Below are positions 1-38,558 of a stretch of 38,558 nt of DNA, piece after piece. The stretch comes from a virus: IMG/VR virus record IMGVR_UViG_3300025917_000038, positions 1-38,558 of that record. The stretch is one strand, 5' to 3'. Under the pieces are notes generated by a model that did no database searches, was not told where the DNA came from, and saw nothing but the letters and a program-made list of their open reading frames with translations. Within the stretch, counting starts at the first letter, position 1; every line of letters starts with the position of its first letter. Both the position numbers and the translations under genes were made by a program.

Positions 1-337
1 TATCGCTGGCGGAACGATTCGCACGAGAACATCGATAAACGCTGGAGGCTTGGTCGTTTCTGGATTTCCAGCAGATATGTATTGGGAAATATCGTTCTCT
101 GTGAGTGCCTTTGATAAATCAACAATCACTTGCACGGCCGACATTAGCGCTCCCGATGGATCAATCGTGGCGTCACTACCGGAACTTGTAGCGCATCCGC
201 TTCCGCTAGTCGGCGGGACTGCCACACTAGAATTACCTGATTTTCGAGTCACTGTGACCGGGACATACGTAGTCCGGCTATACGTAGATTCAGAACTCGC
301 TTGGTCGGCGCGTGTTTTGATTTCAGAATCGCTTTGA
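1..337 (+). CDS. Beta-rich hypothetical protein, N-terminus cut by the window edge
   Basis: The frame is open from base 2 to the stop at 335-337, so the gene almost certainly begins outside the window. A TTG at 50 is the first in-window start, but readable sequence precedes it. The visible 111 residues alternate polar and hydrophobic strands and end in a GTYVVRLYVDSEL stretch. This resembles the second half of the DUF6941-type beta-sandwich proteins (…pG.Y.f.l.vdg…), recalled from memory and not tested. No catalytic motif is seen. It runs toward the 54-residue gene 8 bases downstream. Such genes are more usual in bacterial chromosomes than in phage virion operons, so this end may be host-derived or a moron. 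Confidence 0.6.
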   Translation, partial: IAGGTIRTRTSINAGGLVVSGFPADMYWEISFSVSAFDKSTITCTADISAPDGSIVASLPELVAHPLPLVGGTATLELPDFRVTVTGTYVVRLYVDSELAWSARVLISESL

Positions 338-345
338 GAATTCAT

Positions 346-510
346 ATGGCTAAACAACGTCTCTTTCCAGAACCTGCGGAGTCGAACAAGCGCGACCCAC
401 AGAAACGATTTAACGAAACAGCATCCAGGGTGTTCTCGACGCCAAAATCAGAAGTGGACAGGCGCGAGAAGCAATGGCGCGACCGCAAGAACATCAAATC
501 AACTGCCTAG
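346..510 (+). CDS. Small basic protein, 54 aa
   Basis: The ATG at 346 begins MAKQRLFPEPAESNKRD; the frame is open further up to 301, but that extension would overlap the preceding gene. The protein is highly charged and predicted helical, with a VFSTPKSEVDRREKQW segment. That pattern (a phenylalanine-rich start, then VPKSEIDxRExxW) recurs in short uncharacterised bacterial proteins, some beside toxin or plasmid genes; this is a memory-level match. It follows the upstream gene by 8 bases and converges on the minus-strand HEPN-like gene, overlapping its 3' end by 17 bases. Function unknown. Confidence 0.55.
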   Translation: MAKQRLFPEPAESNKRDPQKRFNETASRVFSTPKSEVDRREKQWRDRKNIKSTA

Positions 511-1456
511 GCGGCAAACCGTCCGCCATCTTATTCATCAAAAGCAGCGTGGCGTCGTGAACGCCATTAGCTAATTCTTCAGTAAATGTGTCCGAAGGAA
601 TGATGAACGCATCAACGTGTGCGACCTTATTGCGCCAGGAATCCTTCACGGCATGAAGCTGAGTCAATATTTCGCGCATGAAGGGAAGATACGGCTGCAA
701 ATGCGCAGGAATGTGCTGATACTCCATCTTCTGCGTCATATTTTCCAATTTTCCGACGACTGAACCGAAATGAGCTTTCACGTCAGAAGATCTTAAGAAA
801 ACCTGCATCTCTAATACGCCGGCCTCAACCACTTTCATTAAGTGGAACACGCTAGCCGTATATCGGTCCAGACCAAAACACTTTCTGGCTTCGTCAATAT
901 CGAACGCACAACAGAATCGCTCGACAACCTTGCCCCAGTCGCCTTGCGATTGTTCGTAGAACTCTGCGTGCGTGTGATCCAATGCGTAAAGCGATACGTT
1001 CTCTAGTTCGTCCCTGAATCGCAGCACTATTTCTTCCAATGTGGATCGGAGAATAGAAGGAACGACTGGCCCCGAATCAAGGCAGCGATTAATGTGCTTG
1101 ATCGTGTAGCGCAATTCCAAGACTTCACAATCGTGGCGCAATTGTCCAAGAGTGTCGTCTACGCCAACGGCCTTACGATCCTTGATCTCGATGGCCTTGA
1201 CTGTGGCTCCCTTACGGACCAGCGTGTTCTCAAAGTCCCGCGCCAGAGCCTGAAGGTAAGCGAGATGGTCAATCGCACTAACGAAACTCTCAGCATTCAC
1301 CTTCAGCATGTCGAATAGGCTCCAGAGCCGACCGGGGATACCCCGCCGAATGGTCGATTCTGGCCTACCGGCAACATGCGTCAAGTCTATTATTGCCCAA
1401 AATGAGGACATCGTTTTGTGACCTTGGCCCATACAAATCAATCCAGGCGCAGCCAT
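494..1456 (-). CDS. HEPN-like protein of an XRE-linked pair, 320 aa
   Basis: The protein is largely alpha-helical. Near the C-terminus it carries W274-R275-NKVA-H280, an R-x4-H motif like the catalytic motif of HEPN ribonucleases. It is preceded by a helical block (RYTASVFHLMKVVEAGV, about 198-214) of the kind seen in HEPN proteins. Its ATG shares one base with the stop of the XRE gene (TGATG), so the two are translationally coupled. A regulator plus HEPN effector is the layout of toxin-antitoxin and abortive-infection modules, so a growth-arresting or anti-phage RNase role is inferred. The N-terminal 150 residues match nothing I recognise. A later start at Met9 or Met16 is possible. Confidence 0.72.
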   Translation of the reverse strand: MAAPGLICMGQGHKTMSSFWAIIDLTHVAGRPESTIRRGIPGRLWSLFDMLKVNAESFVSAIDHLAYLQALARDFENTLVRKGATVKAIEIKDRKAVGVDDTLGQLRHDCEVLELRYTIKHINRCLDSGPVVPSILRSTLEEIVLRFRDELENVSLYALDHTHAEFYEQSQGDWGKVVERFCCAFDIDEARKCFGLDRYTASVFHLMKVVEAGVLEMQVFLRSSDVKAHFGSVVGKLENMTQKMEYQHIPAHLQPYLPFMREILTQLHAVKDSWRNKVAHVDAFIIPSDTFTEELANGVHDATLLLMNKMADGLPPRQLI

Positions 1457-1677
1457 CAGGGCTCACTCCGTTCCTCAAACACCAAGCCCGCCACGCTCAA
1501 CAACGCCGTCATCTTGAGCGCGTCCCCGAGTTTGGTCATGGTCGCGATCCGTGGCTGTTTGTTGCGGCCGTTCTCCAATGCGCTGAGATCGGATTGCTGC
1601 ATATCCGCGAGCTCTGCGAGCTTCGATTGGGTGAGCCCTCTTAAATCGCGGGCTTGCTTGAGAGTTAAACGCGGCAT
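1456..1677 (-). CDS. XRE/Cro-type helix-turn-helix regulator, 73 aa
   Basis: The sequence from MPRLTLKQARDLRG through LTQSKLAELADMQQSDLSAL to ENGRNKQPRIATMTKLGDAL is a textbook XRE DNA-binding domain. It contains the LTQxxLA and QSDLSxLENGR signatures and little else. The ATG at 1677 is preferred; a GTG at 1683 would add two residues. The predicted transcription start from the promoter at 1684-1712 falls at or within a base of this ATG, so the message may be leaderless. It is coupled by TGATG to the HEPN-like gene and probably represses the pair. It could instead be a phage repressor acting elsewhere in the genome. Confidence 0.88.
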   Translation of the reverse strand: MPRLTLKQARDLRGLTQSKLAELADMQQSDLSALENGRNKQPRIATMTKLGDALKMTALLSVAGLVFEERSEP

Positions 1678-1683
1678 ACGCAC

Positions 1684-1712
1684 AATGTAGGCGTATCCAC
1701 ACTAGTTGTCAA
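1684..1712 (-). promoter_or_regulatory. Sigma70-type promoter for the XRE/HEPN pair
   Basis: On the minus strand a perfect TTGACA (1707-1712) is followed by exactly 17 bases and TACATT (1684-1689, 4 of 6 to TATAAT). Seven bases after the -10 lies the A of the XRE ATG (1677). The spacer contains ACTAGT directly after the -35, a possible operator half-site. Strength and leaderless use are inferred. Confidence 0.7.
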
Positions 1713-1750
1713 GGTCTATGTTTCGGCCTGATTCGGCCAAGGCAGGGAGA

Positions 1751-1787
1751 GGCCCGAACCACGCCCCAGGATAGGGTGATTCGGGCC
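1751..1787. terminator. Inverted repeat downstream of the late operon
   Basis: GGCCCGAA (1751-1758) and TTCGGGCC (1780-1787) form a perfect 8-bp stem around a 21-base loop that can pair further (CCC with GGG). It lies just past the last minus-strand late gene and before the XRE pair. No T-run follows on either strand, so it is not a canonical intrinsic terminator. It could be a transcription end, a processing site or a protein site. A TTCGGCC direct repeat sits beside it at about 1720-1737. Confidence 0.45.
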
Positions 1788-1811
1788 AGAAACAGGGGTA
1801 GGCGCGACGAT

Positions 1812-2120
1812 CTAGGGAGTTGCCGGGGTGTGCTTCGCCGCCGTCGCCTGGAGCGCCGTCTTGATTTCGACCAGCTTCGCCTTTACGGCGTCGGCTTCGG
1901 CCGGTGAGAGGCCGCCCGCGACCTGGGCGAGCAAGTCGTCCACGTCTGCGGCTAGTTCGTTCGTCGTGGTGTTGATTTCGACCAGTTCGGCTTGCAGTTC
2001 GTCGACTTTTGCCATGATCTGTGCTCCTTGTCGGTTGAGGGAACGAAGTAGGGTGAGGATTTGATCCAAGCGTGGATCAGGTTGCAGCGGGTCGAAGTGA
2101 TGATAGATGTCGATACGCAT
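1812..2120 (-). CDS. Small coiled-coil phage protein, 102 aa
   Basis: From MRIDIYHHFDP the protein starts with a short His-rich strand, then a long amphipathic helix (about 40-85) with heptad-like leucines and valines, then an Ala/Thr/Pro tail. Short proteins of this build (a HHxFDP start plus a helical heptad region) recur at the end of phage late operons; their role is unknown. A TTG at 2129 would overlap the previous stop (TTGA), but the ATG at 2120 is a better start codon. It is the last gene of the minus-strand late operon. It could be a minor virion protein or a lysis accessory. Confidence 0.65.
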   Translation of the reverse strand: MRIDIYHHFDPLQPDPRLDQILTLLRSLNRQGAQIMAKVDELQAELVEINTTTNELAADVDDLLAQVAGGLSPAEADAVKAKLVEIKTALQATAAKHTPATP

Positions 2121-2125
2121 GGGGC

Positions 2126-2332
2126 TCAATGCCTCGGTGGCCGCGGGATCGCACGACGCTCTGTGTATGGGCGCCGTGTTCCGCCGCTGATGGCGTCCAG
2201 ATCTCGATCTAATTCTTGAAGCCGAAACTCGTGGTCCTCGACAATGTGCTTCATGTAATCCAAGTCTGGATCGCGGCGCGATTCTCGGTCAGAGTCTTTA
2301 GATGGCAAGCCGAACCATTTCCGCCAATTCAT
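2126..2332 (-). CDS. Hypothetical protein with charged helical core, 68 aa
   Basis: The ATG at 2332 (MNWRKWFGLPSKD) overlaps the preceding stop as ATGA, which fixes the start despite a longer open frame upstream. A Trp-rich amphipathic N-terminus is followed by an acidic/basic helix (MKHIVEDHEFRLQELDRDLD) and a basic, proline-containing tail. It sits between two putative membrane proteins and the coiled-coil gene. In many phages this position holds lysis or spanin-type accessories, but no transmembrane segment or lipobox is present here. Function unknown. Confidence 0.6.
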   Translation of the reverse strand: MNWRKWFGLPSKDSDRESRRDPDLDYMKHIVEDHEFRLQELDRDLDAISGGTRRPYTERRAIPRPPRH

Positions 2333-2556
2333 CGCTGTGTCTCCACTACGCGCGAGACGGTTTCGACGGCACGCCCCACGCTCCCAGTTTGCCGCATCGA
2401 GATATTTTTCCATTCGACTTTCTCAATCCGACATTCCTCGTAAATCCAGCCCAATACCCACCACTTACGGACAAGTCCCACGACAAAGACGCCGAGAAAG
2501 ACTGCCCCCGTTCCACCACTCGCGCGCAACCACTCGGCCCACTGGAGATCCGTCAC
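2329..2556 (-). CDS. Single-span membrane protein, 75 aa
   Basis: The chosen start is GTG 2556 (MTDLQWAEWLRASGG). Residues 16-32 (GAVFLGVFVVGLVRKWW) form one hydrophobic segment ending in K/W residues typical of a membrane boundary. A soluble helical tail of about 40 residues follows. Its length, single span and place beside another small membrane protein fit a holin, pinholin or spanin-like component, but no family signature is visible. Its stop overlaps the next start (ATGA). Confidence 0.6.
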   Translation of the reverse strand: MTDLQWAEWLRASGGTGAVFLGVFVVGLVRKWWVLGWIYEECRIEKVEWKNISMRQTGSVGRAVETVSRVVETQR

Positions 2557-2589
2557 GTCGAAACACTCGCATGCGACACGTCCGTCTAA

Positions 2590-2778
2590 CTACGCCGGCG
2601 GAAACGGCGGCCCCTTAAGCACGTAGAAGAGTGCCAGTCCGGCAATCGCCACGCGGAGGATCAACATCAGATCCGCCGAGACCGGAAAACCGATGATCCG
2701 CAACAGCGGCGGGAGAATCGCGTAGAACAGAATCACGGCAATCACGGCTAGCACGCACCGCCACAACATTCCGCTCAT
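2590..2778 (-). CDS. Two-span membrane protein, holin candidate, 62 aa
   Basis: Residues 4-29 and 35-54 are two strongly hydrophobic segments joined by a short GFPVS turn, with a tail of KGPPFPPA. Small two-span proteins in late operons are often holins (class II: about 60-90 residues, two spans). The charged C-terminal tail common in holins is almost absent here, so the assignment is tentative. It follows the 327-residue protein after 10 bases, where AGGAG lies upstream of the ATG. Confidence 0.62.
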   Translation of the reverse strand: MSGMLWRCVLAVIAVILFYAILPPLLRIIGFPVSADLMLILRVAIAGLALFYVLKGPPFPPA

Positions 2779-2788
2779 AGGAGTCCTT

Positions 2789-3772
2789 TCATCGCGTCAT
2801 CCGTCCCGCTTGGTTGGCTTGTTGCACGATTGCTTCTACTTCTTCATCCGTGGGAAGCGCTTTCCATGCCGCCGGCATACTGCGCCGGAGCTTGATCAGT
2901 TCCATCGCCTCATCGGCCGTCACGCCACGCTTCATCAGGCGAAAGCCGAGCGCTGTTTCTGTCGCGTTCAGCTTAATCCGATTCGCCGATTCGGCTGGTG
3001 CTTTCAGAAACGCTTTAAATTCCTCTTTGACGGCATCAGGCGATGGCTTTAAGGGACTTACTGATGATTGCGCGGCCATCTTCGCCTGATGCTCAGCCCT
3101 GAGCTTGCGCGTGAGTTCCAACGGCGACAGTTGCGGCTCGGTCGGCTTCGGAAAGCCCATCGGCGTCGTTTCTGCCGCAGTCGTGGCTTCTGCCTCAATC
3201 GCTGGTGCTGCCTCTTTCGCAGCTCCACCGCGCCTGTATCCGCCGACCAGCACAGCGCCAGCGGTGGCGAGCGGTTCAGGCACTCCGATCGCTTTGAGTC
3301 CCTGATGCGCGAGTTCGTATTTGATGATTGGTGCGACTTGCCCTGCCGCTGCGGCCGCGCCAGCTGCCACACGGCCTGCCGCATTCAATCCTGGAGCGAC
3401 AACAGCACGCCCGACCGATCCAGCACCAATCGCGGCAAGTTCTGGCGGCACACCGAGCACTTGGTTATCAACTCGGTCGCCCTCCTTGACGCCGCTTACT
3501 GGATGCCACACCTTACCCGCTATGCCGCGATCTTCCCAGTAACCGGCCGATGGTTCAACTTTGGATGGTTCATCAGGTTTAGACGGCGCCGCTTCAGAAG
3601 ACTTCAGATCCCATAGATCCGCCTTCAGTTCTTTCGGCAGATCCAGAGTCTTTAGCCGCGAATCTAAATCCTCCGTATTTTTGGCGGCATGATACAGATC
3701 CCACAAGCCAGCCTTTTGAGCCTTCGACAGTCCTGTCCTGTCAAGAAAAGTCTGGAGAGGATCGTCAGCCAT
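2789..3772 (-). CDS. Putative internal virion / DNA-ejection protein, 327 aa
   Basis: The N-terminus (MADDPLQTFLDRTGLSKAQK) carries two helical repeats with a shared WDL motif (about 23-25 and 53-55). An Ala/Gly-rich hydrophobic centre (about 105-180), a proline-rich linker and a helical C-terminus follow. No enzymatic motif is seen. The gene follows the other ejection-type genes downstream of the tail hub, the slot of gp7/gp20/gp16 in P22, so a role inside the virion or in the DNA conduit is inferred from position and composition. Its start overlaps the previous stop by one base. Confidence 0.55.
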   Translation of the reverse strand: MADDPLQTFLDRTGLSKAQKAGLWDLYHAAKNTEDLDSRLKTLDLPKELKADLWDLKSSEAAPSKPDEPSKVEPSAGYWEDRGIAGKVWHPVSGVKEGDRVDNQVLGVPPELAAIGAGSVGRAVVAPGLNAAGRVAAGAAAAAGQVAPIIKYELAHQGLKAIGVPEPLATAGAVLVGGYRRGGAAKEAAPAIEAEATTAAETTPMGFPKPTEPQLSPLELTRKLRAEHQAKMAAQSSVSPLKPSPDAVKEEFKAFLKAPAESANRIKLNATETALGFRLMKRGVTADEAMELIKLRRSMPAAWKALPTDEEVEAIVQQANQAGRMTR

Positions 3773-5088
3773 TAGCGATAGGGATTCTTAGTCGCTTCTT
3801 TAGCGGCTGACTTTTGGCGGTAGCCCTGCACGAGCACATCCCCTTCGTCTCCATAGAACTCGCGCAACGCAGCAGCTCCAGCCTCAGCCCCAAGCGATGC
3901 GAGCAATTGGGCGCGCGCACGTCGCTTCTGCGCCAGCGTGGCGGCGTTGTCTCCAGGTTCAGCAAAATACGTCTTCCGGTCGTTCTCGTATTCGCTGTCC
4001 TTGATCGTCGCGCCTGAGTCCTTACGCAACCGTGCTTCCGTGAAAGCCCGCTGCGCTTGGTTGTATTTTTGGCCGATGTCGCTCTGTGCCCAGTTCGGCG
4101 CGTGTTTCATCCATTCCGTGCCGACAAACCCCATCTTCGATACTTCATCCTCGATCGGATTGATATCTTCGTCGGCTTGCCTCGCACGATTAAAGAATCC
4201 GAGCGCCCGCCGCTGTTGGCCGGTTGGCGGCTTGTCTGCGCCTTGAGGTTTCGCCGCTTCTCTAGCCTCACGCTGACGCGCCACGCCGAGATTGCCGGCC
4301 GCTATGGCTTCGTTCGCTCGATGGCTCCGCGCGGCCTCTGCCTGCGCCGCAGCCTGTGCCGCCCGCGCCGCTTCGGCTCGTGCATTCTCGGCTGCAATAC
4401 GCGCCGCGTCGGTAGGCTGGATCGGTTTCGTGCCTGCCTCTTCCTGCTGACGGATGCGTGTTTGTGCCTCCGTAGACGCAATATCGGCCTTTGATTTCGC
4501 GGCTTCTTCGTCGGCTTTACGCTGCGCTTCGGATCGCCCAATCAGCGCGTCCGTGATGAACTTTACGTGATCCGGCGTCGGGTTTTCATGTAGGGCTTTC
4601 TCGAATAAATCGAGTTCTTGCATCCGCTGCGGATCGTCCTTATACATCCCCTTCAGCGTTGAAATGGTGCCCTGCGCGAACCGCGGATCATAGCCGTGCT
4701 CTCGGACGACTGACAACGCCCGCGCGATCGTATCTTCTGAGGCTTTACGCGCGTCCTCTAGTGCCTTCGTTCGCTTCGCGTTCGACTCGCCTATCTCGGC
4801 GAATTGCTTACGGATCGTCGGCTGTAAATGTCCAGGCAATCGCGACAGGACTGATTCACTGTCACCGCTCGCGAATGCTTCATCGATGGCCTTCAGATCG
4901 GCGACCTTCTGTTGCGAGGATTGCAACGCCAGTTGTTGCTGCTCCATCTGCATCCGCTGTTGCGCGGCGCGCGCCCGTCGCTCCGGTATTGACGCGACCA
5001 TTTGCGCCATATTCGCGAGCGTGCCGAGCCACTCATCACCCCGCGATGGGCTGCGTGTGCCAGTCAGGATATCGAGCGGATCAGCCAC
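3772..5088 (-). CDS. Putative coiled-coil internal virion protein, 438 aa
   Basis: After a short N-terminus (MADPLDILTGTRSPSRGDEW) the protein is dominated by Gln/Ala/Glu/Arg-rich helices. Strong coiled-coil character runs through about 35-70 (QQRMQMEQQQLALQ) and again through about 190-280 with AEAARAAQAAAQAEAAR-type repeats. A structured region (about 100-180) and a globular C-terminus (SLGAEAGAAALREFYGDEG) complete it. Large alanine-rich helical proteins downstream of the tail hub are typical of phage ejection proteins, and that is the inferred role. No transglycosylase or peptidase motif is visible. Confidence 0.58.
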   Translation of the reverse strand: MADPLDILTGTRSPSRGDEWLGTLANMAQMVASIPERRARAAQQRMQMEQQQLALQSSQQKVADLKAIDEAFASGDSESVLSRLPGHLQPTIRKQFAEIGESNAKRTKALEDARKASEDTIARALSVVREHGYDPRFAQGTISTLKGMYKDDPQRMQELDLFEKALHENPTPDHVKFITDALIGRSEAQRKADEEAAKSKADIASTEAQTRIRQQEEAGTKPIQPTDAARIAAENARAEAARAAQAAAQAEAARSHRANEAIAAGNLGVARQREAREAAKPQGADKPPTGQQRRALGFFNRARQADEDINPIEDEVSKMGFVGTEWMKHAPNWAQSDIGQKYNQAQRAFTEARLRKDSGATIKDSEYENDRKTYFAEPGDNAATLAQKRRARAQLLASLGAEAGAAALREFYGDEGDVLVQGYRQKSAAKEATKNPYR

Positions 5089-5447
5089 TAGCCGATGCCT
5101 TCCTCATCCCACGGTATTTGATACCAGTCGTTGCGCGTCATGGGTCCGGCGAATGTCGAATAGCCTAAACCGGCCGGCACGCGACCGGGCGACGTGCCGA
5201 CGTTTCCGCCGCCCGTTAAATCCGTCGTCTTTCCACCGCCGAACATGGCTTTCGCCGCTGGACCCGTGCCAACGCCTCCCGTGTAATAGGTGATAGCCGC
5301 GAGCGCCAGCCCTTTCAGTGTGTTTTTCAACAGTCGATGTTTCGCTTGGCGCTGCTCCTCTTCGGCGGCGATGCGCTCGCGGCCTTCCTGGGCTTTGATG
5401 TCGCCTTCGCGGAGCATGAGAGCGGTGATGTCTTCGATGAGGCTCAT
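5088..5447 (-). CDS. Phage structural-operon protein, 119 aa
   Basis: A charged helix (about 13-44) leads into a short hydrophobic stretch (GLALAAITYYTGGVG), a Gly/Thr-rich linker and an ordered tail (YSTFAGPMTRNDWYQIPWDEEG). The hydrophobic stretch could insert in a membrane during DNA ejection, but it is short. The gene lies between the PGYQF protein and the coiled-coil protein and shares one base with the latter. No family recognised. Confidence 0.55.
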   Translation of the reverse strand: MSLIEDITALMLREGDIKAQEGRERIAAEEEQRQAKHRLLKNTLKGLALAAITYYTGGVGTGPAAKAMFGGGKTTDLTGGGNVGTSPGRVPAGLGYSTFAGPMTRNDWYQIPWDEEGIG

Positions 5448-5457
5448 GGGCTAATCC

Positions 5458-5775
5458 TTAGTAGGGCGCCACGGCGGTGCGCTGGCCGAGATCCGCGAGA
5501 CTCAAAAACCGATTGACCATGTTGCCGTAGTTCTGATCCGCGATGCCCGTTCCGTAGCGCGTCAACGCGCGCAAGGTTCCGCCCGTGAGCAACGTGCCGC
5601 GCGCCGCGGCGCTCGTCTGCACGGCGCGTTGTCCTTCAGTGAACGCGAACTGATACCCCGGAATGGAGCGCAAGAAAAACTCCATCGGATTTGTGCCAGC
5701 CGGGACGCCGTTCAAGCCATTCTGAAGTCCGCCCGAGCCGGAGGTCACATCAAGTTGCGAATTGTAATCTGGCAT
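5458..5775 (-). CDS. DNA-ejection/transfer-type protein, C-terminal half, 105 aa
   Basis: The segment from IPGYQFAFTEGQRAVQTSAA through ALTRYGTGIADQNYGNMVNR to LADLGQRTA matches the pattern GYQF…EGQRAL…SAAARG…KALxRYG…NR…LAGLGQ. That pattern is the C-terminal half of a widespread podovirus protein, often labelled DNA transfer or injection protein. There it normally sits in the same polypeptide as an N-terminal part like the next gene upstream. Here it is a separate 105-residue product with its own ATG, 3 bases after the previous stop. It is probably a virion component acting with its N-terminal partner. Confidence 0.7.
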   Translation of the reverse strand: MPDYNSQLDVTSGSGGLQNGLNGVPAGTNPMEFFLRSIPGYQFAFTEGQRAVQTSAAARGTLLTGGTLRALTRYGTGIADQNYGNMVNRFLSLADLGQRTAVAPY

Positions 5776-5778
5776 GAC

Positions 5779-6492
5779 TTAGCCCTGCGTGTAGCCCATA
5801 TTGAGATACCACGACAGCAGACTCGCCGGGATGGTGAGTCGTTGCCCATTTCTCGTGACGGTGACGGTATCGGTTGATGCCGTGCCGGATCGAGTGACCG
5901 GATCGGTCGGCACTAATGGCGGAAGTCCGGTCGTATCGGTGGATTCATCCGGCGGGGGCGCTTCACCACGTCTCCATGGTTCATCGGCTGGCACTTCCCA
6001 TCGTCCTGTTTGTTCGTTCCAAATAGGACGAGTTCCAGGCACGGGATCTTCAAATCCCACATCTCCGGCGTGATACAGTGGGGGCACCAAGCCGGGGTAT
6101 TTCGGCCCGAACATATCACCCGCGCCAGTGCCCGCGCCTCCGCTTGTTCCGCCGCCGCCTCCACTTCCACCTGTCCCGCCGCCCGCGCCGCCACCACTAC
6201 TCCCGCCAGCACCCGCGAGACCCAAGAGCGTGCCGCCGCCGCCCGTTCCGCCCCCACCGCCGCCTCCGATCCCGCCGATCCCGCCCCCACCTTGCACTAG
6301 TCCTTCGCCGAGTCCAAGCAACTGCATCAGAGCCGTCGTCGCGCTCGCGCCAGCTCGCAGGTAGGGTGCTCGATTGGTGCGAGCTTCACCGTATTGCTCG
6401 CGCGCGAACGCCAGCGCATTCGCTGCCGCTTGCGCTTGGGCTTCCGTGGCCGCTTGAGACGCTGCGATTTGAGCTTGCGCGCCTGAACTCAT
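5779..6492 (-). CDS. Glycine-rich virion protein, N-terminal half of a split ejection-type protein, 237 aa
   Basis: Residues 1-65 (AQAQIAASQAATEAQAQAAA, then FAREQYGEARTNRAPYLRAG and ALMQLLGLGEG) match the N-terminus of podovirus transfer/injection proteins. Residues 66-127 are almost pure Gly/Ser/Thr repeats. The rest is Pro/Thr-rich and ends in ASLLSWYLNMGYTQG. The proline-rich reading of the opposite strand at about 6128-6364 is only a shadow of these glycine codons. The protein and the PGYQF gene together look like one ancestral protein cut in two around a low-complexity insert. Confidence 0.65.
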   Translation of the reverse strand: MSSGAQAQIAASQAATEAQAQAAANALAFAREQYGEARTNRAPYLRAGASATTALMQLLGLGEGLVQGGGGIGGIGGGGGGGTGGGGTLLGLAGAGGSSGGGAGGGTGGSGGGGGTSGGAGTGAGDMFGPKYPGLVPPLYHAGDVGFEDPVPGTRPIWNEQTGRWEVPADEPWRRGEAPPPDESTDTTGLPPLVPTDPVTRSGTASTDTVTVTRNGQRLTIPASLLSWYLNMGYTQG

Positions 6493-6923
6493 GCCAGATC
6501 CTTTTGATACATCATCTCAACCGGCCGATAGTTCAATCGCTCACAGAGGGACCGGAAATTCGGCGATGGCGCTAGTAATTGTAACGCAGCTAAGCCGTTG
6601 GCCTTGCCCCATTCTTCGGCTTTTTGTATGAGTTTCAGGCCCGATCCGTTCCGGGCCAGCGGCTGCACCCATAACCACCACTGAATACCGAGCGGCTTCC
6701 CTGTAAACATGTGCGTCGTGCAGATGATGCCGATCACGCCCCGCACAATCTCGCCATCGCAGAGCAGCCAGCCTTTCGCATTCGTGGCCCCGAGAAACCA
6801 GTCGGTGGAGGCTTCAATCCGGGCCATGTCGGGCGTCTCATTATGAAACGGCGCATCCGACCATGACTCGAGCGCCAGCGCCATGATCGCGTCTTTGTCC
6901 GATGGGGCAATCTCGCGGACCAT
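6489..6923 (-). CDS. GNAT-family N-acetyltransferase, 144 aa
   Basis: MVREIAPSDKDAIMALALES, a central beta region ending IQWWLWVQPLARNGSGLKLI (strand 4 to helix 3, with the acetyl-CoA loop R-N-G-S-G-L in place of the usual RxxGxG), and C-terminal …LLAPSPNFRSLCERLNYRPVE follow the GNAT fold order. Phage GNATs in tail operons are common; their substrates are largely unknown. Start ATG 6923 overlaps the previous stop as TGATG; a GTG one codon earlier is possible. Its stop overlaps the glycine-rich gene start. It may modify a virion or host protein, which cannot be told from sequence. Confidence 0.8.
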   Translation of the reverse strand: MVREIAPSDKDAIMALALESWSDAPFHNETPDMARIEASTDWFLGATNAKGWLLCDGEIVRGVIGIICTTHMFTGKPLGIQWWLWVQPLARNGSGLKLIQKAEEWGKANGLAALQLLAPSPNFRSLCERLNYRPVEMMYQKDLA

Positions 6924-7621
6924 CACACCGATAACCCATAGACGCGAATCGTGCCGCTCGTGATATTCCCAGTTGACATCAGAAACTGAATACCTGTCAC
7001 GGCCGTCGTGCTGTCATAGACACCCATCGGTAAATCTTCCTCGAACCCTCCGGCAGCTGTCTGCTCGAAGAATAGTTGCCCGTTGACCATCTTGCATTGC
7101 GCCGTGCTCTGCGGATTATATAACCGCACTTGTCCCACGACTCCATAGAGCACGTCATCGTCAACGGCGTCGGTCAGAATGATCTTCGTAGCACCAGCCG
7201 CTGCCGCGACGGCCGTCGCTCCGGCCATGCGCCAATAGCGATACGAATAGTTAGCGCCCGTATCGAACGTCGGACCAGCCCCTGTGCCCATCCGCATCCA
7301 CAACAACGCGCCGTCCGACGCGGGCCGCAGGTTCACGAAGTCAAATACGTAGGTCGTATATGAAGCAGAGATGAACGCCGTGAAATCGAGCGTAGCGGAA
7401 GCGCTCGCCGTGTGTTGTTCAAGTGGTCCGACAAGTCCAGGCGTCGCCGACGACGATCCGGATGTTTGATGCCATCCAGTCGTATATGACCATTCAGCAT
7501 CCGTATCAGTCGAATACCACTTATAGAGCTGTTGCACGCCAGAGGCTGGAGACGGGGTAAACGCGAGTCTCTGCGCATCCGTTCCATAGTGAATAATGAC
7601 GGGTAGTGCGGTATCGCTCAT
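6923..7621 (-). CDS. Putative tail/virion beta-protein, 232 aa
   Basis: A beta-rich protein with no signal peptide or membrane segment. It starts MSDTALPVIIHYGTDAQRLA, has a Ser/Thr-rich linker around 45-75, then a jelly-roll-like run of short strands (TTYVFDFVNLRP, GALLWMRMG, GNITSGTIRVYGL at the end). That pattern is typical of phage receptor-binding or decoration domains. It is coupled to its neighbours by 4-base (ATGG) and TGATG overlaps inside the tail gene block. Exact role unknown. Confidence 0.62.
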   Translation of the reverse strand: MSDTALPVIIHYGTDAQRLAFTPSPASGVQQLYKWYSTDTDAEWSYTTGWHQTSGSSSATPGLVGPLEQHTASASATLDFTAFISASYTTYVFDFVNLRPASDGALLWMRMGTGAGPTFDTGANYSYRYWRMAGATAVAAAAGATKIILTDAVDDDVLYGVVGQVRLYNPQSTAQCKMVNGQLFFEQTAAGGFEEDLPMGVYDSTTAVTGIQFLMSTGNITSGTIRVYGLSV

Positions 7622-8124
7622 GGTGTGTAGGCTACGTAGATGAAGTTCCCAGCCCCGTCATCGACTGGATTTGGAGGATTGCCACCATCGCTCAACACCA
7701 CGTAATCCACCGACGTGGCACCAAGCGTGACCGTGACGCCGTTGATCCGCGCTTTAAGTAGATTCGTCGAGGCGTTATACCAAATATCGCCATTGACCAA
7801 TGCTGATGGATCGCCGGCTTGCCCACCAACATTGACGCCGGAGTTTGTCGCGTCCGGATTGAACGTCTGTCGAATGCCGTCTGGAAACGCGAATGTCCCA
7901 TCGTCGGCAATGGTGACGACGCTATTTTGTAATTGTGTCCCGCTCGTGCCATCCCATCGCGCGATGGCGTTATTCGTAGACAGTCCAGGTCCGAACACGT
8001 CCCCGGCCGTCGTGAAGTCCTGCAATAACTGCATGAACCATAAATACCAGGTTCTAGACACGATGCCAGTCTGCGGATTGGCGATCGGTTCATGTGGCGC
8101 TTGAAACAGGATGGGGCGCGACAT
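7618..8124 (-). CDS. Putative minor tail protein, 168 aa
   Basis: The N-terminus (MSRPILFQAPHEPIANPQTG then SRTWYLWFMQLL) follows a motif, recalled from podovirus tail-gene neighbours, of a proline-rich start then IVSRxWxxWFxxL. Residues 50-80 (NNAIARWDGTSGTQLQNSVV) are a tail-fibre-type repeat (ARWDGTTGxxLQxS). Residues 110-130 carry a DIWYNASTNLLKARINGVT motif seen in fibre-shaft proteins. It probably links fibre and tail tip. It follows the tail-hub C-terminal gene with a 1-base overlap. Confidence 0.65.
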   Translation of the reverse strand: MSRPILFQAPHEPIANPQTGIVSRTWYLWFMQLLQDFTTAGDVFGPGLSTNNAIARWDGTSGTQLQNSVVTIADDGTFAFPDGIRQTFNPDATNSGVNVGGQAGDPSALVNGDIWYNASTNLLKARINGVTVTLGATSVDYVVLSDGGNPPNPVDDGAGNFIYVAYTP

Positions 8125-9953
8125 CAGCTCGTGCCGACCGTGAAGCCTTGCGGCAATTCACATGCGATCCACGCGACAAACACCGGCGCATCGCAGATCA
8201 ACTCCGCAACGGGATTGCGAAGCCCTTGGCAAAAGCGCGTCAGATACGAGCGAATCATCGTCTCGCCATCCGCCCCGAGCGGGAGTTCCCGATACGGCCC
8301 CCACGTTTGACCGCCGTCTGGACTGATCCGAAGAGACATCACCGGATCGGCATCGTCCGCATTTCCAACGCCCATCTGCGAGATGATTTCGATCCGTGGG
8401 ATGAAAATTTTTTTATTGCCATCATAGGGCAGTGCCCATCGCCGTAAACGCCGTAATTGATTCGCCGTGCTCTGGAAAGTGTTCGTCACAGCGACCGTGA
8501 CCGCTTCGCCCGCACCCAAGGCGATGGCGTCGTGCGGACTCCCATCGCTCACGCTATAACTCGTGCTCCAGCCTTGCGTCGGCGTCTCGGTTACTCCGTA
8601 GGTGCCGGCGCCAACACTCGTGTAAATGCGTGACTCTCCATTGATCAGGGAGAACGTGGACGGCGACAGTCCTCCCGTGGTGGTGAAATCAAAACTCGTA
8701 TCCCCACCAGGAAGCGGCGTCGTGGTTTTCGTGACCGTGATCGAGCCCGCCGCCGGAGTCGACGTGCCAAGCGCCAGATAGACCAACTCCCGCTCGGTAT
8801 CTACGACCGACCAGTTGACGCCGATACTGCTCGCGCTCCACGCGGATATCGTGGCTCGACCGTTAATCGTATCGGTGATGGTGGACGCGATCGTAATGGC
8901 GTGCGTGTTGTCTTCGAGGCTCGTGCCTTCGGCTGGCACCGCCACACCGTTGCGCATCGCCGTCCAAGCTGCGGATTCATCCCCGCCACTCGTGGCGGCT
9001 CCCATTAAATACGACAGCGGACTCGCGACCGAACCAGAGGAGGCGGCACACTTCGATTGCACCAGCAACGTGGAGGCTTGAATACCAATCGAGACGGTTT
9101 GCACGCCAGTCGCGAGCGGCGCCGTGAACGCCCCGCACGCGGCACCTGTAATGCCGGCGCCGCCAAGCGCGAGATACGCGATGTAGAGTGACGTGCTCTG
9201 ACTGGTGGAGAAGTTCAGTGTAAATCCGTCCGCATCGAATGATGTAAAAGACGCAAGCACAACAGTAGACGTTCGGGCCAACGCCACGCAATTCGTGGTC
9301 GTTTGATACATATCCGCAACCGTGGTCCCGGTCGCATCGCAATAACTCGCCGTCGCGGCTTGCTGCGTATTCGACACGGCAAAGCCGACATTGAGCAGAC
9401 CTTCATGGGCGAACTGCGTCCCACCTCGAACGCCCGGCATGAATGTCGTGATGAGGGCCTTCGGTTGGAATCCCACGCCAGTAATCGATTGACTGCCAGG
9501 CGTGGCACGTGGCGTCATAAATGCCACTACGGCGTCAACATCACTGCCGCCTACGGCCCAGTAGTTCCAATAGATACCATCCGACAAGGCTCCGGAAAAA
9601 TCCCAGTTGATCGTAAACCCGTCCGCATCCATCGATGCGATATAGCCGGCCGCCGACAGAAAGTTGATCGCGCTCGCGCCGAGCAGCAATAGTGACCGAT
9701 CATCAGACCACGCGCAATTCGTGCTGTTCACACCGACGAATGGCGCCTCCGTGAAGCACTGCCCGGTGTGCGTCGTGCCGTCATCAAATCCCACAGACAT
9801 CGACACGTAAAAGGTGTCGACGGTGCCGTCAGGGACATTCGATAAGGTGCCGGAGAATCTGATCGCTTTCGGCTGAAAGCCGAGTCCAGTGATCGATTGC
9901 GTGCCGGTGCCGACGCGCTTTGCGAATGCTCCGACAGCCGAAAGCAGACTCAT
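8124..9953 (-). CDS. Insertion-type tail protein ending in a gp10-like tail-hub C-terminus, 609 aa
   Basis: ATG 9953 overlaps the stop of the gp10-like N-terminal gene (ATGA). Residues 15-150 and 152-270 are two clear copies of a module (TQSITGLGFQPKAIRFSG … MDADGFTINWDF; SQSITGVGFQPKALITTF … FDADGFTLNF); 280-398 is a weaker third copy. Residues 401-493 resemble a prealbumin/SpaA-like adhesion domain (ITVTKTTTPLPGGDTSFDFT … GTYGVTE). Residues 500-600 (RRLRRWALPYDG, MSLRISPDGGQTWGPYRELP, LICDAPVFVAWIACEL) match the last part of gp10-like DNA-stabilisation proteins (DDGGxTWS … G … R). So about 490 residues appear inserted ahead of a displaced hub C-terminus. Likely role: tail plug/hub plus surface display. 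Confidence 0.72.
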   Translation of the reverse strand: MSLLSAVGAFAKRVGTGTQSITGLGFQPKAIRFSGTLSNVPDGTVDTFYVSMSVGFDDGTTHTGQCFTEAPFVGVNSTNCAWSDDRSLLLLGASAINFLSAAGYIASMDADGFTINWDFSGALSDGIYWNYWAVGGSDVDAVVAFMTPRATPGSQSITGVGFQPKALITTFMPGVRGGTQFAHEGLLNVGFAVSNTQQAATASYCDATGTTVADMYQTTTNCVALARTSTVVLASFTSFDADGFTLNFSTSQSTSLYIAYLALGGAGITGAACGAFTAPLATGVQTVSIGIQASTLLVQSKCAASSGSVASPLSYLMGAATSGGDESAAWTAMRNGVAVPAEGTSLEDNTHAITIASTITDTINGRATISAWSASSIGVNWSVVDTERELVYLALGTSTPAAGSITVTKTTTPLPGGDTSFDFTTTGGLSPSTFSLINGESRIYTSVGAGTYGVTETPTQGWSTSYSVSDGSPHDAIALGAGEAVTVAVTNTFQSTANQLRRLRRWALPYDGNKKIFIPRIEIISQMGVGNADDADPVMSLRISPDGGQTWGPYRELPLGADGETMIRSYLTRFCQGLRNPVAELICDAPVFVAWIACELPQGFTVGTS

Positions 9954-11068
9954 GCCGCTAAGTCCTGCTTGTAGATGTCGACTGATTGCCGATACACGGT
10001 GCCGGTCAAACGATCGCCGACGAGATGTTTCCCCCACCCGAAACAGTGCGAGATGGGCCGGTTCGGATGCCAGACCTGATTCGGCTCATCCCAGGTGCCG
10101 CGCTCATCCCATCGTCCCATCGAGAGATCGAATACTGGCGTCGTATCATTCCCGTCGAGATGGAGACAGTAAAACCAATGCCCTCGCTCCTGATACGTCC
10201 ACGCGATGAGATTGGAGCTATTAGAGCCCTGAATCATGTCTTCGATCGCAAACGTGGAGACGCGCTTCGGCGTATACCCATCCGCGACGTTTACGACGCC
10301 CGATCCGTCCTGGCTGAGCGTGACCCACATGACGGTGTTGCCGATGCGTTGCAAGACGGCCACATTGGAGCATCCTTGCTCGAGGAAGACGCCCTGAATC
10401 GGAGCGAAAGGAAAATCGGGATCACCGTTGTCATACCAGATTTCGCCGGTCTGCGATCCGAGAAACCAAATCTCCCGATGGCTTCGACGCATCGCCACGA
10501 GGTTATCGGACCCTTCAGATCGCTCCGCGATGTCGAGCCCATCCCAATCGGTGCCGTCCTCGAGTGCTGATATTTGAAACGCGCGGGACTGGTAGATCAA
10601 GACGAGAAAATACCCGTCCATGAATTCGCCGGCAATGGCTTCCCCTTGCGGAAAATCAATATCCGCGATCAAGGTCAGCGTGTCAGCGACGGTATCGAAG
10701 ATGTAACCGTTGAGCCCGGACGTGATGAAGATTTGATGCCCAGCCGTGCCATTGCTGCACATCGTGGGCGTGATGCCGGTGAGCGTTGCGACGGTGCCGT
10801 GATTCGTGGAACTGCCGTCGATGAACAGCTCATAGAATGAATCGCCACAAACGGCGAAGGCGCGATCGTCCTGATAAAACAATTCCACATTCACGCCAGA
10901 GCCAGCTAGCGATGCGAATACTTCCAGTCCTGGCGCATTGCGTAGCCATGTCTGCCCTTTACCGACACCTGGCGCTACCACTTCTTCATACATATTGATC
11001 GTGCGATCTGCCGCTGCCGTGATGGCTGCGAGCGTGTTGGATGGGCCGATGAAGTTATCGACTACCAT
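9950..11068 (-). CDS. P22 gp10-like packaged-DNA stabilisation / tail hub protein, N-terminal part, 372 aa
   Basis: The sequence follows the gp10-family pattern closely: INMYEEVV near residue 27, WLRNAPGLEVFASL, FAVCGDSFYELF, ITSGLNGYIFD, FPQGEAIAGEFMDGYFLV, REIWFLGSQTGEIWYDNGDP with DFPFAPIQGVFLEQGC, MWVTLSQDGSGVV, YQERGHWFYCLHL and FGWGKHLVGDRLTGTVY at the end. Known family role: closes the portal channel after packaging and holds tail parts. The usual C-terminal domain is missing here and sits at the end of the next gene. Start ATG 11068 (MVVDNFIGPSN) is 5 bases after the upstream stop; an ATG at 11095 would overlap that gene by 22 bases. Confidence 0.85.
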   Translation of the reverse strand: MVVDNFIGPSNTLAAITAAADRTINMYEEVVAPGVGKGQTWLRNAPGLEVFASLAGSGVNVELFYQDDRAFAVCGDSFYELFIDGSSTNHGTVATLTGITPTMCSNGTAGHQIFITSGLNGYIFDTVADTLTLIADIDFPQGEAIAGEFMDGYFLVLIYQSRAFQISALEDGTDWDGLDIAERSEGSDNLVAMRRSHREIWFLGSQTGEIWYDNGDPDFPFAPIQGVFLEQGCSNVAVLQRIGNTVMWVTLSQDGSGVVNVADGYTPKRVSTFAIEDMIQGSNSSNLIAWTYQERGHWFYCLHLDGNDTTPVFDLSMGRWDERGTWDEPNQVWHPNRPISHCFGWGKHLVGDRLTGTVYRQSVDIYKQDLAA

Positions 11069-11073
11069 GACAT

Positions 11074-12075
11074 CTATTTCGATCCCACCGGGCATTGTGC
11101 CGGCACCGTGCTCACGGTCACATTCTCGATCACGGTGACTGTCGCAATGCTGTCGATGAAGGCATCGAGCCGCACGCCGAACATCTCGTTTTGCGGTTTC
11201 AACGTCGCCCCCACTGGCAGGTAGAACTGCGCGCAGGTTGCGGACAACGACGTGTCGGTGAGTAGGGCCTGGTAGGACACGGCTACGACGGGCACGCCTG
11301 TTACGACCCGATCGGTGCGGACTTCGACGGTCGCGACCCCGAACCGGCCGACCAGTCTCAAATATTTGAGTTGTCCATCGCGTGCGGCGTCGAGATCGTG
11401 GACCACGTGCTGGCCGGCGGTCGCGTAAACGGTCTGCACGTCACCGGCCGCCGCGGTGATCCAGCCCATTTGCAGGCGGTGCGCGGCGTTATAGCTGTGA
11501 TGGTCGCCGTTCGCGGCGTTGTCGTAGATGTCCCGGCGCCACGTCGCCACGCAACCGGGCGAACAGACCCACGCGTAGCCGCCGAAGATTCCTTTCTGTG
11601 TTTGGTAGTAGTAGGCCAGCTCATTCCCCTTCCCACCGTAGACGAATGGATTTGTTCCGCCATCCGGTCGGCGATACGTCCCGAAGCGTCCCTGATGCCC
11701 GCACTCGTATTGCGCGACGACTATTTCCGGCCCTGCCGGGATGTCGTAGAGCGCAATGGCTTCCGCGATGGCCTTCTCGGCGTACCCCATGCAGGTCGGA
11801 CTCGTCACCCCGAACTTATTAGTGGTCGTTGGCGGATCAACAGCGTAGGCCGGATAGACCGTCGTCGCGTGGTCGAACTGCTGGTACGACGTTCGGTAGA
11901 ACAACTCATGGACAAATGCCCACTGCTGCGCGGCATTCGCCTCGGTCATCGGATTGGTCGTGTTGGTCGTCCAGTGCGGAGCCAGCACGCGCACGTCCTC
12001 GACGCCGATAACCGCCGCAAGCGACTGCGTGGAGGACGCAAACAGCAGCAGGCACGCGAGCAGCAATCGCTTCAT
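11074..12075 (-). CDS. Exported protein with Sec signal peptide, 333 aa
   Basis: Start ATG 12075 is chosen because AGGAG lies 7-8 bases upstream and the product begins with a clean signal peptide (MKRLLLACLLLFASSTQSLA, cleavage probably after SLA). The open frame upstream to 12453 is not supported. The mature part has a Cys-containing region (PTCMGYAEKAIAE, YECGHQG, WVCSPGC) and a DHHSYNAAHRLQMGWI segment. That segment resembles the region after the active site in some M11/M6-type metallopeptidases, but no HExxH is present, so no enzyme call is made. A secreted host-like protein inside a tail operon suggests an imported cassette with its two neighbours. Confidence 0.68.
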   Translation of the reverse strand: MKRLLLACLLLFASSTQSLAAVIGVEDVRVLAPHWTTNTTNPMTEANAAQQWAFVHELFYRTSYQQFDHATTVYPAYAVDPPTTTNKFGVTSPTCMGYAEKAIAEAIALYDIPAGPEIVVAQYECGHQGRFGTYRRPDGGTNPFVYGGKGNELAYYYQTQKGIFGGYAWVCSPGCVATWRRDIYDNAANGDHHSYNAAHRLQMGWITAAAGDVQTVYATAGQHVVHDLDAARDGQLKYLRLVGRFGVATVEVRTDRVVTGVPVVAVSYQALLTDTSLSATCAQFYLPVGATLKPQNEMFGVRLDAFIDSIATVTVIENVTVSTVPAQCPVGSK

Positions 12076-12323
12076 CGCTTGTCTCCTAGGGCTGGTTCCG
12101 TATTCATCTCGACCCACTTTCTGCCGCGCCCCGCATAGCCGAGTGCCCCAATACGAAGCAAGTAGACCAGCGAACCCGTCATGAGCGTCTGCACCGTGCC
12201 GTTCTTCTTGAGCACGCGCAGCCGATAGTGTGGCCATCCTGTTGGACCACGCGTCAGGCATTGCCAGCATTTCTGCCGACCCGCCTTTCTGATGCGTCCT
12301 CCACACGCACACCGCCGGTCCAC
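12072..12323 (-). CDS. Zn-ribbon-like small protein, 83 aa
   Basis: GTG 12323 begins after a 3-base gap from the previous stop; the stop overlaps the next ATG by 4 bases. Residues 5-22 (CACGG … KCWQC) give a C-x-C … C-x2-C set that could bind zinc. The rest is basic and beta-prone (HYRLRVLKKNGTVQTLM) with a conserved-looking GRGRKWVEM. It sits between two exported proteins. Possible nucleic-acid binding; no family recognised. Confidence 0.55.
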   Translation of the reverse strand: MDRRCACGGRIRKAGRQKCWQCLTRGPTGWPHYRLRVLKKNGTVQTLMTGSLVYLLRIGALGYAGRGRKWVEMNTEPALGDKR

Positions 12324-12326
12324 GGT

Positions 12327-13337
12327 TCATTGCCCGGCCCATGCCTGATAGGACGCGAAACAGGCATTCACGTCGTGGCTCGCAACGAGGTCCGTCCGCA
12401 TCGTGAAGCTGTAATCCCCGCCTGACTGCACGCCGTGGAACCAGACTTGCCAATCCGCGGCCGGGTAGAACGTCGTGGGGTCGGTCGGATTTTTCACGAA
12501 GAACTTGAACAGCGAGAACCGCGTCTCCTTCGATGGCGTTAAGGCTGTGTCGAACATCGCGCAGTAGGTCATCCCATCTTGGAGACGCACGGCGTAGAAC
12601 GGCTGCGTGAACCGCGGATAGTCGAACGCAGACACGTTGAGTTCCCCGCCGTCGCCAGGGCTGCCGTAGACGAACTGCGAGGCATTAGCGTGCATGTAGG
12701 TGCCGCCCGATCCATTGCCGCCGGTTCCGGCGATCCACTGTTCCTGTCCGCCTGGAGCGGCGATCCCCCGAAAGTTCAGGGCCACTTCCTGTGTCAGCCC
12801 CATGTAGCTGGCGAAGAACACTCCGAGCGCGCCTTCCGGCTGAAACGGTGCCGCGTCGGCGACGTGGAAGACGGCCGTCAGCGTCACCGCGGAGCCGAGG
12901 AAGCTGTAGGTCAGCACCGCGCTCAGGCCGGGGAAGCACGGATCGACCGCCGGCCTGGTGAGCTGCACCGTGCGGTCATCGAGCTTGAGGATCGTCTGCG
13001 TCCCGCTTCGCGGCGTGAACCAGCACCCCGGCGGTTTCCCGAACGGGTTGCCCATCCCATGCAGGCGCATAACGTGCTCGTGGTTCAGCCCGCCATGCTT
13101 GGCGTCGGGATTGAACACATCGACGGTCGGCACCAGCGCGTGAAAAAGCTGGGTGACCCCACTGATGGCGCCAGACGTGTCGTTTCCGCGCAGGTAGGCC
13201 ACGAGGTCGTCAACGGACACCTGCACAGCCGATGGCGGCGCCTTGGGCGTGGTGGGCGTGCCTCCGCCGCAGCACGGCTTCTGCGCCGACAGCGGCCACG
13301 CCATCAGGAACAGCACGACGACAAGCAGGTTACGCAT
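12327..13337 (-). CDS. Exported protein with Sec signal peptide, 336 aa
   Basis: Residues 1-18 (MRNLLVVVLFLMAWPLSA) form a Sec signal peptide. PCCGGG and a Thr/Pro linker follow. The mature domain is about 280 residues of beta-rich sequence, with a LNHEHVMRLHGMGNPFG stretch, VLTYSFLGSAVTLTAVFHVA, FFASYMGLTQEVALNFRG and YPRFTQPFYAVRLQDGMTYC. Its composition looks like a bacterial periplasmic or surface protein and not a virion component. The Cys pair after the leader lacks a lipobox. The start overlaps the preceding small gene by 8 bases. Function unknown. Confidence 0.65.
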   Translation of the reverse strand: MRNLLVVVLFLMAWPLSAQKPCCGGGTPTTPKAPPSAVQVSVDDLVAYLRGNDTSGAISGVTQLFHALVPTVDVFNPDAKHGGLNHEHVMRLHGMGNPFGKPPGCWFTPRSGTQTILKLDDRTVQLTRPAVDPCFPGLSAVLTYSFLGSAVTLTAVFHVADAAPFQPEGALGVFFASYMGLTQEVALNFRGIAAPGGQEQWIAGTGGNGSGGTYMHANASQFVYGSPGDGGELNVSAFDYPRFTQPFYAVRLQDGMTYCAMFDTALTPSKETRFSLFKFFVKNPTDPTTFYPAADWQVWFHGVQSGGDYSFTMRTDLVASHDVNACFASYQAWAGQ

Positions 13338-13548
13338 CGGCCGTGCCTATCGGCCGCACTTCGCGCAGCGGTGTCGGTTCGGCTCTGATAATTTCGCCCT
13401 GCTCCGTCACAGTGTCTTTCGGTCCTAACTGATACTTCGCCGCGAGATGCTGACTCCAAGCCCGCATAACTGCCTGCGCGTCATGGAACTGTTTCAGAAC
13501 GAAGCGTTGATAGGCGAGTTCCGATACGTCAATCATTTTTACGTCCAT
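13330..13548 (-). CDS. Small tail-operon protein, 72 aa
   Basis: Largely helical: MIDVSELAYQRFVLKQFHDA … WSQHLAAKYQLGPKDTV … QGEIIR. The pattern helix, then H-x-A-x-x-YQLGPxDxV, then a short beta tail recurs in small proteins coded beside tail fibres in podoviruses. I know no assigned function. Start ATG 13548 overlaps the fibre gene by 10 bases; the second ATG at 13536 (MIDVSELAY) would avoid the overlap and is equally likely. Confidence 0.62.
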   Translation of the reverse strand: MDVKMIDVSELAYQRFVLKQFHDAQAVMRAWSQHLAAKYQLGPKDTVTEQGEIIRAEPTPLREVRPIGTADA

Positions 13549-15686
13549 TGACCCACACTCACTACTCCTGCCGCGCCGATGCGATTAAATCTGAGATACG
13601 AGCCAGCAGTAATGACGGCCGTAGTAGTGGCGGTCGTCTGCGCGACGGAAGGAATGATGGTGCCAGCCACAGTCACTTCAAAGCTGCCATTCACGGTAAA
13701 TGTTACTACCGTCGCGATTGCAGCCGTGGCAATGTTCGCGGCAGTTTGCGTGGCTTGGATAGAGGACACGCCGCTTGCGGTCGTCACGCCTTCATTGGCT
13801 GCGTCGAATCCGCTGCTTGTCCGCAGTATCGTGCCAAGCGTGGCTGTGCCAGCCCCAATGACGCTAAACTTTAGGTTTCCGCTCGTGGCTGACATGCCCT
13901 TGCACTGAATGACTCCCTCGAATTCATACGTGCCCGTCTCCAGCGTCAGCGTGCCATTGGTCACTGAATCAAAAATCGCTTGTTGATTCGTATCGTTGGC
14001 AAACGCCGCACGATCCGCCGCTTGGCGGATCATGTAGACCACTGGCACATAGCCACGATTGCCTGCATCGGTGCAGTGGTAAAAGCAGTTGGCGTCCATC
14101 TCAACATCGCCGTCTGCCGGAGTCGTCGTAAGGGTTGACGCCGGGAACGACAATGACGCCCGAGACGTTCCGCCAGCCGCGAGCGTGAGGTTGACGCCAT
14201 TCGCGGCACTCCCACCGATCGTCAGCGTGCCAGATCCATGCGTAGCCGTCACATCGCCATTGTTGAAGTTGACGACGGCACCAGGCGCTAGGAATAGATC
14301 GCTCCACATCTTAGTAGCGCTACCGAGCGCTGCGGCGTCTGACGTGCCTAGAAGCAATGCGGCATTGATAGCCACGGACGCGAGGTTATCGAGCGCCGTC
14401 GTCGCGCCGCTCCCGCCTGACACGTTCGTCCACGTCGTATTGCCAGATCCATCGGTCGTGAGCGAGTAGCCGCTGGTCCCTGCCGTGGTCGGTAGTTTCA
14501 TCGTCCACGTTCCGGCCGCATCGGCGACGGAGAGCGTCACCGTGCCACTGGTCGTGCCCTTGAACAATACGGCGCCTGTTGTTCCCGTCGCCGTGCCGAC
14601 GGTCGCCGTGCTGGCTGCGGCTATGGCCGCATCGAACGTCACGCTCGTGGTGCCTACTACAGCGAGGACGTTATTCGTCTGCGTGATCGTCACATCGCCG
14701 TTATCCCAGTTGATCACGCCCCCTTCAGCGAGAAACAGATCCGACCATTGCTTTGAGGTGGACCCGAGCGCCGCGCCATCGCTGTTTTCAGGGAGGATAG
14801 CATTCGCCGATACGATCGTGCCCGAATGCACGAGGATGCCCGCCCCTCCAGCCGCAATGTCGTTGATGACGATACCGTTCGTCCATGTCCCGCCGGAAAT
14901 GCAGCCAATCTGAAGCGCGACCGGAATGTTCGTGAGATTGAATCCGTTGATGAACAATCCACCAGTCTGTGAACTCAGAGTAGTGCCGGCGAGCGGGACC
15001 ACATCAATTTCCATCCCGACAAGCTTACTGCCGACTGCTCCTGCATGATTGACCGCGACGAAGTTGGCTCCCCAAACTGGTGCTGTGGTGTTGTTGGAAT
15101 GCGCATACCCATAGACGGCGACAGCGTTGCAGCCATCATCCGCATTCGTGACAAAGCCAATGAACGGAAAGGCTTGCTCATACGTCGATCCGCTGTCAAT
15201 ATCCGCCGCTGACACGAACTTGAAAAAGACATCGTCACCAGGATAGGCACCGCGGATGTGTGTATACGGATCAGCCGTGCCATCGCTGACGAGCATGCCA
15301 TCCAAGTTGAATCCGATGCGGCCCGCGTAATTACGCCACCAGAATGAAATCTCGCCCACATCGTCCACGCCACCGAAGAGGCCATCATTCGGGTTCGTTG
15401 AGAAGGTGCTATTCATCAGCACCAACTGCCAGTTCGTTTGATCCGGCATCGCGAGAAGCACATCGATTGGCGCATCAGCCTCAACTGACGTGCCGCCGCC
15501 AATCTTCAGGCGCCATTCTGCGCTGGTGTCATCAAACAAAAAGGCCGGATCGCCATCGATCGTATTTGCCGCCGATCCGAATGCGACTTGTTGATCGGCT
15601 ATGGTGCCAGTAATTGTGCCGCCGCCTCCACCGCCTGCGCCAGTGAAGTCGAAAGGAGGCCCCAGCGGATTGAGTGTGACGCCCAT
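13539..15686 (-). CDS. Tail fibre/spike protein, 715 aa
   Basis: A Gly-rich start (FTGAGGGGGGTITGTI) leads to a beta region and then two copies of a fibre-shaft repeat: DGAALGSTSKQWSDLFLAEG with INWDNGDVTITQ (about 305-335), and DAAALGSATKMWSDLFLAPG with VNFNNGDVTATH (about 450-485). A Thr/Ala-rich stretch lies between them. After the second repeat comes a MDANCFYHCTDAGNRGYVPV segment, which often marks the junction to a head or tip domain. The C-terminus is a beta-sandwich-like domain. It probably forms a trimeric receptor-binding fibre. No depolymerase motif is seen. Confidence 0.8.
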   Translation of the reverse strand: MGVTLNPLGPPFDFTGAGGGGGGTITGTIADQQVAFGSAANTIDGDPAFLFDDTSAEWRLKIGGGTSVEADAPIDVLLAMPDQTNWQLVLMNSTFSTNPNDGLFGGVDDVGEISFWWRNYAGRIGFNLDGMLVSDGTADPYTHIRGAYPGDDVFFKFVSAADIDSGSTYEQAFPFIGFVTNADDGCNAVAVYGYAHSNNTTAPVWGANFVAVNHAGAVGSKLVGMEIDVVPLAGTTLSSQTGGLFINGFNLTNIPVALQIGCISGGTWTNGIVINDIAAGGAGILVHSGTIVSANAILPENSDGAALGSTSKQWSDLFLAEGGVINWDNGDVTITQTNNVLAVVGTTSVTFDAAIAAASTATVGTATGTTGAVLFKGTTSGTVTLSVADAAGTWTMKLPTTAGTSGYSLTTDGSGNTTWTNVSGGSGATTALDNLASVAINAALLLGTSDAAALGSATKMWSDLFLAPGAVVNFNNGDVTATHGSGTLTIGGSAANGVNLTLAAGGTSRASLSFPASTLTTTPADGDVEMDANCFYHCTDAGNRGYVPVVYMIRQAADRAAFANDTNQQAIFDSVTNGTLTLETGTYEFEGVIQCKGMSATSGNLKFSVIGAGTATLGTILRTSSGFDAANEGVTTASGVSSIQATQTAANIATAAIATVVTFTVNGSFEVTVAGTIIPSVAQTTATTTAVITAGSYLRFNRIGAAGVVSVGQWT

Positions 15687-15902
15687 TTATCGAAGTGGAG
15701 GCGTGCGGGTCACGGTGGAGATCGTGCCCTTACCAGAATCGGTGAATTCGATCGCTACTACGCAGACAATAGTCCCGGATGCGCCGCCGATCCTGAACGT
15801 GTAAGTGTCAGACGTGGACGCGGAGCTATTCGAGACGTAATCGTAGATGGGAAGGCGTAATCCGGCTTCTGTGACTCCCGAAGCGCCGTCAACATTGTTC
15901 AT
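15687..15902 (-). CDS. Small virion-associated beta protein, 71 aa
   Basis: Starts MNNVDGASGVTEAGLRLPIYDY and runs as short strands (DTYTFRIGGASGTIVCVVAI, TISTVTRTPPLR) with no charge clusters, signal or membrane segment. It lies directly upstream of the fibre gene with no gap, and is likely a fibre-attachment or decoration protein. No family recognised. Confidence 0.6.
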   Translation of the reverse strand: MNNVDGASGVTEAGLRLPIYDYVSNSSASTSDTYTFRIGGASGTIVCVVAIEFTDSGKGTISTVTRTPPLR

Positions 15903-15914
15903 CCGTCAACTCGA

Positions 15915-16199
15915 TTACTTCACCGACACGCGCGGATCAGTGCCAAGCCCTGTCAGGCTCCCCACGCGCTCATTCACTTGCTCGCGCACGCGCTCGAGGG
16001 CCATTCTCGCATCGTCTGCGGCCTGTTGCGCCTTCGCGATCTTGGCGTCGTAGCCCGCTTCGACTTGGCGCAGTTCGTCCTTCTTCGCTTCGACCGCTTT
16101 ATTGGCTTCTGCGCGAACCGCCGCTAGCGCGGCGGATCTGGCTTCAGCGGTCTCGAAGGCGTCATCGAGTTGAGTCAGAAGTTCATTTACTTTGGACAT
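15915..16199 (-). CDS. Coiled-coil protein, 94 aa
   Basis: Almost one continuous charged helix (VNELLTQLDDAFETAEARSA … EAKKDELRQVEAGYDAKIAK … ALERVREQVNERVGSL) with heptad-spaced hydrophobics, ending in a short flexible tail. In P22-like phages a slender coiled-coil needle (gp26) lies in this neighbourhood, but this protein is much shorter. A small assembly chaperone or accessory protein is as likely. The gaps to its neighbours are 12 bases on each side. Confidence 0.6.
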   Translation of the reverse strand: MSKVNELLTQLDDAFETAEARSAALAAVRAEANKAVEAKKDELRQVEAGYDAKIAKAQQAADDARMALERVREQVNERVGSLTGLGTDPRVSVK

Positions 16200-16211
16200 C
16201 GGAAAGACTCC

Positions 16212-16577
16212 CTAACTGTTCGTCGCTGCGAATGCACGCACTGTCACCGTGCCGCTCGTTATGGTGCTCGAAATCCTCGCGCGCATAGCCCCGGACAATA
16301 GGTTAATGGACACGCGATGCGCCTTATCGATGGCGGACCAATTCACGGTACCTTCAATTACCCACACGCCGTCGTAGTCGCGATACGGCGCCGATTCAAT
16401 CAGCACTGTGCCAGCCGCCGAGGTGTGATCGAAATAGACGTAGAACGTGGCAGCAACGAACCGGCCACAGATAGATGCCGGCATCACGCCGATGGTCTTT
16501 GTATCGTTCGTTGCGGACCCGCCATCGATCAGGACGTATCCAGTCTCGGGCAGTAGATTGATGTTGATGCCGGCCAT
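16212..16577 (-). CDS. Virion-associated beta protein, 121 aa
   Basis: Begins MAGININLLPETGYVLIDGG and continues as a beta-sandwich pattern (RFVAATFYVYFDHTSAAGTV … SGTVTVRAFAATNS). No signal or membrane segment. It follows the tail adaptor gene with no gap. The position suggests a head-tail or tail decoration subunit. No family recognised. Confidence 0.58.
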   Translation of the reverse strand: MAGININLLPETGYVLIDGGSATNDTKTIGVMPASICGRFVAATFYVYFDHTSAAGTVLIESAPYRDYDGVWVIEGTVNWSAIDKAHRVSINLLSGAMRARISSTITSGTVTVRAFAATNS

Positions 16578-17558
16578 CTAGCCTCCGCTCGACGTGTTGA
16601 TGTTGTAGTAGCCCCGCCGATCATGCGTCCATGCCGGATCGATCGGCATGTCTGCGGGCTTGACATTCGTCCGCTTCACGATCGCCATCGCACGCATGGA
16701 ACCGCGGAGAATGTCCGCGCGCACCATTTCATCCTTGACGGCATACGGCGTCAATAACCGCTCCGCGAGTCCGTATTCCAGCAATTCTTCGAACCCAGGC
16801 GGCACGGCATATGAGGTCGTCGCGAGGTCCGCAAACGTCGCCAATGTGTTCCGGCGATACAGGACGAGCGCATTCGTTGCGATATTCGGGATCGGCCACA
16901 ACTGGATAATGGCTAAGTCTCGCGCATAGGTCGCGTTGAAGTAGACGCCCGTCGCCAGCGAGTTCGACAGCGACTTGACTTGAATGGCCTGCCACGAATC
17001 ATCGGTAAAAATGGAGCGCGGAATTTCGATCGTCGAGCTGCCGGACGTGAACGCTTGGATCGTCGTCGTAGTCACTGTGGAGCTTGGCACCACTTCAGCC
17101 ACTGAAATCACGGTGTTCGCGCCGAAGACGGACGAGACAACCGTGTAGTTGCCGTCATTCGCCCCGCCGGCCACAACCACGACGCTGCCAGACGTGAACA
17201 CGGACGTTACATCCGTCGCCACGGTGAAGGTGCCGTTCGCGGGAGACGCGGCAGCTAAGGTATAGGCCGTGCTGATCGTCGGATTCTGCAGAATCGCTGC
17301 GCCTTCCAACTCGAACGGCCGCGTCGTATCGAAGTCTCCGCCCGGCCCGATCGTATACACGCCTCTGTCGGCGATCAGCGGCCACACTTCACGCGCCACA
17401 AATGCCGAGACGAGTGATTGATTGTTGAGGAGCTTGACGAAATTATTCAGGCGCCGACGGCAATCGGTGTAGTCCGTCGCCGTCAGTGATTCGCCGACCG
17501 CTTTGATGTTGCAGAGGTCTGCGGCGCCGTCAATGACATCTTGCGCGGTCACACTCAC
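16578..17558 (-). CDS. P22 gp4-like tail accessory / head-tail adaptor, 326 aa
   Basis: The N-terminus (VTAQDVIDGAADLCNIKAVG … LTATDYTDCRRRLNNFVKLL) is the helical pattern of gp4-like adaptors: Ax-DIIxxA, then a block of leucines and LN. It is followed by VWPLIADRGVYTIGPGGDFD and RPFELEGAAIL, the YTIGxGGDFxxxRP signature of this family. About residues 100-175 form a Thr/Ser/Val-rich beta insert, Ig-like in feel, not expected in the shortest homologues. The end (VYFNATYARDLAIIQLWPIP … VPPGFEELLEYGLAERLLTP) is also family-typical. Known role: binds the portal ring and starts the tail. Confidence 0.82.
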   Translation of the reverse strand: MSVTAQDVIDGAADLCNIKAVGESLTATDYTDCRRRLNNFVKLLNNQSLVSAFVAREVWPLIADRGVYTIGPGGDFDTTRPFELEGAAILQNPTISTAYTLAAASPANGTFTVATDVTSVFTSGSVVVVAGGANDGNYTVVSSVFGANTVISVAEVVPSSTVTTTTIQAFTSGSSTIEIPRSIFTDDSWQAIQVKSLSNSLATGVYFNATYARDLAIIQLWPIPNIATNALVLYRRNTLATFADLATTSYAVPPGFEELLEYGLAERLLTPYAVKDEMVRADILRGSMRAMAIVKRTNVKPADMPIDPAWTHDRRGYYNINTSSGG

Positions 17559-18106
17559 ACGCGCACTCCGTCAATGATTTCGTAGCCGTAGACCGGGCCG
17601 GTCGGCTTCAGCGCGGAGTCGCCGTGGATGGTCACTTGGATACCGCGCCCGCGCGCGAAGCCGATCCAGTATTTCGCGCTCTCGATTTGGATCTTGTAGA
17701 ACGGGTCGGTGCCGTCGAGCGTGAACCAGAAGAGATCGATCGCGTCGAAGCCTTCGTAGATGGCGAGCGCGAGCATCCAGCAGAGGGAACCCGCAAACTC
17801 ACGTTCATCCGCAGTCTGAATGCACTCGCGCGGATACACGCGACAGCCAGGGAGTGCAGGATCGGCAGCGAGTCGATAGACGGGTTTGGTTTGCTGTCGA
17901 TACCAGTCATAGGCTGCTGGCCGTTTCTCCTGAATCCACCACGTAGGATGTAGATCAAACCAGCGCGTCCAGTCCGTGAAGTCTCCCGCGAAACGCCGAA
18001 AGATCAGATCGTTGAGTCCCCACCGTTCAGCGTCACCATCGAACGGCGGGATGTCACCCATTGACAGCCCGCACCCGAGGAGTTCGACTTTACGGCGCCT
18101 CGACAA
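17555..18106 (-). CDS. Rossmann-like phage protein, possible glycosyltransferase relative, 183 aa
   Basis: Opens KVELLGCGLSMGDIPPFDGD then WGLNDLIFRRF, and TRWFDLHPTWWIQEKRPAAY. This is a strand - G-x-G - helix start, followed by a conserved WGLN and a WFxxHP motif known from phage proteins related to DUF115-type or sugar-binding Rossmann folds. C-terminal FDAIDLFWFTLDGTDPFYKI and YWIGFARGRGIQVTIHGDSA complete the fold. No obvious catalytic residue. The start is TTG 18106, overlapping the 55-residue gene by 17 bases, because no ATG precedes the conserved strand. Such proteins may modify virion surfaces; this is inferred. Confidence 0.62.
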   Translation of the reverse strand: MSRRRKVELLGCGLSMGDIPPFDGDAERWGLNDLIFRRFAGDFTDWTRWFDLHPTWWIQEKRPAAYDWYRQQTKPVYRLAADPALPGCRVYPRECIQTADEREFAGSLCWMLALAIYEGFDAIDLFWFTLDGTDPFYKIQIESAKYWIGFARGRGIQVTIHGDSALKPTGPVYGYEIIDGVRV

Positions 18107-18257
18107 CTTTCAACTCAGTGACCGTGTTCGACGCCACGCTGTCATAGAGCATGCGCAAGCAGGAATTCTTCAAGCTCAACGCCTGTGCCGCATCCGACGA
18201 TTCAGTGACGATCTTCACTGCCGCCGTTCCGACCGTCGCCGTGATGGTGTATTTCAC
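18090..18257 (-). CDS. Small beta/alpha phage protein, 55 aa
   Basis: GTG 18257 opens MKYTITATVGTAAVKIVTES, then SDAAQALSLKNSCLRMLYDS and VTELKVVEAP, ending in TAA at 18090. It starts 2 bases after the stop of the beta-helix protein and overlaps the next gene. The coding pattern (alternating strand, helix, strand) is convincing, and the gap would otherwise be an unexplained 150 bases. Function unknown. Confidence 0.6.
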   Translation of the reverse strand: MKYTITATVGTAAVKIVTESSDAAQALSLKNSCLRMLYDSVASNTVTELKVVEAP

Positions 18258-18259
18258 GG

Positions 18260-19228
18260 CTACGAACTCGGCACACCGTAACTACGGATCGTCGTCGTCA
18301 CTGCATCACTGAAATCGTTCGGCCCCCAGCGGTCGTTGGTGCCGCCTGCGAACATCGCCGTCAACCCATTGGTCGCGTAGGGCACATCGAAGTGGTTGTC
18401 GTGGACGCTATTGTTCGCGCCGCCGGTCAAGTCGATCTGCGTCGTTGTGGTGACGGTGTTGTCGATGTAAGTCAGACGGTTGCCGGCGATTTCGGCGCCG
18501 CTCGGGGCGATGTCGATATGGATGGCGTTGCCCATGAAGCGGTTGTTCAGGATTTGCCAGCCATAGAGCGAATGCACGCCCGCGCCGGTTTCCGAGAAGA
18601 TGGCCGTATCGCCCGAGTCCGCGAACCCGAAGAAACTATTCCCGCTCAACGTGCAGAAGTTCGCGCCGCCCGTCGAGAGGACACCGTATTTCGCACCCGT
18701 GAAGTAGCAGCCGATGATCTGTGTGTGCTCGGCGCTCGGGTCAGTCGGCGGATCGCCGCCGCCGCTGATCAGGACCTGGATGCACGCCTTGCTCGCCGTG
18801 CTGTTGTTGAAATAGATGTTCTCGAAGCGCCAGCCCTGCCCGCGCACGATTGCGAGATGCGTGGTCCCGCCCGACGGAGATAACCACGTCGCGCCGCCGC
18901 CGTTCGGCGCCCCACTTGTGGTCGCTTGCCGGGGCTGCGTCGCCATGCCGCGCAAGGTGATGTCGTTGACGATCGGCGTGCTGTATTCCTCTTGCAACAC
19001 CCCGAGCAGTCCCACCACCATGCCGGGACGCAGCACGTTGGCTAATCCAGTCATGCTCGAATACGGCTTCGCGTAGCTCCCGTCCGCCGTCGTGTTGTTG
19101 CCGTCCTGCGGGCGCACCCACACATCAACCGCGCTACCGCCGGCATTGACGGAGACGGCGGCAAAATTCTCGTTGAGGTCGCTGATGTTTTTGTTCGTTA
19201 AGACGCCGCCGCCCGTGATCGTTTTCAT
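18260..19228 (-). CDS. Right-handed parallel beta-helix protein, 322 aa
   Basis: After an N-terminal attachment-like part (MKTITGGGVLTNKNISDLNE) the protein shows VWVRPQDGNNTTADGSYAKP, a start seen in phage pectate-lyase-fold proteins. Rungs of short strands with Asn/Gly turns follow (WRFENIYFNNSTASK, IIGCYFTGAKYGVLST, WQILNNRFMGNAIHIDI, AEIAGNRLTYID). This is the look of a parallel beta-helix as in tailspikes and depolymerases. No clear catalytic Asp/Glu set can be pointed to. It may cleave or bind host glycans, or only decorate the capsid; its place between coat and adaptor genes is unusual for a tailspike. Confidence 0.68.
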   Translation of the reverse strand: MKTITGGGVLTNKNISDLNENFAAVSVNAGGSAVDVWVRPQDGNNTTADGSYAKPYSSMTGLANVLRPGMVVGLLGVLQEEYSTPIVNDITLRGMATQPRQATTSGAPNGGGATWLSPSGGTTHLAIVRGQGWRFENIYFNNSTASKACIQVLISGGGDPPTDPSAEHTQIIGCYFTGAKYGVLSTGGANFCTLSGNSFFGFADSGDTAIFSETGAGVHSLYGWQILNNRFMGNAIHIDIAPSGAEIAGNRLTYIDNTVTTTTQIDLTGGANNSVHDNHFDVPYATNGLTAMFAGGTNDRWGPNDFSDAVTTTIRSYGVPSS

Positions 19229-19245
19229 CTGACTGCTCCATTCAA

Positions 19246-19291
19246 TCGCGCATCACGCGCGAAAGGCAGGCGAGACGCGATGCCTCGCCTG
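19246..19291. repeat. Two tandem hairpins between capsid and tail genes
   Basis: TCGCGC (19246-19251) with GCGCGA (19257-19262) forms a 6-bp stem with a 5-base loop. CAGGCGAG (19267-19274) with CTCGCCTG (19284-19291) forms a perfect 8-bp stem with a 9-base loop. They fill the gap between the 152-residue gene and the beta-helix gene on the minus strand. There is no T-run, so attenuation or RNA processing is more likely than full termination. Confidence 0.5.
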
Positions 19292-19297
19292 AATGGG

Positions 19298-19756
19298 TTA
19301 GCCCCTGGCGCGTTTTGGCGCTTCGGGAATTTCCGCGACGTGCTGCGCCGTGGTCGCTTCGAACTTGGCGGCTTCGGCTTTCGCCTTGTCGCTCATGTTC
19401 CGTTCGCTATACGCCCGCTCAGCGGCGGCAACCGCCAACACCTGCTCGGATGCAATGAGCGCCGCGTGGGCTTCGCCGAGCCCCTGCACGTAGCCACGGG
19501 ACAGCATGTTCGGCGCGTCGTTCTCGTCGGCCGGCTGCATGTGCTCCGTGACGATCTTGCCGGTCTGGTTGTCCCGCTTGACTTTGTAGAACATTGCGGG
19601 CCACTGCGGCTGACCCACCTGTTCACGCGGGCGTCCGGGCGGGCCGTATGGCGAGTAGCCCATTTCGAACTTGGACATCTCGCGGGCGTAGGCCGAAGCG
19701 GGGTTATGCACAACCCCGCCCGGTCCAGAACGATCCGTGAATACTGCTGAAGCCAT
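19298..19756 (-). CDS. Hypothetical capsid-operon protein, 152 aa
   Basis: Starts MASAVFTDRSGPGGVVHNPA, has a proline-rich loop (YSPYGPPGRPREQVGQPQWP) followed by FYKVKRDNQTGKIVTEHMQP, then an Ala/Glu-rich helical C-terminal half ending PEAPKRARG. No enzyme motif, signal or membrane segment. It sits just after the decoration-like gene downstream of the coat. It could be a head-completion or assembly accessory, by position only. Confidence 0.58.
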   Translation of the reverse strand: MASAVFTDRSGPGGVVHNPASAYAREMSKFEMGYSPYGPPGRPREQVGQPQWPAMFYKVKRDNQTGKIVTEHMQPADENDAPNMLSRGYVQGLGEAHAALIASEQVLAVAAAERAYSERNMSDKAKAEAAKFEATTAQHVAEIPEAPKRARG

Positions 19757-19765
19757 GTGCTCCTT

Positions 19766-20392
19766 TTACGAGACGGCCACGTCGAATCCGGTCGTCGTCC
19801 CGGCGAGTGCGGGGCAATACCAGAGTTCGTTGTAGGCCGTCAGTTCGATCATGGACCGCCCGCTCGCATCCTGCGTGAGCGTGACGATTGCCGATCCGCC
19901 GACGCCGCCGGCCACGGTGATGACATGCGCCGCCGCCGTCAGATTCAGAATGGTCAACTTGCAGCCGTTCAGATCCTTCGTCGGCACTGCGAGCGTCATC
20001 CCGGTGTGCGCCGTCCCGCTGATGACGGCGAGCGCATCCGCGCCAGCCGGCGGAAGGGCGATCGCGCCATCCGCCGAGTAGCTGTTGATGACGCGCGCAC
20101 GGCCGGCAATCGGGAACGCATCGACGGTCTGTGGCGCCCCCGTCTGCGAGTAGTCCGTGGCCGCGCCGTCGGTGACTTGCGCACCCGAGGCGTGCGCCAC
20201 GGCGATCGTGCCGTCCTGCCCGCGCAAGACAGGGACCGTCAAGGATGCGGCGACGTAGCCCTTCGTGATCTTCATCGTCTCGTCATCGACGCGGATGTAG
20301 TTGCCGGCCGCGAATCCAGTCGATGCCGCGACGACGATTTGTTTGTCGCTAACCGCGCACGCCGCTGAGAGTGTGGTGTTTGCGAGTGCCAT
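19766..20392 (-). CDS. Putative head decoration / minor structural protein, 208 aa
   Basis: Begins MALANTTLSAACAVSDKQIV … GFAAGNYIRVDDETMKITKG … VPVLRGQDGTIAVAHASGAQ. This follows a pattern seen in phage structural proteins next to the coat gene (GxxI.VDxExM.V … RGxxGTxAxAH.xGA.V). The C-terminal half is beta-rich with LNLTAAAHVITVAGG. It starts 3 bases after the coat stop, so it is probably expressed with the coat. Likely a capsid decoration or head-associated protein. Confidence 0.68.
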   Translation of the reverse strand: MALANTTLSAACAVSDKQIVVAASTGFAAGNYIRVDDETMKITKGYVAASLTVPVLRGQDGTIAVAHASGAQVTDGAATDYSQTGAPQTVDAFPIAGRARVINSYSADGAIALPPAGADALAVISGTAHTGMTLAVPTKDLNGCKLTILNLTAAAHVITVAGGVGGSAIVTLTQDASGRSMIELTAYNELWYCPALAGTTTGFDVAVS

Positions 20393-20395
20393 GAC

Positions 20396-21634
20396 TTAGC
20401 TCCACAGCCTGACGGCGAAGTAGGGAAGAATCGCCGCGACCCCGCCGATGGTGTCGCACCGCGACGGCTGCTGATCCGTCTGGATGTTGTATTGCTCGAC
20501 CCAGCGCATCGCGATCTTGGTGTCGGCATCGCCGACGGTTTTCGCGTTCGCGCCCGCGAGGTTATCCGGCAGATCGACCATCGCGAAGGCGAAGGCTGCC
20601 GGGTTGAACATCAGCGACTGCCGCGACGACTGCGCCGACATCGTGCCGCCGACCGCGCCCGTCGATCCCAGGAAGGTCAACGCCGCATCATTGGCCGGCG
20701 ATGCTGTGACCGTCTGGAGCTGCCCACTCGGAATGATGCTCGGCGAAATGGTGAGCGTCGCCGTGCTTGAGCCCGAGACATCGGCCGTCAACACGAACTG
20801 CTGCAGCACGCCGGTATCGGTGTAGCTCTCCGGGTTGACGCCGTTGACACCCGCGATCGTGAACACGTCGCCTTGTTTGAGCGCATAGGTGCCGGCACCA
20901 TCGACCGTGATGGATGATCCGGTCTGCGAGGCACTCGTCATCGCCCACGTCGAAGCCGTGAATGTTCCAGTCGTGTGCGTCGGGATCAGTGGGTCGTAAT
21001 ACCAGCTATCGACGCCGAGGGCCGCATTCGCAAACTGACCGGACTTGAAGTAGGTCGAAATCTGCGCTTGTGGATTGAACAGCGCGAAGTTGGCCGAGAG
21101 CAGCGCGGACTGCGTGAGCGGATCAATCACCGCGCACAGTTCGTCGTCGGGCACGGCGTTGTTGTGCAACAGCGCGACGGCGTCCGTGATCGTCTTGTTC
21201 GACGTGATCGGCGTGCCAGGCGAGCCGGCCGAAAAATACACGGCCTTGTAGACTTCCGCGCCCGCCACGGCGTCCCATTTGTTCGCCTGTCGGCGTCCCG
21301 CGGGCCGCGTGTAGCGGTCCTGCACCTTTTCAATTTCCAGCGCCGTCTGGCTCGAGGACCAGCCCATGCCGACTTGGAACTGATGGTTGATGGTGAGGGG
21401 AACCGTCTGATTCAGGATGGACTGCTGGACAAGTCCCTGTCCTTCGAACACCTGCCAGCGCTGCTGGATGCGCACTTGCACGGTGTCGCCGATCTGCGCG
21501 CCTTCGGGCTTATCGCCCCAATTCTGCTTTTCCCAACTGCGATCGAACTGCCCAATGAGCTTCAAGTGATTCTTGAAGTTCATCGCCACGTCTTTCGTGA
21601 CCCACGTGGGCGTGATGATGGTATTCGTTGCCAA
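20396..21634 (-). CDS. Major capsid (coat) protein, P22 gp5-like, 412 aa
   Basis: Family-typical features in order: NTIITPTWVTKDVAMNFKNH at the N-terminus, GDTVQVRIQQRWQV, a hydrophobic core with an extra inserted beta domain (about 210-320, TGSSITVDGAGTYALKQGDV) in the place of the P22 I-domain, and C-terminal AFAFAMVDLPDNL … IAMRWVEQYNIQTDQQPSRC followed by AILPYFAVRLWS. Length (412 against about 430 in P22) and position after scaffold and portal agree. The start is TTG 21634, the only credible start before MATNT; GGAG lies 6 bases upstream but within a perfect hairpin. This should be the most abundant virion protein. Confidence 0.92.
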   Translation of the reverse strand: MATNTIITPTWVTKDVAMNFKNHLKLIGQFDRSWEKQNWGDKPEGAQIGDTVQVRIQQRWQVFEGQGLVQQSILNQTVPLTINHQFQVGMGWSSSQTALEIEKVQDRYTRPAGRRQANKWDAVAGAEVYKAVYFSAGSPGTPITSNKTITDAVALLHNNAVPDDELCAVIDPLTQSALLSANFALFNPQAQISTYFKSGQFANAALGVDSWYYDPLIPTHTTGTFTASTWAMTSASQTGSSITVDGAGTYALKQGDVFTIAGVNGVNPESYTDTGVLQQFVLTADVSGSSTATLTISPSIIPSGQLQTVTASPANDAALTFLGSTGAVGGTMSAQSSRQSLMFNPAAFAFAMVDLPDNLAGANAKTVGDADTKIAMRWVEQYNIQTDQQPSRCDTIGGVAAILPYFAVRLWS

Positions 21635-21635
21635 A

Positions 21636-21657
21636 GCCGTCTCCGTTGCGAGACGGC
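21636..21657 (-). promoter_or_regulatory. Hairpin enclosing the coat-gene ribosome binding site
   Basis: On the minus strand GCCGTCTC, loop GCAACG and GAGACGGC make a perfect 8-bp stem. It ends two bases before the TTG start of the coat gene. The only Shine-Dalgarno match (GGAG) is formed by the last loop base and the 3' arm. Translation may therefore depend on opening of this stem, or the stem may be an RNA-processing or attenuation site. Confidence 0.6.
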
Positions 21658-21668
21658 GACCGAACTAG

Positions 21669-22691
21669 CTACCGGCGCTTGCGACCGTAGAACTTTTCGT
21701 GATTCGCAAGGGACATGTCGTTATCGCCGGGCGGTTCGTCGCCTGTCTTTAACGGCCCTGTCCGCACCGGAGTCGGCGGCTTGGGTGCCACGATTACTGA
21801 CGGCGCGGGTTTCGGCGCTCCGGTTGCCCCATTAGGAGGCGCGTCGGTGGCCCGCGAATAGCGATTGAGGTAACGGCGTAGCAATGCTACGGATGATTCA
21901 CTCATGTCTAACGAAGCTGCGAAGCCAATCGCTGCAACGTAGTCGTCAACGTGAGTGCCGAGATAATACGCTATTTTGGCTGGATTGTCACTAGTGACGA
22001 TCACATGCCCTAAATTGTCCGGGTATTTCAAGTCTTCCACAGCCTCTAACACCTCGTCGTAGTCAGGATGGGACTTCTTGAACTCGGCGATGTTGGCCTC
22101 AACTTGCGCTTTCAGCGCGTTGCCATGTTCCAGCGCGGCACGCTGCGATTCGGCCTGTTGCTTCGTCGCGATGGACTGCTGCGCTTCGTGGAATTTCTTT
22201 TCGAGCCGCCAATCCTGACGCGCGTCCATCCAATCCGCGATCGGATCGTCGGACATCGCGAAATCTTCTTTTTTCGGTTCGGGCTTCATGAACGGCTGCG
22301 CGGCTACGGTCAACGGCGCCGTCTCGCGCGCAGGCGCCGTAGACCGCTGGCGCCATTCATCGCGTTCGCGCTCGGCATCGCGTAACTTGCGCGTCAGTTC
22401 CTGAATGCGTGGCACGTCCTCGCGTGAGGCTTTTTGCTTTTCGGCACGCGGCTTGAATTGGCCTTTCTCGTCCCGCTCTCCGTCTTCGCGCGCTTGACGC
22501 GCCAATTCTTCATCCGCGCGCGGTGTTGTGGATTTAGCAACTGATGGCTCACGCGGCGTCTCGGCAGGATCTTTCGCTTGACGCTTCGCAGCGGGTCCGA
22601 ATTGCGCTTCATGGTCCGCAATGGAGGAGGTATCTTCAACGGGCGGCGCGGGTGTTTCAGTCGGCGTAGATTCGACTACGGGTGTGTCCAC
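21669..22691 (-). CDS. Scaffolding protein, P22 gp8 analogue, 340 aa
   Basis: The position between portal and coat, the composition and the layout support this call. A Pro/Thr/Glu-rich disordered N-terminus (PVVESTPTETPAPPVEDTSS) leads to a charged coiled coil with ERDEKGQFKPRAEKQKASRE and IQELTRKLRDAERERDEWRQ. A YDEVLEAVEDLKYPDNLGHV … SDNPAKIAYYLGTHVDDYVA block follows that I recall from scaffold-like proteins of this phage type. The tail is basic and proline-rich, as needed for coat binding in P22. It directs procapsid assembly and leaves before packaging. It follows the portal gene by 3 bases. Confidence 0.8.
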   Translation of the reverse strand: MDTPVVESTPTETPAPPVEDTSSIADHEAQFGPAAKRQAKDPAETPREPSVAKSTTPRADEELARQAREDGERDEKGQFKPRAEKQKASREDVPRIQELTRKLRDAERERDEWRQRSTAPARETAPLTVAAQPFMKPEPKKEDFAMSDDPIADWMDARQDWRLEKKFHEAQQSIATKQQAESQRAALEHGNALKAQVEANIAEFKKSHPDYDEVLEAVEDLKYPDNLGHVIVTSDNPAKIAYYLGTHVDDYVAAIGFAASLDMSESSVALLRRYLNRYSRATDAPPNGATGAPKPAPSVIVAPKPPTPVRTGPLKTGDEPPGDNDMSLANHEKFYGRKRR

Positions 22692-22694
22692 AAA

Positions 22695-24965
22695 TCACTC
22701 TCCACTGCCGTTCGGCGACGGCATCACCGCGGCTTCGTGCGCGAGTTCGTCTTTCGCGTGTTCGTGTTCGACGTGCGCCATGCCGAGTTCATGCGCGTGT
22801 GTTTGATGCAGTGTCTGACGTTCGTGGTCGCGCTGCTCCTCCGCTAAGCGCTTCTCGTTCATCCAATCGACCATCGTTCGCATCTGCTCCACGAACGTCT
22901 GCATCGTCTGTATGCCAGCTTTCACGTCTGCTGACATGACGGCGGTTTCTTGCTGAATTCGCGCGATCTGGATCTTCGTCTCGTTGTCGCGGTCGCTGGT
23001 CGTGGCGTCGGCCAGCGCTTTGATTTGTGATTGTTCGATGCGCGCGTGCTTGTCGGCCTTGAGTTGGACCATCTCTTGCGCGAGTTGCTGGCCCATCTGC
23101 ATCGCTTGTTTGAGCCGCGGATCGGTCGGTTGTCCCTGCTGCAGCATTTCGATCACGGGCGGCGCGAGCATTGCCTTATAGCGCTTGGCCATTTCTGGAT
23201 AGCCCGCGGCTTCCATGAGCAGGTCTCCGATAATCACGAGCTGTTCCGGCGATTTCTCGATCAAGCCCGCCATGAGCGAGAGACGTTCCGCTTGTTTCGT
23301 TTCGTAGAACTTGGTCGCTTCGATCGCGACGTTAAACGATCCATCCTTCGTGAGCGTGTAAGTCTTTGGCGTCTGCTCCGCGTGCGCGGGATTATTCGGA
23401 TCGTGCGGTTGCGGCGTCCCGTTGCTGTTCGGCGTCACGAACGGGCGCCCGATCATCACGCGCTCGGCCTTTTGTGAGCCGGTCATCATCGACACGATCC
23501 GGCCTGGACGTGTCCCGTAAATCGGATACAGCAAGTCGTTGACGATCGCGCCTTCGTAATGCACGGAGCGGATCAAGTTCGAGAGGTAGTTGGACGTGCC
23601 GCGCGCGGCTTCATCCAGCAGCGTGCTCGCCATTGCGCCGGAGCGCACGTCGGGATGGGTATCCGCGAGATTGGCTTGCCCGATTGTCGCCATAATGCTC
23701 TGATCGAACGCGCCAATCATCAACGCCATTGCCTGAATCGGCGGCTCAACCGATTGCCGCTGCGGCGGCACGATCGGCTGCTGCGTGTCCGGGTCCACGT
23801 CGTTGTAGAACATCACGGGCCAGTTGCGCACGGCCTGATCTCGCCACTGGTCCTGAAAGTTCTCGATCGACCGAATCGATGCGAGCCACGGCGCCTTCGG
23901 TGCGAGCGCGATCGCTTCGACCGCGGAACTCACCATCGCGTTGTAGGCTTTTTGTGGATCGCGCGCCGGCCGCACGAGTCCTTCGTAGCGCCGTTCATCG
24001 TCGAACGTGTGCATCTCTTCGCCGACGACTTTGATGATGGGAATGAATTGCCCCGGCCAGTCGGTTTCGGAGAGCGTATGCACGCCATCGATCACGGAGA
24101 ACTTGACAGACTTCGCGACTTCCTCACGCACATCCACAACGACTAAGCCATCAGGAACAACTTTTTCGTCGGAGACGTGCGAGGTTCCGTCTGCGAGCAG
24201 CGCAACCCATCGCGTCTCGCGCTTGAATTCCCAATACTCGGATACGCGCACCATGCGCATGTCGCCTGTGGTCGTAAACCACTTCGGCGCTTCGTCGCCG
24301 AACGCGCGCCACTCCTGATCGGTCACGCTATCGCGTGCTGCGGGATTGCTCTCATTGTTTGCGAGTCTCGGATACTCGGCCTTGTAGTCCTCCCACGGCA
24401 TGTCTAACCCGACGAATGCCCATTTGGCGTCTGAGCCATCCGGTTGCTCGTGCGTCGGATCGAGCATCACGGAGAATTGGTTGTAGAACCTCCGGTAGAT
24501 GATTTCCTGATCGTGCGAGCCTTTCACGTATTGCGTCAGGATGCCGTAGTAGCCCTCACCGGCGATCGCGGCGCGATTCGCGGCCCACATGCGCGCGTCT
24601 TTCGCATTCGAGTTGCGCTGAATGCGGCGCGCGAGTCCTTCGCGCAGTTCGATTTCGTTGTTGTCGATATCGCCGCCGAAGTCATCAGCCGCCGTGATCG
24701 ACATGCCGAGATCCGCCTGGAGTTCGTCGTTCTGAATCTTGCGGATCGGGTCTCGAACTTTGTTGATGGTGAGGCACGGACGCGCCGGCACCGCCGGCAT
24801 GCCGTTCTGCGCTTGTTGGCCCTCGCGGAGTGATTTGATATCACTCGACCACTGCGTATCGCCTTGGTAAAACCCGAGGTCCGCCTTCACACGCTCGCGT
24901 TGCGCCTTGGATGCTTCTTCGCCTTGCTTCCAACGGTCGCGCGCGAGTTTTTGGTTGACGGCCAT
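22695..24965 (-). CDS. Portal protein, P22 gp1-like, 756 aa
   Basis: The length (756; P22 has 725) and motifs fit: DRWKQGEEASKAQRERVKAD … FYQGDTQWSSDIKSLREGQQ … RPCLTINKVRDPIRKIQNDE near the N-terminus, then WANRAAIAGEGYYGI, GRPFVTPNSNGTPQPHDPN, and a long C-terminal helical barrel-like region rich in Gln/Glu (MQMGQQLAQEMVQLKADKHA, IQIARIQQETAVMSADVKAG). It forms the dodecameric DNA gate at the capsid vertex. Its ATG directly follows the stop of the 54-residue gene with no gap, so it is coupled to it. Confidence 0.92.
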   Translation of the reverse strand: MAVNQKLARDRWKQGEEASKAQRERVKADLGFYQGDTQWSSDIKSLREGQQAQNGMPAVPARPCLTINKVRDPIRKIQNDELQADLGMSITAADDFGGDIDNNEIELREGLARRIQRNSNAKDARMWAANRAAIAGEGYYGILTQYVKGSHDQEIIYRRFYNQFSVMLDPTHEQPDGSDAKWAFVGLDMPWEDYKAEYPRLANNESNPAARDSVTDQEWRAFGDEAPKWFTTTGDMRMVRVSEYWEFKRETRWVALLADGTSHVSDEKVVPDGLVVVDVREEVAKSVKFSVIDGVHTLSETDWPGQFIPIIKVVGEEMHTFDDERRYEGLVRPARDPQKAYNAMVSSAVEAIALAPKAPWLASIRSIENFQDQWRDQAVRNWPVMFYNDVDPDTQQPIVPPQRQSVEPPIQAMALMIGAFDQSIMATIGQANLADTHPDVRSGAMASTLLDEAARGTSNYLSNLIRSVHYEGAIVNDLLYPIYGTRPGRIVSMMTGSQKAERVMIGRPFVTPNSNGTPQPHDPNNPAHAEQTPKTYTLTKDGSFNVAIEATKFYETKQAERLSLMAGLIEKSPEQLVIIGDLLMEAAGYPEMAKRYKAMLAPPVIEMLQQGQPTDPRLKQAMQMGQQLAQEMVQLKADKHARIEQSQIKALADATTSDRDNETKIQIARIQQETAVMSADVKAGIQTMQTFVEQMRTMVDWMNEKRLAEEQRDHERQTLHQTHAHELGMAHVEHEHAKDELAHEAAVMPSPNGSGE

Positions 24966-25130
24966 TCAGGACTTCGCGACGTATCGCGGGAGATTCTTTG
25001 TGGACGTGCGCGCAAAATCCGCGAGCTGTTTCAGGGACATAGACGCGCGAAGTTTCTTCGCAGCGGGGAATCGTGCGCCATGCGCGGCTGCTGCAAATAA
25101 GCGCTGCTGACTCTTCGAGACGCTGGGCAT
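24966..25130 (-). CDS. Small basic phage protein, 54 aa
   Basis: ATG 25130 overlaps the previous stop (TGATG), and TGA 24966-24968 touches the portal ATG. The product MPSVSKSQQRLFAAAAHGAR … ASMSLKQLADFARTSTKNLP matches a short phage/bacterial family that starts PSVSKAQQR and has SMSxxQLxDFAxTxxKxLP. I recall it as DUF3008, name not certain; function unknown. It is commonly found next to portal or terminase genes. The gene explains what would otherwise be a 165-base gap. Confidence 0.75.
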   Translation of the reverse strand: MPSVSKSQQRLFAAAAHGARFPAAKKLRASMSLKQLADFARTSTKNLPRYVAKS

Positions 25131-25457
25131 CAGCCGCGCTTCCAGTTCACTGTAAAACCATCCGCATCGATCGAAGCTAGTTGCATCTCGGGATCAATAC
25201 TGGGATAGAACATGATGCTGGATGGCGAGAATGGACAGCCTGTGATGGTCTGCGTGCCTGTCGTCGCTGGCACGAAAGAGCCATACCATAAAACTCGGCC
25301 CATCTGACGCGACGTAGCCGATAAATGGCGAGCCAGTGAGCGTATCCACGGCCTGTTGCGAATTCGCAATGGGCTTCACGGCTTCGGCCACAGCCGGCGC
25401 GACAGCGGTTGCCGCCACGGCTCCGGCAAGTCGCGCGAAAAAGGCTCGGCGCTTCAT
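25130..25457 (-). pseudogene. Tat-leader protein with GTQTITG…DADGF module, frame-broken
   Basis: ATG 25457 gives MKRRAFFARLAGAVAATAVA PAVAEA, a twin-arginine-type signal peptide, then residues up to SPFIGYVASDGPS. The following TTTT (about 25285-25291) breaks the frame. With one T fewer the product continues LWYGSFVPATTGTQTITGCP … MQLASIDADGFTVNWKRG, a coherent protein of about 108 residues whose end matches the modules of the 609-residue tail protein. So this is either a real one-base deletion mutation, a +1 shift site, or an assembly indel. It overlaps the previous stop (ATGA) and the next start (TGATG), and such coupling argues that the intact form is functional. Confidence 0.6.
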
Positions 25458-25768
25458 CGCTCCCCTACCTTCCGTTCGGCTTGTTTCTTCTGAAACGCTG
25501 CGACCTTTTCCGCGATGTCGCCAGGGAGTGGCGGGAGTTCTCGCACGGGTTGATTCACGATCGCGTTATGCACGAACGCTCGCGCGTCGGCGCCCCCGTT
25601 CGGATGATGTTCGATCGCGTCGAGCAGTTGCGTCATCTTCGCGGAGGCGATCACTTGCTGGCTGGCCCACGGATCACGCGCCAGATGTCGGCGCAGTTTC
25701 AGGAAACGCTCGGGCGTGAGTTCCCGATTCAACAACCGTGTGGCGATGTCGGCGGCATCGAATGGCAT
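25454..25768 (-). CDS. Hypothetical helical protein, 104 aa
   Basis: Fully helical and charged: DAADIATRLLNRELTPERFL, HLARDPWASQQVIASAKMTQ, then LPGDIAEKVAAFQKKQAERK. No motif recognised. The stop overlaps the start of the Tat-leader gene by 4 bases (ATGA). It is the first gene of the portal cluster left of the divergent pair. Weak inverted repeats (CGCCGTT / AACGGCG, about 25780-25818) lie in the 66-base gap upstream of its ATG. Confidence 0.58.
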   Translation of the reverse strand: MPFDAADIATRLLNRELTPERFLKLRRHLARDPWASQQVIASAKMTQLLDAIEHHPNGGADARAFVHNAIVNQPVRELPPLPGDIAEKVAAFQKKQAERKVGER

Positions 25769-25834
25769 AGATGCTAGAGAACCGCCGTTGCTTTTTCTCG
25801 ATGGCTCAAGAACGGCGAAAGAACCAAGGCCGCG

Positions 25835-26119
25835 TCAACCCTCTACTGCATCGCTGAACGCTTTGGTGGCTTCGGCAGAGCGCCGAAGCTGCGCTCTGCG
25901 GCTCAGAAGGTAGTCGTTGAGTTGGCCCGCATCGATATGCCCATCTGAGTGCTGGATGAACATCGCCTGCATCGACTCTACGAGACGCTGCGCGCCAATA
26001 GGCAGCCATCGCCGCATGTCCCAACTCTCGGCGGCAAGCCATTCCTCTAGCGCATCGGCCGACAGGGAACCGGCGGCGTAGCGGTCGAGCTGTTCGCGTA
26101 GCAATTGAGTAGACAGCAT
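25835..26119 (-). CDS. Hypothetical protein of a divergent pair, 94 aa
   Basis: LLREQLDRYAAGSLSADALE … WLAAESWDMRRWLPIGAQRL … HIDAGQLNDYLLSRRAQLRR: helical, with a L-x-RY-x-G-x-LS-x-x-x-ALExWLA opening that I associate with small uncharacterised bacterial proteins, sometimes in toxin-antitoxin-like contexts. Its ATG (26117-26119) overlaps the TTG of the opposite-strand gene head to head, so neither promoter can lie between them. It may be an imported cassette within the late operon. Confidence 0.55.
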   Translation of the reverse strand: MLSTQLLREQLDRYAAGSLSADALEEWLAAESWDMRRWLPIGAQRLVESMQAMFIQHSDGHIDAGQLNDYLLSRRAQLRRSAEATKAFSDAVEG

Positions 26120-26517
26120 TGGCCGACGACCTCCCCGTTGTGCGTGCCTCCGATGAGGAACTTCGGAAGCTGTTCAACCCTGCGTATCTCGCTCGCGTTC
26201 TCAACGGCGAGCTGACCGTGAGAAATTTCGGTCGCCAATCATTGTACCAAAACCCACCGCAGGACAAGGGCCGCGAGCAAGAACCAGACGGAACGATCAC
26301 CGGGCTAGTTGAAATCATCGATCCAGCTACGAAGCGTCGCGTCGCCGTTGCACATCGCCTGCTGAGGCCGGACGGGTCATACGGCGCGTCTGGGTTTCCC
26401 GATCCAAAAATGGTCCTCATCGGCGACATCATCTATCTGCAAAAACGTAAAGAGGGTCGAGCACCCACGGACCAACGACTACCGTCGCTGTTCGACACAG
26501 ATGGCAACACGGGTTAG
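26119..26517 (+). CDS. Hypothetical protein of a divergent pair, 132 aa
   Basis: Plus-strand gene inside a minus-strand operon. The TTG at 26119 is the only start after the in-frame TAG at 26110-26112, though GTG 26140 is possible. Conserved-looking parts are FNPAYLARVLNGELTVRNFG, IDPATKRRVAVAHRLLRPDG and GASGFPDPKMVLIGDIIYLQ. I recall this arrangement (H-x-LRPDG…SGxPDPK) from uncharacterised proteobacterial proteins; no function known. It converges with TerL, leaving 61 bases with only weak inverted repeats and no clear terminator. Confidence 0.6.
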   Translation: MADDLPVVRASDEELRKLFNPAYLARVLNGELTVRNFGRQSLYQNPPQDKGREQEPDGTITGLVEIIDPATKRRVAVAHRLLRPDGSYGASGFPDPKMVLIGDIIYLQKRKEGRAPTDQRLPSLFDTDGNTG

Positions 26518-26578
26518 CCAACTGGATTGTTACCCTAAAACCCTGTAGCCTAGCCAGCGCCGCTAACTCTAGCACAAC

Positions 26579-28024
26579 TCAGGCCATCCACGAATCAGGT
26601 CCGGTGTATGCGGACATCGGCGGGCCGGTCCGAATACGGGCCTTTCTCGCGCGCTCATCCTGCAGTTCCTGCGACGGCCGCGCGGCGCCGAAGTTCAGTT
26701 CGATGGTTTCCGCACAGCGCATCCCGTGTTCGAACCAGTCATCGGCTTTCGGTTGTTTCACTTCCTGGGAACCGACCGACACGAAATGGTCATCCCACAC
26801 GTAACCCGCTTCAAAGCCTTCCGTCATAAACGCGCACGGTTCGATCCCGTCGATCGAGAGGCGCAACCAGCGCGTCGGATCGTTGTGGACGCCGAGTTTC
26901 TCATCGCCATCTGAGCCGCGCTCGCGCATGTAGGTCGAGAGTCGTTCGATCATCGCGAGCACGATATCCGCTTCGTTGCCGTTCGGGCGATGCCGCGGCC
27001 TGAATCCGGCTTCTTTGAGCAGCGCGATCGCGTTGTAACGCGGGCGTGTTTTCTCGTCCGACTTCGCCGTCGCTGTGGAGCATGTCGCGATAACGTACCC
27101 ATCGAACCACCGCGAACGGTATTGCTGCACGGTATCAAAAAATGATTTCAGCGGCACGCGCTGCCCGAGAATCCCGCCGTGGAATAACAAGCCGCCCGAA
27201 TACGGTTGCTCCGCAACGATCCATGCATGGTTGTGTTTCCACACATCGAACGCTTCGTAGAGCTTCACGCCCGGACGCAACATCAGCGCGCGATCGTGAA
27301 CGGCTCGTTTGAAGATTTTTTCGTAGACGGTGCGACCTTCGACATTGACGCCGCGTTGCCCAAGGATGACGGTTTTGTGTTTGGCGTGATCGGGCGGATA
27401 CGCCGCCTCGAGCCCCGCAACCATGTCGTCGGCGAGGTTGTGTTGATTGTCGTAAATCGAGACCGAGTAGTAGCGGCGATTCGGCAGATTGTTTTTCGCC
27501 GGGAACTGGCGCGCGAGCCAATCATCGTGATTGAGCGGATTCGAGACGAAAATGATTTGGATCGGAAATCCTTTTTGTGACGGTCGACCGCGGAGTTCTA
27601 GCGCGATGTCCGGCGGCATCTCCTGCGCTTCATCGACCATAATCCCGGCCACGCCTTTTTCGCCGCCGAGTCCGCGCAGTTTTGAGTAGCGCGACAACGC
27701 CGCGACGGATTGCAGGCCATACATGATTACGCGCGAGCCGTTTTTGAATTCGAACGCTTTTTCTTTCGCGTTCCACGCCGGTAGATCGTTGGGATCGAAC
27801 TTAAAGCACGCACCTTCAAACGCCGGTCGGAGTTTTGTGTCGATGTCTACATCGGCGTAGCGGCAGACGAACCACTGGATGCCTGGATGGTCCTTACAGG
27901 ACTTGCGAACTTTCCACAGAGCGGCCGTCGTCTTCCCGCTTCGAAACCCGCCTTCTAAGCTGATTTCCCTCGTGTGATCGTCGATAAACTTGGCGACGGT
28001 GCCTCGAAATTCCATCGCGCTCAT
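26579..28024 (-). CDS. terL: Terminase large subunit, 481 aa
   Basis: The N-terminal ATPase has GGFRSGKT at residues 25-32 (Walker A, with the R/S-G-K-T form of terminases), IMVDEAQEM with DEAQ at 131-134 (Walker B), and FVSNPLNHDD around 155 (motif C). The nuclease half starts with VKLYEAFDVWKHNHAWIVAE, whose Asp fits the first metal ligand of the RNase H-like fold, and ends in PKADDWFEHGMRCAETIELN. The protein powers and ends DNA packaging at the portal. ATG 28024 overlaps the stop of a 30-residue membrane peptide gene (ATGA). I found no recognisable small subunit. Confidence 0.93.
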   Translation of the reverse strand: MSAMEFRGTVAKFIDDHTREISLEGGFRSGKTTAALWKVRKSCKDHPGIQWFVCRYADVDIDTKLRPAFEGACFKFDPNDLPAWNAKEKAFEFKNGSRVIMYGLQSVAALSRYSKLRGLGGEKGVAGIMVDEAQEMPPDIALELRGRPSQKGFPIQIIFVSNPLNHDDWLARQFPAKNNLPNRRYYSVSIYDNQHNLADDMVAGLEAAYPPDHAKHKTVILGQRGVNVEGRTVYEKIFKRAVHDRALMLRPGVKLYEAFDVWKHNHAWIVAEQPYSGGLLFHGGILGQRVPLKSFFDTVQQYRSRWFDGYVIATCSTATAKSDEKTRPRYNAIALLKEAGFRPRHRPNGNEADIVLAMIERLSTYMRERGSDGDEKLGVHNDPTRWLRLSIDGIEPCAFMTEGFEAGYVWDDHFVSVGSQEVKQPKADDWFEHGMRCAETIELNFGAARPSQELQDERARKARIRTGPPMSAYTGPDSWMA

Positions 28025-28113
28025 TCACGCCCCACACAGAGAATGACCACCACAACGTAGCCGACCATAATCGCGAGCAACAGCATCAACACGAACACCA
28101 ACCAGAACGTCAT
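28021..28113 (-). CDS. 30-aa single-span membrane peptide
   Basis: ATG 28113 overlaps the previous stop (ATGA) and TGA 28021 overlaps the TerL ATG (ATGA). The product MTFWLVFVLMLLLAIMVGYV … CVGRE is one hydrophobic segment with a short charged end. Two-sided ATGA coupling and a clean hydrophobic segment make chance unlikely. It could be a lysis peptide, a membrane regulator or a translational coupler. No homologue recalled. Confidence 0.6.
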   Translation of the reverse strand: MTFWLVFVLMLLLAIMVGYVVVVILCVGRE

Positions 28114-28361
28114 GCCGGCCCCATGCGATGCAACGCGATGCCGGCGCTCGACGCGTGTTTTTGTTCACGCGCCATCGCGCGGCGAGTAACTTCCGCCACA
28201 AATTCAGCGCGAGCGGATTCGGGTTGTGCGTGCTGCGTCCACCACGAGGAGGGTTTTGGTGCCTGCTTGCGAGCGTAGCCTTCCGCCGCTTCAAGGATCA
28301 CGGCGCGTTGGAAGTGATTGGGTTTGACGCGCGGTTTCGGTTTCGGCGGCGTGCGCCTCAT
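28110..28361 (-). CDS. Hypothetical basic protein, 83 aa
   Basis: ATG 28361 overlaps the preceding stop (ATGA), which sets the start; the longer frame up to 28433 is not needed. A basic, proline-rich N-terminus (MRRTPPKPKPRVKPNHFQRA) is followed by helices with an unusual SSWWTQHAQPESARAEFVAE. Possible DNA-binding or packaging accessory by position beside TerL. No family recognised. Confidence 0.6.
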   Translation of the reverse strand: MRRTPPKPKPRVKPNHFQRAVILEAAEGYARKQAPKPSSWWTQHAQPESARAEFVAEVTRRAMAREQKHASSAGIALHRMGPA

Positions 28362-28690
28362 TCGCGTTCTCCGAGAATACGTGCCGTCCAATCCGCGTTT
28401 GGTAATTTGGCACTTGATACGCCGTTCGCCCACGACGTCGCGGCCTTTCGCGTGCGCGGCATCGACTCGGCGGCTTGCTGAATAGCCGCCATACGTTCAG
28501 GGATCGCCATCTGTCGGACGTGTTGCGGTAAATCTGGCGGCGCCGGCCCTACGCACTCTACGCAGCGCATCATCGGCCGCTTCCGCCTGACGCCCTCAAT
28601 CGTGATGGTCTGCATCGGCTGTTCAGGGTAAATCGGCTTTCCACACCGGCCGCACAACTCCTGCACTTTCGCGCGGGTCCATTGTCTCAC
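28358..28690 (-). CDS. Zn-ribbon protein, 110 aa
   Basis: GTG 28690 overlaps the previous stop (GTGA). Residues 13-46 contain C-GR-C … MMRC-VE-C, two CxxC pairs spaced for a zinc ribbon, with basic surroundings. After QHVRQMAIPERMAAI the C-terminus has SWANGVSSAKLPNADW. Probably nucleic-acid binding. Its position ahead of TerL could suit a packaging-initiation role, but there is no small-terminase signature. Confidence 0.62.
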   Translation of the reverse strand: MRQWTRAKVQELCGRCGKPIYPEQPMQTITIEGVRRKRPMMRCVECVGPAPPDLPQHVRQMAIPERMAAIQQAAESMPRTRKAATSWANGVSSAKLPNADWTARILGERE

Positions 28691-28977
28691 TTTGCGGCCC
28701 TCCGTCCGCGCGCTCGGCGTAAAGCTTCAGTCGTCGTGGTCCCATCATACAAGATGCCTTTTCTCGCGCAGGCCGTTTTAAGATGCTCGATCTGCTCGCC
28801 TTCTGGCTCTCGTGGATGGGCCAACAACACATCAGCCGCGAGATTCAACATCTTCGCCGTAACGGTTGTAGCGTCACACGTAACGGGCGTAACGGTATCG
28901 AACAAGTCGGGCGTTTCCTCTTGCTGAATGAAGTCGGCCCACGGCATCTGCCCCTTGTAGACCGTCCGCTTTCTCAT
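28687..28977 (-). CDS. First gene of the minus-strand operon, hypothetical, 96 aa
   Basis: MRKRTVYKGQMPWADFIQQE then DATTVTAKMLNLAADVLLAH … EQIEHLKTACARKGILYDGT … ALRRARGRRAAK: a helical domain with a basic tail. Its size and place (first, three genes before TerL) would allow a small terminase subunit, but I see no HTH signature. It opens the late operon next to the gene-free control region. No strong Shine-Dalgarno or promoter was found directly upstream. Confidence 0.6.
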   Translation of the reverse strand: MRKRTVYKGQMPWADFIQQEETPDLFDTVTPVTCDATTVTAKMLNLAADVLLAHPREPEGEQIEHLKTACARKGILYDGTTTTEALRRARGRRAAK

Positions 28978-29016
28978 TTGATCCAGATCGGTATTTCTGT
29001 CTTTTAGAACAAATTC

Positions 29017-29118
29017 CTGACATCTTTTTTCCCGATTCCCTTTTCCTCAGGGACGGAGAAAAAACAAGGCCCGGATTTCCTACGCGACGGAATCGGGACC
29101 GGGGCGCGAAGATGTCAG
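29017..29118. repeat. Two-part nested inverted repeat
   Basis: CTGACATCTT (29017-29026) pairs perfectly with AAGATGTCAG (29109-29118), and just inside CCCGATTCC (29031-29039) pairs with GGAATCGGG (29089-29097). Together they form a 10+9-bp interrupted stem around about 50 bases. A CCGGATTT direct repeat occurs inside (about 29071-29078) and just outside (about 29132-29139). Confidence 0.6.
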
Positions 29119-29264
29119 ACAGCGCACTTCCCCGGATTTGTTGTGAGCTTTTCAGGCGCGAAAGCTCGAAACCGCCGTGATCAACACGCCCGCACGGTCT
29201 GGCGAGATGCTATAGGTTGTGGTGGGTAGGCTGGACCGATACCAGCAGTGGGATTGTCAGCGAT

Positions 29265-29303
29265 TTGACAGGGGATTTAGCGACAGGTAAAATGGCCCCT
29301 GTC
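29265..29303 (+). promoter_or_regulatory. Near-consensus sigma70 promoter with GACAGG operator-like repeats
   Basis: TTGACA (29265-29270), 17-base spacer, TAAAAT (29288-29293, 5 of 6). Predicted start about 29300. GACAGGGG (29267-29274) and CCCCTGTC (29296-29303) form a perfect 8-bp dyad straddling the promoter, and a further GACAGG lies at 29282-29287, so a repressor could block it. It points into the non-coding repeat block. Confidence 0.7.
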
Positions 29304-29308
29304 CGGCA

Positions 29309-29401
29309 AACCTTCCCGGCAACCGTAACATCCAATGACCGGCCGAGGCCATCAACCTCGTGCCGGTCGCAACCTTCCCGAAAAACTCGAACCGTAACAT
29401 C
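29309..29401 (+). ncRNA. Candidate structured RNA: direct repeat - hairpin - direct repeat
   Basis: AACCTTCCCG…AACCGTAACATC occurs at 29309-29332 and again at 29371-29401 (10 bases between the two halves in the second copy, 2 in the first). Exactly between them is a hairpin: GACCGGC (29337-29343) and GAGG (29345-29348) pairing with CCTC (29356-29359) and GCCGGTC (29362-29368), loop CCATCAA. The block begins about 9 bases after the predicted start of the 29265 promoter. It is probably transcribed, but it could also be a DNA-level iteron array. Confidence 0.5.
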
Positions 29402-29529
29402 TGGGCAGAGAAGATACGCCTGCCGTCACGAAAACGCAACACTACTACTGTTCTATAACAGCAGCACAGTTCCATCCCGACTATAAGCTACCGTCCGTAA
29501 GTTGTTGATTCCACTTTATAGGTCATTTT

Positions 29530-29595
29530 GAATATGAGCGGACTTCTCGCGCTCGCCGATGAGTCGGTCGATTTTTCCGTGATGCGCTCATATTC
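29530..29595. repeat. 11-bp perfect inverted repeat
   Basis: GAATATGAGCG (29530-29540) and CGCTCATATTC (29585-29595) are perfect complements around a 44-base loop that holds a CCGA-TGAG-TCGG mini-hairpin. It may form a long-armed RNA or cruciform structure; there is no T-run after it. Confidence 0.6.
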
Positions 29596-29619
29596 GATCC
29601 TGAGCGGTTTTAGAGGGTA

Positions 29620-29648
29620 TTTCTATGCACTAGAATTAGTGCAAGAAA
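29620..29648. repeat. Dyad TTTCT-TGCACTA / TAGTGCA-AGAAA
   Basis: TGCACTA (29626-29632), loop GAAT, TAGTGCA (29637-29643), extended by TTTCT (29620-29624) with AGAAA (29644-29648) after a one-base bulge. It lies 40 bases beyond the stop of the minus-strand HNH gene, so it may end that transcript, end an opposing RNA, or be a protein site. Confidence 0.5.
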
Positions 29649-29689
29649 TCGACACTTTCGCCTAATTTCTGTCTTGACTTCGCGCAATG

Positions 29690-30148
29690 TTATGCTGTTT
29701 CTGTGTAAAATTTGCCGCAGTGCGGGCATTTCAAATCCTTCGACCTGACTCCGTTCGGGTGTGATGTGCCGACCCATAGTTCTAGATTCTCTGCACGATT
29801 GTCGTCGCGGAGTCCGTTGATGTGGTGAACGTTTTCGCGTCGAGTCAACGGCCGATTTAGAATTTCCTCCATCACTAAACGATGTTCAAGAATCCAGCGA
29901 TTGCCGTGGCGGATAAGCACGTATCCTGCTGGGTTCACATTTCTGTTTTTTACTGAGCGAGCAATACTCCTCTCTAGGCGCTCGCGATGTTCTATTAGTT
30001 TCAGTTTTTGCTGTTTGGCGTAGTGTGCAGCGCAGAACCATGACGTTTTGTATCCGCGACGATGTCGTGTCGCATCGGCCCATCGAATCCGAGTCCGCAA
30101 CTCATGGCAACCAGGCGCGGCGCACAGCCGACCATCTTTAATACCCAT
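29690..30148 (-). CDS. HNH homing-type endonuclease, 152 aa
   Basis: The C-terminal part reads ILEHRLVMEEILNRPLTRRE NVHHINGLRDDNRAENLELW, the classical phage HNH_3-type catalytic block with its VHHxNGxxxDNRxxNLELW signature, then SHPNGVRS and a CPHCGKFY zinc pair. The N-terminal part has C-x4-C and WFCAAHYAKQQ elements that may form a further zinc site. Start ATG 30148 is preferred over a TTG at 30169. It is oriented opposite to the plus-strand operon and borders the control region, a common site for HNH genes linked to packaging or homing. Confidence 0.85.
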   Translation of the reverse strand: MGIKDGRLCAAPGCHELRTRIRWADATRHRRGYKTSWFCAAHYAKQQKLKLIEHRERLERSIARSVKNRNVNPAGYVLIRHGNRWILEHRLVMEEILNRPLTRRENVHHINGLRDDNRAENLELWVGTSHPNGVRSKDLKCPHCGKFYTETA

Positions 30149-30152
30149 CGGC

Positions 30153-30182
30153 TTGACAAGATAAACCAAACATGTTTAACAT
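30153..30182 (+). promoter_or_regulatory. Promoter with palindromic spacer before the first RHH gene
   Basis: TTGACA (30153-30158), 18-base spacer, TAACAT (30177-30182, 4 of 6). The perfect palindrome AAACATGTTT (30168-30177) fills the end of the spacer, and ACATGT recurs at 30179-30184. The predicted start (about 30189-30190) lies past ATG 30181 but at GTG 30190 of the same frame, so a leaderless GTG start is possible if this promoter is used. Confidence 0.5.
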
Positions 30183-30345
30183 GTCCACTGTGGCAAGCAG
30201 AGCGAAACCGAAAATCAAGACCTATTCGATTCGGAGCGTCCCCGCTGAAATCTGGCAGAAGCTCCGCGTGCGAGCGTTACAAGAAGGCATCAGCGTTCAG
30301 GATTTGTTCCTGCGCTGGATTCAGCAGTATGCGGAGGGAAAATAG
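30181..30345 (+). CDS. Ribbon-helix-helix DNA-binding protein, 54 aa
   Basis: IKTYSIRSVPAEIWQKLRVR followed by ALQEGISVQDLFLRWIQQY fits the RHH pattern: one beta strand, then helix A with the L-x-x-RA motif, the GxSV turn, and helix B. RHH proteins dimerise and bind palindromes, often in their own promoter; the AAACATGTTT palindrome overlaps this start. ATG 30181 or GTG 30190. It has a paralogue at 31551. It could be a repressor of the plus-strand operon or an orphan antitoxin. Confidence 0.72.
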   Translation: MSTVASRAKPKIKTYSIRSVPAEIWQKLRVRALQEGISVQDLFLRWIQQYAEGK

Positions 30346-30346
30346 C

Positions 30347-30796
30347 ATGGGCACGCGCGCTGATTTCTATATCGGTCGTGGCGAAAAAGCCGAATGGCTT
30401 GGGAGTGTCGCGTGGGACGGCTATCCAACCGGCATTGCGGGTCATCGACACGGAACTGCTGCTGGTGATGTGAAGAAGTCGCCAATCCTGACAGCGAAAA
30501 CGCCGCGCGCATTCCGTAAGGCTGTGGCTAATGAACTAGCGAGTCGGGACGATGCCACTACGCCGGATATGGGTTGGCCGTGGCCTTGGACAACAAGCGC
30601 GACGACGGATTACGCCTATGCTTTCGATAAAGGTCAGGTTTGGGCGAGCGGATTTGGCCGTGCGTGGTTTAACCCGCTCAGGAAAGAGCCAGACGATCAT
30701 CGCGGTAATAAGACCGTCGTCTTTCCTGACATGTCCACAGTGCAGAACGTGGATTTAGGCGGGCGCAGCGGTTTGATCATTGTTCAAGCGAAGTAG
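30347..30796 (+). CDS. Phage protein with MGTRADFYIGRG start, 149 aa
   Basis: The whole protein follows a pattern seen in uncharacterised phage proteins: GTRADFYIGRGEKAEWLGSV, WDGYPTGI, then TPDMGWPWPWTTSATTDYAY and AFDKGQVWASGFGRAWFNP, with FPDMS near the end. No catalytic motif known. ATG 30347 is one base after the RHH stop, so the two are co-transcribed and probably coupled; frame extensions upstream to 30062 are not real. Function unknown. Confidence 0.75.
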   Translation: MGTRADFYIGRGEKAEWLGSVAWDGYPTGIAGHRHGTAAGDVKKSPILTAKTPRAFRKAVANELASRDDATTPDMGWPWPWTTSATTDYAYAFDKGQVWASGFGRAWFNPLRKEPDDHRGNKTVVFPDMSTVQNVDLGGRSGLIIVQAK

Positions 30797-30800
30797 CCCA

Positions 30801-31181
30801 ATGGACATGACCGATACCCGCCTCGCGCATGCCAAGCCAGAACGTCGAAAGCGGACGAAGGGCCGCAAATCGCGCAAGGAGTCGGCTCGAACCAAATCAA
30901 TCCGCGCGTCATGTGTGGAGCGTGACGGCTACTGCCGCATCGGGAAAGATGCCGACGACTACACCGACTGTATCGGGCCGAGCGAATGGGCACACTTCGG
31001 GGAGTTCAAGCGGGCGAAGACGCGCGGGCAAGAGCCTGAGCGCCGGCACACGACGGCCGGATCGTTCATGGTGTGTCGCGGGCACCATCGGGACTACGAC
31101 GCCGTAGAATTAATCATCATAGCGACGGATCGGGAACGTGGCTGTGATGGTGAGTTGACGTATGCGAGAAATCCTTACTGA
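30801..31181 (+). CDS. HNH-type nuclease-like protein, 126 aa
   Basis: A strongly basic N-terminus (KPERRKRTKGRKSRKESART) precedes CVERDGYCRIG … DCIGPSEWAHFGEFKRAKTR … RRHTTAGSFMVCRGHHRDYD. The C-x6-C pair, AH at the first catalytic position, and the CRGHHxxYD ending follow the pattern of phage HNH/NinG-like nucleases. Met 30801 is chosen over 30780 because it follows the previous stop closely. It could act in DNA recombination or packaging; a nicking activity is inferred from family. Confidence 0.72.
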   Translation: MDMTDTRLAHAKPERRKRTKGRKSRKESARTKSIRASCVERDGYCRIGKDADDYTDCIGPSEWAHFGEFKRAKTRGQEPERRHTTAGSFMVCRGHHRDYDAVELIIIATDRERGCDGELTYARNPY

Positions 31182-31221
31182 CGCGCGCGGTGATCGTGCA
31201 GGGGACACGCCGGTGAAACTT

Positions 31222-31261
31222 TACTAGTAGACTTGACATGAATACTAGTATTGCCTATACT
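31222..31261 (+). promoter_or_regulatory. Strong promoter with two TACTAGTA operators
   Basis: TTGACA (31233-31238), exactly 17 bases, TATACT (31256-31261, 5 of 6). Inside the spacer is the perfect 12-bp palindrome AATACTAGTATT (31241-31252). The core TACTAGTA also occurs at 31222-31229, 21 bases (two helical turns) away from the spacer copy at 31243-31250. This is the layout of a repressor-controlled promoter. The predicted start (about 31268) leaves a short leader with GAGGTGA before ATG 31282. Confidence 0.8.
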
Positions 31262-31281
31262 TCACGACAGAGGTGATGGAT

Positions 31282-31500
31282 ATGGCAGCCAAGCGACGCG
31301 CGACTCTCGTGGCTGATGCGGTCTCGGTCCTGTGTCCTACTTGTGGGGAACCTCAGCCGAACGGCGGCGATGGTAGCGAGCAATGGACGCCGGAAGATTT
31401 TAGGCGAGAACACGCGGGCATTCGTAATGGCATTATGAAATGTGTCTCCTGCGAAGTCACTTTTCTGGTCGTCTTAGAATCGAAGGTGATGTTCCGGTGA
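31282..31500 (+). CDS. Zn-ribbon miniprotein, 72 aa
   Basis: MAAKRRATLVADAVSVLCPT places the first CPTC pair early; KCVSCEVTFLVV gives the second CxxC. The spacing fits a single zinc ribbon of the kind that binds nucleic acid or RNA polymerase. A GAGGTGA ribosome binding site precedes ATG 31282; upstream GTG 31273 and ATG 31276 are less likely. It is the first gene after the operator-controlled promoter. Role unknown; it might be a transcription factor of the accessory operon. Confidence 0.65.
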   Translation: MAAKRRATLVADAVSVLCPTCGEPQPNGGDGSEQWTPEDFRREHAGIRNGIMKCVSCEVTFLVVLESKVMFR

Positions 31501-31550
31501 CGATTTGGGCGACTCAGTTCGCGGACGCTCAGAGGGCTGATAATCGCGGG

Positions 31551-31730
31551 ATGGCAAAGAAACGAGGCTATTCCCGCGAGTTCACCCCACGGTCGGATCG
31601 GCGCGTGCAGCTCGTGATCGATCGGATTCCACCGACGCTCTACGAAGCGGTCAAGGCGAAAGCGAAGCGAGAAGGCGTCAGTCTCCGCGCGCTCGTGCTT
31701 GGCTGGTTGAAGAATTGGATCGACTCCTAG
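31551..31730 (+). CDS. Second ribbon-helix-helix protein, 59 aa
   Basis: RRVQLVIDRIPPTLYEAVKA followed by KAKREGVSLRALVLGWLKNW is a RHH domain clearly similar to the one coded at 30181 (I-P/R-x-(IL)(WY)xxxxx(RK)A…EG(IV)S…LxxW(IL)). A basic N-terminus (MAKKRGYSREFTPRSDRR) may add DNA contacts. ATG 31551 is used; GTG 31497 would overlap the previous stop (GTGA) and add 18 residues. It may bind the TACTAGTA sites upstream. An antitoxin origin is possible, but no toxin is adjacent. Confidence 0.7.
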   Translation: MAKKRGYSREFTPRSDRRVQLVIDRIPPTLYEAVKAKAKREGVSLRALVLGWLKNWIDS

Positions 31731-31745
31731 CCGGGGACACGCTCC

Positions 31746-31967
31746 ATGAGTGAACGGATGCAGGAACAACAGGATGAAGCCGAAGCTCGGAAGCCTCGTA
31801 TTTGGGCGCTGCATTGTCCGTTCACGAAGACAGGCTTCCCAGTGCTTGGCAACTTCGGGCGCACGATCCGGCCTGTTGTAATCATTCCGATGGCGACGTG
31901 GACGAAGCTCTGTCAGGACATCCCCGAACTTGGGAAGACGCAGTTTGAGGTCGGAGCCAGCGAATGA
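31746..31967 (+). CDS. Small phage protein, 73 aa
   Basis: A charged N-terminus (MSERMQEQQDEAEARKPR) precedes an ordered part (IWALHCPFTKTGFPVLGNFG … PVVIIPMATWTKLCQDIPEL). No motif recognised. Its stop overlaps the next start (ATGA). It belongs to the operator-controlled accessory operon; function unknown. Confidence 0.58.
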   Translation: MSERMQEQQDEAEARKPRIWALHCPFTKTGFPVLGNFGRTIRPVVIIPMATWTKLCQDIPELGKTQFEVGASE

Positions 31968-32311
31968 GCAAGCAACCTGTCTATGGGTTTCCCTGCGTCA
32001 GCGATCCGAACGATTTTATTCCTGACGGTGAGTGCTCCTCGCCAGCAGAACGTGAAGCCCATCGCATCGCGTGCGCGAACTTCGGCAAGCCGACCTACGA
32101 ACCGAACAAGGGCTGCTACACCGAAGTCGACGCGGTCAGGCATGTCACGCGAACGTCGTGGGGTATCGGCACGAACCTCGTGCTGTCGTGCGACGGTTGC
32201 CGCGATCCGCACTTCGACGGCGATCCAGCGTTCATGACGTGCCACGAATGCGGCGGCCCTGAGTTCTGTGTCAACTGCTGGTCGGAGCACGAGAGGGGAC
32301 ACGATGCCTGA
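31964..32311 (+). CDS. Cys-rich zinc-binding protein, 115 aa
   Basis: Residues 76-113 hold CDGC, then CHECGGPEFCVNCWSEHERGH: four or more CxxC-type pairs with trailing His, fitting a ZZ/RING-like or double zinc site. The N-terminal half has GFPCVSDPNDFIPDGEC and KGCYTEVDAV. Possibly a protein-protein or nucleic-acid adapter. It overlaps both neighbours, by 4 and 8 bases. Confidence 0.65.
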   Translation: MSKQPVYGFPCVSDPNDFIPDGECSSPAEREAHRIACANFGKPTYEPNKGCYTEVDAVRHVTRTSWGIGTNLVLSCDGCRDPHFDGDPAFMTCHECGGPEFCVNCWSEHERGHDA

Positions 32312-32678
32312 ACCATGCGGCCACGGCTGGCATTTCGGAGGACCGTGTATGGACGAACCGCAGTGCGAATACCGCAACGACTACGGCCAACGGTGCATTC
32401 ATCGCGTGGGGCATGAGGGCGTCCAGTTGCACGTCTGCTACGGCTACCAAGATCCGGCGTTCGCCAAGAAACCGCTGACGGAGCGTGAACAACTCCTTAA
32501 ACTAGCGGCTGAGTTCCAGCGTGCGCGTCGTGAGTTTGAGATGCGCGTGGAAGCCGCCGCGCTGGAAGTCACCAGCCATCGCGAAACAGATCAGCAGTGC
32601 AATCGGCGAGGTTTCGGTCGCAGAGGCGAAGGCCGCGATCGTGCGCGAGTTCACCGACAGAATTTAGGGAAAGGCTAG
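32304..32678 (+). CDS. Cys/His-rich small protein with doubtful 3' end, 124 aa
   Basis: MPEPCGHGWHFGGPCMDEPQ then CEYRNDYGQRCIHRVGHEGV QLHVC gives a clear Cys/His zinc-site pattern. The following helix (REQLLKLAAEFQRARREFEM) also looks real. After about 32570 this frame becomes low-quality sequence (ETDQQCNRRGFGRRGEGRDR), whereas the +1 frame reads AIAKQISSAIGEVSVAEAKA AIVREFTDRI and stops at 32667. One extra base near 32570-32580 (for example in AGCCATC) would restore a coherent end. The C-terminus should be treated as uncertain. Confidence 0.55.
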   Translation: MPEPCGHGWHFGGPCMDEPQCEYRNDYGQRCIHRVGHEGVQLHVCYGYQDPAFAKKPLTEREQLLKLAAEFQRARREFEMRVEAAALEVTSHRETDQQCNRRGFGRRGEGRDRARVHRQNLGKG

Positions 32679-32682
32679 CCCC

Positions 32683-32898
32683 ATGACGGCAGACACCCGC
32701 CAACTCGACCACGCAGGCATGAACGAAATTACCCGCGAGAAGGCCGAGCGTGCAGTCGAGAAAACGTGCTCAGCATATCAGCCGAGCACGCACGGCAACG
32801 CCTATGAACGGAAGAACGGCGAGGCTTCGATTTGCGTGATGTGCCTTCAACCACAGTGGCGGCATTGGCTGAAACAGATGTTAGGGGTTGGTCGATGA
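32683..32898 (+). CDS. Small zinc-site protein, 71 aa
   Basis: A helical start (MTADTRQLDHAGMNEITREK) precedes a possible zinc site formed by C29, H37, C52 and C55 (ASICVMCLQPQWRHW). Basic C-terminus. ATG 32683 follows the preceding gene by 4 bases; the stop overlaps the next ATG (ATGA). No family recognised. Confidence 0.55.
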   Translation: MTADTRQLDHAGMNEITREKAERAVEKTCSAYQPSTHGNAYERKNGEASICVMCLQPQWRHWLKQMLGVGR

Positions 32899-34412
32899 CG
32901 GCCGACACTCTGGAGCGCCTGCAAGTACTTATTTCGGATTGGACATCCGCTGCCGATACGGCGCGAGCACGGAATGCCAGACAAGAGGGCAACGTGTTAA
33001 CTTGCTGCGTGGCTCAGCTATCTGCGGTAATTGGTAATTGTGCCCTCGTGCGCGCCGGAGGCGTGCCCCAACCCGAGACGCCAGAAGATCTCGGGACGAA
33101 ATTCTGGCTATTTGGCGAACTTCAGCAGATGCCGAACCGCTGGCGAGGTGAATCAGGCTCGAAAGGATGGGCGCTCGGCAAGGAGTCGTGCGCGCAGGAC
33201 GTGGAAGCATTAATCAAAGCCGCAGTTGAGCGAGGGAGAGCACATGCACATGACCATGCAGGGATTCGATCCGTTGGATGCGCAGGAGATGGCCCAGAAG
33301 ACGCCACTACTAACGCGATGGTTGCTCCGGGCGTTTCGTCGTCGCCTGAACCGGGACGTGCTGTCGCGGCTGATGAATCGGGCTTACGAGTGGGGCGTGA
33401 TCAACAGTCATCAACTGCACGAGATTCATCACCACATGGACCCGACACAGAACGGCTTCATCGGCCGGATCTAGCGCGACTTGTCGAGCGGTTGTGTAAG
33501 TTCAACTGCGATGCTGAGTCATCCTGCCGCTGTGCTGCTCACGAAATGTATCGAGCGGCGCGCCCCGGAGGCGTGGAGACGCCGCCAGAAACTGAAACGG
33601 CGTTTTGGAAACAGCACTATCTAAATCTCAAGAATGCTATCGGGGCACAGCACTCCTCCAGTTTCGCCGATACGCTTCGACGTGCGACCTTGGCGCGGGG
33701 AGGCGTGGAGCGGACGCCAGAGAAGGAGATTAGAGATGAAAGTGCCATTTCCGCACAAGATGCAATACGCGATGAATCTGACGAACAAGTCACAGGAGGC
33801 GGTGGACAGGATCAACAAGTGGGTGGAGCAGAACGGCGGCAGCGTGGAGCACAAGACCACCGAACAGATCCGCATGGAAGTCTTACCACTGCTGAAGAAA
33901 TAGCACGGGGAGCCGTGGAGAGGCCAGCGCAGGATTTAGAGTTTCAACGCCAACGTGCCGACAAATCCGCCGAAGAAGCCTTGCGTGGGAGTGAGCCGTT
34001 GATCCCTTCAGAGCGTGACGAACTGAACGAGTGGCGGCAGTGGCGCAGCATGATTGAGGCGCACGGTATGACGGCACCTATCGAGCGGGGAGCCCGCCCC
34101 AGCCCTCCACCGGCCGAGGCTCAAGAGCGTTACGAAGCCGCAGTGGCTCAGGTGTTGATCGAGTTGGCGTTTCTGTTGCCGAGGGGCACCGATCTTCGTG
34201 TTCATCCGATAGGCGTCAAGTTGTTGGAGATGGTCAGAGCGCAGTGTGCGTTCATGGCCAGTCCTCCACCGGCCACGCCGCAGGAGACGCAACACTACGA
34301 ATCTGGTAATTGTCCGCATTGCGGGGCGTGGGTAGACTTCGCGCAGGAACACGCGATAGAAGCCCTTCCCGTCGCTCCCCACGGGGCCGACACGCCACAG
34401 GAGAAGAAATGA
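32895..34412 (+). CDS. Mosaic 505-aa ORF with repeated RGGVE-P linkers
   Basis: ATG 32895 (MTADTLERLQVLISDWTSAA) overlaps the previous stop (ATGA). Short folded-looking modules alternate with a recurring linker: RAGGVPQPETPED, ARPGGVETPPETE, ARGGVERTPEKE, ARGAVERPAQDLE, ERGARPSPPPAEA. Good-looking modules include FWLFGELQQMPNRWRGESGS, ERLCKFNCDAESSCRCAAHE, DELNEWRQWRSMIEAHGM and NCPHCGAWVDFAQEHA (a CxxC pair). Two stretches (about 33244-33474 and 33736-33903) look like shadow sequence in this frame and carry convincing nested genes in the +1 frame. Either a genuine overprinted fusion or several small genes joined by lost stops. Function unknown. Confidence 0.5.
   Translation: MTADTLERLQVLISDWTSAADTARARNARQEGNVLTCCVAQLSAVIGNCALVRAGGVPQPETPEDLGTKFWLFGELQQMPNRWRGESGSKGWALGKESCAQDVEALIKAAVERGRAHAHDHAGIRSVGCAGDGPEDATTNAMVAPGVSSSPEPGRAVAADESGLRVGRDQQSSTARDSSPHGPDTERLHRPDLARLVERLCKFNCDAESSCRCAAHEMYRAARPGGVETPPETETAFWKQHYLNLKNAIGAQHSSSFADTLRRATLARGGVERTPEKEIRDESAISAQDAIRDESDEQVTGGGGQDQQVGGAERRQRGAQDHRTDPHGSLTTAEEIARGAVERPAQDLEFQRQRADKSAEEALRGSEPLIPSERDELNEWRQWRSMIEAHGMTAPIERGARPSPPPAEAQERYEAAVAQVLIELAFLLPRGTDLRVHPIGVKLLEMVRAQCAFMASPPPATPQETQHYESGNCPHCGAWVDFAQEHAIEALPVAPHGADTPQEKK
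33244..33474 (+). CDS. Nested gene 1, helical protein, 76 aa
   Basis: AGGGAG precedes ATG 33244. The product MHMTMQGFDPLDAQEMAQKT … WLLRAFRRRLNRDVLSRLMN … WGVINSHQLHEIHHHMDPTQ is well-formed, with amphipathic helices and a His-rich end. The long ORF in the other frame is low-quality here. No family known. It is in the same frame as the second nested gene. Confidence 0.6.
   Translation: MHMTMQGFDPLDAQEMAQKTPLLTRWLLRAFRRRLNRDVLSRLMNRAYEWGVINSHQLHEIHHHMDPTQNGFIGRI
33736..33903 (+). CDS. Nested gene 2, small protein, 55 aa
   Basis: AAGGAG lies 9 bases before ATG 33736, the best ribosome binding site in this region. The product MKVPFPHKMQYAMNLTNKSQ … AVDRINKWVEQNGGSVEHKT … EVLPLLKK has a clear helix-turn-strand pattern. 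In the overlapping long frame this stretch is Gly/Gln/Arg-rich filler. Function unknown. Confidence 0.62.
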   Translation: MKVPFPHKMQYAMNLTNKSQEAVDRINKWVEQNGGSVEHKTTEQIRMEVLPLLKK

Positions 34413-34467
34413 CGACAATCACGGGGCGCTCGAACGAGCTATTAGCGCACTCGAACATGAGGCTGAC

Positions 34468-34689
34468 GTGCTTGATGCGTGGGTTGAAGAGGTGAATCGC
34501 GGAAGTTGGTCCACGCAGCTCAACGCGAGGATGACAGCGACGATCTTCGGATCAGGGCCGTATTTGAAGGTGCCGATTCAGGGCTACTGGGGCCGCGAAG
34601 AAGAGACCGTGCATCGCGTCTATCCGCCTAAACGCTTGCGAATTAGGCTCGCAAAACAATTCCAACCGACCACACCCGAGGAGCCCTAG
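34468..34689 (+). CDS. Small phage protein with broken N-terminal frame, 73 aa
   Basis: GTG 34468 has GAGG 5 bases upstream and opens LDAWVEEVNRGSWST. The same frame upstream reads DNHGALERAISALEHEADV, which looks coding but has no ATG. An ATG at 34409 overlaps the previous stop and would connect if one base were added near 34412-34425. So the intact gene probably begins at 34409. The C-terminal half is beta-rich and basic (FGSGPYLKVPIQGYWGREEE). It ends 2 bases before the glycosidase gene. Function unknown. Confidence 0.5.
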   Translation: MLDAWVEEVNRGSWSTQLNARMTATIFGSGPYLKVPIQGYWGREEETVHRVYPPKRLRIRLAKQFQPTTPEEP

Positions 34690-34691
34690 AG

Positions 34692-35537
34692 ATGAAGATC
34701 GGCATTCAAGGCGGCATCGGTGACGCGATCCCCACGCTCGCAGTGTGTGAAGAGCTGCGAATCGACGCCGTGCGATGTGATGTGACCGACGCGACGAATT
34801 ACCCGTCGTTAGTCGCGCGGTTTCTCGAATCCACAATCCAGCCGCTGTTTATGATCCGCGACGTATCAAAAGCCGCGGCGCTGATGGACGCCGCACTGCC
34901 GACGCCGCTCCAATGGGGATTAGAAGTCTTTAACGAGCCGAACATCAACGCGATTTCGGTTGATACTTACGTGGCCGGCGTCAATCAAGTGTTCAGTGAT
35001 GCGCGCTCGAGAGGCTTTCAAGGCCGCGTGTATGCCGGCGCCATCGCGAATCTGAATGTCGAAGGCATCGACTATTTACGACGCGCCGAACCGAGATTAT
35101 CGCCTGGAATCGCCATCGCCATCCATCGATATCAACCGGGCACGCAAACCGATCTATTCGGGAAGAGTCGCCGCGCTGTCGCGTGGACGCCATTCGCGTC
35201 GCGCGAGGCTGAACTAGAAACCGTGCGCCAAATCATCGGCGATCGGCATCTCGCGGTCACGGAATTCGGCTACCATACCGCCACGGAAGAAATCGGCTGG
35301 TTTAAGGTGCGTCTCACTGATGACCAAGCGCGCGATAACCTCGTGGCTGATTTCCAGTTCTACGAAGCGAACGGTCCAGAACTCGTGATCGTGTATCAGT
35401 GGAACGATGGCCCGATCGTGTCAGGGACGAACGAACCCATCGATCAGTTCATGCACCGTTTCGGAATTACGAAGGAAGATGGCACCGTGAAACCGCAGGC
35501 GGATGCGTTCCGCCTCTTTCGAGAAATGAGTAGCTAA
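34692..35537 (+). CDS. TIM-barrel glycoside hydrolase-like protein (clan GH-A type), 281 aa
   Basis: Starts as a beta/alpha barrel (MKIGIQGGIGDAIPTLAVCE). Strand 4 ends in WGLEVFNEPNI with N81-E82-P83, the acid/base NEP motif of clan GH-A. A later strand ends in LAVTEFGYHT with E191 as candidate nucleophile; IAIHRY (146-148) and VIVYQWND (about 232-239) fit the barrel end. No signal peptide, so it is virion-borne, cytoplasmic, or released by lysis. GAGGAG precedes the ATG. It shares an operon with another NEP-type barrel. It could degrade host glycan, capsule or peptidoglycan; the family cannot be fixed by eye. Confidence 0.75.
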   Translation: MKIGIQGGIGDAIPTLAVCEELRIDAVRCDVTDATNYPSLVARFLESTIQPLFMIRDVSKAAALMDAALPTPLQWGLEVFNEPNINAISVDTYVAGVNQVFSDARSRGFQGRVYAGAIANLNVEGIDYLRRAEPRLSPGIAIAIHRYQPGTQTDLFGKSRRAVAWTPFASREAELETVRQIIGDRHLAVTEFGYHTATEEIGWFKVRLTDDQARDNLVADFQFYEANGPELVIVYQWNDGPIVSGTNEPIDQFMHRFGITKEDGTVKPQADAFRLFREMSS

Positions 35538-35836
35538 TGGAAGCGGATGGACTGTGGATTCACGTCAAAATCGTCACGTCGTCAGCAGGAACGGTGCTCG
35601 AGAATCCGAATGGCACCGTGCGAAGCCTGAATCCGGCACACAATACGCCGCCCTACGGTCCCTATCATTGGGAGGAACGCCCCGCCAACACGCACGGCGG
35701 CTACGAGCTGTGCGAGCCAGGAGACGGCACAGTCGCGTATGCGCCGCTCGGTGAAATTCTGATGTTCGGCTTCAAAAACACCGTTCCGAACGCGCCGGGA
35801 TTTAGCGCGATGACGGTGGAGCCGTTGAAGCTGTGA
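35537..35836 (+). CDS. Small beta protein between two glycosidase-like genes, 99 aa
   Basis: Starts MEADGLWIHVKIVTSSAGTV and has a Pro/Tyr/His-rich middle (NTPPYGPYHWEERPANTHGG) and GDGTVAYAPLGEILMFGFKN. No motif recognised. Its ATG overlaps the stop of the first barrel by one base and its stop overlaps the next start (GTGA), so all three are tightly coupled. Possibly a carbohydrate-binding or fibre-adaptor subunit of the pair. Confidence 0.58.
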   Translation: MEADGLWIHVKIVTSSAGTVLENPNGTVRSLNPAHNTPPYGPYHWEERPANTHGGYELCEPGDGTVAYAPLGEILMFGFKNTVPNAPGFSAMTVEPLKL

Positions 35837-37101
35837 GCGCTGGCGCGTATCTCGTCTCGACGGGCGGATCGGGCCGCGGTAACACGGCGCGGTATCCGCT
35901 CAGAGGGCGAATTTACTTGAATCCGCGAGGCGTCTGGTGTGATGCGGATGGACCGTGCCTGATATTCTTCCATTCGGCCTTCCAACTCATCACGCTCGTG
36001 GCAACAGACAAGCCGGAAGCCGTGCGAACCGTGCGCGCGATTGCTCGCGCCGGGTCAGGCGTCAGAATTTTCACTCGGATCGGGGCCGATTTCGATGTCG
36101 TCGGCCGGCATCCCTATTTCAGTGACACGTATTGGGGAAAAGGCAACCGAGAAATAGATACCACGATGTGCCGCGACTACTTAGCCGAGACATTGGACCT
36201 CTGCGGTGATCATGGGCTAAAAGTCTGCACGACGATGGGCTCCATGTCGAAAAACGATGCGGTCGAATACGACTTCCACATGATGGTCGGCGACATCATC
36301 GTCGCATCGGGGCATCAAGAGACCGTCGCGATCGGCGAACATCGTAACGAACCCGACCAAACCTCGCAATATCGCGGCGATCCGCCGAAAGCCTGGGAAT
36401 TAGCCAAGCGCACGATGCAGGATTTCAAAGCGAAGGTTGGCTGTGTTATCACTGGCGGTTCGTGGGGCGACAACGATATGGTGCTCGCGTCTGCTGACGG
36501 CATGGACGCGATGGATACGCACGCGAACCGGAGCCCGACGCCTGAGCATGTGCGGCATGTGCACACCGTGTGGAATACCTACAAGTTCAACGGGCGGTCG
36601 AATAAAGGGATTTGGCGTGGCGAAGACCCTGGACCGAACGATCCCTACGTAGAGAACACGAGACGCGAGCCACACGCGAGCATCGGCGGCGATATGTTCG
36701 TCGGCAACAACGATCCCGACTATCAATTCGCCGATACGATGGTCGCAGCATTCACCGGACAAGCGCAGTGCTGGCTCAACGGTCCCGCGGTGCGCCAGTA
36801 TTGCCCGATCGACTCCACGGCCTGGGGCTTCAGTGAGTGCCCCGAGCTGCTGCACACGTTCATGCCGAAGGATGTCGGAGTATGGGCCATGCAGACGCCG
36901 AATCCGTCATGGATTATCGCGCCGGATAACAAGCGCTTCGTCTACGCCGGCCTTACAGCGTGGGGCCAATACACGCGCCCGCCGCGTCCGATCGGGAAGC
37001 GTCAAGTCATCACAGCGGCTGGGTTATTGAATGAGGGATCTGGACCTGTGACGTTGCCAGACGGCGTGAAATCGCTGTTGGTTGTTGGAGAATTCGCCTA
37101 A
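35833..37101 (+). CDS. Second TIM-barrel glycosidase-like protein, 422 aa
   Basis: GTG 35833 overlaps the previous stop. An N-terminal beta part (YPLRGRIYLNPRGVWCDADG) leads into a barrel-like region: GVRIFTRIGADFDVVGRHPY, a long helix, LKVCTTMGSMS, then VAIGEHRNEPDQ with N172-E173-P174 (a second NEP motif), MDAMDTHANRSPTPEHVRHV and WGFSECPELLHTF. The H-x-N-E-P and the D-T-H strand suit clan GH-A, but I cannot name a nucleophile with confidence. The C-terminus ends in a small beta domain. Could be a degraded, glycan-binding barrel or an active enzyme. Confidence 0.62.
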   Translation: MSAGAYLVSTGGSGRGNTARYPLRGRIYLNPRGVWCDADGPCLIFFHSAFQLITLVATDKPEAVRTVRAIARAGSGVRIFTRIGADFDVVGRHPYFSDTYWGKGNREIDTTMCRDYLAETLDLCGDHGLKVCTTMGSMSKNDAVEYDFHMMVGDIIVASGHQETVAIGEHRNEPDQTSQYRGDPPKAWELAKRTMQDFKAKVGCVITGGSWGDNDMVLASADGMDAMDTHANRSPTPEHVRHVHTVWNTYKFNGRSNKGIWRGEDPGPNDPYVENTRREPHASIGGDMFVGNNDPDYQFADTMVAAFTGQAQCWLNGPAVRQYCPIDSTAWGFSECPELLHTFMPKDVGVWAMQTPNPSWIIAPDNKRFVYAGLTAWGQYTRPPRPIGKRQVITAAGLLNEGSGPVTLPDGVKSLLVVGEFA

Positions 37102-37262
37102 TGGACCCACTCACCGCCTTTTTGAAGGTGTTGGAAGCGATCACGAAGTTGATTCAGACTGTCGTGGAATCGCAACCGCCGGAAGTGCGCGCGGAATTGT
37201 GGAAGCTGTATCTCGAGGACGTGAAAGCCACGCGCGCCTTTTTCGAGAAGTTCAAGCCATGA
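37101..37262 (+). CDS. Small helical phage protein, 53 aa
   Basis: ATG 37101 overlaps the previous stop as TAATG. MDPLTAFLKVLEAITKLIQT then ESQPPEVRAELWKLYLEDVK and FFEKFKP match a recurrent phage miniprotein pattern (QPPEVRAELWxLxLE…FxxxFKP). All helix, no membrane segment. Function unknown; often found near lysis or tail genes. Confidence 0.65.
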   Translation: MDPLTAFLKVLEAITKLIQTVVESQPPEVRAELWKLYLEDVKATRAFFEKFKP

Positions 37263-37278
37263 GCGAAGGGTGTAAATT

Positions 37279-37581
37279 ATGAACGAACACACAAGCGAAC
37301 GCGGCACGTCAATGCCGCCGTGTAGTGAGCCAGGATGCGTCGGACTCGCCGGCCCGAATGGGCAGTGTGTCGCTCACTCGCAGGGCTATCGACGGCATTC
37401 CGGCTCCCATGATATTCACTGCGAGAACTGCCGTAAGGTGATTCGCAAAGACGAGTGGTATCGCGCCGTAGGCGGGCTTATTCAGCACACCAAACCGTGC
37501 GCGACACATCCAGACGTGATAAAGGAACGCGCGGCGGCGGTTTCGACTAACGCAGCAAGCGAGCCGCGTGGCGCAAGCTAG
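37279..37581 (+). CDS. Zn-finger-like protein, 100 aa
   Basis: Contains CSEPGC, GQCVAHSQGYRRH, and HDIHCENCRKVIRKDEWYRA with a further H-x-KPCATH, a dispersed Cys/His set that could bind two zinc ions. Start ATG 37279 follows a GAAGGGTG stretch. An earlier ATG (37259) gives only seven codons before stopping. Role unknown. Confidence 0.58.
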   Translation: MNEHTSERGTSMPPCSEPGCVGLAGPNGQCVAHSQGYRRHSGSHDIHCENCRKVIRKDEWYRAVGGLIQHTKPCATHPDVIKERAAAVSTNAASEPRGAS

Positions 37582-37729
37582 CTTCAACTTTGACACGCCA
37601 GTCGTCGCGCTCGAACGGTGGGGCGGTCGTATCGCAGGCTTGTGCTACTTCGGTCAGACTGGCGTAGGTTGGCTGGCGCCGCATCATTGCGTGTGGTGCT
37701 ACGTGTTCACGATTTCAGCAGATGCGTAA
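37568..37729 (+). CDS. Small Cys/His-containing protein, 53 aa
   Basis: GTG 37568 overlaps the end of the preceding gene. MAQASFNFDTPVVALERWGG then IAGLCYFGQTGVGWLAPHHC and VWCYVFTISADA show a sensible strand pattern and a HHC-x2-C site. No strong ribosome binding site is seen. It fills an otherwise empty stretch between two genes. Confidence 0.45.
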   Translation: MAQASFNFDTPVVALERWGGRIAGLCYFGQTGVGWLAPHHCVWCYVFTISADA

Positions 37730-37908
37730 GCGTGTTGTTGCAGTCGGCGATCGAGTAACCGCTGAAATGCGATAAGCGATATCGCGCGACCGTTGAGACT
37801 TACGATATACACCGACACATGGTGGGAGTGCGCCCACAGATGCAAGGCTTTACGTGGTGGTATGTGGAAGACGTAGAACACGTCAAACGACTCAAGCGAA
37901 AACCATGA
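37722..37908 (+). pseudogene. Frame-broken small SH3/KOW-like protein, about 61 aa
   Basis: ATG 37722 reads MRKRVVAVGDRVTAEM and stops at 37773-37775. In the +1 frame the sequence CDKRYRATVETYDIHRHMVG … FTWWYVEDVEHVKRLKRKP continues to TGA 37906-37908. Removing one A near 37767 (GAAAT) joins them into 61 residues with a VGDRV strand start and WWYVEDVxxLKR ending, typical of phage SH3/KOW-fold miniproteins. Real mutation or assembly indel. Its end overlaps the next ATG (ATGA). Confidence 0.5.
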
Positions 37909-37997
37909 CGCGGCATGACTGGTGGGATGCCTCGTGCGTGATCGGCGTGATCGGGCTGTTCGTGGCGCTGGCGTATCTCGTGGTGTCGCTCTCGTGA
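37905..37997 (+). CDS. 30-aa single-span membrane peptide
   Basis: ATG 37905 overlaps the previous stop (ATGA). MTRHDWWDASCVIGVIGLFV ALAYLVVSLS is one hydrophobic segment after a short polar and aromatic head. It resembles the 30-residue peptide before TerL in size only. Possible lysis or membrane-associated peptide; no family recalled. Confidence 0.55.
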   Translation: MTRHDWWDASCVIGVIGLFVALAYLVVSLS

Positions 37998-38007
37998 GGA
38001 CGTTGTG

Positions 38008-38169
38008 ATGGATACAGCATCGCAGCTCCGCTTAGCCGCGGACCATCTTTTCGCGATTTACAAACAGCTCAAGAAATCAAACGCGCGACGTGATGAAATC
38101 GGACAGATGTCGAATCGGCTGCACGCACTGGCGAGAATTGAAGAGAAGGACCGATCGCTCCAACCCTAG
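38008..38169 (+). CDS. Small helical protein, 53 aa
   Basis: GAGG lies 8 bases before ATG 38008. MDTASQLRLAADHLFAIYKQ LKKSNARRDEIGQMSNRLHA LARIEEKDRSLQP is a clean charged helix pair. Function unknown. Confidence 0.6.
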   Translation: MDTASQLRLAADHLFAIYKQLKKSNARRDEIGQMSNRLHALARIEEKDRSLQP

Positions 38170-38202
38170 CGAGAACCTGCATGGTGGCTAATAAAGGCGT
38201 GA

Positions 38203-38233
38203 GGCTAGCGCCCCGTTCCGCGAGGAACTAGCC
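38203..38233 (+). repeat. GNRA-type hairpin
   Basis: GTTCC (38215-38219), loop GCGA and GGAAC (38224-38228) form a stem with a GNRA tetraloop, extended by GGCTA (38203-38207) with TAGCC (38229-38233) across a 7-base bulge. It lies in the 75-base gap before the next ATG, which has no Shine-Dalgarno match. Confidence 0.4.
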
Positions 38234-38244
38234 GCCCTCCCCCT

Positions 38245-38418
38245 ATGACGCTCGCGAGAACCATCCATCGGCGGGAAGCGCGGAAGCGAGCGAAGCTCCG
38301 ACCGAAGTCAACAGCCCGCACGCTCATCACGCCTGACTGGTTGGTGAAAGACGTGATCCGAGAGATGGAGCAGAATCTACGAATGGCTCGGAAGTTCGTG
38401 CAGAAGTATCCGCGGTAG
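38245..38418 (+). CDS. Small basic protein, 57 aa
   Basis: MTLARTIHRREARKRAKLRP then TARTLITPDWLVKDVIREME QNLRMARKFVQKYPR: a very basic N-terminus and an amphipathic helix, suggesting nucleic-acid contact. ATG 38245 lacks a ribosome binding site. Unknown family. Confidence 0.5.
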   Translation: MTLARTIHRREARKRAKLRPKSTARTLITPDWLVKDVIREMEQNLRMARKFVQKYPR

Positions 38419-38426
38419 AGCAGCCA

Positions 38427-38558
38427 ATGATCCAGACGCCGAAAGGCGTCCAGTTCCCCTTCATTACAGAAGTTCGACGCTGCGAGGTCTGCGGGACTCG
38501 TATCAGCAGCGACAAACCACAAACAACGAAATACTGCAAGCCGCAATGCGGGTATCGG
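38427..38558 (+). CDS. Zn-ribbon protein, C-terminus cut by the window edge
   Basis: ATG 38427 opens MIQTPKGVQFPFITEVRRCE and continues CEVCGTRISS … KYCKPQCGYR, with two C-x2-C/C-x3-C pairs 14-15 residues apart, a short zinc ribbon like those in phage HNH-linked or transcription miniproteins. The frame is open at the last base, so the gene continues outside the window. Confidence 0.6.
   Translation, partial: MIQTPKGVQFPFITEVRRCEVCGTRISSDKPQTTKYCKPQCGYR

Follow-up and report, generated by a model that had tools for sequence, protein, structure and literature searches.

A promoter, a duplicated linear motif and a strong hairpin in the divergent control region of an uncultured P22-like phage: a candidate cis-acting leader

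To our knowledge, cis-acting RNAs that reprogram RNA polymerase have been described from few phages. In HK022, put RNA, with two stem-loops in about 70 nt just past an early promoter, acts in cis to suppress termination by way of the zinc-binding domain of the RNA polymerase β′ subunit, and lambda nut carries a linear element (boxA) followed by a hairpin (boxB) near the start of the early transcript and works with an N-type protein. At the DNA level, an iteron origin is marked by several direct repeats set at intervals, usually three or more, and by an initiator gene close by. The putL site of HK022 lies right after the early promoter, where about 70 nt hold stem-loops, and a −10-like hexamer is found soon past the start (PMC9378689). 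The immI region of P22 contains arc, mnt and the sar RNA, a small phage antisense RNA (PMC2629481, PMC12197685).

The window analysed here is an entire virus record of 38,558 bases, whose source is, by family searches, an uncultured P22-like tailed phage. In these searches, the leftward late genes included a P22-type portal, a Terminase_3 large subunit, the major head protein, a scaffold and head-closure proteins. The rightward block runs from 30172 on and opens with small ribbon-helix-helix regulators. The switch between the leftward late and rightward early blocks spans 28978-30171 and contains the promoter-repeat-hairpin region studied here together with a standalone HNH endonuclease gene (29690-30169, minus strand), which lies opposite the transcript predicted from about 29300. 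The first clear rightward gene (30172-30345, plus strand) encodes a small putative Arc/CopG-like ribbon-helix-helix regulator; its predicted model is of modest confidence, the PDB matches fall mostly on ribbon-helix-helix proteins such as Arc and CopG, with none individually significant, and each of these lines is weak alone.

A sigma-70-type promoter, TTGACA-17-TAAAAT, was predicted at 29265-29293 on the plus strand (−35 at 29265-29270, −10 at 29288-29293). With hexamers spaced by 16-18 nt as the criterion, it matches at 11/12 positions and is one of two such matches in the 38.6-kb genome; only six sites reach at least 10/12, and the three on the plus strand are 29265, 30153 and 31233. Three of the 21 GACAGG copies in the genome fall within 37 bp here (29267+, 29282+ and 29298−), so that both the promoter and the GACAGG sites named in the first-pass annotation are present as described. 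The promoter is straddled by a perfect operator-like inverted repeat (29267-29303), in which GACAGGGG (29267-29274) and CCCCTGTC (29296-29303) are separated by 21 bp and the remaining GACAGG lies at 29282; exact matches to CCCCTGTC were found at only these two places in the genome. From the position of the promoter, transcription would start at about 29300. The second promoter-like site, TTGACA-18-TAACAT (30153-30182, plus strand), carries two ACATGT palindromes. A further promoter, TTGACA-17-TATACT, was seen at 31222-31261 near an Arc-like gene, and TACTAGTA occurs there at 31222 and 31243 and nowhere else in the genome (0.03 expected).

Downstream of the 29265 promoter, two direct repeat units flank a hairpin. 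Unit 1 (29309-29332, plus strand) reads AACCTTCCCG gc AACCGTAACATC, and unit 2 (29371-29401, plus strand) reads AACCTTCCCG aaaaactcg AACCGTAACATC and is 7 nt longer. The 10-nt AACCTTCCCG is found at 29309 and 29371 (offset 62), and the 12-nt AACCGTAACATC at 29321 and 29390 (offset 69). The repeat search was accompanied by shuffles: the collinear-repeat score of the pair is tied for the best in the genome and was reached in 0 of 2000 local dinucleotide shuffles and 0 of 60 whole-genome shuffles, which confirmed the proposed long repeats on both sides of the hairpin. A −10-like hexamer, TAACAT, lies in each of the 12-nt repeats and matches the −10 of the 30153 promoter exactly. The hairpin itself (29337-29368, plus strand) had been described as a perfect stem of 7+4 bp; it is indeed at this place, but its stem has 7+5 bp, one base is bulged and the loop measures 7 nt (GACCGGC-CGAGG / CCTCG-t-GCCGGTC). 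When loops of 3-9 nt and at most one bulge were allowed, this hairpin and another at 29619-29649 were the only stems of at least 11 bp in 38.6 kb, and both lie within the divergent intergenic stretch. Ten shuffled genomes gave 0-2 stems of at least 12 bp each, and two together were seen in 0 of 1500 local shuffles. Within 29300-29369 there is one strong stem (12 bp) plus one weak 5′ stem. The thermodynamic z of the block, about −2.3 on either strand, is modest: in a coarse genome-wide scan the block ranks within the top few per cent but is not unique. Because the chance tests were picked after the region was seen, their strength is somewhat overstated. A coding origin of the repeats was rejected, given that the offsets are unequal (62 versus 69) and the overlapping ORFs (29217/29292-29486 on the plus strand, 29257-29475 on the minus strand) score as non-coding. 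In this one genome, the repeat, promoter and hairpin statistics support the earlier view that spacer DNA would not be so regular, and a genuine control region opens the rightward early block.

Further inverted repeats had also been proposed downstream, and two were located. The first is a perfect 11-bp inverted repeat at 29530-29595 (plus strand), whose stem length alone is unexceptional for this genome. The ATG of a candidate 43-aa ORF (29534-29665, plus strand, beginning MSGLLALADESVDF...) lies in its first arm. The codon score of this ORF was 0.169, above the 0.119 that marks the 95th percentile of shadow ORFs and inside the 0.115-0.25 range of the other small genes of the phage, and no homologue was found in the protein collections searched. 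If the ORF is a real gene, the position of its ATG means that its translation could be controlled by the 29530-29595 stem. The second is a 13-bp hairpin with one bulge and a TGCACTAgaatTAGTGCA core (29619-29649), the longest in the genome, which lies 40 nt past the HNH stop and has no U-tract on either strand. The suggestion that no gene lies on the strand of the promoter for 880 bases holds in part: clear rightward genes begin only at 30172, but the gene-like codon use of the 29534-29665 ORF makes the statement uncertain. Folding of the whole leader of 300-391 nt was no better than that of shuffles (z −1.1 and −0.8).

In its predicted layout the block partly resembles HK022 putL/putR, with a promoter followed by about 70 nt that hold one strong and one weak stem and a −10-like hexamer near +26. 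On the other hand, it is the first stem that is weak, the linear motif is duplicated and the conserved put core CGAACGG...GTCGG is absent. A covariance model was built from 10 put sites and 29000-30300 was scanned with filters off; the best score was 3.5 bits, versus 92.9 and 71.9 for true sites, indicating that the block is not put by homology. As in lambda nut, a linear element and then a hairpin stand near the inferred start of an early transcript, but the linear motif is not boxA. The best boxA-like string, TGTTCTATAACA at 29449, matches at 10/12 positions, and with three such strings in the genome versus 1.3 expected it is within chance; no N-like protein was matched among the proteins scanned. 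The locus shares with P22 immI a setting of P22-like virion genes and Arc-like regulators, and a promoter that points toward another gene. The position is different, however, and no ant homologue was found among the proteins scanned. An antisense RNA of the sar type would be short and pair with the beginning of a phage messenger read from the other strand; here the opposite strand offers only the HNH gene (29690-30169), beyond the block, and overlap would need transcription past 29690. No match at gathering score was obtained for the whole genome among 4227 Rfam families (release 15); the only hit in the region came from a plant-virus pseudoknot model (E 0.66), far under its cut-off. Searches of phage and plasmid DNA collections gave no useful match to the block.

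Relatives were sought through terminase, portal, neighbour-protein and DNA-pattern searches. The terminase relatives comprise L004-L006 at 72% identity and L007 with some 25 others at 36-49%, and DNA shared with the block was undetectable in all of these (36-72% identity). Outside the window the block was met only in one contig, 99.97% identical over 20.7 kb, in which all 7 differences fall at 17337-17415. DNA matches to looser patterns elsewhere were rejected as chance, having a single copy each and dissimilar flanks. The 13-mer GTAAGTTGTTGAT, shared with L007, was likewise taken as chance because the L007 copy sits in a promoter spacer and on the other gene-sense strand. For a fast-evolving leader, absence of the block from distant relatives says little. 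In L004 the divergent region is short and free of an HNH gene, with two promoters serving a ribbon-helix-helix gene and a DnaD-like gene; promoters of at least 10/12 are likewise present in the equivalent region of L007. In both genomes a DnaD/O-like replication gene adjoins the divergent region, which contains DnaA-box-like sites. At the loci of ten relatives, 0-2 stems of at least 11 bp were counted each. In L004, a palindrome (ACAACCTCGGTTGT) similar to TACTAGTA was noted in the ribbon-helix-helix promoter spacer at 8108 (minus strand). The L004 divergent region at 8061-8400 also has a perfect DnaA box (8234) by the DnaD-like gene and is a possible replication origin of this 72% relative. 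At the place equivalent to that of the HNH gene (29690-30169), L007 carries a GIY-YIG endonuclease (3266-3796, minus strand) and L004 has none, which suggests that the divergent control region is a recurrent homing site for endonucleases.

We tentatively favour an operator-controlled early promoter with a structured leader that, while still nascent, influences elongation or termination in cis, although we would not yet put this reading at even chances. A repressor that binds the GACAGG/CCCCTGTC sites would probably control the 29265 promoter, whose transcript would head toward the early genes. The first ~100 nt of the transcript would present the two AACCTTCCCG...AACCGTAACATC linear motifs with the stable 12-bp hairpin between them, and more hairpins would follow ahead of the gene at 30172. 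As nascent RNA, the block may act on RNA polymerase or termination and so let transcription pass through a largely untranslated leader of ~870 nt to the early genes, and the TAACAT in each 12-nt repeat could be a sigma-dependent pause element. Transcription, its direction, the repression and the action at the RNA level are all inferred from the sequence. This reading was chosen because of the position and anatomy of the block (a strong hairpin between two linear motifs, each repeat carrying TAACAT), and because ~870 nt without clear genes would otherwise invite Rho. It is further favoured by a near-best promoter of the genome directly ahead of the block, by repeats and hairpins that far exceed shuffles and are limited to this intergenic stretch, by the reversal of gene direction (late leftward, regulators rightward), by the promoters of L004 and L007 in the equivalent region and by the partial parallel in layout with HK022 putL. 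Against it stand the missing block in relatives, the failed put homology, the lack of a convincing nut and the unremarkable fold of the leader. The regulator gene is preceded by a nearer promoter of its own (30153) and may therefore not be expressed from the 29265 transcript. If the leader suppresses termination, an uncultured phage group would possess a put-like device, spotted by anatomy and not by homology.

A free small RNA of ~270-350 nt, running from 29300 to the hairpins near 29570-29650 and pairing with messengers, is possible but rather doubtful. Here the pairing would fall to CUUCCC, the C-rich motif present in duplicate, which is complementary to the Shine-Dalgarno-like GGGAAG, and the phage would possess a regulator with a duplicated seed. 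In its favour, a promoter stands at its start, clear genes are mostly absent, hairpins lie at the far end and a terminator-like site is found at 29555-29568. However, terminator-like sites occur at chance level (3 found versus 3.8 expected), the 13-bp hairpin lacks a U-tract, no 10-mer phage target was found within one mismatch except the repeats themselves, and the 3′ part may be occupied by the 43-aa ORF. An undescribed kind of phage RNA, related neither in sequence nor in fold to put, nut or any Rfam family, in which a linear motif duplicated around a hairpin would modify host RNA polymerase or target messengers, is unlikely but possible and would be known from one lineage. For now the locus stands only as a clearly delimited control region that lends itself to experiment.

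Somewhat unlikely, too, is that the repeats and dyads serve at the DNA level as sites of a multi-site operator, with a phage repressor or activator bound on both sides of the start so as to loop or block the promoter. The operator-like inverted repeat over the 29265 promoter, the palindromes at the other plus-strand promoters (such as the paired TACTAGTA at 31233) and the Arc/CopG-like regulators encoded nearby are consistent with it, as is the spacing of the first half-repeats, which at 62 bp is near whole helical turns. The second halves, on the other hand, are 69 bp apart and off phase, the duplicated motif is not palindromic, and a near-perfect hairpin between the repeats would be unneeded.

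Less likely than the cis-acting leader, the small RNA or the multi-site operator are an origin and a relic. An origin with iteron-like repeats, which had been proposed earlier and would here lie at a skew switch, is improbable. In its favour are the reversal of GC skew at 29-30 kb, one perfect DnaA box (29702, minus strand), and the DnaA-box-like sites and adjoining DnaD/O-like gene of L004 and L007. Against it, the skew change is accounted for by the switch in gene direction, the DnaA box sits inside the HNH gene, only two repeat copies were found, and neither an initiator nor a DnaD-like gene was recognised in the 38.6-kb genome. A packaging RNA or DNA site, also put forward in the first-pass annotation, found no support, the terminase and portal being of the ordinary Terminase_3 and P22 types. 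A chance arrangement or functionless relic, left as debris by HNH insertion or loss of a DnaD-like gene, would fit a block private to one lineage and the short, HNH-free region of L004 or the GIY-YIG gene of L007, but is very improbable given that the promoter, the repeats and the two top hairpins all fall within 390 bp and that perfect stems should not persist in relics.

Inside a 96-aa ORF (28687-28977, minus strand), CGTAAC occurs three times within 36 bp (28858-28893); these copies may be coding repeats (Thr/Val) and not iterons. Close to the leftward late genes, on their upstream side, a nested dyad at 29017-29118 comprises two perfect 10-bp stems, the outer one formed by CTGACATCTT/AAGATGTCAG. 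It is the strongest nested dyad in the genome, was matched in 0 of 60 whole-genome shuffles and is a candidate late-side control element. Viewed post hoc, a recognition motif common to this dyad and the direct repeats is possibly TRACATC, since four of the nine heptamers in the genome fall within 29018-29401, two in the dyad and two in the repeats.
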